Positions 1 to 64,000 of a stretch of DNA of 64,000 nucleotides are shown here, in pieces; within the stretch, counting starts at the first letter, position 1; each line of letters starts with the position of its first letter. The position numbers were made by a program, and so were the translations under genes. Below the pieces are notes generated by a model. That model ran no database searches. It was not told the DNA's origin and worked only from the letters and a program-made list of their open reading frames with translations. This DNA is from Marinifilum flexuosum (GTDB lineage: Bacteria > Bacteroidota > Bacteroidia > Bacteroidales > Marinifilaceae), in the NCBI RefSeq assembly GCF_003610555.1, contig NZ_RAPQ01000008.1, forward strand, positions 1,418,490 through 1,482,489, in the 5' to 3' direction.

Positions 1-912
1 AACAGGAGCTAGTATAAGCAAAACGATAATTGTAACAGCAAAATTACATGATAGATATATTGCAAGTCGCCAAATTCCTGTAAGAACATTGTGATGCTTA
101 AAAATTTTAAATCCATAAAAAACAGTTGTTCCGACTATTATTGCAACTCCTGACAATAGCCAAACTTCTGAAGTATAAAAAGCAATAATTAACCCCACAA
201 GACTTCCTATTATCCAAAAAAGTGGACTCAAAAGGAATTTATCTTTCTTTTCAAAAAAACTATCAAAATAGAAAAATGTAAAAAAGAGTATACCAATGGA
301 ATACAAAGCAAATAAGATAATAGATAATATGACCTTATACCATGGCAAATCAGAGAAAAACCAAAAAGGATTAGGCATGGCAAGAAAATAATAAATCAAC
401 AGAAAACTATTGATAAACACCGATAATTCATAAATAACCCTGAATAGATCTGGTTTTTTATAATCTTCTGGCTCTTTAAAGGAAAGAAGGATATGAAAAA
501 TTCCTAAAAGTAAAATAATATATGCCAAAATCTTTTGATTAATCCCAAACGAATAATCTGTAAAATCTAATACATATCGATCGAAAACAATTGGCATTGG
601 TAGTATATTTCCTTGTCCACTTGTTGCAAATCCAGTGGAGTTCTTTTTCTCTATTCTTAATGGTTTAGGAATTTTTCTAATATATTTTGTGGAAACCCAG
701 CCTCTTTCCATGTCTATATAAAGCATACTCCAACCATTATAATTATAGCTAATTTCAATAGTATCACCTTTGTGAACTTTAGCAATAGATGAACTTGTTG
801 CACTAGCTTCTTTTCGCACATTCAATACATCAACATTTACAACATATCTGTCTTTTGCAGATAAATTAAAGCACAAAAACAGGCTTAATAAAATAACAAA
901 ATAAGACTTCAT
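1..912 (-). CDS. SH3-domain plus multi-TM membrane protein (partial, C-terminus outside window)
   Basis: Reading the minus strand from an ATG at 912-910 gives a frame open to base 1 (304 residues seen, no stop). It begins with a Sec signal (MKSYFVILLSLFLCFNLSA, then KDRY), followed by a bacterial SH3-like stretch with the 'LNVRKEAS' and 'GDTIEISYNYNGWSML' pattern and 'ERGWVSTKYI' (about residues 24-85). After a linker come at least five hydrophobic segments typical of transmembrane helices. The SH3 part probably sits on the periplasmic side; its ligand is unknown. The gene faces away from its right neighbour. Function not recognised; it resembles the SH3-domain/TM proteins common in Bacteroidota. 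The C-terminal end cannot be judged. Confidence 0.8.
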   Translation of the reverse strand, partial: MKSYFVILLSLFLCFNLSAKDRYVVNVDVLNVRKEASATSSSIAKVHKGDTIEISYNYNGWSMLYIDMERGWVSTKYIRKIPKPLRIEKKNSTGFATSGQGNILPMPIVFDRYVLDFTDYSFGINQKILAYIILLLGIFHILLSFKEPEDYKKPDLFRVIYELSVFINSFLLIYYFLAMPNPFWFFSDLPWYKVILSIILFALYSIGILFFTFFYFDSFFEKKDKFLLSPLFWIIGSLVGLIIAFYTSEVWLLSGVAIIVGTTVFYGFKIFKHHNVLTGIWRLAIYLSCNFAVTIIVLLILAPV

Positions 913-1432
913 AATTATTCAATGGTTAGTTTAAGTTTCAAATAACAAATAGAATGAAGTAATTGATCATTTCAAATACAATTAAGTAGGAGAGCTTCCC
1001 TTGTTTATCGAACCCCATGGTTTATTTATTTGGCATGTATATGGTTTGTAATTGCAATAAAATTTGATTTTTCAGGGACGTAGTTATGGAGTTACAATAA
1101 AAAGGAAATAAGACGGTTCCATCAACAGATCGATAATTTGCTCCAAAGCACTCAACATACTTTTTAAAATCGATATCCGATCTTTAAATCTCACAATTCA
1201 TGCCTCAAATTTTACTTATATAAACTGCATGATTCATGAATAATACTCAGTTTTATTTCTTATCGAATTTAGATTCTCGTTAGCTGTATACCGATCTACA
1301 GCTATTTATTTATCGAAATCAATACTTTATTTATCAGGCAAAAGGGACTAAATCATTAATAATAAAAAGAAAAAAATACATTTGTTACTAATACACTTTT
1401 TATATTAAAAATAGATTATACCTACAAAAACT
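913..1432. other. Intergenic region between divergent genes, with a small palindrome
   Basis: AT-rich 520-bp gap between divergently transcribed genes; no coding frame is convincing. The one clear structure is a perfect 8-bp inverted repeat, TAGCTGTA-N8-TACAGCTA, at 1281-1304, flanked by short copies of 'TTATCGAA'. It could be an operator for either gene; no partner regulator is nearby. Confidence 0.4.
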
Positions 1433-3316
1433 ATGATTAAACCAAGATTACGCCTAATACTTCTTTTTCTCTTATCTACACTATCTACATTACAAGCTCA
1501 AGATTTTCTCAATGCACATCCTTTAAGTTTTTCAGAATTAGAAATACAATCTGCAAGTAAAATAGAAAACAAAACGCGATCCAATGTAATTGTAGTAGAT
1601 GCTTCTAAAATTACAGTACTCAAGCAAGCAGTTACCAAATACAACGATAACTTGTACAATTTGATAAATCAGGAGAAAATTAAAAGGCAAGCCATGGCCA
1701 ATACCTTGCATAAGATAATGCAGCAACGTAATACCACAGAAATAAAAAACCAAATAATTAAAGCTCAAAAGGATTATAAGGAGATGCACTCCGACATCAT
1801 AAAAAATCTTGAAAAGGCACAGGAGTGTAAAGGTTTATATGTCTTTGTAAAAAAAGACATCCCTGCCATGCCAAATCAAACACAATTAATCAATGAGGCC
1901 GAAAAAAAGATTACTCCTATAGCTATTGAGCAATTACGAGGCATATACATTCAATCGGTTACCGAATTATATAGTAGCGATCAATTTGATTCTCAATTGT
2001 ACCAACACATAAAAGAAACCATTAGTGGGACTTTTGAAATTGAGACAAAGTACAAACATGCTGTTGATTACCAGCAAAGAGTGTTTTATTATGTGGCAAA
2101 AGTTAGAGTAAATCCATTAAAGAAAAACCTGGTTCAATATGAGATGTCACCTGATGCAGGAAAATTGCCATCAAATATTGCCATTATCAACTACATGAAG
2201 GATAAATCACAAACAGAAAGTATTTTACAAAAAATGGGAGTTTCCAATCATTTAATAACACAAATTAAAGGTTACGCAAGACAAAATACTTTTAATGTAA
2301 GTAATGATAATCAAGCACGGAAGCAACGTCAAAAGCAAATCATATATGAAGGACAAAAACAGCTTGATGAACTTAGTTCGCAGATAACACAATTGAAGCG
2401 TGAGCTTCGTGAAAGTCAGTTTAGTTTGAAGCAGATCATTGAGCAAAATACCACCGTGAAGTTTAATACTGAAAACCTTAATGCTACGCTCCGTGCTGCG
2501 GAAGATCAATTAAAGCAGGCAATTCTAAATAGTGAGAAGTATGAATTAGTATTACATGAAAAAATACTAAAAGCAGAATGGGATAGACCAGTTGCTCCAA
2601 CCGATGATGCGGTAAAACAAGTTGCAGCGGATGCTTTTAATATTAAAAATCAATTGGAAAACAATTATGGCGAAATAGAACTTTTCATCGAAACTCACAA
2701 TCTTGTCAATGGAGATTATACTGAGAAGCAAGGCCAAAAGAAAGAGTACAAACAAAAAATTAGCAGATTCTGGTTATTCCCTGAAGCAATAGTCACAGGC
2801 TATAAACTACATACAATTGCCCAATTTAAAATTATTGGTGAAACAAGTGTGAGTGATGATGATAAAATGCAGAAAGAAAAGGATGAGGAAGTAATAGTCC
2901 TAGAGGGACCTTGTTCAGGTCCAGAATATTTATCAAATGAAGATTATTATAGATGTACTGGTATGGGAGAAAGTGCAGATATGATATATTCTAAAAAAAT
3001 AGCTAAAAATCAGGCTCGAGATAGATTGAAACAAATAATAAAAACTACTATACCAATAATTCTTCAGAAATATGTAAAAGCAAGAAAATGGGAAGTTGAG
3101 GAGGTTGTAAATGAAGCGAGTGAGCAATTATTGAATAATTCAAGAGTTATCTGTAATAAACTAAAAAGAACCCGTAAAAATACATTTCAAACCTACATAA
3201 CCATAGAAATGAGTGCTAAGGATTTGAATAAGGTTGTAAGGGACATACGAACACTGCGTACGTTCGAAATTGATATAATAAATTTCAAAACGAGTGATGA
3301 ATCTGACAGGAAATAA
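1433..3316 (+). CDS. Secreted coiled-coil protein of unknown function
   Basis: 627 residues. The N-terminus is a Sec signal peptide (LILLFLLSTLSTLQAQ, cleavage after about residue 22). The body is largely charged alpha-helix: a long coiled-coil-like stretch around residues 295-385 is rich in Gln/Glu/Lys heptads. The C-terminal 130 residues contain a 'YRCTGMGESADMI' segment followed by 'AKNQARDRLKQIIKTT', a pattern seen in LPP20-like periplasmic proteins in which calculated tandem helices follow a short beta domain; that link is tentative. There are two Cys residues close together near 'GPCSGPEYL' and 'YYRCTG'. No enzymatic motif is visible. It stands alone on this strand; a terminator-like hairpin lies at 3455-3486. 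Confidence 0.8.
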   Translation: MIKPRLRLILLFLLSTLSTLQAQDFLNAHPLSFSELEIQSASKIENKTRSNVIVVDASKITVLKQAVTKYNDNLYNLINQEKIKRQAMANTLHKIMQQRNTTEIKNQIIKAQKDYKEMHSDIIKNLEKAQECKGLYVFVKKDIPAMPNQTQLINEAEKKITPIAIEQLRGIYIQSVTELYSSDQFDSQLYQHIKETISGTFEIETKYKHAVDYQQRVFYYVAKVRVNPLKKNLVQYEMSPDAGKLPSNIAIINYMKDKSQTESILQKMGVSNHLITQIKGYARQNTFNVSNDNQARKQRQKQIIYEGQKQLDELSSQITQLKRELRESQFSLKQIIEQNTTVKFNTENLNATLRAAEDQLKQAILNSEKYELVLHEKILKAEWDRPVAPTDDAVKQVAADAFNIKNQLENNYGEIELFIETHNLVNGDYTEKQGQKKEYKQKISRFWLFPEAIVTGYKLHTIAQFKIIGETSVSDDDKMQKEKDEEVIVLEGPCSGPEYLSNEDYYRCTGMGESADMIYSKKIAKNQARDRLKQIIKTTIPIILQKYVKARKWEVEEVVNEASEQLLNNSRVICNKLKRTRKNTFQTYITIEMSAKDLNKVVRDIRTLRTFEIDIINFKTSDESDRK

Positions 3317-3367
3317 GGCGTTCACTCCTCGGGCCTCGGTAAAAATTTCGCCAGGGCTTTCCAAAAT

Positions 3368-3438
3368 CCTGTTGCTTGTTCCGCTAGAACTCTAAAGTTA
3401 GGTTCATGCATCAAACCAGTAGCTACTCAAGCAACAGG
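3368..3438 (+). ncRNA. Candidate structured RNA stem (11-bp inverted repeat)
   Basis: CCTGTTGCTTG (3368-3378) is perfectly complementary to CAAGCAACAGG (3428-3438), enclosing a 49-nt loop. It is followed 16 nt later by a terminator-like hairpin, the order expected for a small structured transcript or the 3' end of a longer one. Strand is assigned from the terminator T run. No known RNA family is recognised. Confidence 0.3.
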
Positions 3439-3454
3439 CATTTGTCAGTGAATT

Positions 3455-3486
3455 CACCCTTGCTTTAGCAGGGGTGTTTGTTTTTT
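3455..3486 (+). terminator. Rho-independent terminator-like hairpin
   Basis: CACCCTTGCT-TT-AGCAGGGGTG (one G-U pair) is followed by TTTGTTTTTT. It lies 139 bp past the stop of the coiled-coil gene and could end that transcript or a small RNA starting near 3330. Confidence 0.5.
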
Positions 3487-3847
3487 CATGATCTCACTCC
3501 AGCTGAGGCTCTGAATTAGTTCAATCTTAACTACAGCAAGGGTTCACCCTGTCACAATTTTTTCGCTCAACCACTCGTCGTTCACAGCAATTCCCGGCTT
3601 TCCGAGCCATTGTCGCTATCACTCCAAATGCAAAAAAGCCTCCATTGCTCACTTTAAGCGAGCCTGCTGGGTCGGGTGCTATCAGTTTTTGTCATCTTTT
3701 TTGAGCGGCCACGGCCAGTACTTTGCCCTGGTAAAAATTTTGCATTCCCAGTAAAATAAAGGCAATTTCAAATAGAGATGGAGAGAGGCAAAAAAAAAGA
3801 ACTGTCATTTACTCGCAAAATTTTATACCACTTCAAAGCACTTTAAC

Positions 3848-4120
3848 CTATTCACCCGGGTCAAGCACCTCCAACCCAATTGTTTTCTCATACATTTCAT
3901 TCGAAGCATTCAAAAACAACCAACCCGATGCTTCACCCGGCAACATCCAACACCGCTTCAAAAAAGCCGCCAAAAACTGCTGGCTGTCAATCACAGAAAA
4001 CCAGTTTCTGTTTTACTTGCCAGTCACACCCTTCCACTCGCGGGCGGCTCGCCACTCTGTATTATAGGCCGCTACCAACCACCACAAACCCCACCACCAC
4101 CCATTTAAAAAGCAAGCATT
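3848..4120 (-). pseudogene. Possible degenerate protein fragment with an in-frame stop
   Basis: On the minus strand the frame from 4120 to the TAG at 3850-3848 reads as 90 codons interrupted only by TAA at 4015-4013. The half after that stop is protein-like (for example 'NWFSVIDSQQFLAAFLKR' and 'GLEVLDPGE'); the half before is Trp/Gly-rich owing to TGG runs. No start codon precedes it. Either a decayed gene or chance in a GC-richer non-coding repeat; a second frame of the same strand is equally broken. Low confidence. Confidence 0.2.
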
Positions 4121-4277
4121 TTAATGAGTGATGGAATGTTGTGCAGGAAGAATTGATAATTGTTTACAGATCATTGTCCTTTGAATTTTTCCTCCTCCCT
4201 GATAAACAAAGATATTTCCTCTCTTCGTCCCAATATCAAATGTTTACCCCGCTTGAATTTTGCAATTCAGCCAACAA

Positions 4278-4358
4278 GTCAAGCTTATACAAAGTTTTGA
4301 TGGATTTTTTGATCCAAACAATTTTCTTGGGCATAAAAAATCCATCAAAAAGCTTGAC
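4278..4358. repeat. Long imperfect inverted repeat (24-bp right arm)
   Basis: TTTTGATGGATTTTTT (4295-4310) pairs perfectly with AAAAAATCCATCAAAA (4335-4350), and GTCAAGCTT (4278-4286) pairs with AAGCTTGAC (4350-4358). The left arm carries about nine extra bases between the two blocks; the spacer is 24 bp. In RNA this would be a very stable hairpin; it sits 127 bp before the promoter of the small membrane-protein gene. Confidence 0.6.
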
Positions 4359-4484
4359 ATCTCACCCGCATTCCGGATAATGATTGGATGCTTATCAGAT
4401 AGCAGCAAAAACTCTGGATGATTTCTCCTCCCAAATATTAATTTAAAGCATGTTGGTGCAAGTTGAAGTAAATCAGTCTATTGG

Positions 4485-4517
4485 TTTGGCTTTCTCTTGG
4501 AAAGATACATAAGTTTG
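4485..4517 (+). promoter_or_regulatory. Bacteroidota-type promoter for the small membrane protein gene
   Basis: TTTG at 4485-4488, a 21-bp spacer, then TAAGTTTG at 4510-4517, matching the Bacteroidota sigma-ABfr consensus TTTG-N19-21-TAnnTTTG. Expected start near 4523 gives a leader of about 22 nt before the ATG at 4546. Confidence 0.6.
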
Positions 4518-4545
4518 TTATAAGTACTAACCAAATCATCATCAT

Positions 4546-4773
4546 ATGAATAAGATATCATCATTTGTAATCGGCACTTTATCCACAATGGGAGTAGCAG
4601 AATCATTGGGAATGGGAAGTCCTAATATTCAAGCTGTACAGGAAGTACCCGTTGACAGCGCGGAAGCACTAATTTCTGTTATTGGTGGAGCCATCTCAAC
4701 CATTATTGTGGCCTTGTTAAAGCGCTGGTGGAAAAAATTGGATGAGAGAAAGAAACAGCCTAATACCTCCTAG
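4546..4773 (+). CDS. Small single-TM protein, holin-like in layout, partner of DUF6266 gene
   Basis: 75 residues. A polar N-terminal half is followed by one hydrophobic helix (about residues 42-58, 'ALISVIGGAISTIIVALL') and a strongly basic tail 'KRWWKKLDERKKQ'. That layout is typical of small inner-membrane proteins, including some phage holins, but there is no holin signature, so function is not assigned. It has a good promoter at 4485-4517 and lies 65 bp ahead of the DUF6266 gene; both genes carry the same leader motif TACTAACCAAA (4525-4535 and 4818-4828). The pairing and the shared leader suggest co-regulation and a joint role. Confidence 0.65.
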   Translation: MNKISSFVIGTLSTMGVAESLGMGSPNIQAVQEVPVDSAEALISVIGGAISTIIVALLKRWWKKLDERKKQPNTS

Positions 4774-4838
4774 GGACCAAGTCTGTATCTGTCTCAATTC
4801 TATGTTTATTAATGCAATACTAACCAAAACCTTTAATC

Positions 4839-5462
4839 ATGGGGAAATACAATCAAGGAATCCTGGGGCCATTTACGGGGAAAGTGGGCTCAGTAGTAGG
4901 TAGCAGTTGGAAAGGGGTGAATTACATCAAGTCACTACCAGGTCCGAATGCATCGAATACGGAAGGGCAACAAAAGCAACGCAGCAGATTCAAAGCTGTT
5001 GTAAGTTTTGCCTCTTCTTTATTGGAAACACTCATTCGTCCTGTCTGGAATCTTTCAGCAGGAAAAATGACCGGCTACAATTTGTTTGTGAAAACAAACA
5101 TTGCTGCCTTTGATGAAACGGGAGATTTATCAAACTTCTCTCAATTTAGAGCATCAGTGGGTAATTTGAGTTTGCCTTCAAATCTTACCATCCAGGATGA
5201 TGCTGAAGTGTCATCAGGAATCGAGATGAGTTGGAAGGATGAAAGCACTACTGGAGTTGGGAATGCTGACGATAAATTACATTTGCTTGTAATGAGTGAC
5301 TCAAAGGTTCATATGATTCATTCCACTGCAGCAAGGTCTGATCAATCTGCAGAGATTACTCTTCCGGTGGATCCTGGTGCAACTCACATTTATGCTTTCT
5401 TTGGAACAGCTGAAGCTGACGAATACTCTTTGGACCAATACCAGATGGTTAATGTGACTTAA
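4839..5462 (+). CDS. DUF6266 family protein
   Basis: 207 residues. The N-terminus 'MGKYNQGILGPFTGKVGSVV' followed by 'WKGVNYIKSLPG' is the hallmark of the DUF6266 family, widespread and often multi-copy in Bacteroidota and without known function. The middle part (residues 45-110) is helical; the C-terminal half (about 120-207) reads as beta-strands like an Ig/fibronectin-type fold ('GIEMSWKDES', 'KLHLLVMSD', 'THIYAFFGTAE'). There is no signal peptide. Gly-rich N-terminus and beta C-terminus are compatible with a structural or particle protein, but this is inference. It is followed by a strong terminator (5487-5523). Start chosen at the conserved MGKY. Confidence 0.8.
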   Translation: MGKYNQGILGPFTGKVGSVVGSSWKGVNYIKSLPGPNASNTEGQQKQRSRFKAVVSFASSLLETLIRPVWNLSAGKMTGYNLFVKTNIAAFDETGDLSNFSQFRASVGNLSLPSNLTIQDDAEVSSGIEMSWKDESTTGVGNADDKLHLLVMSDSKVHMIHSTAARSDQSAEITLPVDPGATHIYAFFGTAEADEYSLDQYQMVNVT

Positions 5463-5486
5463 AAGTCAAGTAATTTTAGGGTGCTT

Positions 5487-5523
5487 AAAGCTGCTGCGAT
5501 TTTCGTAGCAGCTTTTTGTTTTT
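5487..5523 (+). terminator. Terminator after the DUF6266 gene
   Basis: AAAGCTGCTGCG-ATTTT-CGTAGCAGCTTT (one G-U pair) followed by TTTGTTTTT; 24 bp past the stop codon. Confidence 0.8.
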
Positions 5524-5648
5524 CGAAGAAAATGTATATCACTTTTGTGGCTCCCATGTTGCTCCTAAGCAGAAATCAAACAAATTTCAAATTTTAGAAA
5601 CCCCATGTTTACTGGTCATGCCGAGAGATTGTGTATGTATAGCTCACT

Positions 5649-5690
5649 GTCCCCCAGACGTGTACTCTAACCTGGCTGAGCTACGCCCCG
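5649..5690 (-). pseudogene. Truncated tRNA-Pro (GGG) fragment, 5' half only
   Basis: The minus strand from 5690 reads CGGGGCGTAGCTCAGCCAGG, then TTAGAGTACACGTCTGGGGG and AC. This is the acceptor 5' strand, D arm, anticodon 5' stem (CACGT) and loop (CTGGGGG, anticodon GGG) of a bacterial tRNA-Pro. Homology stops two bases into the 3' anticodon stem; no T-arm (GGTTCGAATCC-like) or 3' acceptor follows. The broken side faces the DUF6266 locus, as if an insertion or deletion cut the gene at the anticodon arm. Not a functional tRNA as written. Confidence 0.7.
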
Positions 5691-6473
5691 AATAGAACAA
5701 CAAATATAGTTTATGAAAATCATCCTGCAAAAAGTTTGCTAAAAGAGATTAATGTTGCGTGGTATAGTAAAAGATCGTTTTATATTAAAGAAATAATTCC
5801 TTATAACTACACTTTGAATTATAAGGATTTCTGGATACTTATTCTCTAAGTTAAGAATGTCCTTCTCGCTAATCATAAACAATGATATTTCAATTAAGCT
5901 GATGAAATTTCTTTTTTATCTATATGGCTTAAAATGCATAAAAGAATGAAGTTGATATGTATAAAAAAATCATTAGTATTTTGAAGCGATTGGGTAATTA
6001 TACCTATTGATAGATAGTTTATTAATATGCATTTTTGCTTCGTAGAAAAGCTTGTTGGGTTTTCGTTTGATGGCTTTTGTCATTTTAAAACTTGCTCTTT
6101 ATATGTTGTACAATATTTCTAGCGATTTTTTGACAAAATTTGAAAAAAACAACTAATTGTGATTAATAATCTGGAAAACAGATTGATATAAGTATTGATT
6201 TTTAGCTAGGTTTGATATTCAAACGTTTACGCTGGAAAGTGCTGTTTTTAAACAGTTTCTTATCTACAATGAAAGTATTTATATTCGTCCATCAATATTG
6301 AAATAATTCTTTAAAGGGGATTGAGATTTAAATACAGACTTTATTAATTGATGTAAAGATTAACTGCTCAATTAAAGGGATAAGAATTAAAAGAAGAATT
6401 GAATAGCAATTGAAGTATATATAGAAATTCCTTGAGATTTTCTTAGCAAATTACTTGAAAATAAATATTAAAG
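5691..6473. other. AT-rich intergenic region upstream of the carboxyltransferase operon
   Basis: 780 bp with no credible gene. I looked for a cobalamin riboswitch (relevant to methylmalonyl-CoA metabolism) and saw none of its conserved boxes. It contains the promoter candidate at 6183-6214; otherwise I see nothing specific. Confidence 0.5.
6183..6214 (+). promoter_or_regulatory. Candidate promoter of the carboxyltransferase operon
   Basis: TTG at 6183-6185, 21-bp spacer, TAGGTTTG at 6207-6214, fitting the Bacteroidota consensus. It would give a long leader of about 250 nt. Confidence 0.4.
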
Positions 6474-8030
6474 ATGAAGGTATCTGAAAAGTTAGATCTC
6501 TTAAAGAAAAAAAGAGAAGAAGTTAAAATGATGGGCGGGGAAGCTCGTGTTGCCAAGCAGCACGATAAAGGTAAGCTTTCCGCACGAGAGAGAATAGACT
6601 TGCTTTTTGATGAGGGAAGTTTTAGAGAATTGGATATGTTTGTGGAACACCGTTGTACAAACTTTGGCTTCGAAAATACTGAAATTCCAGCTGATGGCGT
6701 TATTATCGGTCATGGGTTAGTAAATGGTAGAACAGTATTTGCTTATTCTCAAGATTTTACTTCAAGAGGAGGATCTTTAGGTGAAATGCACGCTGCAAAA
6801 ATCTGTAAAGTTATGGATTTGGCTGTTAGCGCTGGAGCTCCTGTTGTAGGATTGAATGATTCTGGTGGAGCACGTGTTGAAGAAGGTGTTGATGCATTGA
6901 AAGGTTACGGTGAAATTTTTATGCGTAATTCAAGAGCATCGGGTGTGGTTCCACAGATTTCTGCAATTATGGGTCCTTGTGCTGGTGGTGCAGTATATTC
7001 TCCAGCTATGACTGACTTTGTTTACATGGTTAAAAAACAGAGTCACATGTTTATTACATCTCCATACGTAATTAAAACAGTTACAGGTGAAGAGACTACT
7101 TTCGAAGAGTTGGGTGGAGCTATGGCCCACAACGCTAAGAGTGGTAATGCTCACTTCGCTTGCGATACTGATGAAGAAACAATTGAAGCAATTCGCGATT
7201 TGTTAAGCTACTTGCCAAACAATAACTTGGAAGAAACTCCACAGTTGGCAATGGGTGACGATCCTCAGCGTATTTGTGAAGAATTGGATACAATGATTCC
7301 TGATGATGCAAAAACACCTTACGATATGAAGGCTGTTATTGAATCGGTACTTGACCAGGGAGAATTCTACGAAGTACACGAGCATTATGCAGAAAATGCA
7401 ATTATCGGTTTTGGTCGTTTAGATAACCAATCAGTTGGTATCATCGCAAACCAGCCATTAATTCAGGCAGGTTGTTTAGATATCGATGCATCTGATAAGA
7501 TTTCTCGTTTCGTACGTACTTGTGATGCTTTCAATATACCAATGGTAACATTTGTTGACGTTCCTGGATACCTTCCTGGAGTACAGCAAGAGCTAGGAGG
7601 TATTATCCGCCACGGTGCAAAGTTACTTTGGAGTTATGCTGAAGCTACTGTACCCAAGTTTACTGTTGTAACACGTAAGGATTACGGTGGAGCTTACCTG
7701 GCAATGTGTTCTAAGCCATTAGGAGCTGATATGGTATTTGCTTGGCCAACTGCTGAAATTGCGGTAATGGGTGCTAAGGGTGCTGTAGAGGTTATCTCAT
7801 CTTACAAGAAAGAAATTGCTGCTGCTGACGATAAGCAAGCTAAGACTGATGAGAAGATTAAGGAATACGAAGACGCATTTAACGTTCCTTACTTGGCAGC
7901 TCAGCGCGGATACATTGATGATGTAATCCTTCCTAGCGAAACTCGTGCTCGTTTGATTGACGCATTAAATGCAATGAAGACTAAAGCAGAGGTATTACCA
8001 GCTAAGAAACACGGAAATATTCCATTGTAA
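6474..8030 (+). CDS. mmdA: Acyl-CoA carboxyltransferase (methylmalonyl-CoA decarboxylase/transcarboxylase 12S-type subunit)
   Basis: 518 residues, the usual length for the family. Two crotonase-fold carboxyltransferase domains: the N-terminal one carries 'GGSLGEMHAAKI', 'SGGARVEEG' and the oxyanion-hole segment '[16 protein letters not shown]'; the C-terminal one carries 'TFVDVPGYLPG' and 'RKDYGGAYLAM'. The protein moves CO2 between (S)-methylmalonyl-CoA/propionyl-CoA and a biotin arm in the cytosol. No biotin carboxylase lies in this operon; the partner 280 bp downstream is a 5S-type carboxyltransferase fused to a biotin domain. That pairing favours transcarboxylation or decarboxylation of methylmalonyl-CoA (propionate-forming fermentation) over ATP-driven carboxylation, but the sequence alone cannot fix the direction. 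A paralogue (pccB) sits at 38951-40486. Confidence 0.9.
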   Translation: MKVSEKLDLLKKKREEVKMMGGEARVAKQHDKGKLSARERIDLLFDEGSFRELDMFVEHRCTNFGFENTEIPADGVIIGHGLVNGRTVFAYSQDFTSRGGSLGEMHAAKICKVMDLAVSAGAPVVGLNDSGGARVEEGVDALKGYGEIFMRNSRASGVVPQISAIMGPCAGGAVYSPAMTDFVYMVKKQSHMFITSPYVIKTVTGEETTFEELGGAMAHNAKSGNAHFACDTDEETIEAIRDLLSYLPNNNLEETPQLAMGDDPQRICEELDTMIPDDAKTPYDMKAVIESVLDQGEFYEVHEHYAENAIIGFGRLDNQSVGIIANQPLIQAGCLDIDASDKISRFVRTCDAFNIPMVTFVDVPGYLPGVQQELGGIIRHGAKLLWSYAEATVPKFTVVTRKDYGGAYLAMCSKPLGADMVFAWPTAEIAVMGAKGAVEVISSYKKEIAAADDKQAKTDEKIKEYEDAFNVPYLAAQRGYIDDVILPSETRARLIDALNAMKTKAEVLPAKKHGNIPL

Positions 8031-8069
8031 GAAAGATTTTAAAAAGTTAATTATTAATACCAAATAATT

Positions 8070-8258
8070 ATGACACGAGAAGAGAAGATTAAAAAAGCAG
8101 TGGCTATAGCAGTTGCTCACTATGTTGAGCAAGAAAAAGCTGAAGCATTGAAGGTTGAAAATTCAAATAGTAGTTCTTGGTCACGTACTGGCATTAAAAT
8201 GATGATGACCAAACGTAAGGTAGTACAACTTCGTGGTCGAAGTCTACGAAGTGCATAA
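8070..8258 (+). CDS. Small conserved subunit-like protein of the carboxyltransferase operon
   Basis: 62 residues: an amphipathic N-terminal helix ('EEKIKKAVAIAVAHYVEQEK'), a Ser/Asn linker containing 'SSSWSRTGIKMMM', and a basic C-terminus. It has no membrane segment, so it is not the membrane gamma subunit (OadG). The layout (helix, then a Ser-Trp linker and basic tail) recalls the small epsilon subunits of acyl-CoA carboxylases, but I infer this only from shape and position. It lies 39 bp after mmdA and 52 bp before the biotin-bearing subunit, so it is almost certainly co-transcribed and may stabilise the complex. Confidence 0.7.
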   Translation: MTREEKIKKAVAIAVAHYVEQEKAEALKVENSNSSSWSRTGIKMMMTKRKVVQLRGRSLRSA

Positions 8259-8310
8259 TTTATTTTCCTGATGCATTGGGAAAAGTATTAATTCAAAAAA
8301 AGATAAAAAG

Positions 8311-10215
8311 ATGACATTCGATAAACACGGGGTTTTAGAAATGGCCCAACTGAACTTTGACAAAGATCGTCCAAAGGCAGAGAATCCAATTAAAATTAAT
8401 GATGTAAGTTTACGTGACGGACACCAGTCGCTTTTCGCAACTCGTGGTCGTACAGAAGATATGCTGCCAGTTGCAGAAATGATCGATGATGCAGGCTATA
8501 ATGCTGTTGAAACATGGGGAGGTGCAACTTTCGATACTATGCACCGTTTCTTAGGTGAAGATCCATGGGAGCGTTTAAGAGTGTTGAAAAAGCACATGCC
8601 TAAAACTCCATTTTCAATGCTTCTTCGTGGGCAGAATGTAGTAGGATACCGTAACTATGCTGATGATGTAGTAAGAGCTTTCGTTCAGCGTTCTATTGAT
8701 AACGGTATGGATATTTTCCGTTGTTTCGATGCTTTGAATGATTTCAGAAACTTCGAAACTGCAGCTAAAGTTATTAAGGATAACAAGAAGCACTTACAAG
8801 GTGTTGTGTGTTATACTTTGAACCAACCTCGTTTAGGTGGTGAAGTATACAACATGGAATACTACATCAACAAAGTAAAAGATTTGATTGAGTTTGGTGT
8901 TGATTCTGTTTGTATTAAGGATATGGCTGGTTTGGTTGCTCCTTACGATATTTACAACTTGGTACGTGAAATCAAGAAATTCACTGATACACCAATTAAC
9001 TTGCACACTCACTTTACTTCGGGTATGGGTGACTTGGCTATTTTCAAAGCAATTGAAGCAGGTGTAGATATCGTTGATACTTGTATCGGACCTTATGCTT
9101 ACCGTACTTCTCATGCTGCTGTTGAGCCATTGATCATGTCGTTATTGGGAACTAACCGTGATTCAGGAATGGACATTAACAAGATTAATGCTATTGCTGA
9201 AGAGATGGAGAAATACATCCCTAAATATAAGCACTTAGATAACAATCCTAAGTATGCTACAACTGATATCAACGTATTGTTGCACCAAACTCCAGGAGGA
9301 ATGCTTTCTAACTTGGTGAACCAGTTGAAAGCTATGGATGCATTGGATAAACTTCCTGAAGTATTCCGTTTGCTTCCTAAAGTACGTAAGCAACTAGGTA
9401 ATATTCCATTGGTTACTCCTACATCTCAGATTGTTGGTGTACAGACAGTTAATAATGTATTGTTCGATTCTTACGAAGGAGAATATGCACAGATTACTAA
9501 AGAGGTAAAAGACCTTTGCTACGGATTGTATGGTAAAACAACTCATCCAATCGATCCTGAGGTACAGAAGAAAGCATTGAAGGATTACCCAAGAGGTGAA
9601 GAGCCAATTACAGCTCGTCCTGGATCTATTCTTGAGCCGGAAATGGAAGATGTTAAAGCTGAGTTTGGTGATCTTGCAAAAGATATCGATGACGAAGTAT
9701 TATGCGCACTTTACCCAGTAACTGGTAAGCGTTTCTTGAAATGGAAGTATGGTATGGAAGAAGTTCCAGCTGATGTAAAAGCTAAAACCATGGCTGAAGT
9801 TGAGAAAGAGCAAGAGTTGATTAGAAAAGCACTTTCTGGAGAATTGACTTCCAAAGGAAAAGGAGCTGGTCGTGAGCTTGAGGTTACAGTTGATGGCGAA
9901 ACATTTACTGTTGAAATTAATGACCCTAACGGTCCTGCAGCACCTCAATTCAAAGGTCGTAAGAAAAAAGAATCTGCCGCTGACGAAACTGCAACAGGTA
10001 GTGTTGTTGCACCAATCCCAGGTATGATTGTTGAGTGCAAAGTTAAAGTTGGCGATGAAGTTAAAGTAGGAGATACATTAGTAGTACTTGAAGCGATGAA
10101 GATGATGAATAATCTTGATGCTAAAGCTGAAGGTATTGTAAAAGAAATTAAATGTGACTCTGGCGATTCTGTTGCTAAAGGTGATTTACTTTTAGTAGTA
10201 GAGCCAAAAGCCTAA
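8311..10215 (+). CDS. Pyruvate/oxaloacetate carboxyltransferase with C-terminal biotin domain (OadA/PycB, 5S+1.3S type)
   Basis: 634 residues. The N-terminal TIM-barrel carboxyltransferase domain shows 'DVSLRDGHQS' (metal-binding Asp), 'SVCIKDMAG' (the Lys that is carbamylated in this family) and the 'LHTHFTSG' metal-binding His pair. A PYC/OAD helical domain follows (about 300-470), then an Ala/Lys linker and a biotinyl domain 'PIPGMIVECK...' with the biotin site 'LEAMKMM' (Lys about 597). It transfers carboxyl groups between biotin and pyruvate/oxaloacetate. With the 12S-type subunit encoded just upstream it would form a transcarboxylase like that of propionibacteria, with the 5S and 1.3S parts fused. 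Start at 8311 or at the internal Met 10 codons later (MAQLNF). No OadB sodium-pump gene is present here. Confidence 0.88.
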   Translation: MTFDKHGVLEMAQLNFDKDRPKAENPIKINDVSLRDGHQSLFATRGRTEDMLPVAEMIDDAGYNAVETWGGATFDTMHRFLGEDPWERLRVLKKHMPKTPFSMLLRGQNVVGYRNYADDVVRAFVQRSIDNGMDIFRCFDALNDFRNFETAAKVIKDNKKHLQGVVCYTLNQPRLGGEVYNMEYYINKVKDLIEFGVDSVCIKDMAGLVAPYDIYNLVREIKKFTDTPINLHTHFTSGMGDLAIFKAIEAGVDIVDTCIGPYAYRTSHAAVEPLIMSLLGTNRDSGMDINKINAIAEEMEKYIPKYKHLDNNPKYATTDINVLLHQTPGGMLSNLVNQLKAMDALDKLPEVFRLLPKVRKQLGNIPLVTPTSQIVGVQTVNNVLFDSYEGEYAQITKEVKDLCYGLYGKTTHPIDPEVQKKALKDYPRGEEPITARPGSILEPEMEDVKAEFGDLAKDIDDEVLCALYPVTGKRFLKWKYGMEEVPADVKAKTMAEVEKEQELIRKALSGELTSKGKGAGRELEVTVDGETFTVEINDPNGPAAPQFKGRKKKESAADETATGSVVAPIPGMIVECKVKVGDEVKVGDTLVVLEAMKMMNNLDAKAEGIVKEIKCDSGDSVAKGDLLLVVEPKA

Positions 10216-10243
10216 TGACTATTTAATTATTGAGTTTTTATGG

Positions 10244-10274
10244 CCCCCTGAAGATATTCAGGGGGTATTTTTTT
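10244..10274 (+). terminator. Terminator of the carboxyltransferase operon
   Basis: CCCCCTGAA-GATA-TTCAGGGGG followed by TATTTTTTT; perfect 9-bp stem. Confidence 0.9.
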
Positions 10275-10460
10275 GCCCTTTTGTAAACTCTTGATCGCTA
10301 ATCTCGTGTTTTTCTGATTGATTAAACAAACGACTATGATCATTAGATAAAATTGATTCAGTGATTTAATCTTTCTATTGATGAATACAGTTAATTATCT
10401 GGATATTTTTGTAGATTTGTTTGTCCAATTATTATTTAGAAACAGAATAGGTAAACATAC

Positions 10461-11453
10461 ATGGAATTTAAATCAATGAACCTAAACGAAAAATCACCTG
10501 TTGTCCCTGAAGGTGATGTTGAGAAAGTTAAATGTTTAATCGTTGGTTCTGGACCAGCTGGTTATACTGCGGCAATTTATGCTGCTAGAGCAAATTTAAA
10601 TCCTGTTGTGATTGAAGGTCTTCAGCCAGGTGGTCAGTTAACAACTACTACCGAAGTAGATAATTTCCCTGGTTATCCTCAAGGAGTAACAGGACCTGAT
10701 ATGATGGCAGATTTAAAAAAGCAGGCAGAACGCTTTGGTACAGATTGTCGTTGGGGCTTGGTTACGGCTGTTGATTTTTCGATATATCCACACAAAGTTG
10801 TAGTTGATGAGAAAAAGGTGATTGAAGCGGAGTCGGTTATCTTGGCAACGGGAGCAACTGCAAGATATCTTGGTTTCCCAACTGAAGAAAAGTACATGGG
10901 TTCTGGTGTTTCGGCTTGTGCTACCTGTGATGGCTTTTTTTACAGAGGAAAAGATGTAGCTGTAGTTGGAGGTGGCGATACTGCTGCCGAGGAGGCTACC
11001 TATCTTGCTGGCTTGTGTAATAAGGTATATTTAATTGTTCGTAAGCCATTTTTAAGAGCTTCAAAAGCCATGCAAGATCGTGTTTTTAAAACAGAGAATA
11101 TCGAGGTTTTATTTGAGCACAATACTAAAGAATTATATGGCGATGGAGTTGTAGAAGGAGCCAAGCTTATCAAGAGAATGGGAGAGGCTGATGAAGCAGA
11201 AGTGGATATTAAAATTGATGGGTTCTTCGTTGCAATTGGTCACACACCAAACTCAAAAGTATTTGCTGATTACCTAAAGACAGATGATCAGGGATATGTA
11301 ATCACAGAGCCAGATTCAACCAAAACAAATGTTCCTGGTGTATTTGCTTCCGGAGATTTAAAAGATCCTCATTATCGTCAGGCTATTACATCAGCAGGAT
11401 CTGGGTGTATGGCTGCTATGGATGCTGAGAGATTTTTAGCTGAAAGAGAGTAA
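10461..11453 (+). CDS. trxB: Thioredoxin reductase
   Basis: 330 residues. FAD-binding 'GSGPAGYTAAIYAARA', redox-active 'CATCDG' (two Cys that reduce thioredoxin), NADPH-binding 'GGGDTAAEEA' and the C-terminal FAD motif 'GVFASGDLKD' are all present and in order. It uses NADPH to reduce thioredoxin in the cytosol. The N-terminus carries about 18 extra residues before the first Rossmann strand compared with E. coli TrxB; the ATG at 10461 is used because a TAnnTTTG-type box (TAGATTTG, 10412-10419) lies a plausible distance upstream. Monocistronic: terminators lie before and after. Confidence 0.95.
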   Translation: MEFKSMNLNEKSPVVPEGDVEKVKCLIVGSGPAGYTAAIYAARANLNPVVIEGLQPGGQLTTTTEVDNFPGYPQGVTGPDMMADLKKQAERFGTDCRWGLVTAVDFSIYPHKVVVDEKKVIEAESVILATGATARYLGFPTEEKYMGSGVSACATCDGFFYRGKDVAVVGGGDTAAEEATYLAGLCNKVYLIVRKPFLRASKAMQDRVFKTENIEVLFEHNTKELYGDGVVEGAKLIKRMGEADEAEVDIKIDGFFVAIGHTPNSKVFADYLKTDDQGYVITEPDSTKTNVPGVFASGDLKDPHYRQAITSAGSGCMAAMDAERFLAERE

Positions 11454-11474
11454 GTTTATTTTAAAAATATAGTA

Positions 11475-11504
11475 AAGCCTGACTTGTAAGAGTTGGGCTT
11501 TTTT
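11475..11504 (+). terminator. Weak terminator after trxB
   Basis: AAGCC ... GGCTT (11475-11500) with an imperfect inner stem, followed by TTTT. Confidence 0.5.
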
Positions 11505-11528
11505 ATTGTATTGAGACTTCTTATTGTG

Positions 11529-11635
11529 GGGGAAGGCTTCCCCTCACTCCAGGGGATGTTACTCGTTCGCTCGAGGGGAGGACTCTTGCTCGGTCGAGGG
11601 GATGCTAACCCCTCGTTGCTGGGGAAGTTTATCCC
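11529..11635. repeat. GC-rich degenerate tandem repeats with an odd palindrome
   Basis: Starts with GGGGAAG-G-CTTCCCC (11529-11543), a palindrome with a 1-bp centre, then imperfect units of about 23 bp sharing the core (C)TCGAGGGGA: AGGGGATGTTACTCG, TCGAGGGGAGGACTC, TCGAGGGGATGCTAACCCC. Contrasts strongly in G+C with the AT-rich surroundings, in the gap between trxB and the convergent alpha-oxoamine synthase gene. Not protein-coding in any convincing way. Confidence 0.55.
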
Positions 11636-11690
11636 TGATTAATGGCGGTGCATTTTGCCTTAAAAAGTATAAAGGAATATTATTGATAAA

Positions 11691-11720
11691 AAAAAACGAC
11701 ATCCTTTCGAATGTCGTTTT
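11691..11720 (-). terminator. Terminator of the alpha-oxoamine synthase gene
   Basis: AAAACGACAT-loop-ATGTCGTTTT with a run of T on the minus strand; 22 bp past the minus-strand stop. Also symmetrical enough to work from the plus side. Confidence 0.85.
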
Positions 11721-11742
11721 TAATATCATAGTAATAGTAAGA

Positions 11743-12993
11743 TTACTGCTTGAATACATCAGCAAATTTATCTTTACTATATTTTCCGTCTTTCAATTTC
11801 TGAGCAACATCCTTAAATGCGTTAACTGTGTACTCAACATCTTCAAGAGAGTGCATTGCGGTTGGAATCAAACGAAGCAATAACTGTCCTTTTGGAATTA
11901 CTGGGTAAACTACGATAGAACAGAAAATGTTATAATTTTCTCTTAAGTCCATAGTAACCTGAGTTCCTTCTGCTACACTACCAGAAAGATAAACTGGAGT
12001 TACAGGAGATTCAGTTACACCAATATCCAAACCAGCATCTTTTAAACCAGTTTGAAGAGTATTTGCAACAGACCAAAGTTTTTCACGAAGTTCTGGCATT
12101 GTTTTCAACATATCCAAACGCTTCAATGAACCTTCAACGATAGGCATTGGAAGAGATTTAGCAAAAATTTGAGATCTCATAGTGTATCTTAGGTAAGTAC
12201 CAACTTCTTCATCACATGCGATGAATGCCCCGATACCAGCCATAGCTTTTGCGAAAGTACTAAAGTGAAGATCAACTTTGTCTTCAACACCAAAGTGTTC
12301 AATAGCACCAGCACCATTTTTACCCATTACACCGAATCCATGAGCGTCATCAACCAATAAACGGAAATTGAAATCATCTTTCATTGCACAGATTTCATCC
12401 AATTTACCTAGGTCACCTGCCATACCGAAAACACCTTCGGTAATAACAAGAATACCACCACCAGTTTTTTCAACCCATTTGGTTGCGCGTTCTAGTTCTT
12501 TACGAAGATTATCCATATCGTTGTGAGGATAAACGAAACGCTTCCCAGGGTGAAGTCTAAGACCGTCCATGATACAAGCGTGAGATTCTGAATCGTAAAC
12601 AATTACATCGTGACGACCAACAAGAGCATCGATAATAGAAACCATTCCTTGGTATCCAAAGTTCAAAAGGAAAGCATCTGGTTTTCCTACGAATTCAGCA
12701 AGTTTTGATTCTAGTTCTTCGTGGAGGCTTGTTTGTCCCGACATCATACGAGCACCCATTGGGTATGCTAATCCCCATTTTTCAGCTGCTTCTGCATCAG
12801 CTTTTCTAATTTCCGGGTGATTTGCCAAACCAATATAGTTGTTCAAACTCCATGTTAACACCTCTTTCCCACGAAACTTCATTCTTGAGTTAATTTCACC
12901 TTCCAATTTAGGGAAAGCAAAATATCCATGAGCTTGTTTTGCGTATTGCCCAATATTCCCTTTTTGGGTTTTAATTTTGTCAAAAATATCCAC
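11743..12993 (-). CDS. Alpha-oxoamine synthase family PLP enzyme (serine palmitoyltransferase / AONS-like)
   Basis: 416 residues, fold-type I PLP enzyme. Visible family marks: 'SESHACIMDG' (His that stacks on PLP), 'LLVDDAHGFGVMG' (Asp/His for the cofactor), and 'FSTFAKAMAGIG' (Schiff-base Lys). These enzymes condense an acyl-CoA or acyl-ACP with an amino acid with loss of CO2. Bacteroidota use such enzymes for sphingolipids (serine palmitoyltransferase) or sulfonolipids (cysteate acyltransferase), and for biotin (BioF) or threonine breakdown (Kbl). There are no biotin genes nearby, so a lipid role is favoured; substrate cannot be read from the sequence. Own promoter (13032-13061) and terminator. 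Confidence 0.85.
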   Translation of the reverse strand: MDIFDKIKTQKGNIGQYAKQAHGYFAFPKLEGEINSRMKFRGKEVLTWSLNNYIGLANHPEIRKADAEAAEKWGLAYPMGARMMSGQTSLHEELESKLAEFVGKPDAFLLNFGYQGMVSIIDALVGRHDVIVYDSESHACIMDGLRLHPGKRFVYPHNDMDNLRKELERATKWVEKTGGGILVITEGVFGMAGDLGKLDEICAMKDDFNFRLLVDDAHGFGVMGKNGAGAIEHFGVEDKVDLHFSTFAKAMAGIGAFIACDEEVGTYLRYTMRSQIFAKSLPMPIVEGSLKRLDMLKTMPELREKLWSVANTLQTGLKDAGLDIGVTESPVTPVYLSGSVAEGTQVTMDLRENYNIFCSIVVYPVIPKGQLLLRLIPTAMHSLEDVEYTVNAFKDVAQKLKDGKYSKDKFADVFKQ

Positions 12994-13031
12994 GATTTAT
13001 GCTTTTTTGAGTTATTTTCTTTGTAACTGTG

Positions 13032-13061
13032 CAAAAGTAATCTTTTTTGGGTTCAAACCAA
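13032..13061 (-). promoter_or_regulatory. Promoter of the alpha-oxoamine synthase gene
   Basis: On the minus strand TTG (13061-13059), 19-bp spacer, TACTTTTG (13039-13032); leader about 33 nt. Good match to the Bacteroidota consensus. Confidence 0.55.
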
Positions 13062-13122
13062 TAAATTATAAAGAATTGTATAATATACACGAGAAAGTGT
13101 GCTATATTTCATATGAAAACTT

Positions 13123-13130
13123 TATCTTTG
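13123..13130 (+). promoter_or_regulatory. Minus-7 box for the bamD-rpoZ operon
   Basis: TATCTTTG matches TAnnTTTG; no clear -33 box. It lies only 4 bp before the first ATG of bamD (13135), so transcription should start at or just after that ATG. This leaves either an almost leaderless mRNA or the second ATG (13159) as the true start. Confidence 0.4.
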
Positions 13131-13134
13131 CAAA

Positions 13135-13965
13135 ATGCAAAAAAATATAGTAGCAAGGCCTATGAGAAAAATTGTCTTACTGTTCGTGCTTTTCGCCTTC
13201 GTTTTAGGAGGATGTAGCGAGTATCAAAAGTTACTGAAAAGTTCCGATAACTCTCTGAAATACAAAAAAGCTGTTGAATATTACAGTTCGGAAGATTATG
13301 CAAAAGCAGCCACTTTGTTTGAAGAATTGCTTCCTATTTATAGAGGAACAAGTAAAGCAGAAACCATAAGTTATTACATTTCTTATTGCTCTTATGGGCA
13401 GGGAGATTATATTGGTGCTGGATATTTTTTTAGAAACTTTTTGAAAACATTTCCTGATAGTCCATATTCAGAGGAGTGCTTATATATGAGTGCATATTGT
13501 TACTATTTAGAATCGCCAAAACCGAGATTGGATCAAACACCAACGCAAGATGCTATTGATGCATTTCAGTTGTATATTAACCGATATCCAAACTCAACCA
13601 GAATTCCTAAGTGTAACGAATATATAGATGAAATGCAGGATAAATTGGTTTATAAGTCTTATTTGAGTGCAAGAAATTATTACGATAGAGAGAGATATCC
13701 TTCGGCAATTATTGCACTTCAAAATAGTATTAAAGACTACCCTGGTTCGTCACACAGAGAAGATTTAATGTTTATGCTTTTAGAATCAAAGCATCAGTTG
13801 GCTTTTAAGAGTATACCTTCGAAACAAAGAGAAAGATACAACAATGCAAAAGAAGAATATTATGCATTTGTTGATGAATACCCTGAAAGTAAGCACATGA
13901 AGCGTGCTGAAAAAATGCTAGAGGATATCGAAGCATATTTAAGTAAGTTTAATATAAATAATTAA
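13135..13965 (+). CDS. bamD: Outer membrane assembly lipoprotein BamD
   Basis: 276 residues. A lipoprotein signal peptide 'RKIVLLFVLFAFVLGGC' precedes the lipidated Cys; then TPR-like helical pairs ('DYAKAATLFEELLPIYRG', 'DYIGAGYFFRNFLKTFPDS', 'YPSAIIALQNSIKDYP') characteristic of BamD/ComL. It is part of the BAM complex that inserts beta-barrel proteins in the outer membrane. Start: the second Met (13159, MRKIV) gives a classical signal peptide and fits the promoter at 13123 better than the first Met, which adds nine residues. Followed 23 bp later by rpoZ, an arrangement conserved in Bacteroidota. Confidence 0.88.
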   Translation: MQKNIVARPMRKIVLLFVLFAFVLGGCSEYQKLLKSSDNSLKYKKAVEYYSSEDYAKAATLFEELLPIYRGTSKAETISYYISYCSYGQGDYIGAGYFFRNFLKTFPDSPYSEECLYMSAYCYYLESPKPRLDQTPTQDAIDAFQLYINRYPNSTRIPKCNEYIDEMQDKLVYKSYLSARNYYDRERYPSAIIALQNSIKDYPGSSHREDLMFMLLESKHQLAFKSIPSKQRERYNNAKEEYYAFVDEYPESKHMKRAEKMLEDIEAYLSKFNINN

Positions 13966-13988
13966 AATAGATCTAATTCTTACACAGT

Positions 13989-14324
13989 ATGGATTATAAA
14001 AAAACAAATGCAGCAAGTTCTACAGTTACTCGCAATATGAACGAATTGAGCAAAGAAGTGGGTAATGTTTATGAATCTGTAATGATCATGGCTAAAAGAT
14101 CAAACCAGATTGCTGTTGAGCTGAAAAGTGAGCTGAATAAGAAATTGCAAGAATTTGCTTCTTATACAGATAACTTGGAAGAGGTGTTTGAAAACCGTGA
14201 ACAAATTGAAATCTCGAAATACTATGAGAGATTACCAAAACCTACATTGATTGCGGTTGAGGAATTCATTAATGGAGAAATCTATTATAGAAATCCTTCT
14301 AAAGAACAAAAATCAGAAGACTAA
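13989..14324 (+). CDS. rpoZ: RNA polymerase omega subunit
   Basis: 111 residues. Contains the omega core 'GNVYESVMIMAKRSNQIA', which binds the C-terminal tail of beta', with a Bacteroidota-specific extension ('PKPTLIAVEEFINGEIYY'). Its place between bamD and coaBC is the standard Bacteroidota order. A strong terminator follows 16 bp after the stop. Confidence 0.9.
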   Translation: MDYKKTNAASSTVTRNMNELSKEVGNVYESVMIMAKRSNQIAVELKSELNKKLQEFASYTDNLEEVFENREQIEISKYYERLPKPTLIAVEEFINGEIYYRNPSKEQKSED

Positions 14325-14340
14325 TTAGTAAATAATGGTC

Positions 14341-14375
14341 AAGTTCCCTTTTGAATAAAAAGGGAACTTTTTATT
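14341..14375 (+). terminator. Strong hairpin between rpoZ and coaBC
   Basis: AAGTTCCCTTTT-GAAT-AAAAGGGAACTT, a perfect 12-bp stem, followed by TTTTATTTTTT. It ends 15 bp before the coaC start codon, so coaBC either depends on read-through or on a promoter hidden inside rpoZ/this hairpin. Confidence 0.85.
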
Positions 14376-14390
14376 TTTTAGAAATAGTTT

Positions 14391-14948
14391 ATGTTAAAGG
14401 ATAAGAATATAATTTTAGGTATTACTGCTAGCATTGCAGCATATAAAGCAGCCTCTTTGGTTCGTTTGCTAGTAAAAGAAGGTGCTAATGTTAAGGTTAT
14501 CATGACTCCATATGCGAAGGAGTTCATCTCACCAGTAACTATGGCTACTTTATCTAAGAATACAGTATTGTCTGATTTTTTTAAGCATGATGATGGTTCT
14601 TGGAATAGTCATGTTGATCTGGGGATTTGGGCAGATGTGATGATTATTGCACCAACTACCGCAAATACTATGGCCAAAATGGCACACGGTATTTGTGATA
14701 ACTTACTTCTTACAACTTACTTGTCGGCAAAATGTCCCGTTGTACACGCTCCAGCGATGGATTTGGATATGTTTAAACATCCTGCAACGCTTCGCAATAT
14801 GGATATACTTAGATCATATGGCGATACATTTATAGAGCCATCGAGTGGCGAATTAGCAAGTGGATTGTACGGAAAAGGAAGAATGGAAGAGCCGGAGATA
14901 ATTGCTCAGAAATTAAGCCAATTCTTTGAGGATAAAAAAAAAAGTTAA
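14391..14948 (+). CDS. coaBC: Phosphopantothenoylcysteine decarboxylase domain (CoaC half of CoaBC)
   Basis: 185 residues, the FMN-dependent decarboxylase half of CoaBC in coenzyme A synthesis. Visible: 'GITASIAAYKAASLVRLL' (flavin-binding start), 'WNSHVDLGIWAD' with the catalytic His, the 'APAMDLDMF' segment that corresponds to the PXMNxxMW motif, and 'GLYGKGRMEEPE'. In many homologues the flap has Cys in the region where this protein has 'ASGLYG'. The frame stops at TAA 14946-14948 directly after an A10-G run. The CoaB half continues in the -1 frame without a start codon, so the two appear to be one gene read through a frameshift (see 14934-14944). Confidence 0.88.
   Translation: MLKDKNIILGITASIAAYKAASLVRLLVKEGANVKVIMTPYAKEFISPVTMATLSKNTVLSDFFKHDDGSWNSHVDLGIWADVMIIAPTTANTMAKMAHGICDNLLLTTYLSAKCPVVHAPAMDLDMFKHPATLRNMDILRSYGDTFIEPSSGELASGLYGKGRMEEPEIIAQKLSQFFEDKKKS
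14934..14944 (+). promoter_or_regulatory. Candidate -1 frameshift (slippery) site in coaBC
   Basis: Ten A's followed by G contain the slippery heptamer A-AAA-AAG in the zero frame. GAGG (14928-14931), a Shine-Dalgarno-like stimulator, lies a few bases upstream, as at the dnaX site. The zero-frame stop TAA is at 14946-14948. Shifting by -1 (or adding one A during transcription) joins CoaC to CoaB with no lost residue of the conserved core. Confidence 0.6.
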
Positions 14949-15595
14949 GTGATAAAAAGATTTTAATCACAACAGGGCCTACTTACGAAAAAATTGATCC
15001 AGTTAGATTTATTGGTAATTTTTCATCAGGAAAAATGGGATTTGCCATTGCTGAAGAATTAGCTGAAAATGGTGCAAATGTCGTTTTGGTGAGTGGGCCA
15101 ACAGCTTTAAAAACAAAGCATCCAAATGTCAATAGAATTGATGTTGTAACTGCAGAAGAGATGTATCAGGCATCTATCGATAATTACCCTAACTGTAATG
15201 GTGGGATTATGACGGCTGCCGTAGCCGATTTTACTCCTTTAAATCCCGAAGATAGAAAAGTAAAGCGTGGAAAAGAGAATTACTCTATCGAATTAACACC
15301 TACCAAAGATATTGCAGCATCTTTAGGAAAAATAAAAGCTAAAAATCAATTTCTTGTTGGTTTTGCGCTCGAAACTAATGATGAGGAATTTAATGCAAAA
15401 TTAAAACTAGAAAAGAAAAATCTGGATTTTATTGTACTCAATTCTTTGAATGATTCGGGAGCAGGCTTTCAGCATGATACCAATAAAATATCGATTATCG
15501 ATAATGAAGGTTCAGCTAAAAAATTCGAATTGAAACCTAAGACAGAAGTTGCTAAAGATATCGTAGAAGAATTAATTCAGTTTTATGAGAAATAA
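14936..15595 (+). CDS. coaBC: Phosphopantothenate-cysteine ligase domain (CoaB half of CoaBC), no start codon of its own
   Basis: The frame opens after TAA at 14933-14935 and runs to 15595. It encodes 'ILITTGPTYEKIDPVRFIG', 'SSGKMG' (nucleotide-binding loop), 'TAAVADF' and 'KKNLDFIVLN', the signature of the CTP-dependent ligase. The first ATG (15035) lies inside 'SSGKMGFA', after the essential N-terminal Rossmann strand, and no GTG/TTG/ATG is found between the upstream stop and 15035; only an ATT exists. An independently translated CoaB would therefore lack its substrate-binding core. As CoaB is essential, either frameshifting makes a full CoaBC or the A run is mis-sequenced. Confidence 0.85.
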   Translation, partial: KKKLSDKKILITTGPTYEKIDPVRFIGNFSSGKMGFAIAEELAENGANVVLVSGPTALKTKHPNVNRIDVVTAEEMYQASIDNYPNCNGGIMTAAVADFTPLNPEDRKVKRGKENYSIELTPTKDIAASLGKIKAKNQFLVGFALETNDEEFNAKLKLEKKNLDFIVLNSLNDSGAGFQHDTNKISIIDNEGSAKKFELKPKTEVAKDIVEELIQFYEK

Positions 15596-15653
15596 GTTGG
15601 CATCTGTTTCGTTATAATTTTTAACTTTAGCTGTGAACTTTTGATTTATTATT

Positions 15654-16553
15654 ATGCGTAAATTCTTTCTAGTATTATTTATAACATTGTTTTCAATTCC
15701 TTTGTTTTCACAAGAATTCAGATGCAATGTTCAAGTGGTTAGTCAGAAAATTCAAGGTACCAATAAGCAAGTATTTAGAACCATGCAAACTGCCATTAAC
15801 GAGTTTATGAATGCTCGTAAATGGACAAACCATGTGTACAGTTACGATGAGAGAATTGAATGTACTTTCATGTTTAATCTTACGGAACAAATTTCAGCAG
15901 ATGAATTTCGCGGAAGTTTACAAGTTCAAGCAAGCAGACCAGTTTATAATTCCTCTTATAATACGGTGATGCTAAACTTTAAAGATGACGATGTTCAGTT
16001 TAAATATGTTGAGTATCAATCTCTGGATTTTAACGAAACAGTTACTCCTTCGGAATTAACAGGGCTTTTGGCTTATTATGCCTACCTTATATTAGGTTTG
16101 GATTATGATACTTTTGCGATGGATGGTGGAGCACCGTATTTTGCTAAAGCTGAAACCATCGTGAGTAAAATGCAGAATTCAAATACTACGGGTTGGAAAG
16201 CATATGAAAGTCGAGATAATAGATATTGGTTAATCGAAAATATTCTTAACAATGCATATAGTCCGGTTCGTGAGTGTTTGTATCGATACCACAGGTTGGG
16301 ATTAGATCGAATGGCAGATCATTTGACGGAAGCAAGAGCCGAAATTGCCGAGAGTTTACGCTTGATGCAAAAAGCCTATCGAGCGAAGCCCGGAGCCTTT
16401 ATTCTTACCATATTTTTCGATGCCAAGGCTGACGAATTGGTAAATATCTTTAGTGAATCATTTACAGATGAGAAAAAAAGGGTCTATAATATTCTTAGTG
16501 AAATAGATCCGGCAAATATCAAAAAGTACAAAAAAATTATAGGACAAAAATAG
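15654..16553 (+). CDS. DUF4835 family secreted protein (PorD-like)
   Basis: 299 residues with a Sec signal peptide ('FFLVLFITLFSIPLFSQ'), starting the mature protein at 'EFRCNVQV'. The pattern 'TNKQVFRTMQTAINEFMN', 'KWTNHVY', 'ERIECTF' and 'VTPSELTGLLAYYAYLILGLDYDTF' is that of DUF4835, a Bacteroidota periplasmic family; some databases label it as the type IX secretion protein PorD, which I recall but cannot verify. The coaBC-DUF4835-recN order is conserved in the phylum. Periplasmic; molecular role unknown. The window also contains a T9SS substrate (58040-61186). Confidence 0.85.
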   Translation: MRKFFLVLFITLFSIPLFSQEFRCNVQVVSQKIQGTNKQVFRTMQTAINEFMNARKWTNHVYSYDERIECTFMFNLTEQISADEFRGSLQVQASRPVYNSSYNTVMLNFKDDDVQFKYVEYQSLDFNETVTPSELTGLLAYYAYLILGLDYDTFAMDGGAPYFAKAETIVSKMQNSNTTGWKAYESRDNRYWLIENILNNAYSPVRECLYRYHRLGLDRMADHLTEARAEIAESLRLMQKAYRAKPGAFILTIFFDAKADELVNIFSESFTDEKKRVYNILSEIDPANIKKYKKIIGQK

Positions 16554-16561
16554 GAGAGGAT

Positions 16562-16594
16562 TTTGAATTGGTTATTCTCTAATCCTTATTTTTG
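16562..16594 (+). promoter_or_regulatory. Promoter of recN
   Basis: TTTG (16562-16565), 21-bp spacer, TATTTTTG (16587-16594); leader of about 22 nt to the recN ATG. Confidence 0.5.
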
Positions 16595-16622
16595 TTACAA
16601 ATAATAATTTTAGTTTGAGATT

Positions 16623-18278
16623 ATGCTTCAATCAATATCGATACAGAATTTTGCTTTAATTAATCAGTTGGAAATCGATTTTTCGGATGGATTTTCTGTA
16701 ATAACAGGAGAAACCGGATCTGGGAAATCCATTTTACTAGGAGCTTTATCTTTGGTTTTAGGCCAGAGATCAGAAGGAAGTGTGCTGAAGGATAAAGAGA
16801 AGAAGTGTATTATTGAATGTTCATTCTCAATTGAAAAGTATAATTTGCAGGAGTTTTTCGAAAAGAATGAATTGGACTACGAAAAGGAGGCCATAATTCG
16901 TCGCGAAATTTTACCTAGTGGAAAAACGCGTGCTTTCGTAAATGATACTCCTGTAAACTTAAAAACATTAAAAGAGCTTGGTGTATGTTTGGTGGATATA
17001 CATAGCCAAAACCAAAATCTTGTTTTAGGAAGTTTCGAATATCAAGTAGGTATTGTTGATACTTATGCCCGGAATGCAGCTTTACTTGCAAAATATCAAC
17101 TATCCTTCAAGAAATACCAAGACCTAAGAAAAGAGTTAAAAAATCAGGAGGAAATTGCCGCTAAGGAAAAGGCTGATTTGGATTATTTCCAGTTTCAATT
17201 GGAGCAGCTTAACGAAGCCAATCTGGTTGAAGGGGAACAGAAAGAGATGGAGGAGGAGTTAGAAACTCTAAATCATGCCGAGGAAATTAAATCAGGACTG
17301 TATCAGGCATATGGATTTTTGTCGGAAGGCGAATCATCTGTAATTTCTCAAATAAAAGAAGCCAGAAGTGCAATTTCTAAAATTCAAGGAGTATTTGCTG
17401 ATGCAGATTCTTATTTTGAACGTTTGGACAGTTCACTAATAGAGTTGCAAGATCTGTCTCAAGAGTTAGACAGAAGTAATGAATTGGTGGAATTCGATAA
17501 TGGAAGAATCGATTTTTTAAATCAACGTTTGGATACGATTTACTCTTTGCAACAAAAGCATCGTGTCGATTCTGTCGAGGAATTGATTCAAATTCGTGAA
17601 GAGTTAGAAGAAAAAGTTGGGAAAATTGAGTCGAGTGATGAATTAATTGAAGATTTGAAGGAACAATTGACTGTGCAAAAGATAAAATTGCAGAAAACTG
17701 CTGATAATCTTTCGAATAGTAGAAAGAAGGCGATCCCCAAAATTGAAAAAACAATTGTAAATCAACTTGTATTACTAGGAATTCCTAATGCTAATTTTAA
17801 AGTACAAATCATCAATAACGAAGAATTTCAGCAATTAGGAGCCGATAAAGTAACCTTTTTATTTAGTGCCAATAAGAATGGTAGTTTAGAGGAAGTACAG
17901 CGTGTTGCTTCTGGGGGAGAGTTGTCTCGACTAATGTTGAGTATTAAGTATTTAATATCATCTTCAACTGCTTTACCTTCTATTGTTTTTGACGAAATTG
18001 ATACTGGTGTGTCGGGCGAAATTGCAGATAAAATGGGTTCTATGATGAATCAAATGGCTGAAAATATTCAGGTAATAAGCATCACACACTTGCCTCAAAT
18101 AGCTGGAAAAGGAAAATATCATTACAAGGTTTATAAAGCCGACGATGAGCATGAAACCTATTCAAATATCGTACTTCTGAACAAACCAAAACGTATAGAA
18201 GAGCTAGCAAAAATGCTAAGTGGAGCAGATCTGACGAAAGCTGCTTTGGAAAACGCTAAAGTATTGCTAGATAGTTAG
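16623..18278 (+). CDS. recN: DNA repair protein RecN
   Basis: 551 residues, full length. SMC-like ATPase: Walker A 'GETGSGKS' near the N-terminus, two long coiled-coil arms (about 150-370), ABC signature 'ASGGELSRLMLSIK' and Walker B 'IVFDEIDTGVSGE', then 'VISITHLPQIAGKG'. RecN holds DNA ends in double-strand-break repair. It has its own promoter and follows the DUF4835 gene. Confidence 0.95.
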   Translation: MLQSISIQNFALINQLEIDFSDGFSVITGETGSGKSILLGALSLVLGQRSEGSVLKDKEKKCIIECSFSIEKYNLQEFFEKNELDYEKEAIIRREILPSGKTRAFVNDTPVNLKTLKELGVCLVDIHSQNQNLVLGSFEYQVGIVDTYARNAALLAKYQLSFKKYQDLRKELKNQEEIAAKEKADLDYFQFQLEQLNEANLVEGEQKEMEEELETLNHAEEIKSGLYQAYGFLSEGESSVISQIKEARSAISKIQGVFADADSYFERLDSSLIELQDLSQELDRSNELVEFDNGRIDFLNQRLDTIYSLQQKHRVDSVEELIQIREELEEKVGKIESSDELIEDLKEQLTVQKIKLQKTADNLSNSRKKAIPKIEKTIVNQLVLLGIPNANFKVQIINNEEFQQLGADKVTFLFSANKNGSLEEVQRVASGGELSRLMLSIKYLISSSTALPSIVFDEIDTGVSGEIADKMGSMMNQMAENIQVISITHLPQIAGKGKYHYKVYKADDEHETYSNIVLLNKPKRIEELAKMLSGADLTKAALENAKVLLDS

Positions 18279-18396
18279 ATATTTATTTGAAATTTCAATT
18301 AAAGAATTTATTCAGTCTTAATTAATAGGCTTGTTTAGAATCATTATAAGAATTAATGGTTATCTTTACAGCCTGAAAAATTGAAAATTTCAAGTT

Positions 18397-19236
18397 ATGT
18401 CGTATAATTTATTAAAAGGAAAAAAAGGGATTATTTTCGGGGCATTGAATGAAATGTCGATTGCCTGGAAAGTTGCAGAATTGGCTGTAGAAGAAGGTGC
18501 TGAAATCGTCTTGACCAACACACCTGTATCAATTCGTATGGGAACCATTGATGAATTGGCTAAAAAATGCAATGCAGAGGTAATTCCTGCCGATGCAACC
18601 AACCCTAAAGATTTGGATGAATTATTTACCAAATCAATGGAAGTGTTGGGTGGAAGAGTCGATTTCGTTTTACACTCTATCGGTATGTCTCCAAATGTTC
18701 GTAAGGGACACTCTTACGATGACTTAAATTATGAATATCTTAAGAAAACTTTAGATGTTTCAGCAACATCATTCCATAAAGTATTGCAATCGGCTAAAAA
18801 GTTAGATGCTATTAACGAATGGGGATCAGTAGTTGCGCTTTCGTACGCAGCAGCTCAAAGAACCATGTATGAGTATAACGATATGGCAGATGCAAAAGCA
18901 ATGCTAGAATCTATCGCTCGTAGTTTCGGTTACATTTATGGTCGTGAGAAACGCGTTCGTGTGAACACCATTTCTCAGTCGCCAACTGTTACAACAGCAG
19001 GTAGTGGTGTAAAAGGATTCGATTCTCTGATTGATTTCTCTGAAAGAATGTCTCCTCTGGGTAATGCAGATGCTCAAGAGTGTGCTAACTTCTGTATTAC
19101 TTTGTTCTCTGATTTAACGAAGAAAGTAACCATGCAGAATTTGTTCCACGATGGAGGGTTTTCTAGTATGGGTATGAGTTATAGAGCGATGAGCCAATAC
19201 AACAAGAGTTTTAAAACTTGTGATGATTGTGAGTAA
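18397..19236 (+). CDS. fabI: Enoyl-[acyl-carrier-protein] reductase (NADH)
   Basis: 279 residues. Short-chain dehydrogenase fold with the FabI-type cofactor loop ('GALNEMSIAWKVAE') and the catalytic Tyr-x6-Lys ('YNDMADAK'). It reduces trans-2-enoyl-ACP in the last step of each fatty-acid elongation cycle, in the cytosol. Ends with a short Cys-containing tail 'KTCDDCE'. A terminator follows (19260-19291). Monocistronic. Confidence 0.92.
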   Translation: MSYNLLKGKKGIIFGALNEMSIAWKVAELAVEEGAEIVLTNTPVSIRMGTIDELAKKCNAEVIPADATNPKDLDELFTKSMEVLGGRVDFVLHSIGMSPNVRKGHSYDDLNYEYLKKTLDVSATSFHKVLQSAKKLDAINEWGSVVALSYAAAQRTMYEYNDMADAKAMLESIARSFGYIYGREKRVRVNTISQSPTVTTAGSGVKGFDSLIDFSERMSPLGNADAQECANFCITLFSDLTKKVTMQNLFHDGGFSSMGMSYRAMSQYNKSFKTCDDCE

Positions 19237-19259
19237 CAAGAATATTATAATTGTTTTAA

Positions 19260-19291
19260 AATCCGGGTTGTAAAGCTCGGATTTTTTTTGC
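19260..19291 (+). terminator. Terminator of fabI
   Basis: AATCCG-loop-CGGATT (19260-19283) followed by eight T. Confidence 0.8.
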
Positions 19292-19558
19292 TTAGATGGT
19301 GAATTATATAGATTGAATAGATTTTTAAAATCTAGTGATAATATGTACATTTGCCTTTAATTTTCTGAAGCTTGGTAAAGCATAGAGGAAATAACTGTTT
19401 TGATAGCCCAATAATAGATTGAAGCCGTTGCTAATGAAATTATTGATGTAGAGATTTTTTGAAGTGTAGAAATACACTTGAGAATATGTGAAGGGAGACT
19501 TGAACGGACTTAGAACACACCCATTGGGTAAGAAGAGAAGTAAATAAATTATTTTCGA
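19292..19558 (+). promoter_or_regulatory. Leader region of cysD with GNRA-type hairpin
   Basis: A TACATTTG minus-7-like box at 19346-19353 would give a leader of about 200 nt. The leader holds a perfect hairpin AAGTGTA-GAAA-TACACTT (19462-19479) closed by a GAAA (GNRA) tetraloop. I looked for SAM riboswitch motifs and found none. The structure could be a cis-regulatory RNA or incidental. Confidence 0.3.
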
Positions 19559-20464
19559 ATGAAGGAATACAATATTAATCATTTAAGAGAACTTGAGGCG
19601 GAATCTATTTTCGTAATTCGTGAGGTTGCTGCTCAATTTGAAAATCCTGTGATGTTATTTTCAGGAGGAAAAGATTCCATCGTAATGTTTCACTTGGCAC
19701 GTAAAGCGTTTGCACCAGCAAAAGTTCCATTTGCTTTAATGCATATCGATACAGGTCATAACTTTCCAGAAACGATTCAGTTTCGTGATGAGTTGATGGA
19801 TGAAACAGGAACTCGTTTAATCGTTCGCTATGTTCAGGATTCAATTGATCAAGGAAAAGTAGTTGAAGAAACAGGATTTGATGCAAGTAGAAACAAATTG
19901 CAAACTGTTACTCTTCTTGACGGAATTGAAGATTTACAAGTAGACTGTGCTATGGGTGGAGGTCGTCGTGACGAAGAAAAAGCCAGAGCAAAAGAGCGTT
20001 TCTTTTCACATCGTGATGAATTTGGACAGTGGGACCCTAAAAACCAACGTCCAGAATTATGGAACCTGTTCAACGGCAAGAAGCACATGGGAGAGCACTT
20101 TAGAGTATTCCCTATTTCGAACTGGACAGAAATGGATGTATGGCAATATATCTATCTGGAAAATATTAAAATACCAAATATTTACTTCTCTCACGAACGT
20201 GATGTATTCGTGCGTAATGGAAATTTATTGTCAGTATCTGATTTTATTCCAATGCGTGATACCGAAACGGTTGAAAAAAGAATTGTTCGCTTTAGAACCA
20301 TTGGTGATGCCACATGTACAGGTGCAGTAGAATCGGAAGCGAATAGTTTGGAAGATATTATTGAGGAAGTAGCAGCATCTCGAACTACCGAGCGTGGAAC
20401 TCGTCATGATGACAAGCGTTCTGAAGCAGCAATGGAAGATCGTAAGAAAGAGGGTTATTTCTAA
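19559..20464 (+). CDS. cysD: Sulfate adenylyltransferase subunit 2
   Basis: 301 residues. PP-loop 'FSGGKDSIVMFHLARKAF', 'MHIDTGHNFPETIQFRDE' and 'DVWQYI' identify the ATP sulfurylase small subunit. With CysN it makes adenosine 5'-phosphosulfate (APS) from ATP and sulfate. The conserved C-terminal 'ERGTRHDDKRSEAAMEDRKK' is present. cysN follows after 81 bp. No cysC or cysH in the window. Start ATG overlaps an AT-rich end of the leader; good fit to family length. Confidence 0.95.
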   Translation: MKEYNINHLRELEAESIFVIREVAAQFENPVMLFSGGKDSIVMFHLARKAFAPAKVPFALMHIDTGHNFPETIQFRDELMDETGTRLIVRYVQDSIDQGKVVEETGFDASRNKLQTVTLLDGIEDLQVDCAMGGGRRDEEKARAKERFFSHRDEFGQWDPKNQRPELWNLFNGKKHMGEHFRVFPISNWTEMDVWQYIYLENIKIPNIYFSHERDVFVRNGNLLSVSDFIPMRDTETVEKRIVRFRTIGDATCTGAVESEANSLEDIIEEVAASRTTERGTRHDDKRSEAAMEDRKKEGYF

Positions 20465-20545
20465 ACAGGTATAAGTTAAGAGTTTAAGCTAAATGCTATC
20501 CCGATAGTTATTGGGAGCTAAAAGCTAACAGCTAAAAAAATTGAT
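20465..20545 (+). repeat. Dispersed AGCTAAAAGCT-type repeat between cysD and cysN
   Basis: Contains 'GAGCTAAAAGCTAACAGCT' and a degenerate palindrome 'ATCCCGATAGTTATTGGGAG'. Repeats of this AGCTAA/CCCGATA type are scattered through Bacteroidota intergenic DNA. Related short tandem runs occur at four other gaps in this window. Confidence 0.5.
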
Positions 20546-21817
20546 ATGTCAGATAAAACATCAGGATATTTAGATATGGAGCTTTTACGATTCACTACTG
20601 CAGGTAGTGTAGATGATGGTAAAAGTACTCTTATCGGTAGATTATTATACGATAGTAAAGCCATTTTCGAAGATCAAATGGAAGCTATTGAAATTAGTAG
20701 CCAAAAAAGAGGTGACGAGGAAGTTGACTTAGCCTTGTTAACCGATGGATTAAGAGCAGAGCGTGAGCAAGGGATTACAATTGATGTTGCTTACAGATAT
20801 TTTGCTACTCCAAAACGTAAGTTTATTATTGCAGACACTCCAGGTCACATTCAGTATACCAGAAATATGGTAACTGGTGCATCTACAGCAAATGCAGCTT
20901 TAATTTTGGTTGATTCAAGAAATGGTGTAATTGAACAAACTTTACGTCACTCTTATATTGCTAACCTTTTACAAATTCCTCACATTATTGTTTGTATCAA
21001 TAAAATGGATTTGGTTGATTACTCTGAAGAGACATACAACAAAATCAAGGAAGACTACAAAAAGGTTGCTGAGAAATTAAATATTGAGGATGTTCGCTTT
21101 ATTCCAATTTCTGCAAAATTTGGTGATAATGTTGTGGATGCTTCAGAAAATATGGATTGGTACCAGGGGGCGACTTTATTAAACCTTTTGGAAACAATCG
21201 AAATTGTTGATGACAGAAACCATCAAGATGCTAGATTCCCTGTACAATATGTAATTCGTCCTCAGTCTGATGAATACCATGACTACAGAGGTTATGCAGG
21301 TCGTGTTGCAAGTGGGGTTTTCCGCCCAGGTGATAAGGTGAAAGTATTGCCTTCGGGATTGGAAACAACTGTAAAATCAATTGATACTTTCGATGGAGAA
21401 TTAGATATGGCATTCCCTCCACAATCAGTTACACTAAATTTAGCTGATGATATAGATGTATCAAGAGGTGATATGATTGTTTCTGCTGAGAATGCTCCGA
21501 AGGTAGAGCAGGAAGTTGAAGCAATGATTTGCTGGATGAATGAACGAGCTATGATGCCTCGTGGTAAGTACACCATCAAGCATACTTCTAATGAAGCAAG
21601 ATGTATGGTTCGTGACGTAAAGTTCAAAGTGAATGTTAATACTTTGGAAGAGGTTACTGATGATAAACAAGTAGGATTAAATGACATTGCTTGTATTACT
21701 TTCAAATCTGCTAAACCTTTATTTGTTGATTCATATAAAGAGAACAGAATTACTGGTAGTTTTATCATGATTGATGAAGGAACCAACGAAACTGTTGCTG
21801 CAGGTATGATTTTGTAA
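20546..21817 (+). CDS. cysN: Sulfate adenylyltransferase subunit 1 (GTPase)
   Basis: 423 residues. Translation-factor-type GTPase: G1 'AGSVDDGKSTL', G3 'DTPGHIQY', G4 'NKMDLVD', followed by two EF-Tu-like beta-barrel domains. GTP hydrolysis drives APS formation by CysD. There is no APS-kinase (CysC) fusion: the protein ends at 'NETVAAGMIL', shorter than the 475-residue E. coli protein, as usual in this phylum. Terminator at 21840-21870. Confidence 0.95.
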   Translation: MSDKTSGYLDMELLRFTTAGSVDDGKSTLIGRLLYDSKAIFEDQMEAIEISSQKRGDEEVDLALLTDGLRAEREQGITIDVAYRYFATPKRKFIIADTPGHIQYTRNMVTGASTANAALILVDSRNGVIEQTLRHSYIANLLQIPHIIVCINKMDLVDYSEETYNKIKEDYKKVAEKLNIEDVRFIPISAKFGDNVVDASENMDWYQGATLLNLLETIEIVDDRNHQDARFPVQYVIRPQSDEYHDYRGYAGRVASGVFRPGDKVKVLPSGLETTVKSIDTFDGELDMAFPPQSVTLNLADDIDVSRGDMIVSAENAPKVEQEVEAMICWMNERAMMPRGKYTIKHTSNEARCMVRDVKFKVNVNTLEEVTDDKQVGLNDIACITFKSAKPLFVDSYKENRITGSFIMIDEGTNETVAAGMIL

Positions 21818-21839
21818 GCATTCGAAATTAAAATATATA

Positions 21840-21870
21840 AAGCTGATATCTTATAGGTATCAGCTTTTTT
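21840..21870 (+). terminator. Terminator of cysDN
   Basis: AAGCTGATA-N9-TATCAGCTT then TTTTT. Confidence 0.85.
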
Positions 21871-21881
21871 TATGCATAAAA

Positions 21882-21904
21882 AAAGGTGGCTTTATGCCAC
21901 CTTT
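21882..21904 (-). terminator. Terminator of the FadL-like gene
   Basis: AAAGGTGGC-N5-GCCACCTTT with a T run on the minus strand, 20 bp past the minus-strand stop. Confidence 0.85.
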
Positions 21905-21924
21905 ATCTTGTAGTAGTGTTAGGA

Positions 21925-23433
21925 TTAAAACTTAAATCCAAAAGTTACTTTTACTTCATGTTTTTTATTATTCTCTTTTATTTGATCTGAAGAGAAGGAG
22001 AAATCAGGATTAGGATCAGAATAAGAGTAGTATACAAACTGGTTTTCTACATCAGCATAGCTATAAGCTAAATCCATGAAGAAATTGTTTTGTCTGAATC
22101 CGAAACCACCTGAGAATACATCAAATCCATCATCAACACCTGATACTTTAAATGAATTACCCATTTTTGCGTATCCGGCGCGAAGGCTAAAGTTAGGTGT
22201 TGCTCGAAACTCTAATCCAGTTCGTAAATTGCCTGTATTTTGGTAGCTGGCTTTAATAATGTCATTGGTATCCGGATTTCCAGGAGTGCCGTTAAAATCT
22301 TCACCATCATCTCCATCATAAAATTTTGCCTTTGAGTAATCAATAAGCTCATAATCTGCACTTAGAATTAATCTTTTCTTCAAAACCAAAGCTGCACTAA
22401 AGGTAGCTTTTAAAGGCGTACGATATTTATAAGAGTATTTACCTTCAGGTGATTGGGAGTAATAACTCGAATCACCATTCTCGTCAGCCGTATTAAAGTT
22501 CGAAGCCATTGAACTATGGTAGTCTTCATCAAAAGAATAGAAGGTAGGCGTATGAATAGATGCTCCTAGACGAAGCCATTGTTCTGGCTTGTAAATTACA
22601 CCTAGTTTAAAATTAGCACCTACACCTGATGACTTAAATGATTCTTCAAAAGTGTAATCGTTAAAATCAGAATCACTATCTGATAAAATACTTTCTGAAA
22701 AAGCTTTGGTTGATTTGTAGTATATGGATTGAATTCCTAATGAACCCCCAATGTATAATTTGTGATTGTAATTGGCAGCAAAAGCCAAAAGGAATTCACC
22801 AGCATATCCTTTTTCATCAATGGTTTGTGCTTGATTTAAAATTTCACTGGTTATAGCTTCATATTCATTGTTAGTATTTTCAACAACATCAATTAGATAT
22901 GTGTCATAAGCTAAAAACTCTCGAAATGAATTTAGAGAATTAGGACTTATGCCATTTGAATTATTCACCATTACATCTAATAGTGAAGTAGGAGCTTCGG
23001 GGGCATTTGATCTTGCATTTTTTCTATAAGTATTCAGTTTGTTGTATCCAATTGCAAAGTTGAAGTTCTGCCAACCTCCTTCTGACTCTATTCTGGGTTT
23101 GTTAGTTGATACATATCCAATATTCGAAATGCCGAATGAATATTTATCTTCGTTTAAACTGGTTTTAGTCTGTAGGTTTAAGCTTTTGGCGTCATTAAAA
23201 TTAAGATTTGATGAAAAAGTGAATTCTGAAGTTCTGTAAACCGCTAATCCTGCGGGATTAATAGCGATGCCTGTAAAATCTCCACCTAAAGCTCCAAAAG
23301 CACCACCCATTGCAGCAGATCTGGCTGTTCCGTTAAAATACTGTTTAGAGTAGCGTAATGCATCATCGGCTGTCTGAGCATATGTAGCTCCTGCGATGAT
23401 TATTAATGAGATGAGAATATATATTCGTTTCAT
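21925..23433 (-). CDS. Outer-membrane transport protein, OmpP1/FadL-like
   Basis: 502 residues with a signal peptide ('IYILISLIIIAGATYAQ') and 'TARSAAMGGAFGALGGDFTGIAINPAGLAVY' pattern split over the N-terminus: the 'NPAGLA' block is typical of FadL/OmpP1-family barrels (hatch region). The rest alternates polar and aromatic residues as beta-strands and ends with 'KVTFGFKF', a terminal Phe as usual for BAM substrates. Probable long-chain fatty acid or hydrophobic compound channel; substrate unknown. It is 106 bp downstream of the 23540 lipoprotein gene on the same strand and could be co-transcribed. Confidence 0.8.
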   Translation of the reverse strand: MKRIYILISLIIIAGATYAQTADDALRYSKQYFNGTARSAAMGGAFGALGGDFTGIAINPAGLAVYRTSEFTFSSNLNFNDAKSLNLQTKTSLNEDKYSFGISNIGYVSTNKPRIESEGGWQNFNFAIGYNKLNTYRKNARSNAPEAPTSLLDVMVNNSNGISPNSLNSFREFLAYDTYLIDVVENTNNEYEAITSEILNQAQTIDEKGYAGEFLLAFAANYNHKLYIGGSLGIQSIYYKSTKAFSESILSDSDSDFNDYTFEESFKSSGVGANFKLGVIYKPEQWLRLGASIHTPTFYSFDEDYHSSMASNFNTADENGDSSYYSQSPEGKYSYKYRTPLKATFSAALVLKKRLILSADYELIDYSKAKFYDGDDGEDFNGTPGNPDTNDIIKASYQNTGNLRTGLEFRATPNFSLRAGYAKMGNSFKVSGVDDGFDVFSGGFGFRQNNFFMDLAYSYADVENQFVYYSYSDPNPDFSFSSDQIKENNKKHEVKVTFGFKF

Positions 23434-23539
23434 AATTTTAGGTTTTAATATTAGAACCCATATTGGGAAAATATGTACTAATTAAATTATAGTTGTATTA
23501 CTAGTATAGGGAAACTGGAGGATTGTTTCCCTATCTGTT

Positions 23540-25078
23540 TTATCTTCTTCTTGATCCACCTGATGTTGATCGGGAACCACCAGATGATGATCTGGAAGTA
23601 CCACTTGATGAACGTACAGAACTACCTGACGATCTTGATCCGCTGCTTGAAGATCTGTAAGTACTACTTCGTGAAGAATTGGATTTAGAGCTCGACGATC
23701 GGTAAGAGCTTCCTCTGCTTGAGCTTCTGGAGTTACCTCTCACTTTGGAATATGAAGATCTTGTTGCAGATCTGTTTGAATAGCTCGAGTTTCGTGATCC
23801 TCTTGTAGAGTTATAAGTAGGTCGAGTAGCAGTTCTTGTTTTGTTATAGCTAGGTGAACTACTTCTTGTTGTATTCGAATACGTGCTGCCAGATCTTCTT
23901 GTTCTATTTGTTTGTGTACCGTAACGAGTTCTCGAATTAGTAGTTGTGCTACTTACACTTCTTCTTGTATTTGGATTTGTACCATTATATGTTCTTCTAG
24001 TAGTGTTAGAGCGATTACTGTATGCACTTCGGTTTGCAGAACTGTATCTTGAAGCAGCTCTGGTTCTTCTTACATCTGCAGCATATGATGAATTTGCAGA
24101 TCTTCTTGTTGCCACATTACTGGTTCTGTTACTCGTAGTTCTGTTTGTTCCGGTTCTATTAACATTAGTTCTTGCATTTGCTCTTCTTGTTACATTTGCA
24201 TTAGAACTTCTGTTGGTTGTGTAGGAAGAGGTTCCAACATGAGATCCTGTTGCAGTTCTTCTTCCATGATATATATTTCTTCCGTAGTGCCCATCATAAT
24301 GTCCTGCATAGTGGTGGTGATGGTGGTGGTGACCATAGTACCCGTAGTAATGACCATATGGGTAGTAATAACCACCATAATAAGGGTAATGATGATTCCA
24401 GCCAAAATTCAGATCCCAATACCAAGGATCCCAACTAATGTTAACTCCCCAACTCGGATAAAAATATCTGTAACTATAGTCATAGGCAAAGAAGCTGCCA
24501 TATTTCATAGTATGGAAGTTGTAAGAGTTATAAAAGCGATAGTTGCTCCAGGTTGGAGTCCACCAAACTTTATCTCCATCAACATATACATTCCAATCAG
24601 AATCTCCAGCCAACCACATGGCTAAACTATAACCACTACCATCGGTATAGCCGAATCCTTGCGGATACATCGCTCTTAATCGTTCAGCTTCTTCACGGTC
24701 GCTTTCAGATCCTGTGAAACCACCATAATAATAACCAGCTTCTTCAGCTTGATAAACCAATGTGTCAACATTGCCAATTGAATCGTTTTGAAGAATCGCA
24801 GCATACTGCTTTTGAATTTCAGAAAAATCACGATCATCAACAGGAGCAATACTTGATTTAGTTTCTGGTACTACTTTTGTTTGATTTTCTTGAGCAGGTG
24901 CTAGTGGATTGTCTTTTTTTGCAATCACAGTTTTGCTTTCAGTTTTTTGCACAATCAAAGGTGCATCGCTTGGGTCATAGTAAATATCGTCGTCATAAAG
25001 GGAAGTTCCCATATATGAAGGCGAACATCCTGTTGCAAACAGGGCAGAAATTAATAGAATTTTGAAATAGGTTTTCAT
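23540..25078 (-). CDS. Lipoprotein with Tyr/Trp/His-rich core and Ser/Arg-rich tail
   Basis: 512 residues. Lipoprotein signal 'ISALFATGCSPS' (lipidation at Cys about 18). A soluble acidic region (about 30-140) with 'SLAMWLAGDSDWNVYVDGDK' follows, then an extremely aromatic segment (about 165-270: repeated YY, YGY, WDPWYWDL-like runs and seven consecutive His), and a C-terminal about 230 residues built almost only from Ser, Arg, Thr, Asn, Gly and Tyr ('RSSSGGSRSTSGGSRRR' end). The tail has almost no acidic residues, so it is very basic. Function unknown; the His run suggests metal binding and the tail suggests polyanion or surface binding, both inference. Confidence 0.75.
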   Translation of the reverse strand: MKTYFKILLISALFATGCSPSYMGTSLYDDDIYYDPSDAPLIVQKTESKTVIAKKDNPLAPAQENQTKVVPETKSSIAPVDDRDFSEIQKQYAAILQNDSIGNVDTLVYQAEEAGYYYGGFTGSESDREEAERLRAMYPQGFGYTDGSGYSLAMWLAGDSDWNVYVDGDKVWWTPTWSNYRFYNSYNFHTMKYGSFFAYDYSYRYFYPSWGVNISWDPWYWDLNFGWNHHYPYYGGYYYPYGHYYGYYGHHHHHHHYAGHYDGHYGRNIYHGRRTATGSHVGTSSYTTNRSSNANVTRRANARTNVNRTGTNRTTSNRTSNVATRRSANSSYAADVRRTRAASRYSSANRSAYSNRSNTTRRTYNGTNPNTRRSVSSTTTNSRTRYGTQTNRTRRSGSTYSNTTRSSSPSYNKTRTATRPTYNSTRGSRNSSYSNRSATRSSYSKVRGNSRSSSRGSSYRSSSSKSNSSRSSTYRSSSSGSRSSGSSVRSSSGTSRSSSGGSRSTSGGSRRR

Positions 25079-25178
25079 CGTAAGTCCTCCAATAATGAAT
25101 ATATAAGATAATTTTATACTTTTGTATTGAATTTTATTCAGCCTAAAAGTAGCAAATACTATACCAAAACTATATCGA

Positions 25179-26654
25179 ATGGCAAAAGTTTTAACGAGCA
25201 GAAGCGAAAATTATTCGCAGTGGTATAATGATCTGGTAATGAAAGCAGATCTAGCAGAGAATTCTGCTGTGAGAGGATGTATGATTATTAAGCCTTACGG
25301 TTATGCAATCTGGGAAAACATGCAGGCAGAATTGGACAAGATGTTCAAGGATACCGGTCATCAAAATGCATATTTTCCATTATTGATCCCAAAATCATTC
25401 TTGAGTAAAGAAGCAGATCACGTAGAAGGATTTGCAAAAGAATGTGCAGTTGTAACCCACTACCGTCTGAAAAATGACCCCAATGGGAAAGGTGTAGTTG
25501 TTGATCCTAATGCTCAATTAGAAGAGGAGTTAATTATCCGACCTACCTCGGAAACCATTATTTGGAACACATATAGAAACTGGATTCAGTCTTATAGAGA
25601 TCTTCCTATTCTTTGTAACCAATGGGCAAATGTAATGCGTTGGGAAATGCGTACTCGTTTGTTCTTGCGTACTGCAGAATTCCTATGGCAAGAAGGGCAT
25701 ACTGCTCATGCTACTAAGGAAGAAGCATTGCAGGAAACTGAGCAAATGATTAATGTTTATGGCGATTTTGCTGAGAACTTTATGGCAGTTCCAGTATTGA
25801 AAGGTCATAAAACAGAGTCGGAAAGATTTGCAGGTGCTTTGGATACTTATTGTATTGAAGCATTAATGCAAGATGGAAAGGCATTACAAGCAGGTACTTC
25901 TCATTTCTTGGGACAAAATTTTGCAAAAGCATTTGATGTGAAATTTGCGAACAAGGAAGGAAAAGAGGATTACGTTTGGGCTACTTCCTGGGGAGTTTCA
26001 ACTCGTTTGATGGGAGCGTTAATTATGGCTCACTCTGATGATAATGGTTTGGTTTTACCTCCAAAATTGGCTCCAATTCAGGTTGTAATTGTACCAATTT
26101 ACAGAAAAGCAGAAGAGTTAGAGAAGATTGCTGCTAAAATAGATCCAATTGTTGCGAAGCTTAAATCGATGGGAATTTCTGTGAAATTTGATGATAGCGA
26201 TAACCGCAAACCAGGATGGAAATTTGCCGAGTACGAATTGAAAGGTGTACCTGTACGTTTGGCGATTGGAAATCGTGATTTGGAAAATGGAACAATCGAA
26301 TTGGCTCGTCGTGATACTTTATCAAAGGAAACTCTTCCAATTGAAGGTATCGAAGAGGTAATTGAGAAATTATTAGAAGAAATTCAAACTAATATTTTCC
26401 AGAAAGCACTTGATTTTAGAGCTGAGAAAACAACTAAGGTTGATTCATATGATGAATTCAAAGAGTTGTTGGAAACAAAAACTGGATTTTTCCTTGCTCA
26501 CTGGGATGGAACAGCTGAAACGGAAGAGCAAATTAAAAATGAAACCAAAGCAACCATCCGTTGTATTCCTTTCGATGCAGAAGAGGAAGAAGGGGTATGT
26601 ATGGTTACAGGAAAACCTTCAAAAAGACGTGTTGTTTTTGCGAAAGCGTACTAA
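25179..26654 (+). CDS. proS: Prolyl-tRNA synthetase (archaeal/eukaryote-like type)
   Basis: 491 residues, the short ProS type lacking the INS editing domain. Class II motifs: '[11 protein letters not shown]' (motif 1 area), '[18 protein letters not shown]' and '[14 protein letters not shown]' (motif 2), '[20 protein letters not shown]' (motif 3), then an anticodon-binding domain with '[11 protein letters not shown]' and a C-terminal zinc-like domain '[18 protein letters not shown]' with the typical final Tyr. It charges tRNA-Pro; interesting in view of the broken tRNA-Pro at 5649-5690. A TACTTTTG box at 25117-25124 is a candidate minus-7 element. Confidence 0.95.
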
Positions 26655-26680
26655 GAAAGTATACAATACAATCATAATAA

Positions 26681-26714
26681 AAACAGTCATCGAAATTTCG
26701 GTGACTGTTTTTTT
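26681..26714 (+). terminator. Terminator of proS
   Basis: AAACAGTCA-N12-TGACTGTTT followed by a T run; inner CGAAATTTCG extends the stem. Confidence 0.9.
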
Positions 26715-26747
26715 GTATATTTAAAAATTACCTTAAACAACTATACA

Positions 26748-27431
26748 ATGAACATATTGAATACTAAGACAGCCATTTTAAATACGATTCGTGAAAAAGC
26801 GACCTTAAAGCAACAAGTTTATCAGAACACAAAAGAAATATTTGAAGATTTAAGAGATGTTTTGGAAGGTTTGGTACTTGAGTATAATGCAGAGCTACAA
26901 GATGCAGACGAAAAGGTACAATTGGGATATGAAGATAGGGGTGAGTTTGAGTTTCAAATAAAAGTAGCATCTGATATTTTGATATTTAGTTTGCATACCA
27001 ACGTTTTTCAATTTAATCGAGATCACAATGTTTGGGAACAAAACTATGTAAGAACAAATCCGGATAATGCTTATTCTGGAATCATTAATATTTACAATTT
27101 TCTTTACGATTCGTTTAAGTACACTCGCTATGATGATTTAGGTTATTTGGTAGCTCGTATTTTTATCAATCGCGAAAAGCACTATATCGTAGAAGGAAAG
27201 AGACAAATGGGGCTCTTGCAAACAGATTTATCAGCTAGCATGGCGACAAAAGAAAGTTTACGAAGAATTGTTGAAACGGCTATCAATTACTCCTTAAATT
27301 TTGACTTGTTGGTTCCACCATATGATAATGTTAAGATTATGTCGGTAGCACAAATCTTTGAAAAAATGCAGAATGCAAGAATCCAAACTGGTAAACGATT
27401 GGGATTTCAGTTTAAATCGGATGACGTTTAA
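26748..27431 (+). CDS. Conserved protein of unknown function
   Basis: 227 residues, soluble, no signal peptide or membrane segment. Helical N-terminus ('REKATLKQQVYQNTKEIFED'), a central mixed region with 'FEFQIKVASDILIFSLHTNVF' and 'YSGIINIYNFLYDSFKYTR', and 'FINREKHYIVEGKRQMG'. I do not recognise a family with certainty. It lies between proS and pepT with terminators on both sides, so it is its own transcript. A housekeeping-like composition and codon use match its neighbours, which argues for a resident gene. Confidence 0.75.
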   Translation: MNILNTKTAILNTIREKATLKQQVYQNTKEIFEDLRDVLEGLVLEYNAELQDADEKVQLGYEDRGEFEFQIKVASDILIFSLHTNVFQFNRDHNVWEQNYVRTNPDNAYSGIINIYNFLYDSFKYTRYDDLGYLVARIFINREKHYIVEGKRQMGLLQTDLSASMATKESLRRIVETAINYSLNFDLLVPPYDNVKIMSVAQIFEKMQNARIQTGKRLGFQFKSDDV

Positions 27432-27436
27432 AGAAA

Positions 27437-27470
27437 ATTATGAATTAAGAATTATAAGTTATGAATTCAT
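27437..27470. repeat. Short AT tandem repeat
   Basis: 'AATTATGAATTAAGAATTA' then 'TAAGTTATGAATTC': iterated AATTA/GAATT units like those at 35958-36022 and 40493-40530. Confidence 0.4.
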
Positions 27471-27500
27471 ATTAAAGGATCATTTTAGTAATATTGTAGG

Positions 27501-27530
27501 CGCTTCAATTTTTTGAAGCGTTTTATTTTA
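27501..27530 (+). terminator. Terminator of the unknown gene at 26748
   Basis: CGCTTCAA-TTTT-TTGAAGCG, perfect stem, then TTTTATTTTA. Confidence 0.85.
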
Positions 27531-27568
27531 CCTGAGGGTGAGACTTATACTATTAACAATACACAACA

Positions 27569-28795
27569 ATGAATACTGTAGTAGATAAATTTTTAAAATA
27601 CGTAAAATTCGATACCGAATCGGATACAGAGACAGGTTTGACACCAAGTACACCAGGCCAAATGGTTCTAGCAAAAGAGCTGGCAAAAGAATTGGAAGAA
27701 ATTGGATTGGAAAGTGTAAGTGTTGACGAGAATGGATATGTAATGGGAGTTCTTCCTTCGAATATTGATAAAGAAGTTCCTAAAGTGGGTTTCGTTGCTC
27801 ATATGGATACAAGTCCTGATTTTTCTGGAAAGAATGTAAAACCTCAAATTCTGGAAAATTACGATGGCATGGATATCGTTCTAAATAAGGAGCAGGATAT
27901 CGTAATGAAAGTGGCTGATTTTCCTGAATTGACAAATTATAAAGGTCAAACTATAATTACAACAGATGGTACAACCTTACTTGGTGCCGATGATAAAGCC
28001 GGTGTTGCCGAGATTATAACAGCAGTTGAATATTTGGCTAAGAACCCTGAAATTAAGCATGGTCCTGTGCATGTTGGTTTTACTCCAGATGAGGAAATTG
28101 GAAAAGGAGCAGACTTTTTTGATGTTAAGAAATTTGGAGCCGATTTCGCATATACATTAGATGGTGGAGAAATAGGTGAGTTGCAGTACGAGAATTTTAA
28201 TGCAGCCTTTGCTAAAATTACCTTTAAGGGACGAAATGTTCATCCAGGAATGGCAAAAGACAAGATGATCAATTCCATGAGCATTGCAAATGAATTTGCT
28301 GCTTGTTTGCCAAAGGATGAAGTTCCTGAAAAGACCGAAGGGTATCAAGGTTTTTATCATTTAATTGCTATGAATGGCGGAGTGGAGAGCAGTTCTCTTC
28401 AGTATATCATTCGTGATTTTGACATGACCAATTACGAAGCTCGCAAGAAGCTCATTGAAGATTTGTGTGCAGAATATAATCAGAAATTAGGGGAAGGAAC
28501 AGTTACGCTTGAAATGACCAATCAGTATTATAACATGCGCGAAAAGGTAGAGCCTGTGAAGTATATTGTTGATATTGCGGAAGAAGCCATGAAAGAAGTT
28601 GGTGTTTCTCCAATGGTGATTCCAATTCGTGGAGGTACCGATGGAAGCCGATTGTCATACATGGGCTTGCCTTGTCCGAATATTTTTGCAGGAGGGCATA
28701 ATTTCCATGGTAGATTCGAGTATGTTCCGGTTCAATCAATGGAAAAAGCAGTGGATGTAATTTTGAAAATTGTAGAGATGATTTCGAAAAGATAA
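27569..28795 (+). CDS. pepT: Peptidase T (tripeptide aminopeptidase)
   Basis: 408 residues, M20B family dinuclear zinc peptidase. Metal and catalytic segments: '[14 protein letters not shown]' (His and Asp), '[19 protein letters not shown]' (bridging Asp), 'TPDEEIGKG' (catalytic Glu pair), '[11 protein letters not shown]', and the C-terminal '[15 protein letters not shown]' His. It removes N-terminal residues from tripeptides in the cytosol. Monocistronic with a terminator at 28816-28842. Confidence 0.95.
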
Positions 28796-28815
28796 ATAAG
28801 ACTCATTATTTATAG

Positions 28816-28842
28816 AAAGGCAGCCAATAGGTTGCCTTTTTT
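28816..28842 (+). terminator. Terminator of pepT
   Basis: AAAGGCAGCC-AATA-GGTTGCCTTT followed by TTTT. Confidence 0.85.
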
Positions 28843-28940
28843 TGCATATGAATAATTGTTAAATTTAAGTGAGCAAATCATTAAAAAGATCATCCTATTA
28901 AGCTTTGATATTAGACATACATTAATAGACAGCCTTCTTT

Positions 28941-30950
28941 ATGAATAAAATTTTAGTAACACTTTTGTTAGTACTATCCATAATACAAGCTAATGCACAG
29001 GAGAAATTTCGTATAGGTGCCTTTAGTTATTATCCAGCTATTTTTATGGATTCTGATGGTATTGTGAAAGGATTTTATGTGGATGCACTTAAAGAGGTTG
29101 AGGAGCAAAATAACATACAGTTCGAATATGTTTTTGGTTCGTGGGATAAGTGTTTGGAGCGGATAAAAAATGAAGAAATTGATTTATTGGTAAGTGTTGC
29201 ATATACCGAAGAACGATCAATGTATATGGATTATGGCAAGGAACCATTGCTAACTGTTTGGGGAGAAGTGTATGTCAATGCCGACTCTGAAATTGATGGA
29301 ATTCTTGATCTGGAAGGGCAAAAAGTTGCCATTATGAAAGCAGATATCAATTCGTGGTATTTGCAGGACTTAACCCAAAAACTTTCTGTTAATTGTAAAT
29401 TTATCTATGCTAAGGATTCAGAGGATGTATTCAAAATGTTAGCATACAATAAGGTAGATGCAGGAGTTGTGAATAATACTTTTGGAGCAGCACAATCAAG
29501 AAAATATACATTGCGTTCTAGCGGAATTATCTTTAATCCTTTTGATATCTACTTTACAGTTAAGAAGGGAAAAAATGAAGAAATCCTAAATCTTTTGAAT
29601 AATTATCTAAAGGAATGGAAATACCAAAGCAACTCAGTTTACAATAATGCCCGACAAGAATGGTCTCATGGTGAAATAGGGAGTATTACAGTATTCCCCA
29701 GCTGGTTAAAAAATACCATTATTCTGATATCTGGTGTTTTAATACTATTATTAGCATTTGTGTTTTTCCTTCGTTACCGGGTAAATGTTGTTACAGGAAA
29801 AGTAAAAAGAACTGAGGAGAGTTTTAGATCAGCAATATACTTTGCCCCATTTCCTATCATGATTCATGCTGAAGGTGGTGAGGTGGTAACAATTAATGAT
29901 GCATGGACAGATTTAACAGGCTATACTCGTAATGATATCGTTACAGTTCAGGAATGGACAGAGAAAGCGTATGGAGCAGAAGGTAAACATTTTCGTAAAT
30001 TAATTGAAGAACTTTATAATTCTGATAAGATAATTGAAGGTGGTGAATCAGAGATAATAACGGCTTCGGGTGATAAGGTAATTTGGGATTTTAGTTCGGC
30101 TCCAATTGGAGTTTTAGATGATAGCAGAAAATTAGTGATCTCAATAGCCAAAGACGTAACTGAGCGAAAGAAATATGAAGCAGAATTAATATATGCCAAA
30201 GAAAGAGCAGAAAAGAGTGATTTGTTAAAATCTGCATTTTTGGCAAATATGAGTCATGAAATCCGAACCCCTATGAATGGAATCCTTGGATTTGCAGATT
30301 TATTAAAGACTCCACAATTAAATAAAGAAAAGAAGACTCGTTATTTAGAAATTATATCGCAAAGTGGGAAGAGAATGCTAAGTATCATTAACGATATAGT
30401 AGACATCTCTAAAATTGAATCCGGACTAATTGAAATCAATATTCAAGAATCAAATATCAATAATCAGCTAGAGGAGCTTTATAATTTCTTTAAACCAGAA
30501 TTGGAGAACAAAAATGTAGAGTTGACATGTACCGACAAGTTGCTAAGCAAAGGTGAATTGATAGACACCGATGAAGAAAAAATACATGCCATTTTAAGCA
30601 ATCTTCTGAAAAATGCCATAAAATATTGTGAAAATGGCTTTATCGATTTTGGATGTGTAAGAAAGAAGGAGTGGTTGGAGTTCTACGTGAAAGATACTGG
30701 TATTGGTATTGCAAAGGATAGGCAAAAAGCGATTTTTGAGCGTTTTATCCAAGCAGATATATACGATGTGAATGCGAAACAGGGAGCTGGTTTAGGACTT
30801 GCTATTGCGAAATCTTACGTTGAAATGCTTGGAGGAAAAATTTGGGTAGAAAGCAAATTAGGAGAAGGAGCCAACTTTCATTTTACCATACCCGTTCAAC
30901 CAATTTTAATACAACAGATGAGTGATTTTGCCACAAAGTCATCCATTTGA
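28941..30950 (+). CDS. Sensor histidine kinase with periplasmic SBP-3 domain and PAS
   Basis: 669 residues. Signal peptide ('ILVTLLLVLSIIQANAQ'); a periplasmic amino-acid-binding-protein fold (SBP_bac_3, about 22-245: 'FRIGAFSYYPAIF', 'GFYVDALKEVEE', 'DLLVSVAYTEERS'); one TM helix (about 253-275, 'IILISGVLILLLAFVFFL'); a PAS domain (about 290-410); HisKA with H-box 'FLANMSHEIRTPMNGILG'; and HATPase with N box 'NLLKNAIKYCENG', G1 'VKDTGIGIAKDRQ' and G2 'GAGLGLAIAKSY'. It should sense a small extracellular ligand and phosphorylate a response regulator. No receiver domain and no response regulator gene nearby, so the partner lies elsewhere. Confidence 0.92.
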   Translation: MNKILVTLLLVLSIIQANAQEKFRIGAFSYYPAIFMDSDGIVKGFYVDALKEVEEQNNIQFEYVFGSWDKCLERIKNEEIDLLVSVAYTEERSMYMDYGKEPLLTVWGEVYVNADSEIDGILDLEGQKVAIMKADINSWYLQDLTQKLSVNCKFIYAKDSEDVFKMLAYNKVDAGVVNNTFGAAQSRKYTLRSSGIIFNPFDIYFTVKKGKNEEILNLLNNYLKEWKYQSNSVYNNARQEWSHGEIGSITVFPSWLKNTIILISGVLILLLAFVFFLRYRVNVVTGKVKRTEESFRSAIYFAPFPIMIHAEGGEVVTINDAWTDLTGYTRNDIVTVQEWTEKAYGAEGKHFRKLIEELYNSDKIIEGGESEIITASGDKVIWDFSSAPIGVLDDSRKLVISIAKDVTERKKYEAELIYAKERAEKSDLLKSAFLANMSHEIRTPMNGILGFADLLKTPQLNKEKKTRYLEIISQSGKRMLSIINDIVDISKIESGLIEINIQESNINNQLEELYNFFKPELENKNVELTCTDKLLSKGELIDTDEEKIHAILSNLLKNAIKYCENGFIDFGCVRKKEWLEFYVKDTGIGIAKDRQKAIFERFIQADIYDVNAKQGAGLGLAIAKSYVEMLGGKIWVESKLGEGANFHFTIPVQPILIQQMSDFATKSSI

Positions 30951-30967
30951 ATTTGGAAAGAACCAAT

Positions 30968-31303
30968 TTATTTCAACTTTTTCTCCAATATCTTTCCACC
31001 CCGAAACATAGCAATTAATACCGGATGTATTTCATTTCCCAACTTACTTAGGCTATATTCTACTTTTGGAGGTACTTCGGGATATATTTTCTTTTCGATA
31101 AAACCTGATTCTTCCAGCTCTTTTAGGTTTTTACTAAGCATTCTATCGCTTACATCAGGAATGAGTTTCACCAATTCCGAATATCGTTTTGTACCTTGTT
31201 TCAGGTGCAAAATAATGGTTGCCTTACGCTTTCCTTTTACGTAATTAATAAATGTATCGATAGGACAAATTCCTTTTTCCAATTTTTTGAAATTTTTATT
31301 CAT
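30968..31303 (-). CDS. HxlR family transcriptional regulator
   Basis: 111 residues, winged helix. 'CPIDTFINYVKGKRKATIILHLKQGTKRYSEL' (split here across helices 1-2), 'ISDRML'-type 'VSDRMLSKNLKELEESGFIEKK' recognition helix and wing 'YPEVPPKVEYSLSKLG' fit HxlR. Such proteins respond to quinones, diamide or aldehydes through Cys residues; here there is one Cys near the N-terminus. It is divergent from, and 115 bp away from, the AcuI/YhdH-like reductase gene, the classic arrangement for a regulator and its target. Confidence 0.9.
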   Translation of the reverse strand: MNKNFKKLEKGICPIDTFINYVKGKRKATIILHLKQGTKRYSELVKLIPDVSDRMLSKNLKELEESGFIEKKIYPEVPPKVEYSLSKLGNEIHPVLIAMFRGGKILEKKLK

Positions 31304-31418
31304 TGATAATCAGTAAATCAGAACAAAATGTTAGTATGTGATGTAATTGTAAGCTCTTGATTTGCAGATTAAATGCACGTAATTTTGTTGCAAGATAAGA
31401 ATAAAATACAGAACCGTT

Positions 31419-32411
31419 ATGGATAAAGAATTTAAAGCACTTCGTATCAGGGAAGAAAATGGAGAATACAAAAGAGAGATTGTAAGCAGAAAGATTGAGG
31501 ATTTACCTGAAGGTGAAGTTTTAATTCGGGTGCGTTACTCATCATTAAACTACAAAGATGCCTTGTCGGTATCGGGAAATAAGGGAGTAAGCAGAAATTA
31601 TCCTCACACGCCGGGAATTGATGCTGCAGGAGTTGTAGAAGAATCATCAAGTGATCAATTTAAAGTGGGTGATAAGGTAATTGTTACCAGCTATGATTTG
31701 GGAATGAATACCGATGGTGGTTTTTCTGATTACATTCGTGTTCCTGCTAACTGGGTGGTGGCTTTGCCAAAAGAGCTTAGTTTTCGCGATGCTATGATTT
31801 ATGGAACTGCAGGTTTTACAGCAGCACTTTCTGTGTACAAGCTATTGGCATCTGGTCAAACACCAGAAATGGGCCCAGTTGTAGTTACAGGTGCTTTAGG
31901 TGGTGTAGGTAGTATTGCCATTAGTATCCTATCATCATTAGGTTTTGAGGTAACTGCTGCAACTTTTGATGCAACTGGTGATGAAGAGGTATTAAAAGAG
32001 TTGGGAGCCAGCAACAGAATTTCAAAAGATATTACTGATGATCAATCGAGAAGACCATTGTTAAGACCACTTTGGGCTGGCGCAATTGATGTTATCGGTG
32101 GAAATACATTACATACATTATTGAAAGCTTGTAAGCCAATGGGTAGTGTAACTTGTTGTGGAAACGTTGGATCAGGAGATTTACCTATGACTGTTTACCC
32201 ATTTATTTTAAATGGAATCAGTTTGATTGGTATCGATTCTCAAAATTGTCCAATGGAGTTAAGACAAAAGGTTTGGGACAAATTGGCGGCAGAATGGAAT
32301 GTATACAAGCACAAGGAACAGGTAATTGAATCTACTTTAGAAGAATTGGATACTTATATCGATTTGATGTTACAAAAGAAAAGTAAAGGAAGAGTAATTG
32401 TGAAACTCTAA
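31419..32411 (+). CDS. YhdH/AcuI-type NADPH-dependent reductase (acrylyl-CoA reductase family)
   Basis: 330 residues, medium-chain dehydrogenase/reductase without zinc sites. 'YSSLNYKDALSVSGNKGV', 'TPGIDAAGVVEE', 'YGTAGFTAALSV', the cofactor loop 'VVVTGALGGVGSIAISIL' and 'FILNGISLIGIDSQNCPM' match the YhdH/YhfP/AcuI subgroup. AcuI reduces acrylyl-CoA to propionyl-CoA with NADPH, which would fit the two propionyl/methylmalonyl-CoA systems in the window; other members act on quinones or acrylate-like electrophiles. Divergent HxlR regulator suggests induction by reactive compounds. Terminator follows at 32438-32461. Confidence 0.85.
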   Translation: MDKEFKALRIREENGEYKREIVSRKIEDLPEGEVLIRVRYSSLNYKDALSVSGNKGVSRNYPHTPGIDAAGVVEESSSDQFKVGDKVIVTSYDLGMNTDGGFSDYIRVPANWVVALPKELSFRDAMIYGTAGFTAALSVYKLLASGQTPEMGPVVVTGALGGVGSIAISILSSLGFEVTAATFDATGDEEVLKELGASNRISKDITDDQSRRPLLRPLWAGAIDVIGGNTLHTLLKACKPMGSVTCCGNVGSGDLPMTVYPFILNGISLIGIDSQNCPMELRQKVWDKLAAEWNVYKHKEQVIESTLEELDTYIDLMLQKKSKGRVIVKL

Positions 32412-32437
32412 GGTTTCATTAGATGTTTATAGTTTGG

Positions 32438-32461
32438 GGCAGCCGGTTGGCTGCCTTTTTT
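32438..32461 (+). terminator. Terminator of the AcuI-like gene
   Basis: GGCAGCC-GGTT-GGCTGCC followed by TTTTTT. Confidence 0.9.
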
Positions 32462-32541
32462 GTTACTATTTAAGAAAGAAGCACTAATTTTTAATTAAAA
32501 TAATAAGTAGTTTTGAAATTCCATACTATAAAATCCATATC

Positions 32542-33627
32542 ATGAAAAATACCTATTATCTCCTAATTGTTTTGATTGCAATTTTTACAGCTTGTACAAA
32601 ACAACAAAGTTTAACTGTTCCATTCTCAAACTCAGAAATTAAATATTCAGGAAGAATTGATACTACGAGTTTTGATCACGCAGAGCTGTATTGGTCGGGA
32701 AGCTCGATCAAAATAAACTTTGAAGGAGAATCGTTAAGTGCTTTAATGAAGGATGAAAAGGCTGATAACTATTATAATATTATCATCGATAAGGACAGTA
32801 TTGTACTGTTTCGTCCCGATACAATAAAGGAGTACCATGAATTGGCTACTAATTTATCGCCAGGGAAACATAGTATAGAGTTGTTTAAACGTACTGAATG
32901 GGATAGGGGAGCAACCAACTTTTATGGTTTTAAGATTGGTGGAAAAGCCAAGCTATTAGCCAAAGCAGATGTGCCAAAAAGAAAGATAGAGTTTTATGGG
33001 AATTCCATCACGGCAGGATACGCAGTGGAAGATACTTCAGGAAAAGACTCTCCGGACAGTACTTTTACAAACAATTATTTAAGCTATGCCTCAATAACTG
33101 CCAGACATTTCGATGCCGATTACCATTGTATTTGTAAAAGTGGTATTGGAATTACAATTAGTTGGTTCCCTTTCGAAATGCCAGATATTTACGATCGATT
33201 AAACCCTGCAGATTCAATCAGCAAGTGGGATTTTTCCTTGTATGCACCCGATGTGGTGGTGGTAAATTTATTTCAGAATGATTCATGGTTGGTAAATATG
33301 CCCGAAAGAGATGAGTTCAAGAAGAATTTTGGTGAAAAATCTCCAAGCGAAGAATATTTGATTCATGCATACCAGCAGTTTGTAGCAGGGATTCGAAATC
33401 ACTACCCTAAAGCAGAAATCATATGCATGCTGGGAAATATGGATGCTACGAAGGAAGGCTCTCAGTGGCCAGGGTATGTTAAAAAGGCAGTTGCTGGCTT
33501 AAAAGATGATAAAATCTACACACATTTTGTTCCTTTCAAAGAAACAACAGGACATCCATCTATTAAAGAACAAGAGGAAATGGCCAATAGCCTGATTCAG
33601 TTTATCGATGAAAATATTAATTGGTAA
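32542..33627 (+). CDS. Lipoprotein SGNH/GDSL esterase, CE2-like (carbohydrate deacetylase)
   Basis: 361 residues. Lipoprotein signal 'LIVLIAIFTACTK' (lipidated Cys about 19). An N-terminal jelly-roll (about 30-145, 'LYWSGSSIKINFEGESLSAL') is followed by an SGNH hydrolase domain: block I 'IEFYGNSITAGYAVE' (Ser nucleophile), block III-like 'VVVNLFQNDSW' (Asn) and block V 'TGHPSIKEQEEMA' (His). Two-domain layout and GNSIT motif match family CE2 acetyl-xylan/sugar esterases. It would remove acetyl groups from polysaccharides on the cell surface. Next gene begins 29 bp later on the same strand. Confidence 0.85.
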   Translation: MKNTYYLLIVLIAIFTACTKQQSLTVPFSNSEIKYSGRIDTTSFDHAELYWSGSSIKINFEGESLSALMKDEKADNYYNIIIDKDSIVLFRPDTIKEYHELATNLSPGKHSIELFKRTEWDRGATNFYGFKIGGKAKLLAKADVPKRKIEFYGNSITAGYAVEDTSGKDSPDSTFTNNYLSYASITARHFDADYHCICKSGIGITISWFPFEMPDIYDRLNPADSISKWDFSLYAPDVVVVNLFQNDSWLVNMPERDEFKKNFGEKSPSEEYLIHAYQQFVAGIRNHYPKAEIICMLGNMDATKEGSQWPGYVKKAVAGLKDDKIYTHFVPFKETTGHPSIKEQEEMANSLIQFIDENINW

Positions 33628-33656
33628 ATTGAGAGAAATAAATATCCCTTTACTTT

Positions 33657-34097
33657 ATGAAATATCTGATTTTAATTCTTTTCTCGATTTGTGCCTACTC
33701 CTGTTCTACTCAGGATATTCAAGCTCTTCATTTTTTGGAAGGAACCTGGCAGGTTGAAGGAAAGCAACAGTTCGAAAAGTGGGAGATAAAAGGGAATGAA
33801 TTGATTGGAACCGGATATAAGCTGAAGGATGGCAAGCATAAGATTTTGGAGCATTTAGCTATTAAGCTGATTAAAGGAAAAATGGTTTATCAGGCAAGTG
33901 TACTCAATCAAAACCAGGGAGCTACAATTTATTTTCCTTTAAATGAGTCCATTTCTGACTATTATTCATTTGAGAACCCTAAGCACGATTTTCCCAAGAA
34001 AATTCAATACTTCAAACTAAGAGAGAAAAGAGTTAAAGTAAATGTTTTGGGTGATAATGATGAGGGATTTTCTTTTGTGATGATACGGATGCGATAG
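33657..34097 (+). CDS. Small lipoprotein, DUF6265-like
   Basis: 146 residues. Lipoprotein signal ending 'CAYSCSTQ'. The mature part has 'LHFLEGTWQVEGKQQFEKWE', 'LIGTGYKLKDGKHK' and 'YSFENPKHDFPKKIQYF', the pattern of the DUF6265/lipocalin-like beta-barrel proteins common in Bacteroidota. Probably in the operon of the CE2-like esterase (29-bp gap). Ligand unknown. Confidence 0.75.
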   Translation: MKYLILILFSICAYSCSTQDIQALHFLEGTWQVEGKQQFEKWEIKGNELIGTGYKLKDGKHKILEHLAIKLIKGKMVYQASVLNQNQGATIYFPLNESISDYYSFENPKHDFPKKIQYFKLREKRVKVNVLGDNDEGFSFVMIRMR

Positions 34098-34612
34098 CTG
34101 CTTTACATACAGAGATATAAGCTATTTTTCCTTCTTTAATTGCAGGAGGTCTGATTTCTACTGATTCAACTATCAGACTTGTTACCATCTTTTCTCCCTT
34201 ATTTGTAACTTTTTGCGACATGTTGTTCTTAGCCAGAGGTTTGTCGCCTTTAGCCAAAGGTTAGTCGTCCTCAGCCAGAGGCTTGTCGCTCTTAGCCAAT
34301 GGCTTGTCGCTCTTAGCCAAAGGCTTGTTGTCCTTAGCCAGAGTTTTGTCGTCTCTCTTTTATATTTTTCCCACAGTACAGTATTGTAAAATACCTGCGA
34401 CAAGAGCTAAAGGAATGGCAGCAAGTTACAAAAAAATGATAACAGGATATAAAGTAGCAGCAACAATTCATAAAGTAGCAATTTCAAACTTTAGCCTTCT
34501 TCCTAACTAAAATAAAGTGCCATCGTATTGGAGTAGAACAGTGATGTTGTCACACAAAAAGTTTTATCTAAAGCAGAAAGTATCTTGTGTATCTTTTGCC
34601 TAAATTTGCGGC
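34098..34612. other. Repeat-bearing intergenic region upstream of pabB
   Basis: 515 bp with no reliable gene. It holds the six-unit 21-bp array (34229-34354), a second short iteration of 'ATAAAGTAGCA' near 34450-34480, and a TAAATTTG minus-7-like box (34601-34608) only 4 bp before the pabB ATG, implying an almost leaderless pabB mRNA. Confidence 0.5.
34229..34354. repeat. 21-bp tandem repeat array, six units
   Basis: Six consecutive units of exactly 21 bp (34229, 34250, 34271, 34292, 34313, 34334), consensus TTAGCCARAGGCTTGTCGYYC. Each unit holds a mini-palindrome AGCC-N3-GGCT. Because 21 is a multiple of three all frames stay open across it (minus strand reads as heptads such as 'TTSLWLR'), so the open frames here are by-products. 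Confidence 0.85.
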
Positions 34613-35926
34613 ATGCGAAAACAGCTTACATTTCATATCACTAATCCGAGCAGGTTTAAGGATCAGCTTCTATTTTGGAGCAAGAAGTTCGAGTATGTTA
34701 GTATACTCGATAGTCATGAGGTGAATCAGAAAGTAAATTCGAAGGCCGAATACAATACCTACGAATTGGTTGCCGGTATTGATGCGCTTCAAATTATTGA
34801 ACCAAAACAGGATTGTTTTCATTATTTGAAAGAGAACATTGAAAAATCGAAAGATTGGTGGTTTGGTTATTTGGGCTATGATTTGAAGAATGAGATTGAA
34901 GAGTTAAAGTCTGAAAATCATGATGGATTGGATTTTCCGGAAATGAACTTTTTCCGACCATGTTGGGTCTTCCTTTTGGATGAGGATACGCTGATTGTTC
35001 ATTATTACAATGAAGAATTTACTGAAGATGAGGTGCTTTCTTTGGTTCAAAATCTTCAAGACATGGAATTGCCTGGTGAAAAATCCATTTCTGTAGATCA
35101 AATTCATTCAAGAATCTCTCGTGATGAGTATTTGGAGGCTGTTAATCAACTGAAAGATCATATTCGAAGAGGAGATATTTACGAGGTGAACTTCTGCCAG
35201 GAATTTTATGCCGAAGATTGCTACATTAAGCCTCGCGGCACCTATCAGAAACTAACCGAAGTTTCGCCTACTCCGTACTCGGGCTTTTACCAAATGGGGC
35301 AGCAATATTTGTTGTCGGCCAGTCCGGAGCGATTTATCAAGAAAGTTGGAAAGAAAATTATTTCTCAACCCATAAAAGGAACAGCCAGGCGGGGAGCAAG
35401 CGAAGCTGAAGACAAGCAAATAAAGGAGACTTTGTTTAACGATCCGAAAGAGAGAGCTGAGAATATCATGATTGTAGATTTGGTACGAAACGACTTATCG
35501 AGAACAGCCGAAAAAGGATCGGTAATCGTTGAGGAGTTGTGTGGGATTTATTCTTTCCCTCAGGTGCACCAAATGATTTCGACTGTTGTTTCGGAGCTTA
35601 AAGAAGGGGTACACTTTATTGAAGCCATTCGTCAGTGTTTTCCTATGGGATCGATGACCGGCGCTCCTAAGGTTCGTGCCATGAAACTGATTGAAAAGTA
35701 CGAAACAACAAAAAGGGGATTGTTTTCCGGAGCTATAGGATACATTACACCTGAAGGTGATTTTGATTTTAATGTGGTAATTCGCAGCATACTTTATAAT
35801 GCAAGAAATCATTATCTTTCGTTTATGGTTGGTGGGGCCATTACCATGCAAGCTGAGGCTGAGAAAGAATATGAAGAGTGCATGTTGAAAGCCAAAGCCA
35901 TCATGAAAGTTTTAAAAAATCATTAA
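34613..35926 (+). CDS. pabB: Aminodeoxychorismate synthase component I
   Basis: 437 residues, chorismate-utilising fold. 'RRGDIYEVNFCQEF', 'SPERFIKK', 'QPIKGTARRG' (the Lys of PIKGT marks PabB rather than TrpE), 'NIMIVDLVRNDLSR' and 'CFPMGSMTGAPKVRAM' are all present. It forms 4-amino-4-deoxychorismate from chorismate for folate synthesis; the glutaminase (PabA) and lyase (PabC) are not adjacent. Start ATG sits 4 bp after a TAAATTTG promoter box. tilS follows after 96 bp. Confidence 0.9.
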   Translation: MRKQLTFHITNPSRFKDQLLFWSKKFEYVSILDSHEVNQKVNSKAEYNTYELVAGIDALQIIEPKQDCFHYLKENIEKSKDWWFGYLGYDLKNEIEELKSENHDGLDFPEMNFFRPCWVFLLDEDTLIVHYYNEEFTEDEVLSLVQNLQDMELPGEKSISVDQIHSRISRDEYLEAVNQLKDHIRRGDIYEVNFCQEFYAEDCYIKPRGTYQKLTEVSPTPYSGFYQMGQQYLLSASPERFIKKVGKKIISQPIKGTARRGASEAEDKQIKETLFNDPKERAENIMIVDLVRNDLSRTAEKGSVIVEELCGIYSFPQVHQMISTVVSELKEGVHFIEAIRQCFPMGSMTGAPKVRAMKLIEKYETTKRGLFSGAIGYITPEGDFDFNVVIRSILYNARNHYLSFMVGGAITMQAEAEKEYEECMLKAKAIMKVLKNH

Positions 35927-35957
35927 AAAAGAGAATGTGTAATTTAGTTAGAGTGGA

Positions 35958-36022
35958 AATCTTTAAATGATACTCTGATTTTAAATTATTCATTGTTAAT
36001 TGCTCATTACTAATTATAAATT
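35958..36022. repeat. AT tandem repeat between pabB and tilS
   Basis: 'ATTCATTGTTAATTGCTCA' and 'TTACTAATTATAAATTG': iterated (C/T)ATT-TAATT units, read on the minus strand as AATTA-AACAATGA-type repeats often seen in Bacteroidota intergenic DNA. Confidence 0.45.
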
Positions 36023-37351
36023 GTGACCGTGTTTCGTAAGTTAGTTCGCTTTGTAGAAGAAGAAAATCTGTTTTATCGTGATGAAAAAATTTTGGTTGCG
36101 GTAAGCGGAGGAATCGATTCTGTTGTTTTGCTTCATATGTTATTAAAAATGGAAGTAAACTGCGCCATTGCACATTGCAATTTTCATTTACGAGGCGATG
36201 AGTCGGATGGCGATTTTGAATTCGTGAAAAACCTGGCCAATAGTAACAACATTCCGTTCTATTCAAAAGATTTTGACACCAAAGCTTACGCTGATAACAA
36301 TAAGCTTTCTATTGAAATGGCAGCTCGTGAATTGAGGTATGAGTGGTTCAATCAAATTCTGGAATTAGAGAATTACCAATACATTGCCGTTGGTCATCAT
36401 GCCGATGATGTTGCAGAAACTGTACTGATTAACCTGGTAAGAGGTACCGGAATTCATGGCTTAACAGGAATAAAACCAAAATTGGGTAAGATAATTAGAC
36501 CACTGCTTCCTTTCACCCGAAAAGAGTTAGAAGAGTTTGCAGAAAGCGAAGGTTTAAATTATCGCGAAGATTCAACCAATCGAGAAACCGACTTTGTAAG
36601 GAATAAAATTCGCCACCAGGTAATTCCGGTTTTAGAGCAAATTAATCCAGCCATTAGAAAAACCATGAGCGAAAATGTTCAACGGTTTAAGGAGGTTGAA
36701 CAGATTTACAATGATGTAATTGAAGAGAATCGCTTGCATTTGGTTTTTCAGAGGGAGAATCAACTGTTAATCTCCATTGCACGATTGCAGGAATTGCCTT
36801 CTCCATCATCTCATTTGTTCGAAATATTATCACCTTACGGATTTCACCATCGTGATGTAAGAATGATTGCCAAATCGTTAGGTTCCATTTCTGGTAAAAG
36901 GTTCTTTTCATCCACACACCAGGTTTTAAGAGATAGAAAGTATTTGATTTTATCTGAATTGGAAGAAAATGATTCCAGCGAATATCTGTTGGAGGAAAAA
37001 TCAGGTTTGATTGAATTTCCAATGGAAATGGAGGCATCATTTATTGATAGAACGCCAAGCTTTAAATTTCCAAGCAATCCTGAAATTGCATGTCTGGATG
37101 CCAGTAAGTTGAAGTTTCCGCTTAAGCTGCGTAAATGGCAACAGGGAGATAGTTTCCGTCCGATAGGCATGAAGGGAAACAAGAAAATATCCGATTTCTT
37201 TATCGATCAAAAGTTTTCTTTACAGGATAAGGAAAATACCTGGTTATTGATTTCTGGCGATAGAATTGCCTGGGTTGTTGGCCATCGTTTGGATGATCGA
37301 TTTAAGATTACCGCTACAACTACCAAAATATTTAAATTGGAGATGAAGTAG
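36023..37351 (+). CDS. tilS: tRNA(Ile)-lysidine synthetase
   Basis: 442 residues. ATP-pyrophosphatase P-loop 'VAVSGGIDSVVLLHML', 'AHCNFHLRGDESDGD', 'GHHADDVAETVLINLVRG' and 'DSTNRETDFVRNKIRH' define TilS; the C-terminal domain has 'LRKWQQGDSFRPIGMKG' and 'KKISDFFIDQKF'. It converts C34 of the CAU-anticodon tRNA-Ile to lysidine. The start is GTG (36023); there is no ATG near. It begins right after the AT repeat. The 363-bp element starts 8 bp past the stop. Confidence 0.92.
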   Translation: MTVFRKLVRFVEEENLFYRDEKILVAVSGGIDSVVLLHMLLKMEVNCAIAHCNFHLRGDESDGDFEFVKNLANSNNIPFYSKDFDTKAYADNNKLSIEMAARELRYEWFNQILELENYQYIAVGHHADDVAETVLINLVRGTGIHGLTGIKPKLGKIIRPLLPFTRKELEEFAESEGLNYREDSTNRETDFVRNKIRHQVIPVLEQINPAIRKTMSENVQRFKEVEQIYNDVIEENRLHLVFQRENQLLISIARLQELPSPSSHLFEILSPYGFHHRDVRMIAKSLGSISGKRFFSSTHQVLRDRKYLILSELEENDSSEYLLEEKSGLIEFPMEMEASFIDRTPSFKFPSNPEIACLDASKLKFPLKLRKWQQGDSFRPIGMKGNKKISDFFIDQKFSLQDKENTWLLISGDRIAWVVGHRLDDRFKITATTTKIFKLEMK

Positions 37352-37403
37352 CATCTGGTAATATTACGGTGCGCTGCATCTGTCTTCTCATCACGATTAC
37401 TTT

Positions 37404-37468
37404 CTATAAATATAACGCAACTCTGTTGCTTGATTTACATGAATGAATATGGTAGGGAATACCTTAAT
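37404..37468 (+). repeat. 65-bp repeat unit, copy 1
   Basis: Starts CTATAAATATAACGCAACTC; contains GCAACTCTGTTGC and GGTAGGGAATACC. Differs from copy 2 at four positions. Confidence 0.85.
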
Positions 37469-37606
37469 CTTTTCTTTTGGGATATTTTAAAGTATAGTGG
37501 TTGCGATTGGTTTTGATCCGCAATTTGGGTAAGAATTTGGCTTGGGAATTTAATTATCCTATAATAAAACGTTGCTCTGCACCTGGCTTTCCACAATTAT
37601 TATTGG

Positions 37607-37671
37607 CTATAAATATAACGCAACTCTGTTGCTTGAATTGCATGAATGAATATGGTACGGAGTACCTTAAT
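37607..37671 (+). repeat. 65-bp repeat unit, copy 2
   Basis: Same start; second hairpin here is GGTAC-GGA-GTACC, one base pair longer than in copy 1. Starts of the copies are 203 bp apart. Confidence 0.85.
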
Positions 37672-37802
37672 ATTTATAGAATGACATTGCTTGTTTTTTA
37701 AGGTGCAACGCACCGTAATATTTTGAGATTAAAAGCTAATACTTGACCCATAATTTATAAATTAGCCTCTACAATTAAACAACTAACCAATAAACTCAAA
37801 AC

Positions 37803-38885
37803 ATGATAAAACTAAAACACAGCCTAGCTATCTTTTTATTAGGCATGCTTTCTCTTTCAGGATTTTCTCAATCTCAGGAAATTAAAAGTGAGATTGAAGA
37901 GCTTAAGAATTACAACGAAAATTTAGACCACCGATTGGATCGTTTACAAAAAATGGTAGATGATATCATTTGGTTCGAAAGATTAGGTGATGTTGCTCAT
38001 ATCGATAAATTATACATTTACGGACCACCAAAGTGGAAGGAGAAAAATCCGACGGCAAAAGGAGCAGGGAATCCTGTAAAGTTTTGGACCTATGCCTTTT
38101 TTCCAAAAAACTTAGATGTCAATAAGAAGTACCCTTTAATGGTGTTGCCTCACGGTGGAGTACATGGCGATTTTACAACCTATTACACCCATATTGTTAG
38201 AGAGTTAATTGCTCAGGAATATATTGTTGTTGCTGCAGAATATCGTGGCAGTACAGGATACGGTAAAGGTCATTACGAGAAAATAGATTACGGTGGATTA
38301 GAGAATGAAGATGTTTATGCCAGCCGCAATTACATGATTGAAAATTACGATTTTGTTGATGATAATAGAGTAGGAATCATGGGGTGGAGCCATGGTGGAA
38401 TGATTACACTTTTCAATTTGTTTAATCACCCAAATGATTATAAAGTTGGATTTGCAGGAGTTCCCGTGAGTGATTTGGTTGCTCGTATGGGATACATGAC
38501 GCAATCATATCGCGATTTGTACTCGGCTGACTACCATATTGGCAAAACAGCCAATGATAATTTGGCTGAATATCGCAGGCGATCACCAGCTTGGAATACT
38601 CATAAATTTCAGAATACACCCTTATTGATTCATACCAATACCAACGACGATGATGTAAATGTTTTAGAAGTAGAGCATTTAATTAAATCGCTAAAAGCGG
38701 ATGGTAAAACATTTGAATATGAAATTTATCAGGCAGTTCCTGGTGGGCACTCTTTTGATAGAATGGACACAAAGAAGGCAAAAGAAATCCGTGTAAAGAT
38801 TTATAAGTTTTTGTCGAAGCAGTTAAAACCCAACAAACCTATAAATACTTTTAAAGATATTCAGAAAGCTGGGTATCGATTTTAA
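37803..38885 (+). CDS. Secreted S9-like alpha/beta-hydrolase (peptidase/esterase)
   Basis: 360 residues with a signal peptide ('AIFLLGMLSLSGFSQ'). After a short coiled-coil (about 25-50) comes an alpha/beta-hydrolase domain: 'PLMVLPHGGVHGDF' (oxyanion hole), 'AAEYRGSTGYGKGHYEKIDYG', nucleophile elbow 'GIMGWSHGGMITLFN', acid 'LIHTNTNDDDVNVLEVEHL' and 'GGHSFDRMD' (His). These are the marks of prolyl oligopeptidase (S9)-type serine hydrolases lacking the propeller. Substrate unknown; it acts in the periplasm or outside. Terminator at 38904-38938. Confidence 0.85.
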   Translation: MIKLKHSLAIFLLGMLSLSGFSQSQEIKSEIEELKNYNENLDHRLDRLQKMVDDIIWFERLGDVAHIDKLYIYGPPKWKEKNPTAKGAGNPVKFWTYAFFPKNLDVNKKYPLMVLPHGGVHGDFTTYYTHIVRELIAQEYIVVAAEYRGSTGYGKGHYEKIDYGGLENEDVYASRNYMIENYDFVDDNRVGIMGWSHGGMITLFNLFNHPNDYKVGFAGVPVSDLVARMGYMTQSYRDLYSADYHIGKTANDNLAEYRRRSPAWNTHKFQNTPLLIHTNTNDDDVNVLEVEHLIKSLKADGKTFEYEIYQAVPGGHSFDRMDTKKAKEIRVKIYKFLSKQLKPNKPINTFKDIQKAGYRF

Positions 38886-38903
38886 ATACAACAGCATATA
38901 TAA

Positions 38904-38938
38904 AAGAAGCATGACTTTTAAGCCATGCTTCTTTTTGT
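38904..38938 (+). terminator. Bidirectional terminator between the S9-like gene and pccB
   Basis: AAGAAGCATG-loop-CATGCTTCTT then TTTTG; A-rich other side, so it can serve both converging genes. Confidence 0.8.
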
Positions 38939-38950
38939 ATTTAATCTGAT

Positions 38951-40486
38951 CTATAAAGGAATGTTTCCGTGTTTTTTAGGAGGATTTTGTTCACTCTTAT
39001 TGGCACACATTTCCAGAGCCTGAATCAGCTTGTATCTACTTTCCTTAGGTTGAATTACTTCATCAATATACCCCAACTCTGCAGCTTTATATGGATGAGC
39101 AAACTTATCACGGTAATCATCGATCGCCTCTGCACGTTCCGTTTCGGTTAAACCTTTGTGCATGATATTTACAGCACCTTCGGCTCCCATTACAGCAATT
39201 TCTCCTGTTGGATATGAATAATTGATATCAGCACCAATATGTTTTGAAGCCATTACGTCGTATGCACCACCATATGCCTTACGTGTAATTAATGTGATTT
39301 TAGGAACAGTTGCTTCGGCAAATGCATAGAGAAGTTTAGCACCATGCTTTATAATTCCACCGTACTCTTGAGCTGTTCCAGGAAGGAATCCAGGGACATC
39401 TACAAATGTGATTAAGGGAAGATTAAAAGCATCGCAGAAACGAACAAAACGAGCAGCTTTGGTTGAACTGTTAATGTCTAATACTCCAGCCATATTTGCT
39501 GGATTATTAGCAACGATTCCAACTGGTTTACCTGCTAAACGAGCAAAACCAATGGTGATATTCTGAGCATATAATGGCATTACCTCAAAGAAATTGTGAT
39601 CATCAACAACAGTTTCAATAATCTCCTTGATATCATATGGCTTGTTAGGATCGGCAGGAACAATGGTCTGAAGTTTTTCATCTTCGCGATGAATATTATC
39701 GGTACAAGGTTTTACCGGAGGATCTTCCATATTGTTTGAAGGTAGGAAGCCAATTAACTCTCGCAACATCATCATTGCCTGTTCATCATTATCGGCGGTA
39801 AAGTGAGCAACTCCACTTTTTGAGTTGTGAGTAAGAGCCCCACCCAGTTCTTCTTTGGTTACCTCTTCGTGGGTTACTGTTTTAATAACATCCGGACCTG
39901 TTACAAACATATAGCTTGTATCTTTCACCATCATTATAAAATCGGTGAGGGCAGGAGAATACACAGCACCACCGGCACAAGGTCCCATAATTGCAGAAAT
40001 TTGTGGTATAACGCCAGAGCCACGAACATTTTGATAGAAAATATCAGCATAACCAGCCAAACTTTGTACACCTTCTTGAATTCTTGCCCCACCAGAGTCA
40101 TTTAATCCAATAATAGGAGCACCCATTTTCATAGCCAGTTTGGTAATTTTTACAATTTTATCAGCATTTGCACGACTTAATGAACCTCCAAATACTGTAA
40201 AATCTTGTGCAAATACATAAACCAGTCGGCCGTCCACCTTACCATATCCGCATACAACACCATCGCCTAGAATTTTGTTTTTTTCCATTCCAAAGTCGGT
40301 AGAACGGTGAGTTACCATTTTATCAACCTCGACAAATGTTTCTGGGTCCAATAGGTCATGTATTCTTTCGCGCGCTGTTTTTTTACCTGCAGCATGATGC
40401 TTGTCAATTCTTTCTTGTCCGCCTCCTTCTTCAGCAGCCTTATTTAATTCTTCAAATTTTTTGATTTTATCTTCTAATGTCAACAT
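38951..40486 (-). CDS. pccB: Propionyl-CoA carboxylase beta (carboxyltransferase) subunit
   Basis: About 511 residues from MLTLEDKI. Two crotonase-fold domains with '[13 protein letters not shown]', 'SGGARIQEG', '[16 protein letters not shown]', '[11 protein letters not shown]' and '[11 protein letters not shown]'. Works with AccC and the biotin protein encoded upstream to carboxylate propionyl-CoA to methylmalonyl-CoA. Start: an upstream in-frame ATG (40510) adds eight residues but lies in an AT repeat, so I use 40486. Last gene of a three-gene minus-strand operon. Paralogue of mmdA (6474-8030). Confidence 0.92.
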
Positions 40487-40492
40487 GTTTCT

Positions 40493-40530
40493 TAAATTAC
40501 AAATTATCAATTACAAATTACAATTTGAAA
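40493..40530. repeat. AT tandem repeat between BCCP gene and pccB
   Basis: 'AAATTACAAATTATCAATTA' followed by 'CAAATTACAATTTG': repeats of the unit (A)CAAATTA. Confidence 0.5.
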
Positions 40531-40545
40531 GTGAGTAGTCGAACG

Positions 40546-41055
40546 CTAATCGATGTATATTAATGGTTGATTTCCATCAATAGTATCATCTTCATCAACA
40601 TAGATCTCTTTAATTACTCCATCTTTCATGGCTTTGTATTCACTCTCCATTTTCATTGCAGAAACAATGATTACGGTTTCTCCCTTACAAATATCCTGTC
40701 CAATTTCTACAGGGATCTTCACAACTTTTCCTGGCATAGGAGAAGATATTGTACTTTCTGCAGCCTCAAGGTCCCCCTCATTTCTTGCATTCAGATACTT
40801 GGTTTCAGCATCTATAATTTCAGCTTCGTAGGAGTGATAAAAAGTATTAACCGTATACTTTTTAGGAGAACTGTTTTCAATTAGTTCTACATTAAATGAA
40901 CGACCTTTGTACATCACAGAATAAACTCCATTTTCAACCTGTTGCATATCTAAGTCATACTCTCTGTCGTCGACTATAATCTTTACATGATTGCCATCTT
41001 CAGTAAGAAGCTCTACCTTGGCAATTCGGTCATCTAATTTTATTTCTAGTGCCAT
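40546..41055 (-). CDS. Biotin carboxyl carrier protein of propionyl-CoA carboxylase
   Basis: 169 residues. The N-terminal about 95 residues form a beta-rich domain typical of acyl-CoA carboxylase biotin subunits; then a hinge 'SSPMPGKVVKIPVEIGQD' and the biotinyl domain with 'VSAMKMESEYKAM', biotin on Lys about 135. Carries CO2 from AccC to PccB. 18-bp gap after accC and 59 bp before pccB (repeat inserted there). Confidence 0.9.
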   Translation of the reverse strand: MALEIKLDDRIAKVELLTEDGNHVKIIVDDREYDLDMQQVENGVYSVMYKGRSFNVELIENSSPKKYTVNTFYHSYEAEIIDAETKYLNARNEGDLEAAESTISSPMPGKVVKIPVEIGQDICKGETVIIVSAMKMESEYKAMKDGVIKEIYVDEDDTIDGNQPLIYID

Positions 41056-41073
41056 AATTAATTTCTTTAATCT

Positions 41074-42597
41074 TTAATTTTCACTTGATCTGTACACACC
41101 TCTTCGGCGACCGAAATCTTTCCACCTGCTAGGTTTGCATGTAGATGGATCTGCTTGTACATTTTTTAATTTGTGGTGATAGTCCAAAAAGGCTGTAACT
41201 ATGGCTAAATCTTCGAACTGTTGCTTGGCTTCATCATCGGCAAGCAAGAATTCTTCATTGTTTTGTATAAAGTGAGTATCATATGTTCCTTCTCTAAATT
41301 CACGGCAATCCATGATTCTTTCAAGAAACTTGATAGAAGTTTTCACACCGGTAATTTTGTACTCATATAATGCTCTTCGCATTCTTTCAATGGCTTCATC
41401 CCTGGTTCTTGCCCAAATGATCAATTTTGAAATCATTGGATCGTAATGGATAGGAATTTCATATCCTTCATAAACGTAGCCATCAGTTCTAACTCCAAGT
41501 CCCATTGGTTCTGTAATATGGGTAATTAATCCTGGACTTGGCATGAAGTTGTTGTCGGTATCTTCGGCGTATATTCTACATTCAATTGCATGTCCAAACT
41601 GGAAAATATCTTCTTGTTTGATATCCAGTTTTTTACCTTCAGCAATTAGAATCTGTTGTTTTACAAGGTCGTAACCTGTAGTTCTTTCTGTAATTGGATG
41701 TTCTACCTGCAAACGAGTATTCATCTCGAGGAAGTAGAAATTATGATCGTTATCAGCCAGGAATTCAATTGTTCCTGCCCCATAGTAATCAACAGCTTTT
41801 GCCGCAGCAACAGCAGCATCTCCCATTTTGGCTCTTAGCTCTGGGGTCAATAAAGGGGATGGCGTTTCTTCTACAACTTTCTGGTGTCTTCGTTGTACCG
41901 AGCACTCCCTTTCACACAAATGAACAACATTACCATGTTGATCACCTAAAATTTGAAACTCGATATGATGTGGAGAAGAGATGTATTTTTCCACATAAAC
42001 TGTATCATCTCCGAATGCAGCTCTTGCTTCTGATTTTGCAGCTCTAAGGCCTTCAAGAATATTTTCTTCTTTGTCAACCATTCGCATCCCTTTTCCACCT
42101 CCGCCAGCAGAAGCTTTAATCATAACCGGTAAGCCAATTTCTTTAATAACGCGAAGAGCAGTTTCATCATCTTCAAGATTTTCTTTTGTTCCTGGTACTA
42201 CGGGAACACCACCATCAATCATGGTTTGGCGAGCAGTAATTTTATCACCCATAGTAGAGATAACTTCAGGAGTAGGTCCAATAAATATGATACCTTCTTC
42301 TTTACATCGTCTAGAAAATTCGGCATTTTCACTAAGAAAACCGTATCCAGGATGGATAGCATCGGCTTTTGATCGCTTGGCTACTTCAATTATTTTTTCA
42401 ATGTTTAAATAACTTTCCGCTGATGCTGCAGGTCCAATGTGAAAAGCCTGATCGGCATATCGAACATGCATTGAAGTTCGATCAACATCAGAATAAACTG
42501 CAACGGAAAGAATTCCTAATTCTCTGCATGAGCGCATTACTCGCAGTGCAATTTCTCCTCGATTAGCAACGAGGACTTTTGAAATCTTCGTAATCAT
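41074..42597 (-). CDS. accC: Biotin carboxylase subunit
   Basis: 507 residues. ATP-grasp biotin carboxylase: 'NRGEIALRVMRSCRELGI', glycine-rich 'IKASAGGGGKGMRMV', 'ECSVQRRHQKVVEETPS', 'FLEMNTRLQVEHPITE' and 'IECRIYAED'. It carboxylates the biotin arm with ATP and bicarbonate. About 50 residues longer than E. coli AccC, with a basic C-terminal tail ('KPSRWKDFGRRRGVYRSSE') that probably contacts the partner subunits. Same operon as the biotin carrier and pccB; promoter at 42723-42752. Confidence 0.93.
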   Translation of the reverse strand: MITKISKVLVANRGEIALRVMRSCRELGILSVAVYSDVDRTSMHVRYADQAFHIGPAASAESYLNIEKIIEVAKRSKADAIHPGYGFLSENAEFSRRCKEEGIIFIGPTPEVISTMGDKITARQTMIDGGVPVVPGTKENLEDDETALRVIKEIGLPVMIKASAGGGGKGMRMVDKEENILEGLRAAKSEARAAFGDDTVYVEKYISSPHHIEFQILGDQHGNVVHLCERECSVQRRHQKVVEETPSPLLTPELRAKMGDAAVAAAKAVDYYGAGTIEFLADNDHNFYFLEMNTRLQVEHPITERTTGYDLVKQQILIAEGKKLDIKQEDIFQFGHAIECRIYAEDTDNNFMPSPGLITHITEPMGLGVRTDGYVYEGYEIPIHYDPMISKLIIWARTRDEAIERMRRALYEYKITGVKTSIKFLERIMDCREFREGTYDTHFIQNNEEFLLADDEAKQQFEDLAIVTAFLDYHHKLKNVQADPSTCKPSRWKDFGRRRGVYRSSEN

Positions 42598-42958
42598 AGT
42601 TTTGGTTAATTGTTAATTGAGCTTTATAAAAGCTTTGTTTTAAGTCAATTATTTACCATTAGATTAGGAATAGTTTCCCAAAAAAAAGATAATATACAGC
42701 ATAAATATGTTGTACAGCATGTCAAAAATAATTAAAAAATCGAAGTTTCCAAGTAATTAAATATGAACATGTATCAATGCGATTTGACATAAAAACATGA
42801 CAAATATCATGAGATTTGCGCGAGTTTATTGGAGTTCTTACTCTTAATTAGAATTTATATATGTCAGTTTGTTAACGAATAAAAAAGTTGCAAAGTGAGA
42901 TTGTAAGTGGGAGTACTATAGTTACTTAGGTGCTTTAAGAGGAGTGGGAGGAATATTT
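42598..42958. other. Intergenic region upstream of accC
   Basis: 361 bp; holds the accC promoter and otherwise no gene. No clear terminator is seen for the SO_0444-type gene that ends at 42959, so some read-through into accC is possible. Confidence 0.4.
42723..42752 (-). promoter_or_regulatory. Promoter of the accC-BCCP-pccB operon
   Basis: Minus strand TTG (42752-42750), 19-bp spacer, TATTTTTG (42730-42723); leader about 120 nt. Confidence 0.55.
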
Positions 42959-44281
42959 TTATTTCTCAGATTTTTCATCAAATTCAAACCCTAAGCTTTC
43001 GATTTCTTTTTTTATTTGAGATAGCTTAATTGATGTTCCAACCATGCGCAATATTTTCTGCTCAAGGTTAACTTCTGCAATCTCAATATTACAAAGTGCA
43101 CCAATGTGTTTTTCAACACTATTTTTACAATGGTTGCATTTCATTCCATTTACGATTACAAATTTTTCTTCTTTTTGAGGTATTGTAATTTGAGTTTGTA
43201 GTTCTTTTTTAGATGATAAGTATTTCTGAAAATATCCATTAATGATTAAAAGTGAAAGACTAATACTGCTTCCCCATTTTAGCCAATTAGGAAGTTCCCA
43301 ATGACCTTCATGTCCAGTCATGTGATGATGTAATCCACCAAAAGCAAACCATTCTCTTGGAAGAAGATTATCTATTAGTAGTCCAAATACAATTGCACCA
43401 CTAATTATAGAGATAAGATAAGCCCACATTGTTTTTTTTCCAAGAACCTTATTTAGTACAGTAATGGTTGCAGCATTAGTGGCAGGGCCAGCCATTAAGA
43501 AAACAAGAGCAGCTCCTGGCGATAAGCCTTTCATCATTAGAACTGCTGCTACTGGCACTGATGAGGTTGCACAAATATACAATGGAATGGAAGCTATTAG
43601 TATAACTAGCATTCCTATAAGATCATTTCCAATAAAGCTTGTAAAGAAATCATCAGGAATTAATACAGAAATAGCAGCGGCCAATAGTAAACCAATAATC
43701 AACCATTTTGAAATATCTTGTAAGAATTCAACAAAGGCATAATGGAAAAGTGTATATATCTTTGATTTTTTTGTTTTAGAAAGCTTTTTGTTTGAATCGC
43801 ATCCATCATTATTCTTTTCACTCTTGGTACAGCAATTGTCAGAACTAATTTCAGAATTGATATTATCTGAATCATCTACTTTATTAGTTAAAACGCCACC
43901 AAAAAAACCAGTTGTCAAAGCAATAAAAGGTCGAATAATTGCAAATGGCAGTCCTAAAAGCGAATAGGTAACTAGTATAGAATCTACACCAGTTTGTGGA
44001 GTCGAAATAAGAAATGAAACCGAAGAACCTTTTGTAGCCCCACTTTTAAAAAATGATATGCCGGTTGGAATCACTCCACAAGAACAAAGTGGTAATGGGA
44101 TTCCAATTAATGAAGCATTTAATACTGACTTACTATTTTTTTGCCCCAGATATTTGTCTATGAAGCGTTGTGGAAAAGCCACTTTTAAGATTCCTGCAAA
44201 CAAAAAGCCAAGCATTAAATAAGGCGACATCTCATTCAGGATGTCAATAAAGTCATATATAAATTGGTTGAAATATTCCAT
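42959..44281 (-). CDS. SO_0444-type Cu/Zn efflux permease with C-terminal HMA domain
   Basis: 440 residues. Eight or so TM helices in two halves with 'PLPLCSCGVIPTGISFFKSGATKGSSV' (shown in pieces) and 'STPQTGVDSI' in the first half and 'CATSSVPVAAVLMMKGLSPGAALVFLMAGPATNAA' in the second, the signature of the DUF318/ArsP-like permease family named SO_0444 for copper/zinc efflux. A cytosolic loop is Cys-rich ('NCCTKSEKNNDGCDSN'). The C-terminal 70 residues are a heavy-metal-associated domain with 'GMKCNHCKNSVEKH' (CxxC). It likely exports soft metals or metalloids. Divergent from the porin gene, with a palindrome between them. Confidence 0.85.
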   Translation of the reverse strand: MEYFNQFIYDFIDILNEMSPYLMLGFLFAGILKVAFPQRFIDKYLGQKNSKSVLNASLIGIPLPLCSCGVIPTGISFFKSGATKGSSVSFLISTPQTGVDSILVTYSLLGLPFAIIRPFIALTTGFFGGVLTNKVDDSDNINSEISSDNCCTKSEKNNDGCDSNKKLSKTKKSKIYTLFHYAFVEFLQDISKWLIIGLLLAAAISVLIPDDFFTSFIGNDLIGMLVILIASIPLYICATSSVPVAAVLMMKGLSPGAALVFLMAGPATNAATITVLNKVLGKKTMWAYLISIISGAIVFGLLIDNLLPREWFAFGGLHHHMTGHEGHWELPNWLKWGSSISLSLLIINGYFQKYLSSKKELQTQITIPQKEEKFVIVNGMKCNHCKNSVEKHIGALCNIEIAEVNLEQKILRMVGTSIKLSQIKKEIESLGFEFDEKSEK

Positions 44282-44377
44282 TGTTTTCTTCTTGTAATCA
44301 AAGTAATTTCTGATTCAAAAGTATTAAAATATCTGGATGCTTTGATGTTTATATGCGATGAATTCTGCTCTGAAGTT

Positions 44378-44405
44378 AAAAAATACCAACATGTAGGTAT
44401 TTTTA
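44378..44405. promoter_or_regulatory. Strong palindrome, putative operator
   Basis: AAAAAATACC-N8-GGTATTTTTA; core TACCAACATGTAGGTA is a 16-bp palindrome with only one mismatched pair. It lies between the divergent permease and porin genes and overlaps the likely -33 region of the porin promoter, as expected for a metal-responsive repressor site. Could also fold as a hairpin. Confidence 0.5.
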
Positions 44406-44430
44406 TTTATTAAGACTGAATCTAATTTTG
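44401..44430 (+). promoter_or_regulatory. Promoter of the porin gene
   Basis: TAATTTTG (44423-44430) fits TAnnTTTG; TTT at 44401-44403 with 19-bp spacer is a weak -33 overlapping the palindrome. Confidence 0.4.
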
Positions 44431-44483
44431 TCGCAGATAATAACACTAACGATTATCAGAATTAAAACCTAAGAAAATACGAA

Positions 44484-45653
44484 ATGAAGAAAGTATTATT
44501 ACTATTGGCAATCTGTTTTGCATTTGGTGTTACCAATGCACAAGATCAGAAAGAACCACAAAGTATTGGATCAACAATTTTAGAGAAAATCAAGAGTGAA
44601 AAATTGAGCATTGGAGGTTACGGAGAGGTTCACTACAATCAGCAAATTAGCGGTAATGAAAGATATAATGGGAAAATGGATGTTCACAGAATGGTTTTAT
44701 TCTTTGGATATCAATTCAACGAAAAAACATCTTTTGTAACTGAGATCGAGTACGAACACGTTAAAGAGTTGTATGTAGAACAAGCATTTTTAAATTACAA
44801 TATTAAGCCAAATACAAGTATTCGAGGTGGTTTGATGTTGGTGCCAATGGGTATTATTAATGAATATCACGAGCCAACTACTTTTAATGGAGTTGAGCGT
44901 CCTAGCGTTGATAAGTACATTGTTCCAACTACTTGGAGAGAAATTGGGGTAGGTATTACAGGCAGATTGGCAAATGCTCCTTTAAAGTACCAATTGTACG
45001 TTATGAATGGATTTAACGGATTTGATGGTAGCGGTAAATTAAGAGGATCAGATGGATTAAGAAAAGGTCGTCAAAAAGGTGCTGAGTCTACATTTACTTC
45101 TCCTTCTGTATCAGCAAAAGTTGATTACTATGGAATTAAAGGGCTTAATCTTGGTTTATCAGGTTACTTCGGGAAAACTCAATCATCAGAATTCAATGGT
45201 TTAGATAAAGATGATGATTTTGCAGAAGCAGTTGCAGATTCGACTCGTGTTGGAATTAGCATGTTAGGTCTTGATTTGCGCTACAAACTTGATGCATTCC
45301 AGGTTAAAGGTCAATATATTCATTCTTACATTAACGATGTAAAAGAGTATAACGATAAGACGGGAAAAGATTTAGGAAAGCAAATGAGAGGTTACTATCT
45401 TGAAGCAGGCTACGACTTGTTGCATGGTAAAGAGCAATCTTTAGTTCCTTTCGTTCGTTACGAAAACTATAACACGCATCACAAAGTTGATGGTATTACA
45501 GCTAATAAAGCTTACGATCGTGAGGATTGGTTTGTTGGTTTAAGTTATCACTTGGCAAAAGGAGCTGTGGTAAAAGTAGATTACCAAAGATTTAAAGATG
45601 GTAATGATGTGAAGAAAAACTTTATCAATTGCGGTGTTGGAGTTTGGTTCTAA
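44484..45653 (+). CDS. Outer-membrane porin-like beta-barrel protein
   Basis: 389 residues. Signal peptide ('VLLLLAICFAFGVTNAQ'); then beta-strand alternation typical of a phosphate/anion-porin-like barrel: 'LSIGGYGEVHYNQQ', 'VLFFGYQFNEKTSFVTEIEYEH', 'GGLMLVPMGIINEYHEP', ending 'NCGVGVWF' with the terminal Phe for BAM. Substrate unknown. It heads a plus-strand pair with the FMN-binding protein gene, separated by a hairpin, suggesting passage of a small solute or cation for a redox process. Confidence 0.85.
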   Translation: MKKVLLLLAICFAFGVTNAQDQKEPQSIGSTILEKIKSEKLSIGGYGEVHYNQQISGNERYNGKMDVHRMVLFFGYQFNEKTSFVTEIEYEHVKELYVEQAFLNYNIKPNTSIRGGLMLVPMGIINEYHEPTTFNGVERPSVDKYIVPTTWREIGVGITGRLANAPLKYQLYVMNGFNGFDGSGKLRGSDGLRKGRQKGAESTFTSPSVSAKVDYYGIKGLNLGLSGYFGKTQSSEFNGLDKDDDFAEAVADSTRVGISMLGLDLRYKLDAFQVKGQYIHSYINDVKEYNDKTGKDLGKQMRGYYLEAGYDLLHGKEQSLVPFVRYENYNTHHKVDGITANKAYDREDWFVGLSYHLAKGAVVKVDYQRFKDGNDVKKNFINCGVGVWF

Positions 45654-45677
45654 TTCGTAATTTTTAACAAATTATAT

Positions 45678-45716
45678 ACTGCAGAGCGGGTTATATCCTG
45701 TTTTGCAGTTTTCTGT
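45678..45716 (+). terminator. Hairpin between porin and FMN-protein genes (attenuator or terminator)
   Basis: ACTGCA ... TGCAGT (45678-45709) with inner GGG/CC pairing, followed by TTTCTGTTATTT; imperfect, may only partly end transcription. Confidence 0.45.
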
Positions 45717-45731
45717 TATTTAAAACTTACT

Positions 45732-46271
45732 ATGAAGAGATTATTGCAAGTATTAATTGTAGCATCAATTGTATTGATTTACGGTGATGTAAATGCTAAA
45801 GATTATCCTAAGCCAATTCAGAAAAGAATTGATAAAGCCATAAAAAGTACTTTTGGTACTGAAGATGTGAGTTTTATAGATTTATCTGAAGTTTCATATG
45901 ATATTACCAGATTTCCGGGAATTGAGAAAGTATCTGTTAGTAAACTAATGAATGAAGGAGCTGAAATTGGCTTAGCAGGTTTTGCCAGTTCGAAAGGAAA
46001 GAACGATCTGTTTGATTATTTGGTATTATTTGATAAATCAATGACCATTAAAAAAGTTGTAATTCTTGTTTATCGTTCATCATATGGTGGTGAAATAATG
46101 GCCAAATATTGGTTGAAACAGTTTGAAGGAAAGTACAACGGAGAACAACTTGAATTCAATAAAGATATTGATTCAATTTCAGGTGCAACAATAACTGCTC
46201 CGTCCATAACTGCAGGAATAAAATCTCTTAGTTTGTTAATGGTTCATTTAAAAGAAACTGGAAAGCTTTAA
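45732..46271 (+). CDS. Secreted FMN-binding domain protein
   Basis: 179 residues with signal peptide ('VLIVASIVLIYGDVNA'). The C-terminal 'DSISGATITAPSITAGI' matches the flavinylation motif D-x2-S-G-A-T-x-T, where ApbE links FMN to the last Thr; so this is a covalently flavinylated periplasmic electron-transfer protein, like NqrC/RnfG-type FMN_bind domains. No other redox subunit is near. Paired with the porin upstream and MntP downstream (convergent, stop codons overlapping), it may take part in metal reduction or uptake; this is inference. Confidence 0.85.
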   Translation: MKRLLQVLIVASIVLIYGDVNAKDYPKPIQKRIDKAIKSTFGTEDVSFIDLSEVSYDITRFPGIEKVSVSKLMNEGAEIGLAGFASSKGKNDLFDYLVLFDKSMTIKKVVILVYRSSYGGEIMAKYWLKQFEGKYNGEQLEFNKDIDSISGATITAPSITAGIKSLSLLMVHLKETGKL

Positions 46272-46828
46272 AAGAACAAGTGTTCAATTAAGATTCGAAG
46301 GCCAATTAGTATTAATACAATCCCACCTAATACTTCGAATCTTTTACTGGTTTGACTTCCTATCTTTTTGCCAAGCAGCATTCCAAGCATTGAAGCAATA
46401 AATGTAACAACGCCTATTATTACTGCAGGCCACCAAATGATTACATCAATAAGTGCCATACTGAAACCTATGACCAAAGCGTCTATGCTAGTAGCAACAG
46501 ATATGCCAATAAGAACTGTTAATTTTAAAGGATTAAAGGAGGAATCTTCTTCATTGTTGGATAAGCTTTCATAAATCATTTTGCTTCCTAGTCCAGCCAA
46601 AAGGATAAAAGCAATCCAATGATCAAACTCCTTTATCAATTCGTTAATTTCCCAGCCGATAAACCAACCAATAACTGGCATTCCACCTTGAAATAAAGCC
46701 AGAAAAAAGGCAATTTTTACAGCTTGAAGAAATCGAATTTTTTTAATAGCTAATCCACTGCATACTGATGCAGCGAAAGAATCTACTGATAGCCCTAAGG
46801 CAATTAGAAAAATGCTTACTAATTCCAT
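46268..46828 (-). CDS. mntP: Manganese efflux pump MntP
   Basis: 186 residues, six TM helices. 'LGLSVDSFAASVCSGLAIKK' with the conserved Asp, 'GGMPVIGWFIGWEINE' and 'SVATSIDALVIGFSMALID' are the MntP family marks. Exports Mn2+. Its stop overlaps that of the FMN-binding protein by three bases (convergent). No yybP-ykoY-type leader is seen upstream. Confidence 0.92.
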   Translation of the reverse strand: MELVSIFLIALGLSVDSFAASVCSGLAIKKIRFLQAVKIAFFLALFQGGMPVIGWFIGWEINELIKEFDHWIAFILLAGLGSKMIYESLSNNEEDSSFNPLKLTVLIGISVATSIDALVIGFSMALIDVIIWWPAVIIGVVTFIASMLGMLLGKKIGSQTSKRFEVLGGIVLILIGLRILIEHLFF

Positions 46829-46878
46829 GATTTATTAGATTGGAGGGCAAATATAAAAGGAAATACTGAAGCTAAAAA

Positions 46879-46904
46879 AAGCGATTCCCAAAAAGGAATC
46901 GCTT
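46879..46904 (-). terminator. Terminator of the TPR histidine kinase
   Basis: AAGCGATTCC-loop-GGAATCGCTT followed by a T run on the minus strand; 20 bp after the stop. Confidence 0.9.
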
Positions 46905-46924
46905 GGTATTTGTTTAGATTTTTT

Positions 46925-49072
46925 CTAAGCTATTTTTAAACTCAATATAAATTCACTGCCTTTATTTTCTTCGCTTTTTACCCAAATATCACCACCATTT
47001 CGTTCGGCGAATTCTTTGCAAAGAATTAATCCTAGTCCACTTCCAGCTTCATCTGCAGTACCAACTGTTGTATAATTACAGTCTAGTTTAAAGAGCTTCT
47101 CTTGGTTTTCCTTACTGATACCAATTCCTGAATCTTTAACCTTTAGGAACACAAATTCATCTTGTATATCAGCAGAGATGGTTATATCTCCGTTTTTTTC
47201 TGTGAATTTTAGAGCATTGCTAATTAAATTTCTAAGTATTGTACTCACCATATTAATGTCCCCATAAGCTTCAGTATGAGGAGGAATATCAGAACTTAAT
47301 GTAATTGCTTTATCTGCAGCCTTTAATTTAAAAATAATAATATTAGATTGAACCAGGTGATGTAGATCAAATTGTACGGGATTAAATTCCAGTTCACCTC
47401 GCTGGCTTTTTGCCCACTGTAATAAGTTTTCAAGCAAGGTAAACAAGCTGTGCGAAGACTCATTAATATTAGAATTGTATTCTTCAATCAATTTAAGGTT
47501 TTTACTTTCCTTTAATTCGCTTTTGATTAACTCTGAGAAGCCTAAAATGGAATTGAATGGTGAGCGTAAATCGTGAGCAATAATGGAAAAGAATCTATCC
47601 TTCGTAGCATTTGTTACTTTTAGCTTTTGATTCGATTCTTCCAACATACCATTGATCTTATTGATTCTTTGGTTGACTTTTGTTTTTGATTTATACAAGA
47701 AATAAACCAGTATTAATAAAGACATTGTGATTACAAAAAACACAATCAGGTAGTTGGTGAATGCTTTTTCTTTATCTAATTTTTCCTGAGTTAACTCATT
47801 TGTTACTTTTAATATTTCGTTTTCTTTTTCTTTTTTTTCTGTTTCAAATTGTGTTTGCAAATGAGCAATTTTATCAGATTTACTAGCTTCTATTAGACTG
47901 TCTTTAAGTTTGTTGTAGTTTTCGTAAGTTTTGTAAGCTTTTTTATAATTCCCAGCTGAGTAATAGTATTCCGATTTAAGCTGCAAGAAACTACGTTCTA
48001 TTGTTTTTATCTTAAGTTTCTTGCATAATTTTAGTCCTTCGTTTATGATATCGTAGGCTTTTTGCAATTTTCCTGTAAATAAATAAACTTTTGCTAGCGA
48101 TTCCAGGTTGTAAACAATATCAGTTTCTAACTTCAATTTTCTATTTATGGCAAGAGAATTATCGATATAAAATATAGCTTCTGGGATATTCCCCGTTTTG
48201 AAATAGTTTTCGCCAATATTATTCATAGCTAGAGCTTCTCCAGCTTCGTTACCTATTTGGTTGTTGATATTCAGACTTTTTTTAAAGAACTCTAAAGCTT
48301 TCGCATAATCTTTATTTTCTTGGTGTATGGTAGCTATGTTATTATATACAATAGCTTGAGAATCAAAATTTTTATCTCTGATTGCTAAATCAAGAATTTT
48401 TTGGTAATATTCAAGGGCTATATTATTTCTACTTTCATCAGCATATATATTGGCTATGTTGAGTAGTAAAACCAACTGTAAATTGGTGTCTTTTAGCTCC
48501 TCAGCAATGCTATATGCTTCCATGTATTTTTTTAAAGCTACTTCTAAATTGCCACGTTCCCAGTATATGATTCCCAATCCATTCAGAATACTAGCAAGAG
48601 TTCTATCGTTTCTTGATATTTTACAATATTCAATTGCGATATTAAAATTTTCTATAGCCTTGTCATATTCACTATTTTTAGAGAAATGGTAGCCAAAAAA
48701 AAGGTATACCCTTCCTAACATTGCAGTATCACTTAGGGAATAAGCTAATGCTTTAGCTTCTAAAAGATATTTATATGATTTTTCGGATTGTCCTAGTTGA
48801 GAATAACTGTTGGCTAAATTTAAGCCAGCTCTGAACAAAATCGATTTATCCTGATTGATTTTGGCAAGATTGTATGCTTTGTTAGCATAGAGAAAAGCAC
48901 TGTCAAGGTTAGTTGCAGCATATTTTCCGGAAATATTTATTAGTAATTTAGTTTTGCTACTATCTGGTTCTATTTTCAACTGCTTTTTTAGTTGATCAAT
49001 TTTCTCTTGTGCAAAAATGGTATAGGGGAGAAGGCAGAAAATTAATAATACAAGTTTAAGGGGAAATTGCAT
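46925..49072 (-). CDS. TPR-domain sensor histidine kinase
   Basis: 715 residues. Signal peptide ('LVLLIFCLLPYTIFAQ'), then about ten TPR units (about 45-400, for example 'YKYLLEAKALAYSLSD', 'KALEFFKKSLNINNQIGNE'), a coiled-coil, one TM helix ('YLIVFFVITMSLLILVYFL'), HisKA with 'FFSIIAHDLRSPFNSILGFS' and HATPase with 'NLISNALKFTE', 'VKDSGIGISKENQ' and 'AGSGLGLILCKEFAERNGG'. A typical Bacteroidota periplasmic-TPR kinase that may sense a protein partner. No response regulator adjacent. Confidence 0.92.
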   Translation of the reverse strand: MQFPLKLVLLIFCLLPYTIFAQEKIDQLKKQLKIEPDSSKTKLLINISGKYAATNLDSAFLYANKAYNLAKINQDKSILFRAGLNLANSYSQLGQSEKSYKYLLEAKALAYSLSDTAMLGRVYLFFGYHFSKNSEYDKAIENFNIAIEYCKISRNDRTLASILNGLGIIYWERGNLEVALKKYMEAYSIAEELKDTNLQLVLLLNIANIYADESRNNIALEYYQKILDLAIRDKNFDSQAIVYNNIATIHQENKDYAKALEFFKKSLNINNQIGNEAGEALAMNNIGENYFKTGNIPEAIFYIDNSLAINRKLKLETDIVYNLESLAKVYLFTGKLQKAYDIINEGLKLCKKLKIKTIERSFLQLKSEYYYSAGNYKKAYKTYENYNKLKDSLIEASKSDKIAHLQTQFETEKKEKENEILKVTNELTQEKLDKEKAFTNYLIVFFVITMSLLILVYFLYKSKTKVNQRINKINGMLEESNQKLKVTNATKDRFFSIIAHDLRSPFNSILGFSELIKSELKESKNLKLIEEYNSNINESSHSLFTLLENLLQWAKSQRGELEFNPVQFDLHHLVQSNIIIFKLKAADKAITLSSDIPPHTEAYGDINMVSTILRNLISNALKFTEKNGDITISADIQDEFVFLKVKDSGIGISKENQEKLFKLDCNYTTVGTADEAGSGLGLILCKEFAERNGGDIWVKSEENKGSEFILSLKIA

Positions 49073-49265
49073 ATTATAAAAGATCGTTCGTTAACAATAG
49101 CTGTTTGGTGTACGTTAGAAAAGAGAATTTGTTATTTGGTTTTTGTTTATTTAGATTGGTTATTACTAGAATAGTTAATGGTTTTATTAATGAATGCTAA
49201 ATATACCATATTTTTGTTACTCTCAAGTTACTAACATTAAAAAAGCTAAGGAGAGTCATAAAAAA

Positions 49266-49295
49266 AACCTTTCCGTATTTTGGAAAGGTTTTTTT
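49266..49295 (-). terminator. Terminator of the nadBCA operon (bidirectional)
   Basis: AACCTTTCC-GTATTTT-GGAAAGGTT with T runs on both strands. Confidence 0.85.
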
Positions 49296-49301
49296 ATATT
49301 T

Positions 49302-50228
49302 TTAGCCAATTTCAAGCATTCGTTGAATTGATGTTATTGCTTTTTTTGATATCTCTTCAGGAACTTTCACTTCATATTTTTCTTCCTGTAATGCTTCTAG
49401 TACCCCTTGAAGTTTTACTCTTTTCATCGAACCACAAATGGTTTTTGGATGGATAAGAATAAATTCTTTTTCAGGATTTGCTTTCTCTAATTGGTGTAGA
49501 GTACCTAATTCAGTTGCAATGATAAACTGTTTTTTGTTCGATTCGGCTGCATGCTTAATAATTCCAGCTGTAGAATAGAAGAAAGCATTTGGCATGTTCA
49601 AAATTTCATCATCATTGGCACAGTTGCTTTCTGGATGAATTAAAATATCTGCTTCTGGATATTGATTGGCCATACCAACAATCATATTGCTGTCTATTCG
49701 TTCATGAACACAACAATCTCCATTCCACAAATCCATTTCAATTCCTGTTTTCTGTACAATGTAGGCGCCAAGATTTTTATCAGGCGTAAAGAATATTTTT
49801 TTGTCTTTCCCTAAATGTTCTACCACCTGAATTGCATTGGATGAAGTACAGCAATAATCGGTTTCAGCCTTTACTTCAGCAGTAGTGTTTACATATGAAA
49901 CCACTAATCCATCAGGATTTTTAGCTTTCCATTCCTGAATATCCTTACCAGTAATACTTTCAGCAAGCGAACATCCACACTTTTGTGCTGGAATTAGAAC
50001 TTTTTTATTAGGAGATATTACAGATGCTGTTTCTGCCATAAAATGAACTCCACAAAATACAATAATATCGGCGGTTGTATTTCCAGCTTCACGTGCTAAG
50101 CCCAATGAATCACCAATGTAGTCAGCTATATCTTGTACTTCAGGATGTGTATAATAATGAGCAAGAACAATTGCATTCTTTGCCTTTTTCAACTCCTCAA
50201 TCTGTCTTGTAATCTCTTTATTTTCCAT
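49302..50228 (-). CDS. nadA: Quinolinate synthase A
   Basis: 308 residues. Repeated dihydroxyacetone-phosphate-binding folds: 'IVLAHYYTHPEVQDIADYIGDS', 'FCGVHFMAETASVISPNK' (first cluster Cys), 'YVNTTAEVKAETDYCCTSSNA' (second) and 'HPKTICGSMKRVKL' (third), which hold the [4Fe-4S] cluster. Condenses iminoaspartate and DHAP to quinolinate for NAD synthesis. Last gene of nadB-nadC-nadA; 24 bp after nadC. Confidence 0.95.
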   Translation of the reverse strand: MENKEITRQIEELKKAKNAIVLAHYYTHPEVQDIADYIGDSLGLAREAGNTTADIIVFCGVHFMAETASVISPNKKVLIPAQKCGCSLAESITGKDIQEWKAKNPDGLVVSYVNTTAEVKAETDYCCTSSNAIQVVEHLGKDKKIFFTPDKNLGAYIVQKTGIEMDLWNGDCCVHERIDSNMIVGMANQYPEADILIHPESNCANDDEILNMPNAFFYSTAGIIKHAAESNKKQFIIATELGTLHQLEKANPEKEFILIHPKTICGSMKRVKLQGVLEALQEEKYEVKVPEEISKKAITSIQRMLEIG

Positions 50229-50252
50229 TTCGGAAACCTCTTTCTAATTAAA

Positions 50253-51101
50253 CTATAGAATAATATTTTGACTGATATCCAGTGCTGTTACTGAATGTGT
50301 TAGTGCTCCAATTGATATAAAATCTACACCTGTTTCAGCAACACCTTTTAATCTTTCTAAACTCATATTTCCAGAAGCTTCTGTTTTAGCTTTACCATCT
50401 ACAAGATGTACGGCTTCTGTCATGACTTCATTACTCATGTTATCAAGCATGATAATGTCAGCACCAGCACTTAAAGCTTCTTTTACCTCTTCAATGTTTG
50501 TGGTTTCTACCTCAACTTTTATATGATTTGGAATCGACTTTCTGACCTGTTCAACTGCAGGAGCAATTCCTCCGGCAATTTTTATATGATTGTCTTTAAT
50601 CATTACCAAATCGTATAACCCAATTCTGTGATTGGTTCCACCACCTGTTTTTACAGAATACTTGTCTAAGCTTCGAAGTCCTGGCACAGTTTTTCGCGTG
50701 TCTAAAATCTGAACATTAGTGTGTTTTACTTCGGCAACATACTTTGCAGTTTCACTTGCAATCCCAGACATTCTTTGCATTAAGTTCAGAGCTAAACGTT
50801 CACCTGTAAGTAATGCTCGAAAACTTCCATGCATTTCAACAATTACATCTCCTTTTTTAATGGTATCACCATCTTTTACCAATGGTTTCCAAATTAAGTT
50901 TGGATCTAATTTTTTGAAAACTTTTTTAGCTATTGGTAAACCTGCAATTACACCATCTGCTTTTGCAGTCATACTTGCTTTAGCAGCTGAATTCTCGGGT
51001 ACCAAGTTATTGGTTGTGATATCGCCCTCGCCAATATCCTCACGAAAAGCGTGTTCGATTATATATTCTAATTCTTGAATATTCAATCCTGTTTCTTCCA
51101 T
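50253..51101 (-). CDS. nadC: Nicotinate-nucleotide pyrophosphorylase (carboxylating)
   Basis: 282 residues. 'EDIGEGDITTNNL', 'LNLMQRMSGIAS', 'DTRKTVPGLRSLDKYSV', 'GGGTNHRIGLYDLVMIKDNHI' (pieces of the PRPP/quinolinate site), 'KVEVETTNIEE' and 'IMLDNMS' are all present. Makes nicotinate mononucleotide from quinolinate and PRPP. 15 bp after nadB. Confidence 0.95.
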   Translation of the reverse strand: MEETGLNIQELEYIIEHAFREDIGEGDITTNNLVPENSAAKASMTAKADGVIAGLPIAKKVFKKLDPNLIWKPLVKDGDTIKKGDVIVEMHGSFRALLTGERLALNLMQRMSGIASETAKYVAEVKHTNVQILDTRKTVPGLRSLDKYSVKTGGGTNHRIGLYDLVMIKDNHIKIAGGIAPAVEQVRKSIPNHIKVEVETTNIEEVKEALSAGADIIMLDNMSNEVMTEAVHLVDGKAKTEASGNMSLERLKGVAETGVDFISIGALTHSVTALDISQNIIL

Positions 51102-51116
51102 TTGAATGAAATGATA

Positions 51117-52694
51117 TTATTCTGATTTTATTTCTACAGGTACAAAAGTAAGCTCTTTATTTAATTGTTGCACCGAGTGAGCAAGAAAGTCTTCATTTTC
51201 GGTATTAAAATCTTCACGATAATGACCTCCACGACTTTCTTTTCGAGCCAAAGCAGCCGTTGTAATTAGATGGCAAACACTTAAAAGGTTTTGCATACGA
51301 ATGCTGTAGTATTCGTTAGTTTTAAAAGGGAATGTAGTTTTAACTTCATATAGTAAATCCAAAACATCTTGCAAATGTTGAGCTGTTCTTACAATCCCAA
51401 CCTTTGTATTCATAGCTTTGGCGATTTTATTAACATTATTTAAGAACAAGCCAGATAAGTCATTGTCAACAGATATACCTTCTTGATTTGTTTTTGATGG
51501 AGTAATGCAGGTATTTTTTTGAGCGTGTTGAATGGCTCGCTTACCAAAGACCAAACATTCCAAAAGTGAGTTTGATGCTAAACGATTAGCACCCATTACA
51601 CCTGTTGATGCTAGTTCACCACAAGCATAAAGATGATCAATATTTGTTTTTCCCTGATTATTGGTTTTAATTCCACCTACAGTATAATGAGCTGCTGGAG
51701 CAATAGGGATTTTATCTAAAAAATCAGCTCTCGATTCTTTGCATTTTGCATATATCGAAGGGAATCGATTCTTAAGCTTTTCTCCATCCAGGTGTTTTAA
51801 ACTTAGTGTTACATTTTTATCGTTATTCTTTTGCATTTCATTAAAAATGGAACGTGCCACGATGTCTCTGGGAGCCAGTTCAGCCAACTCATGAATATTG
51901 GTCATAAATCTTTCCCCTTTGGAATTGATTAAATGTGCACCTTCGCCTCTTACCGCTTCGCTGATTAAAAAAGTATAGCCTTCTTCGGAATAAAATGAGC
52001 TTGGGTGAAACTGAATGAATTCCATATCCGTAATTTCTGCACCAGCATTGTAAGCCAAGGCAATTCCATCTCCAACCGTAGTTTCTGGGTTTGTAGTTCT
52101 TTGATATACAGCCGAAGCTCCTCCTAAAGTTAATAGGGTAGATTTTGCATGAATACAAAGATTTGAATTGTCCTGTCTATTAAAACTTTTCGCTCCCAGG
52201 CATTTTTGTTCTTCAACCAAAAGTTCATAAACCATTTGGTTTTCGAAGATTGTAATTGAGGAATTATTTAAAACCTTCTGGATTAAAAATCTTACCAATT
52301 CTTTTCCTGTTGAATCGCCTCCTGCGTGCAATACTCTTCTTCTATGATGACCACCTTCTAAAGCTAAAGATAGTTCACCATTTTCTGTGTCGAACTTCAT
52401 TCCAAGATTTATCAAATCCTTGATTCGATCAGGACCTTCATTCACCAATATATCAACAGGAGTATAATCACACAAACCTCTGCCGGCAATAAGTGTATCC
52501 TCCAGGTGTAATTGAGGATAATCGTCAGAATCAGTTACCGCAGCTATTCCTCCTTGTGCATGGTATGAATTACTAACATCTAATTTAGATTTAGTTACGA
52601 TAGCAACAGAGCCATGTTTTGAGGCTTCGAATGCTGAATATAATCCTGCAAGTCCACTTCCGATTATTAAAAAATCGAATTGTTTGTGTAACAT
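51117..52694 (-). CDS. nadB: L-aspartate oxidase
   Basis: 525 residues. FAD-binding 'LIIGSGLAGLYSAFEASKHG', 'SYHAQGGIAAVTDSDD', 'EGGHHRRRVLHAGGDSTG', 'QFHPSSFYSEE', 'PAAHYTVGGIKTNNQG' and the C-terminal helical domain match the fumarate-reductase-like NadB. Oxidises aspartate to iminoaspartate, which NadA uses at once; the gene order B-C-A keeps the three steps in one transcript. Confidence 0.95.
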   Translation of the reverse strand: MLHKQFDFLIIGSGLAGLYSAFEASKHGSVAIVTKSKLDVSNSYHAQGGIAAVTDSDDYPQLHLEDTLIAGRGLCDYTPVDILVNEGPDRIKDLINLGMKFDTENGELSLALEGGHHRRRVLHAGGDSTGKELVRFLIQKVLNNSSITIFENQMVYELLVEEQKCLGAKSFNRQDNSNLCIHAKSTLLTLGGASAVYQRTTNPETTVGDGIALAYNAGAEITDMEFIQFHPSSFYSEEGYTFLISEAVRGEGAHLINSKGERFMTNIHELAELAPRDIVARSIFNEMQKNNDKNVTLSLKHLDGEKLKNRFPSIYAKCKESRADFLDKIPIAPAAHYTVGGIKTNNQGKTNIDHLYACGELASTGVMGANRLASNSLLECLVFGKRAIQHAQKNTCITPSKTNQEGISVDNDLSGLFLNNVNKIAKAMNTKVGIVRTAQHLQDVLDLLYEVKTTFPFKTNEYYSIRMQNLLSVCHLITTAALARKESRGGHYREDFNTENEDFLAHSVQQLNKELTFVPVEIKSE

Positions 52695-52803
52695 TTTAGA
52701 AAAATCTTGGTTCGTGCGAAAATAGCTATTTTCCAGCTATCAGTTATAAAATTGGAGAAAAAATACTGCGATAATATTAATTCTAACTGAATATCAGAAA
52801 AAA

Positions 52804-52830
52804 AAGGTGACAATATTGCCACCTTAATTT
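52804..52830 (-). terminator. Terminator of the otsA-otsB fusion gene
   Basis: AAGGTG-loop-CACCTT with inner CAATATTG pairing; T run on the minus strand. Confidence 0.75.
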
Positions 52831-52847
52831 TAAAATCTGATGAGTGA

Positions 52848-55052
52848 TTAATTCAATTCGGAAAGTAAGTTGCGAACTTTAGCTACAGAATCTACTTTAT
52901 ATCTGGCCGCTGTATGTTTTAAGCCCACTTTAATGGTAACCGATGATTCTGGCAATTCTCTAAACATGTATTCATCTGTCCAATCATCGCCAATGGCCAA
53001 AATAAAATCAAAATTCTGATTTTGCAGGAATTGAAGTGATGCCATTCCTTTATTGATACCACCACTCTTTACTTCAATCACTTTATTGCCTTCCAATATT
53101 TCAAGATTGTGATTGGCAATCATGGTGGTCAACTCATCCTTAAGTTCGTTAGCTCTTAGTTCACCTTGTTCAGGTTCGGCTTTTCGAAAGTGCCATACTA
53201 AAGAATAGTTTTTCTCTTCAATGAAAGAACCTGGTGTTCTGTCAACAAAAGTTTCTAGAATAGGGCGTATGCTCGGTTTCCAGGTGTCATTTGCATTTGC
53301 AAGCATTTTCCAATCTTTGCCATACTTTTTAATCCAAACGCCATGTTCAACAATCAAGTTGATTTTATGACCTTCCAACCATGACTCTAAACTTTCTCTA
53401 TCTCGACCACTAATAACGGTAATTACATTTTTAGGGTCTTCTTCCAGTTTATAAAGAATTTTGTGTAATTCTTCATCAGGTTTTGCATCATTCGGGTTTT
53501 TCTTAAATCCTGTAAGTGTCCCATCATAGTCCAGGAATATAGATCTTTTTTGCGTACCTGCATATTCAGTTTTTATTTTCTCTAAAATGGAAGAGCTTAC
53601 TTTTTTTGCATATATAGAATTTTGAAGTTTCTCTACTTTTCGTAATGACTTTACAAACTCAGATGACCATTTGAAAACATCATAACGCTTGATTCTATCC
53701 TGTAAATAAATCATCCGTTCTCGTTGCTCATCCAAAGGCATTGTTAAAGCCTGATAAATGCTCTGTGCAATTTCTCCTGTGTTATTAGGGTTGATCATTA
53801 GAGCTTCTCCCATTTCTTTGGAAACACCAGCCATCTCACTCAAAATAATAACTCCAGTTCGGTTGGTACGTGAAGCCACATATTCTTTAGCTACCAAATT
53901 CATCCCATCTCTTACAGGAGTAACCAAAGCTACATCACATGAGCTATAAAGTTCAATTAGGCTTTCGAAAGGCATGGATCGATAGAAATACCAAACGGGC
54001 GTGTAATTAATACTGCCAAACCTACCATTTACGTTACCTACCAATTCCTCAACTTCACGTTTAAGGTTGATGTAGTGCTCAACCGTACCTCTCGAGGGAA
54101 CAGCCAACATGATTAAGGTAACTTTTCCAATAAATTCGGGATATTCTTCCAAAAACTTGGCAAATGCCTGCAGGCGGTTTGGAATACCTTTCGAATAATC
54201 TAATCTATCAATGGATAGAATAAGTTTTCTGTTTGGAGAAACAAGAAAGTACTTTTCCAATTCTCGATGCAACTTTGATTTCTCTTGCAAAGGTTTCTGA
54301 AAAGTTTGAGTGGCAGCATCTCTAAATTTGTCGTAGTCTATTCCCATTGGAAATGAATCAACTAAAATGATTCTATCTTCAATATGAATTTCATTAAAGG
54401 ATATTTCATACCCCATTAATCTGCGAACGCAGCTAAAGAAATGGCGTTGGTAATCGAAAGTATGAAAGCCAATTAAATCGGCACCAAGCATTCCCTGAAT
54501 TAGTTCTTTTCGCCATGGCAGTATTCTGAATACTTCGAATGATGGGAAGGGGATATGTAGAAAAAAACCAACCGTTACGCCAGGCTTCTTCGATTTAATC
54601 ATTTCCGGAACTAAAAGAAGCTGATAATCATGAATCCAAATGGTGTCTCCTTCTTCAATAGTTTCCAATGCTTTATCAGCAAATTTCTGATTTACCTTTA
54701 CAAAAGCATCCCAAAGCTGTGGCTCATAATCGATGTATTGGGCAAAGTAATGAAAAAGAGGCCAAATGGTTCTGTTACTAAAACCATCGTAGTACAAATC
54801 TATTTCTTCCTTCGACAGGTGAACGGAAACACAATCTTCTTCAACTAATTTTTCTTCAATATCTGTTTTTAAATTATCACCTAATTCATCGCTAGGTAAA
54901 CCTGGCCATCCAATCCATTTGCCATTATATTCTTTGTATACCGATCTCATACCAGTTGCCAGACCACCAACACTAGGTATCAGTTCGATATTGTCATTTT
55001 CTACGTTTATACTTACAGGAAGTCTGTTGGAGACAATGTGAATTCTATTCAT
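52848..55052 (-). CDS. Bifunctional trehalose-6-phosphate synthase/phosphatase (OtsA-OtsB fusion)
   Basis: 734 residues. The GT20 synthase domain (1-about 470) has 'SVGGLATGMRSVYKEY', 'IWIHDYQLLLVPEMI', 'GFFLHIPFPSFEVFR', 'SIDRLDYSKGIPNRL' and 'TPVRDGMNLVAKEYVASR'. The HAD phosphatase domain (about 490-734) has 'IFLDYDGTLTGF' (nucleophile Asp), 'VISGRDRESLESWL' and 'ILAIGDDWTDEYMF'. Makes trehalose from UDP-glucose and glucose-6-phosphate, an osmolyte fitting a marine habitat. Divergent from the GH15 gene across 245 bp. Confidence 0.93.
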   Translation of the reverse strand: MNRIHIVSNRLPVSINVENDNIELIPSVGGLATGMRSVYKEYNGKWIGWPGLPSDELGDNLKTDIEEKLVEEDCVSVHLSKEEIDLYYDGFSNRTIWPLFHYFAQYIDYEPQLWDAFVKVNQKFADKALETIEEGDTIWIHDYQLLLVPEMIKSKKPGVTVGFFLHIPFPSFEVFRILPWRKELIQGMLGADLIGFHTFDYQRHFFSCVRRLMGYEISFNEIHIEDRIILVDSFPMGIDYDKFRDAATQTFQKPLQEKSKLHRELEKYFLVSPNRKLILSIDRLDYSKGIPNRLQAFAKFLEEYPEFIGKVTLIMLAVPSRGTVEHYINLKREVEELVGNVNGRFGSINYTPVWYFYRSMPFESLIELYSSCDVALVTPVRDGMNLVAKEYVASRTNRTGVIILSEMAGVSKEMGEALMINPNNTGEIAQSIYQALTMPLDEQRERMIYLQDRIKRYDVFKWSSEFVKSLRKVEKLQNSIYAKKVSSSILEKIKTEYAGTQKRSIFLDYDGTLTGFKKNPNDAKPDEELHKILYKLEEDPKNVITVISGRDRESLESWLEGHKINLIVEHGVWIKKYGKDWKMLANANDTWKPSIRPILETFVDRTPGSFIEEKNYSLVWHFRKAEPEQGELRANELKDELTTMIANHNLEILEGNKVIEVKSGGINKGMASLQFLQNQNFDFILAIGDDWTDEYMFRELPESSVTIKVGLKHTAARYKVDSVAKVRNLLSELN

Positions 55053-55297
55053 AAAATGTGGTTTTTTATTTTGGTAGAAATGTTATTAATATTCGTGAAA
55101 AATCTCTATTTTCCGAATCATATCTAACGCAAACATTTAAAAATTAACAATTACTTAATGATGATATTATTCCAATAACATCAATATTCTTTCCTTAAGC
55201 GTTTGATTGTTTGTGTGTTTTGTGTTGTTGTGGATCTGTCAAAACAAAAATGGCTTGGCGGATCATATTTTGTTAAGCTCTAAAATAGTGATTTTTT

Positions 55298-57109
55298 ATG
55301 AAGAATTTAAATTATGGAATAATTGGTAATTGTCGAAGTGCTGCATTAATATCAGAAACAGGATCTTTGGATTGGGTTTGTTTACCTCAATTCGATTCTT
55401 CTGCGGCATTTGCTAAGATTTTGGATCAGGAAAAAGGAGGGAGCTTTGAAATTATTCCAGAAAACCTGTCAGAAATAAAGCAAGAATACCGATCTAAAAC
55501 CAATATATTAAAAACGAGATATGAATGTGTTGATGGTGTGTTTGAGGTATTGGATTTTATGCCGCGATACCTGACTGATAATAAGCAGTACTATGCACCG
55601 CCAGATGTGGTTCGTTTTTTTCGATTGGTATATGGAAAGCCATCATTTAGAATCAAATATAATCCAAAACTAGATTATGCCCGTAATCATACCGAGAACT
55701 TTATTTCGGAGGAAGGGTTCATAAAATCGTACACTACCAAAGGCAATTACGATTCTCTTTATCTGTATTCAAGTTTTGATAATGAGAATATATTGAATAG
55801 TGATTTGATTCATTTGGAGAAAAATGAATTTTGCTTGATGAGTTACGACCAAAAGCTTTTGGAACAAGACATTGAGCGAGTTTATTTAAAGTTGCAAAGA
55901 ACTAAAACTTACTGGCTGAATTGGAGTGAGAAAACAAAGTATTTACCCGAGTACAACGAACAGGTTACCAGAAGTGCATTGGTGCTGAAACTACTGAGCT
56001 ACCAGAAAAGTGGGGCAGTGTTGGCGGCTCTTACAACTTCCTTACCTGAAACCATTGGAGAGGTTCGCAATTGGGATTATCGCTTTTGTTGGATTCGTGA
56101 TGGGTCGATGGTGGTGAAGATTCTTACTCAATTGGGGCATTACAATGTAGCTAAGCGTTACCTAAAATTCATCATGGATATCTTACCTGAAAAGAATGAG
56201 AAGATTCAAATCATGTATGGAATTAATGGTGAAAAGAAGCTAACCGAATATGAACTGGAACACCTTTCGGGATATGAAAACTCGAAGCCAGTGCGAGTTG
56301 GGAATGCAGCCTATAAGCAAAAGCAAAACGATATTTATGGCATTTTGCTGGATCTGATTCATCAGCAATTTGAAACTTTTGAGAATTCCTTGGAACATAG
56401 TGAGGAACTCTGGACCATTGTTAGAAGCATAGTTAAAGTTGTTGAAGCAAACTGGAAAAAACCAGACCGAGGAATTTGGGAAATCCGAGGAAGAAGTTTG
56501 CATTTTACCTTCAGCAAGGTGATGTGTTGGGTGGCTTTCGATCGTGCGGTTAAAATTGCCAGCTTGCTCAAGCGCGATTATTATGTGGGAAAATGGAAGG
56601 TGCTAAGACATTCGGTTAAGGATGATATTTTAAAGAAAGCTTGGAGTAGAGAGAAAAAAGCTTTTACTCAACATTATGGATCATCAGACATGGATGCTTC
56701 AGTTTTGTTAATGGAAACTTACGGATTTATTGATGCGAAGGATCCTAAATTTAAATCAACGGTTCTTACCATTCAAAAAGAATTGGAGCACGATGGTTTA
56801 ATGTATCGATACAAGAATCAGGATGATTTCGGAACACCAAAATCTGCCTTTACCATTTGTTCCTTTTGGATGATTAATAGTTTGTTCAAAATCGGAAAGA
56901 AAAAAGAGGCAAGGGAAAAGTTCGAAAAGCTCCTGACTTATTCGAATCATTTGGGTTTGTTTGCCGAAGACATCGATTTTGCCACCAAACGCATGTTGGG
57001 GAACTTTCCTCAGGCCTATTCACATTTGGCCATAGTGGAAACGGCGCTCAACTTCTCAAATTTTCAAGCAGATGATGAGGAGAATTTACTGGATCAGTTA
57101 ACGAGCTAA
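55298..57109 (+). CDS. Glycoside hydrolase family 15 protein (glucoamylase/trehalase-like)
   Basis: 603 residues, cytosolic (no signal). N-terminal beta-sandwich ('LNYGIIGNCRSAALISETGS', 'LDWVCLPQFDSSAAFAKIL') and a C-terminal (alpha/alpha)6 barrel with 'GEVRNWDYRFCWIRDGSMVV' (general acid area) and 'KSAFTICSFWMINSLFKIG'. GH15 members hydrolyse alpha-1,4 glucans or, in some bacteria and archaea, trehalose. Being divergent from the trehalose synthesis gene supports trehalase or a linked glucan role; not proved by sequence. Terminator at 57131-57175. Confidence 0.88.
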   Translation: MKNLNYGIIGNCRSAALISETGSLDWVCLPQFDSSAAFAKILDQEKGGSFEIIPENLSEIKQEYRSKTNILKTRYECVDGVFEVLDFMPRYLTDNKQYYAPPDVVRFFRLVYGKPSFRIKYNPKLDYARNHTENFISEEGFIKSYTTKGNYDSLYLYSSFDNENILNSDLIHLEKNEFCLMSYDQKLLEQDIERVYLKLQRTKTYWLNWSEKTKYLPEYNEQVTRSALVLKLLSYQKSGAVLAALTTSLPETIGEVRNWDYRFCWIRDGSMVVKILTQLGHYNVAKRYLKFIMDILPEKNEKIQIMYGINGEKKLTEYELEHLSGYENSKPVRVGNAAYKQKQNDIYGILLDLIHQQFETFENSLEHSEELWTIVRSIVKVVEANWKKPDRGIWEIRGRSLHFTFSKVMCWVAFDRAVKIASLLKRDYYVGKWKVLRHSVKDDILKKAWSREKKAFTQHYGSSDMDASVLLMETYGFIDAKDPKFKSTVLTIQKELEHDGLMYRYKNQDDFGTPKSAFTICSFWMINSLFKIGKKKEAREKFEKLLTYSNHLGLFAEDIDFATKRMLGNFPQAYSHLAIVETALNFSNFQADDEENLLDQLTS

Positions 57110-57130
57110 GAAAGTAAGAATATATAGAAT

Positions 57131-57175
57131 AAACAGCATCAGGTAAAAGCAATTACTTGGTGCTGTTTTGTTTTT
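57131..57175 (+). terminator. Terminator of the GH15 gene
   Basis: AAACAGCA-loop-TGCTGTTT followed by TGTTTTTAT. Confidence 0.7.
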
Positions 57176-57225
57176 ATACCATTTAAATATTAAAATGTGC
57201 TGGTATAATGCCGAATATTCAAAGT

Positions 57226-57253
57226 GCCTTTAGAAGTGAAACGCACTAAAGGC
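57226..57253. repeat. Hairpin between converging genes
   Basis: GCCTTTAG (57226-57233) and CTAAAGGC (57246-57253), 12-nt loop; weak T run. Possible minus-strand terminator for the small HTH gene or back-up for GH15. Confidence 0.4.
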
Positions 57254-57283
57254 TCATTTTGAGTAGTAATCGGTATAGAATAT

Positions 57284-57655
57284 TTAGCTCTTAAGCAATG
57301 TAATCACCTCTTTTAAGGTTTTATTTTCATTCTCGAGCAATTCTAGTTTTCTTTTAAGTTCATCCATTTCTTTATGAATATCCTTTATTTCAATACCTTT
57401 TTGTTTGGCCTGTATGCTTTGAATTTCTTTTTCAAGATGATTGGCAATTTCCTGAAAAAGATTCCACTTTAAGGCTTTGCAAATACTCCAAAGTCGATTT
57501 ACCTGTAAGCTATTACGATATAGTTGTTGGTGTAATGAAGTTGGTGTAAGATGAATGTCTTTGGCTAATGAAGATACTGGGAGGTGAGTTTCCTTTAAAC
57601 GTATACGAATCGTTCTTTGAATATCAAAGGGTACTTTATCTGGATTTTTAGGCAT
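57284..57655 (-). CDS. Small HTH-like protein with C-terminal coiled coil
   Basis: 123 residues from MPKNPDKV. The middle reads as a helix-turn-helix ('SSLAKDIHLTPTSLHQQLYR', then 'NRLWSICKALKWNLFQEIA') like small Bacteroidota XRE-type regulators; the last 55 residues are a leucine heptad coiled coil ('EMDELKRKLELLENENKTL'). Start: the frame is open for 80 codons further upstream, but that part is AT-driven hydrophobic nonsense (Phe/Ile/Leu) and the conserved-looking part begins at the ATG at 57655. Upstream there are alternating ACCTA/TAGGT boxes that could be its own binding sites. Confidence 0.7.
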   Translation of the reverse strand: MPKNPDKVPFDIQRTIRIRLKETHLPVSSLAKDIHLTPTSLHQQLYRNSLQVNRLWSICKALKWNLFQEIANHLEKEIQSIQAKQKGIEIKDIHKEMDELKRKLELLENENKTLKEVITLLKS

Positions 57656-57986
57656 TTTACAAAGGATTTGGTTGATAAATTGCTGAACACTACTAAAGTT
57701 AGGGGATATTTTTTGTAAAATCAATAAGGAAATAAGTGTAATAGATAAAAATATTTTATGAATACCTAAAAAAATAGGTGTAATACTATAAAAAGTAGGT
57801 TTAAAAAATATAATTATATGTAAACAACCTAAAAATATATTTAAAAAACCAAAATAAATAATTAAAAAGCATATAAACATCTGTAAAATACACAAATATG
57901 AACTTGATTTATAGCATTAGTCCATATTTCTAGTCTGAATTATTTAGAGTTTAGATGACAGGAGGTAGATAACTATCAAAATAAAA
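57656..57986 (-). promoter_or_regulatory. AT-rich upstream region with alternating ACCTA/TAGGT boxes
   Basis: Contains ACCTA-AAAAAA-TAGGT (57764-57779, perfect inverted repeat), a GTAGGTTTA box near 57795 and TAAACAACCTA near 57821-57831 that pairs with it. Four boxes in alternating orientation upstream of a small HTH gene suggest an autoregulatory operator, but the extreme A/T bias weakens this. Confidence 0.35.
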
Positions 57987-58013
57987 AGAGCTTGCCGAAT
58001 ATCAACAAGCTCT
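57987..58013 (-). terminator. Terminator of the large BNR protein gene
   Basis: AGAGCTTG-loop-CAAGCTCT followed on the minus strand by TTTTATTTTG; 27 bp past the stop. Confidence 0.85.
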
Positions 58014-58039
58014 ACTACTACAATCTGATTAGCTATAGT

Positions 58040-61000
58040 TTATTTTACCAGCAGTTTTCCTTTGTAAATCTTTTCTCCTTGTAATTTAATGATATGAATG
58101 CCTGGTTTCAATTGCTCTCGATTAATGGTTACATTATTTCCTGTTATGTTTTCGATTATGCGTACTACTTTGCCACTGGCATCAACCACAATTAATCGGT
58201 ACTTCTGGTTGCTTTGATTTGGAAATTCCAACTTGCTTTGATCCACCATAGGGTTAGGATAGATTCTTAAATCTTCAATCGCATTGTCTGCAATGTCGTC
58301 ATCAATACCAACAGGCTGACCTCCTACATTTATGGCCGTTGTAATGGTTTGTGTGTCTTCTCCAACGGCATTTGCAACTGTAAGGCTAACGCTATAAGTT
58401 CCTTCTTGATTATAGCTGATGTTTGTTGGATTTTTCTCTGTTGAATTTGCGGGTGTTCCTCCTTCAAAATTCCAATTCCAACTGTTGATTCCATCACCAA
58501 TCGATCGGCTTGTAAAATTGGTGGTTTCACCTGCTTGAAGTTGACTATTTTCGATTCCGATGAGAGCTTGTGGGGCAGAACCGCTAAAATCAATGTTGCC
58601 GGTAAAGGCGCCGTTGCCATGTGTTCCTATGGCAACAAAACCATCGCGTCGACTTTTAACCATTGCTGATATTGTTGTTCCAATTAAATTACCCGCTTCT
58701 TGAGTCCAAACAATTGGATTGGCATTTAAGTTATCGGTTTTGTAAAGACCGGTACTTGTTCCTGCAAAATAAAGGGTTGTGGTTGGTGTTGGCATAATAG
58801 ATACTGAACGAACCGAAGGACCATCACCATCAGGATTTCCATTTTCTTCCAAATTACCACTAACTGCAGTCCAACTATCTCCTTTATCGGTAGAATGATA
58901 GATGCTTTCTATTTTGTAATTGGAGAATGCCACCATTACTTCATCAGCGTTTAAAGGATTTACCGCTATGGATATCACATTGCCCTCAGGCATATTGGAA
59001 TCTGTAATATCTACTCTTTCTGCCTCGCTTGAATTGGCTTTGTCAATTCTATATACTTTTCCATTACTAGTTCCATAGTACAGCGTATTTGCAGGGTAGG
59101 TAGAAGTGGTAAGTGCACTAACTGTTCCAGTAACCTCCGAAATATCTAATTTCTCCCAATTTACTGTCGCTTTATCGTTGCTTAGCTTAGGAATTTCGAA
59201 GATGTTAAGATTTCTCCAAATAAATTGGCCTGCGGCGTAATACATTAGTTTGTGATTGTTGGCATCAATTACAAATGGATTAATGAATAATTGTCCTTCT
59301 GCTCCGTCAGGATCCACTCTTGTAAAGTAATAATTGTCTTCATCATATACATTGTCTTCTAGGTATGTTGTTCCATTTTGCGATGAGGAGATAATTGTAT
59401 TGCCATTGTTGTTTATACTACAGAAACTTCCATCTCCCGATCCCCACCTTATCCAATCGGTTGTTGCATTTGCATTATCTGCAATCCATGTTCCATTGTC
59501 TTGAAATCCCGATATGAGGGTGGTTCTGTCAATATTGTCATGATCAATTGCAATGGTGTATGATTGTGTGGTTAAGTATCCATTGTTTAGCAATTCCCAG
59601 TCTACAGGTTTATTATTTTCAGGTGTATTTTCATTGTCATCTTCAATTCCAGAATCATTGGTCTGCATAAAGTTATTGGTAATGCTAACGCCGCCATCAT
59701 GGCCACATAGCACGGTATTGTCATCAATAAAAGCTAATGCATGTAAATCAGCATGATGATTGTCGTATTGACTCACATCATTTTCTGTGGAATATCCACC
59801 AATCCAATAAGTGTTGGAATTGTTTGTGATGCCATCGCTGACAGGAGAAGCTTTTGTTGCAAATGCGTCATCAGAGCGAAACAGGTTAGTTCCACCAATG
59901 AATACAACATTCTCGTTGGTTGGCGATACTTTAATCACCATGTTGTAAGAATTTTGCGAATTATATCCATTTACTTCGCGATCACCTTCATCCCTATCAG
60001 GTAAATTTTGTGAACGATCGACCCAATTTGCGGGGCTTGGTTCACTAGAATCATAAGTTAATTTCCAAAAACTATGATCTTGAAATCCATCTCCGCTTGT
60101 TCGTGCTAGTATGTATACAATATCCTTGCTTGTATTGCTTGGTGCGTGTGCCAAAACAATCCTATCATAGGACGAAGGAAATCCTTCTGGGTTTATATTT
60201 TCCCAAGTAGTAGCTCCACTATCTTTTCGCCAGATACCTCCATTTTTATCACCTCCTGAACTAATGCTGGCATACTTAGTGCCATCAGGAGTACAAATTA
60301 CATCGGTGTAAGCCGCATAATTAGGATCGGTAGAATTAAAAGATTCTATTTCGCGAGTCCATGTGCTACCTTGATTCTTCGAAATATAAATTGCACCATA
60401 AGTAGCAGCATATACATCTCCATTGTTAGGATCTACGCATATATTCCAGCAGATGTCGAAAAAACGATCAAAAGAAGCAAAAGTATTTTCGGCAGTACTA
60501 GGTAAAAGATCCCAGGTATCGCCATTATTTGTAGACTTAAATATTCCGTTTCCAGCGTAGAATGCTCCATCTTCGCTAGCGCTACCTAAATATTCTCCCG
60601 TAGTATAATACCAAATGTTTTGTGAACCACTTCTTGGATCCTGAGCAATGGCTGTAACGCTTGGGTGGTCATCCAAGTCTGTTGTTCTGATCCAAGAAAC
60701 ACCTCTGTCTGTTGATTTCCACATTCCTCCGGTAACTCCACCTGCCAATATTGTATTGCCAGATGGGTTGCTAATGTCAACTGCCAAAGCTCTTGTTCTA
60801 CCTCCAACATTGCGAGGGCCACTTGTTTGATAGCTAACTTCATCTGCTTTTAAATTGTTTTGTAATTTTGATTTTGCAGAAAGAACATATCTTTTTTCCA
60901 GTAGTTTAATGTTGTTGGGAATTTTACCCGTAATAGGATTCTTAAGCTGATTGTATTCAAACTCTTGTCTTCTTATTGGATCATCAGAAAAGTTGTATTT

Positions 61001-61186
61001 CCCGGCTCTGCGATCAGCAATTTTAGATAGCTTGCTTTTGTTTACATTTCTGTTTGTAATATTTTGGAATGTTTTCTTGCTGATGACAATGTTTTGTACT
61101 TTTTCTTCCTTCTTCTTTTCTTTGTTTTCTGCAAATACAGTACAACTGAGTATAGAGATCGCTATAATAATTAACAAATTCTTCAT
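58040..61186 (-). CDS. Large secreted BNR/Asp-box propeller protein with PKD domain and T9SS sorting signal
   Basis: 1048 residues. Signal peptide ('LLIIIAISILSCTVFA'); a basic propeptide-like region; a beta-propeller with repeated Asp boxes (S-x-D/N-x-G-x-x-W: 'STDRGVSW', 'STNNGDTW', 'SKNQGSTW', 'STDKGDSW') as in sialidase-fold/sortilin-like proteins, from 'GPRNVGGRTRALAVD' on; a PKD domain (about 870-955, 'SWNWNFEGGTPANST'); and a C-terminal type A T9SS sorting domain ('IYPNPMVDQSKLEFP' to 'KIYKGKLLVK', last about 85 residues). It is exported by the type IX system and attached to or released from the cell surface. No catalytic residues of sialidases are evident; likely binding or structural. 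Paralogue begins at 62522. Confidence 0.9.
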   Translation of the reverse strand: MKNLLIIIAISILSCTVFAENKEKKKEEKVQNIVISKKTFQNITNRNVNKSKLSKIADRRAGKYNFSDDPIRRQEFEYNQLKNPITGKIPNNIKLLEKRYVLSAKSKLQNNLKADEVSYQTSGPRNVGGRTRALAVDISNPSGNTILAGGVTGGMWKSTDRGVSWIRTTDLDDHPSVTAIAQDPRSGSQNIWYYTTGEYLGSASEDGAFYAGNGIFKSTNNGDTWDLLPSTAENTFASFDRFFDICWNICVDPNNGDVYAATYGAIYISKNQGSTWTREIESFNSTDPNYAAYTDVICTPDGTKYASISSGGDKNGGIWRKDSGATTWENINPEGFPSSYDRIVLAHAPSNTSKDIVYILARTSGDGFQDHSFWKLTYDSSEPSPANWVDRSQNLPDRDEGDREVNGYNSQNSYNMVIKVSPTNENVVFIGGTNLFRSDDAFATKASPVSDGITNNSNTYWIGGYSTENDVSQYDNHHADLHALAFIDDNTVLCGHDGGVSITNNFMQTNDSGIEDDNENTPENNKPVDWELLNNGYLTTQSYTIAIDHDNIDRTTLISGFQDNGTWIADNANATTDWIRWGSGDGSFCSINNNGNTIISSSQNGTTYLEDNVYDEDNYYFTRVDPDGAEGQLFINPFVIDANNHKLMYYAAGQFIWRNLNIFEIPKLSNDKATVNWEKLDISEVTGTVSALTTSTYPANTLYYGTSNGKVYRIDKANSSEAERVDITDSNMPEGNVISIAVNPLNADEVMVAFSNYKIESIYHSTDKGDSWTAVSGNLEENGNPDGDGPSVRSVSIMPTPTTTLYFAGTSTGLYKTDNLNANPIVWTQEAGNLIGTTISAMVKSRRDGFVAIGTHGNGAFTGNIDFSGSAPQALIGIENSQLQAGETTNFTSRSIGDGINSWNWNFEGGTPANSTEKNPTNISYNQEGTYSVSLTVANAVGEDTQTITTAINVGGQPVGIDDDIADNAIEDLRIYPNPMVDQSKLEFPNQSNQKYRLIVVDASGKVVRIIENITGNNVTINREQLKPGIHIIKLQGEKIYKGKLLVK

Positions 61187-61317
61187 TGTATACAGTGTTT
61201 ATTCAGCACTCAAACAATTAGGTGCAGTTCAACTTTTTAATTTTAGTAGTACCCAGCAAAAGAGATTGTTTGCATTAGTGTGAGAGGAGAAGAAAAATAC
61301 CTTTAATGTAAGAGTTC

Positions 61318-61710
61318 TTATTTGAGTTCAATAAGTTTTAGAGATGTATTATTATTCATACCGGTGACTTGTGAAATGACACAAGAAATGTTTTTTTGAT
61401 TTTTAATTTCTTTTAAGTGTTCATCTGATATGTTCAATTCAATTTCTTGATTTACATGAAAAGAAATTGAGAATCCAGCTCCGTATCCATGAATTTTTAC
61501 AATTTTAGCTTTTATGGAACTGCTATCAATAAATAATTCAATATCAGTAACTGATAAGTAACAAGTAGCTGGTGCTATTTGTTGATGAGTTTTGTCTTTT
61601 TTTTCAGGGTTGGACAAAGGAGAGGTTTTTTCTGAATTCGCAATAGGTTTAGAAGTATTGCATCCAGAAAGAAAGATTACAAATAAAAATATACAATATA
61701 CGTTCTTCAT
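61318..61710 (-). CDS. Small lipoprotein of unknown function
   Basis: 130 residues. Lipoprotein signal 'IFLFVIFLSGCNTS'. A Pro/Lys/Ser linker is followed by a compact beta-like domain ('CYLSVTDIELFIDSSSIKAKI', split here; 'GYGAGFSISFHVNQEIELNIS'). Cys pairs may form a disulfide. It lies upstream of the large BNR gene on the same strand (131-bp gap). Family not recognised. Confidence 0.65.
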   Translation of the reverse strand: MKNVYCIFLFVIFLSGCNTSKPIANSEKTSPLSNPEKKDKTHQQIAPATCYLSVTDIELFIDSSSIKAKIVKIHGYGAGFSISFHVNQEIELNISDEHLKEIKNQKNISCVISQVTGMNNNTSLKLIELK

Positions 61711-62034
61711 AACTGATTTATTTGACTGATTCGATATAAGTTACAAAAAAGATTGCATTTTCGGGAATAGACAAATCTAAATGTTGATATGCTTGAAATT
61801 GAGAAGTTATAGTGCTTGGTGTGATTATTTAGTTAAATGGGGGAATGAGGTGGATTTAAATTTTGAATGAAAAAATGTAATTGTACAATATTTATACTGC
61901 TTATATATTCTTTGTTGAAATTTTATATATCCTGTATTGTTATTATATTTATTTCCTCTTTTTGAAAAAATAATTTAATACAGCTATATGGTATTGATGT
62001 TTAGTTAGATTTGAAACTTATTTAAATTACACCT
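61711..62034. other. AT-rich intergenic region between divergent lipoprotein genes
   Basis: 324 bp, no gene. A TAGATTTG box at 62006-62013 is a likely minus-7 element for the plus-strand lipoprotein gene (leader about 15 nt); no clear -33 box. Nothing else noted. Confidence 0.4.
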
Positions 62035-62469
62035 ATGAGAACTATAATTCTAAATATAATCTTGATAATGCTATTCTTTGGATGTGCAACGAAGAACAAA
62101 TTAAGTGAAAAGCTTAATGAAAGTGACCAGATCACTTATCAGCATTTTGCTAAAGATAAGTTTGGAGAGGAAGTTGAGTTTACATTTAATTCTGACAAAA
62201 GTTATGTGATTTGTGAGAAATTAAACTCCAAATTACAATCTAATCCAAATCAGTTAAAAGAGTTTTTTGTATATGATATTATAAATGGACTTACCATTTA
62301 TGAAGATAAGATTGCCAATGCAAAGATCGAATGGCATAACAAAACACAACTTCTAATTACCATGCAGAGAGGATATATAACAAATCCGAAAGATACAGGG
62401 AAATGGACTTATGTGTTTGATTTAATATCAAAGAAAAAAATAACTGAAACAGTGAAAGATAAGAAATAA
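62035..62469 (+). CDS. Small lipoprotein of unknown function
   Basis: 144 residues. Lipoprotein signal 'NIILIMLFFGCATKN'. Mature part alternates strands ('DKFGEEVEFTFNSDKSYVI', 'IEWHNKTQLLITMQRGY', 'KWTYVFDLISKKK') as in small beta-sandwich lipoproteins. 52 bp ahead of the second large BNR gene, so likely co-transcribed with it. Family not recognised. Confidence 0.65.
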   Translation: MRTIILNIILIMLFFGCATKNKLSEKLNESDQITYQHFAKDKFGEEVEFTFNSDKSYVICEKLNSKLQSNPNQLKEFFVYDIINGLTIYEDKIANAKIEWHNKTQLLITMQRGYITNPKDTGKWTYVFDLISKKKITETVKDKK

Positions 62470-62521
62470 CTAATTAACCAATTAATTAACAAACCAAATC
62501 ACTAATTAACTTTAAAAGTTT

Positions 62522-64000
62522 ATGAAGAAATTTTATTATCTACTTGTGGGTGGACTAATTGTTTTATCGATGCTTGCGGTGACCAAGTACATTAAGCAGG
62601 ATAAAAAACAATTCTCGAGTAATGATTTTACACCTAAAGAGTTTTGGCAAAATCAATTTCAGAAAAAAAAGGAAAAAAGAAAAGTAGGCTATAGTAAGGC
62701 GGATAAGCCTGATATGTATAGCAAGTACTTTAAGGCCATTACAACCCCAATTGGGCAGGCTAAGTCTGGTTACCAGATGAGTTATAGGGTTTTAGAACTG
62801 AATAAGGCTCGCGAAAATAGTCCGAAATTAAAAAGTGGGAAAGCTGCTTTGAATTTTGTATCTCGTGGACCTGCGAACGTTGGGGGACGTACTCGTGCAA
62901 TTCTTATTGATCCGGATGATGCTGAAAAAGATCTTTGGTATGCCGGTAGTGCAACTGGAGGAATATGGAAAACAGAGGATGGTGCTGATACCTGGACAAA
63001 CTTGTCAAGTGATCTAAGTAATTTGTCGGTAAATGCATTGGCCATGGCAAAATCGAACCATGATATTATTTATGCTGGTACAGGAGAAAGTTTTCCTGGT
63101 AGTGCCCAAAACCTGGGGAATGGTATTTGGAAATCAGTTAACCGAGGATTGAATTGGACCCAATTGGCAAGTACTGCTGTTGATGAAAAATTTGGATACA
63201 TTAACAGATTATTTGTTGATCCTATTGATGAGAATATTGTGATAGCTGCCACTGAATCAGGTATTTTTAAATCTATTAACGGAGGATCAGATTGGACACA
63301 AGTATATAGTAGTGATGGAGGGGTAGAAGATTTAGCATTTTACCCAACTGCAAGTGATACTATTTTTGCAGGAGAAAACAAGAAAGGAATTCTGCGTACA
63401 ATTAATGGAGGTGACACTTGGGAACTTTTCTCAAAAGGACTTTCAGCAGGTTCACGTTATGAGGTTGCAGTTTCGCCTGTGGATAGAAATTTTGTTTATG
63501 TTAGTGTTGATGTTTCTGATAAAGAGTCTCATGTGTTCTTATCTCAGGATAATGCCAATAATTGGACCAAGTTTAATGATGATCAAAATTTCCTGGGCGG
63601 ACAAGGAGGCTATGACAACACGATAGAAGCTCATCCATTTATTGATAGTGTTGTTTTTGTGGCTGGTGTTGATATGTGGAAACTTGCCTTTAATAAAACT
63701 CCAACAGAACAGGAGAAAGCGGTGACTGCGGCATATACTGAGAATACCGATTTTCTATCATTTGTAGGTTTTGGTGGTAGTTATCTTAATGGAGGTTTAA
63801 GTACCGATGAAGGTACTGATGTTTTATCAACAGATTGGACTTCGGTAGAAATTAGATTCGGACCTGGATTAGGTCAGAAAGCCCATCGATTTACAGTCGC
63901 AAATCAAGGTACTTCAGGTGTACCTGCTTCAAGTTATACTTACCAAGACTATGTATATGTTCCTTTTGAGGTTTGGGATATTACAAATAATAAACAGTTG
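62522..64000 (+). CDS. Large BNR/Asp-box propeller protein (partial, runs off the window)
   Basis: 493 residues seen, frame open to base 64000. N-terminal hydrophobic segment ('LLVGGLIVLSMLAV') acts as signal or anchor; then a Lys-rich stretch and 'RGPANVGGRTRAILIDPDDA', the same motif that opens the propeller of the 58040-61186 protein, followed by Asp boxes ('TEDGADTW', 'SVNRGLNW', 'SINGGSDW', 'TINGGDTW', 'SQDNANNW'). A paralogue of the minus-strand protein, on the opposite strand. After about residue 400 the sequence leaves the Asp-box pattern ('SVEIRFGPGLGQKAHRF' area), suggesting a second domain. A T9SS tail would lie beyond the window. Confidence 0.85.
   Translation, partial: MKKFYYLLVGGLIVLSMLAVTKYIKQDKKQFSSNDFTPKEFWQNQFQKKKEKRKVGYSKADKPDMYSKYFKAITTPIGQAKSGYQMSYRVLELNKARENSPKLKSGKAALNFVSRGPANVGGRTRAILIDPDDAEKDLWYAGSATGGIWKTEDGADTWTNLSSDLSNLSVNALAMAKSNHDIIYAGTGESFPGSAQNLGNGIWKSVNRGLNWTQLASTAVDEKFGYINRLFVDPIDENIVIAATESGIFKSINGGSDWTQVYSSDGGVEDLAFYPTASDTIFAGENKKGILRTINGGDTWELFSKGLSAGSRYEVAVSPVDRNFVYVSVDVSDKESHVFLSQDNANNWTKFNDDQNFLGGQGGYDNTIEAHPFIDSVVFVAGVDMWKLAFNKTPTEQEKAVTAAYTENTDFLSFVGFGGSYLNGGLSTDEGTDVLSTDWTSVEIRFGPGLGQKAHRFTVANQGTSGVPASSYTYQDYVYVPFEVWDITNNKQL

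Follow-up and report, generated by a model that had tools for sequence, protein, structure and literature searches.

Downstream of tilS in Marinifilum flexuosum lies a 363-base element (positions 37360-37722 of the window, the 64,000-nucleotide stretch of DNA analysed here), which very probably belongs, as two partly degraded units, to a dispersed family of REP/REPIN-like repeats whose partner is a subclass 1.2 TnpA. We regard the family as REP/REPIN-like, distinguished by a tag and a partner subclass that are both new, and infer its mode of movement by analogy with characterised repeats.

Structure of the element and of the repeat unit

The ends of the element are inverted repeats matching at 20 of 22 positions. 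Between them are two inner repeats (37403-37470 and 37606-37673) identical at 62 of 68 positions, enclosed in a direct repeat of 114 nt with 82% identity and a spacing of 203 (Table 1). Two exact copies of the 25-mer core TATAAATATAACGCAACTCTGTTGC are present in the window and none in 100 shuffles, AATATTACGGTGCG matches exactly at either end of the element, and single-strand folding of the region is more favourable than that of shuffled sequences (z = -3.0). A previous sequence-only reading had described the inverted ends, the start 8 bp past the tilS stop codon and a second hairpin of the inner repeat that differs in stem length between the copies; all were borne out, this hairpin, the third of the unit, having a stem of 4 bp in unit 1 and 5 bp in unit 2. 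The same reading had proposed two near-identical units of 65 bp, and whilst the inner repeats are indeed near-identical, the natural unit is about 165-175 bp long and has four hairpins. Window unit 1 is without the right-most of these (REP4), and the left-most (REP1) is degraded in window unit 2.

Table 1. Features of the element downstream of tilS and its neighbours (window coordinates)
Feature	Position	Strand	Details
tilS, upstream neighbour	36023..37351	+	stop at 37351; element begins 8 bp later
Left terminal inverted repeat, including REP1 of unit 1	37360..37381	+	tag AATATTAC, hairpin 37368-37380
REP2 of unit 1	37404..37429	+	tag CTATAAATATAAC, hairpin GCAAC-TCT-GTTGC (37417-37429); aligns to R1 (L001:1513-1679)
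REP3 of unit 1, degraded	37451..37463	-	GGTA-GGGAA-TACC; unit 1 without REP4
Inter-unit spacer	37469..37569		
REP1 of unit 2, degraded	37570..37583	+	CGTTGC-TCT-GCACC
REP2 of unit 2	37607..37632	+	tag CTATAAATATAAC, hairpin GCAAC-TCT-GTTGC (37620-37632)
REP3 of unit 2	37654..37679	-	hairpin GGTAC-GGA-GTACC, tag AATATTTATAG complementary to REP2 tag
Right terminal inverted repeat = REP4 of unit 2	37701..37722	-	GGTGC-AAC-GCACC and GTAATATT
Prolyl-oligopeptidase-like (S9) protein, downstream neighbour	37803..38885	+	named by sequence inspection

Alignment of complete copies gives a unit in which four GC-rich hairpins, two pointing each way, follow the order REP1> REP2> <REP3 <REP4. The consensus of REP1 is GGTGC-NNN-GCACC, and the others read CTATAAATATTNC-GCAGC-TCT-GCTGC (REP2), GGTAC-GGA-GTACC-AATATTTATAG (REP3) and GGTAC-AGC-GTACC-GTAATATT (REP4). 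Read in its own orientation, each has an A/T-rich tag at its 5' side, the long form of which, CTAYMAAYRTT, is found at REP2 and REP3 and the short form, AATATTAC, at REP1 and REP4. As REP1/REP4 and REP2/REP3 form inverted pairs, the unit consists of two nested REPINs. The four-hairpin structure is supported by compensatory base changes: 96.8% of cells are paired across the aligned units, six of 31 pairs have changes on both sides (none of 500 shuffles scored as high), and pairing falls to at most 56% when the partners are slid. Neither GTAG/GTGG nor CGTC is present as the tag, which is CTAYAAATAYT or AATATTAC.

Distribution of the units in the genome and in relatives

Copies were listed using BLAST and covariance searches, with units counted by a covariance model, R1, giving approximately 41 units at 22 intergenic loci in the M. 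flexuosum genome; both the ends and the units recur, as the sequence-only reading had suggested should be checked. Only at L012, where the poorly matched tail of a divergent half-copy enters a 143-aa ORF, does any of the 41 units overlap a predicted ORF body. They are placed in both orientations between unrelated genes, and several loci are arrays of two to five units each; the copies have diverged, several are degraded and the number of units varies among arrays. In having a short 5'-tagged hairpin in many dispersed copies, an intergenic location and inverted pairing, these sequences resemble REPs and REPINs. At four loci (L114, L115, L120 and L124; G000 C1:892119, 266792, 1250042 and 911925, respectively) the units are found directly behind a rho-independent terminator, and an extra flanking repeat, TTGGTGTTTTCCCTTTAATGATGAATGTTT, is common to all four. 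A repeat of 440-510 bp, in which a short ATGAAAAAAC start and a AAATCCCGAAC..GTTCGGGATTT hairpin are found, alternates with the units at L107 and L108 (G000 C1:2087000-2090700 and 299500-303000).

The gap downstream of tilS, another comparison that had been proposed, differs between sister species. Two units are present in M. flexuosum and one complete unit in each of the sister species G001 and G002, with decayed pieces in G003, G004 and G015, no units in G011, and a unit-tnpA-unit arrangement in G012, which belongs to another genus. Because this one relative has the whole cassette at the site, it was probably already occupied in an ancestor of the family, and the window copy would be a tnpA-less leftover in which one unit has become two. 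In its left half the G001 unit matches the corresponding half of window unit 1, and in its right half it resembles that of window unit 2, hence a duplication of one unit in the window lineage is the simplest account, and is preferred also because G001 and G002 have a single unit. Comparison of the inter-unit spacer with tnpA, the C2 array and the tilS-tnpA region of G012 showed no similarity above that of shuffles, leaving unsupported the idea that tnpA was deleted from between two units. In G009 (L095, around 2805-2840) a REP-like sequence with a weak R1 match supplies the last codons and stop of tilS, and in G015 (L093) only a 3' remnant is left of the S9 peptidase gene downstream of tilS.

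Neither G001 nor G002 has the element at L114, a site that represents the only empty junction at the level of sequence; no target duplication was seen there, at a single locus whose borders are blurred by other changes. L118 was considered as an empty site in G003 and rejected, being a decayed remnant rather than a clean junction. The array beside tnpA has five units in M. flexuosum against two in G002.

Association with subclass 1.2 TnpA and alternative explanations

On contig C2, five tandem units lie just upstream of an intact tnpA, encoding P0001, with the array ending around 70 bp before the gene; on contig C3, a complete unit directly follows a frameshifted copy of tnpA. The genome thus contains a Y1 transposase gene flanked by the same hairpins as those dispersed elsewhere. 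P0001 is 152 aa long, matches the Pfam Y1_Tnp family (7e-24) and passes the NCBIfam transpos_IS200 model (58.9 bits, cut-off 55), but fails the NCBI REP_Tyr_transpos (RAYT) model (22 bits, cut-off 80). Its motifs are DHIH, WQ and YVLNQEEHH, the tyrosine motif having NQ and not NP, and on these the enzyme fits subclass 1.2 (Y---Q--HH, DH[IV]H, WQ, approximately 150 aa). A profile built from 12 proteins of this kind aligned with the solved ISDra2/IS608 transposases at both the HUH and tyrosine motifs (E 2e-15). The sequence-only reading had anticipated REPIN or MITE-like elements with a Y1/RAYT-like transposase elsewhere in the genome: the REPIN-like structure, the dispersal and the Y1 neighbour were all recovered, although the element is a double REPIN with four hairpins and the enzyme is of subclass 1.2, not a classical RAYT. 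Two other palindrome families are located near two further subclass 1.2 genes in the genome; the palindrome family GGGGCGYTAGCCC has 11 sites (the reversed pattern has none), and the family CTCGGG-CCCGAG has six.

Two class 2.6-like Y1 proteins of the YIHNNP type are encoded in the same genome (L241 and L242; G000 C1:2249590 and C2:202414), raising the alternative that the hairpins belong to these RAYT-type transposases and not to subclass 1.2. However, their genes have another palindrome, CCGCACGAATCCTTTCGTGTGGT, in their flanks, with no R1 match nearby; hence they serve as an internal control, and were rejected as the partner, this being the least probable of the alternatives considered here.

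R1 matches were found in 17 of 58 relatives, with TnpA present in 16 of those 17 as against 26 of the 58 overall. Across the phylum (247 genomes), TnpA is encoded by 14 of the 16 genomes with R1 matches compared with 93 of the 247 (Fisher p = 3e-5, in a test that ignores relatedness). R1 matches lie beside tnpA in the relatives G002, G004 and G012, and a unit is located within 300 bp of tnpA in five distant genomes (G264, G294, G246, G227 and G069). It appears that the elements can outlive the enzyme, since G001 and G003 have many units but no close P0001-type TnpA, whilst G024, G260 and G282 have units and no TnpA at E <= 1e-20.

Generality was assessed using 80 other named subclass 1.2 loci. 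Hairpins tagged with CTAYMAAYRT(T) are present at 1.28 per kb of non-coding DNA beside these 80 genes, against 0.038 per kb in other non-coding DNA, a 34-fold enrichment that is somewhat optimistic because the tag was partly derived from those same flanks; 66 were found in 33 loci, and one in the distal control. The strict tag-plus-hairpin pattern occurs at only 33 of the 80. In the 80 loci, hairpins with arms of at least 7 fall from 1.0 per 500 bp next to the gene to 0.09 at 1.5 kb, yet simple hairpin density is only twofold enriched over other non-coding DNA, hence the claim rests on the tag together with the hairpin and not on hairpins alone. Stem sequences vary by lineage and track TnpA similarity (Mantel p = 0.0005, 32 loci). 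The Draconibacterium orientale L199 flank gave nine BLAST pieces, about half of them near tnpA and the rest short and remote, and is weakly informative.

By analogy with TnpA-REP, the units would be mobilised by TnpA: the enzyme would bind the tagged hairpins whilst the DNA is single-stranded, cut near the tag, and move or copy units to new intergenic sites, as is thought to occur with GTAG-tagged REPs. Units would expand in tandem too, and such growth could result from ordinary recombination or slippage.

Three further explanations need to be weighed against this mobilisation. The hairpins might act in mRNA as a stabiliser of the tilS 3' end or as a terminator, the DNA itself being immobile; the element begins so close to the tilS stop codon that it would be expected to be co-transcribed with the gene, eight terminator-like matches were found where 0.3 are expected in shuffles, and the hairpins show compensatory changes. 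Against this, units are found in either orientation between unrelated genes, most units are also matched by R1 on their opposite strand, at lower scores, and the related G011 lacks a unit at tilS. Several copies lie behind a separate intrinsic terminator, the hairpins have no intrinsic-terminator T-run, the A/T-rich tag aside, and no Rfam family exceeded threshold in the element region, where a PreQ1 match was sub-threshold. A role purely as structured RNA is consequently considered improbable.

That the units are instead neutral leftovers whose spread is due to recombination and segmental duplication alone, their adjacency to tnpA being historical, would accord with the diverged and degraded copies and unequal arrays, but not with the presence or absence of a unit at the unrelated intergenic site L114, nor with tag-hairpin pairs recurring next to TnpA genes, with differing stems, across many lineages; we regard it as very unlikely. 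Slighter still is the likelihood that the element is a MITE derived from a classical insertion sequence of the DDE type having AATATTACGGTGC ends, as the inverted ends in the window might suggest: these ends are themselves hairpin REPs that recur internally as REP2 and REP3, no target duplication was seen at the one junction compared (L114, with its blurred borders), and the enzyme flanked by units is a Y1/HUH protein.

Comparison with known systems

REPs and the transposases associated with them serve as a model of domesticated mobile DNA. To our knowledge, the known cases belong to class 2 (RAYT), and a GTAG tag is present in most of them. On balance, we favour the view that CTAYMAAYRTT hairpins constitute a third REP superfamily, after GTAG and CGTC, and that subclass 1.2 TnpA mobilises them both in Bacteroidota and in several further phyla; the IS200-side branch of Y1 enzymes would therefore have domesticated double-REPIN REP systems of its own. 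A class 1 subclass described as REP-free here has hairpins with a distinct and recognisable tag, providing a testable substrate for an uncharacterised group of enzymes, a simple aid to annotating palindromes of Bacteroidota genomes that lack an explanation, and a case for comparison in tracing the origin of REP systems from IS200-type transposases. No description of the CTAYMAAYRTT tag was found in a literature search whose scope excluded most subscription papers and all bioRxiv preprints.

The M. flexuosum enzyme shares with TnpA-Y1 subclass 1.2, as defined by Quentin 2018 (PMC6006769), the motifs Y---Q--HH, DHIH and WQ, a length of approximately 150 aa and a low copy number. That subclass, found mostly in Bacteroidota, was given a REP status of 'no' and is generally without IS200-type terminal hairpins, whereas the M. 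flexuosum gene has tagged hairpins in its flanks. The REP search in that study used a GT[AG]G-based pattern, with some class 2 and 3 groups inspected by hand, and the subclass 1.2 hairpins would be invisible to it because their tag is not GT[AG]G.

As in the REP/REPIN and TnpA-REP (RAYT) system, or 'REPtron' (PMC6006769; PMC8266576), inverted pairs of tagged hairpins are dispersed between genes and flank a low-copy Y1/HUH gene, each Y1 lineage having its own hairpin family. The M. flexuosum family differs in its tag, CTAYMAAYRTT or AATATTAC with no GTAG or GTGG, in having four hairpins per unit, and in an enzyme of class 1, on the IS200 side, rather than class 2. With IS200/IS605 and palindrome-associated derivatives it has in common the HUH-Y family, hairpins with a guide-like tag on the 5' side and, likely, single-strand chemistry; it is distinguished from them by nested inverted hairpin units that are mostly gene-free, the gene being present in one or two copies. 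The GTAG- and CGTC-tagged palindromes of Di Nocera 2013 (PMC3733652) are likewise short tagged stem-loops that form dimers and arrays, but the tag, stem and loop of the M. flexuosum family are different.
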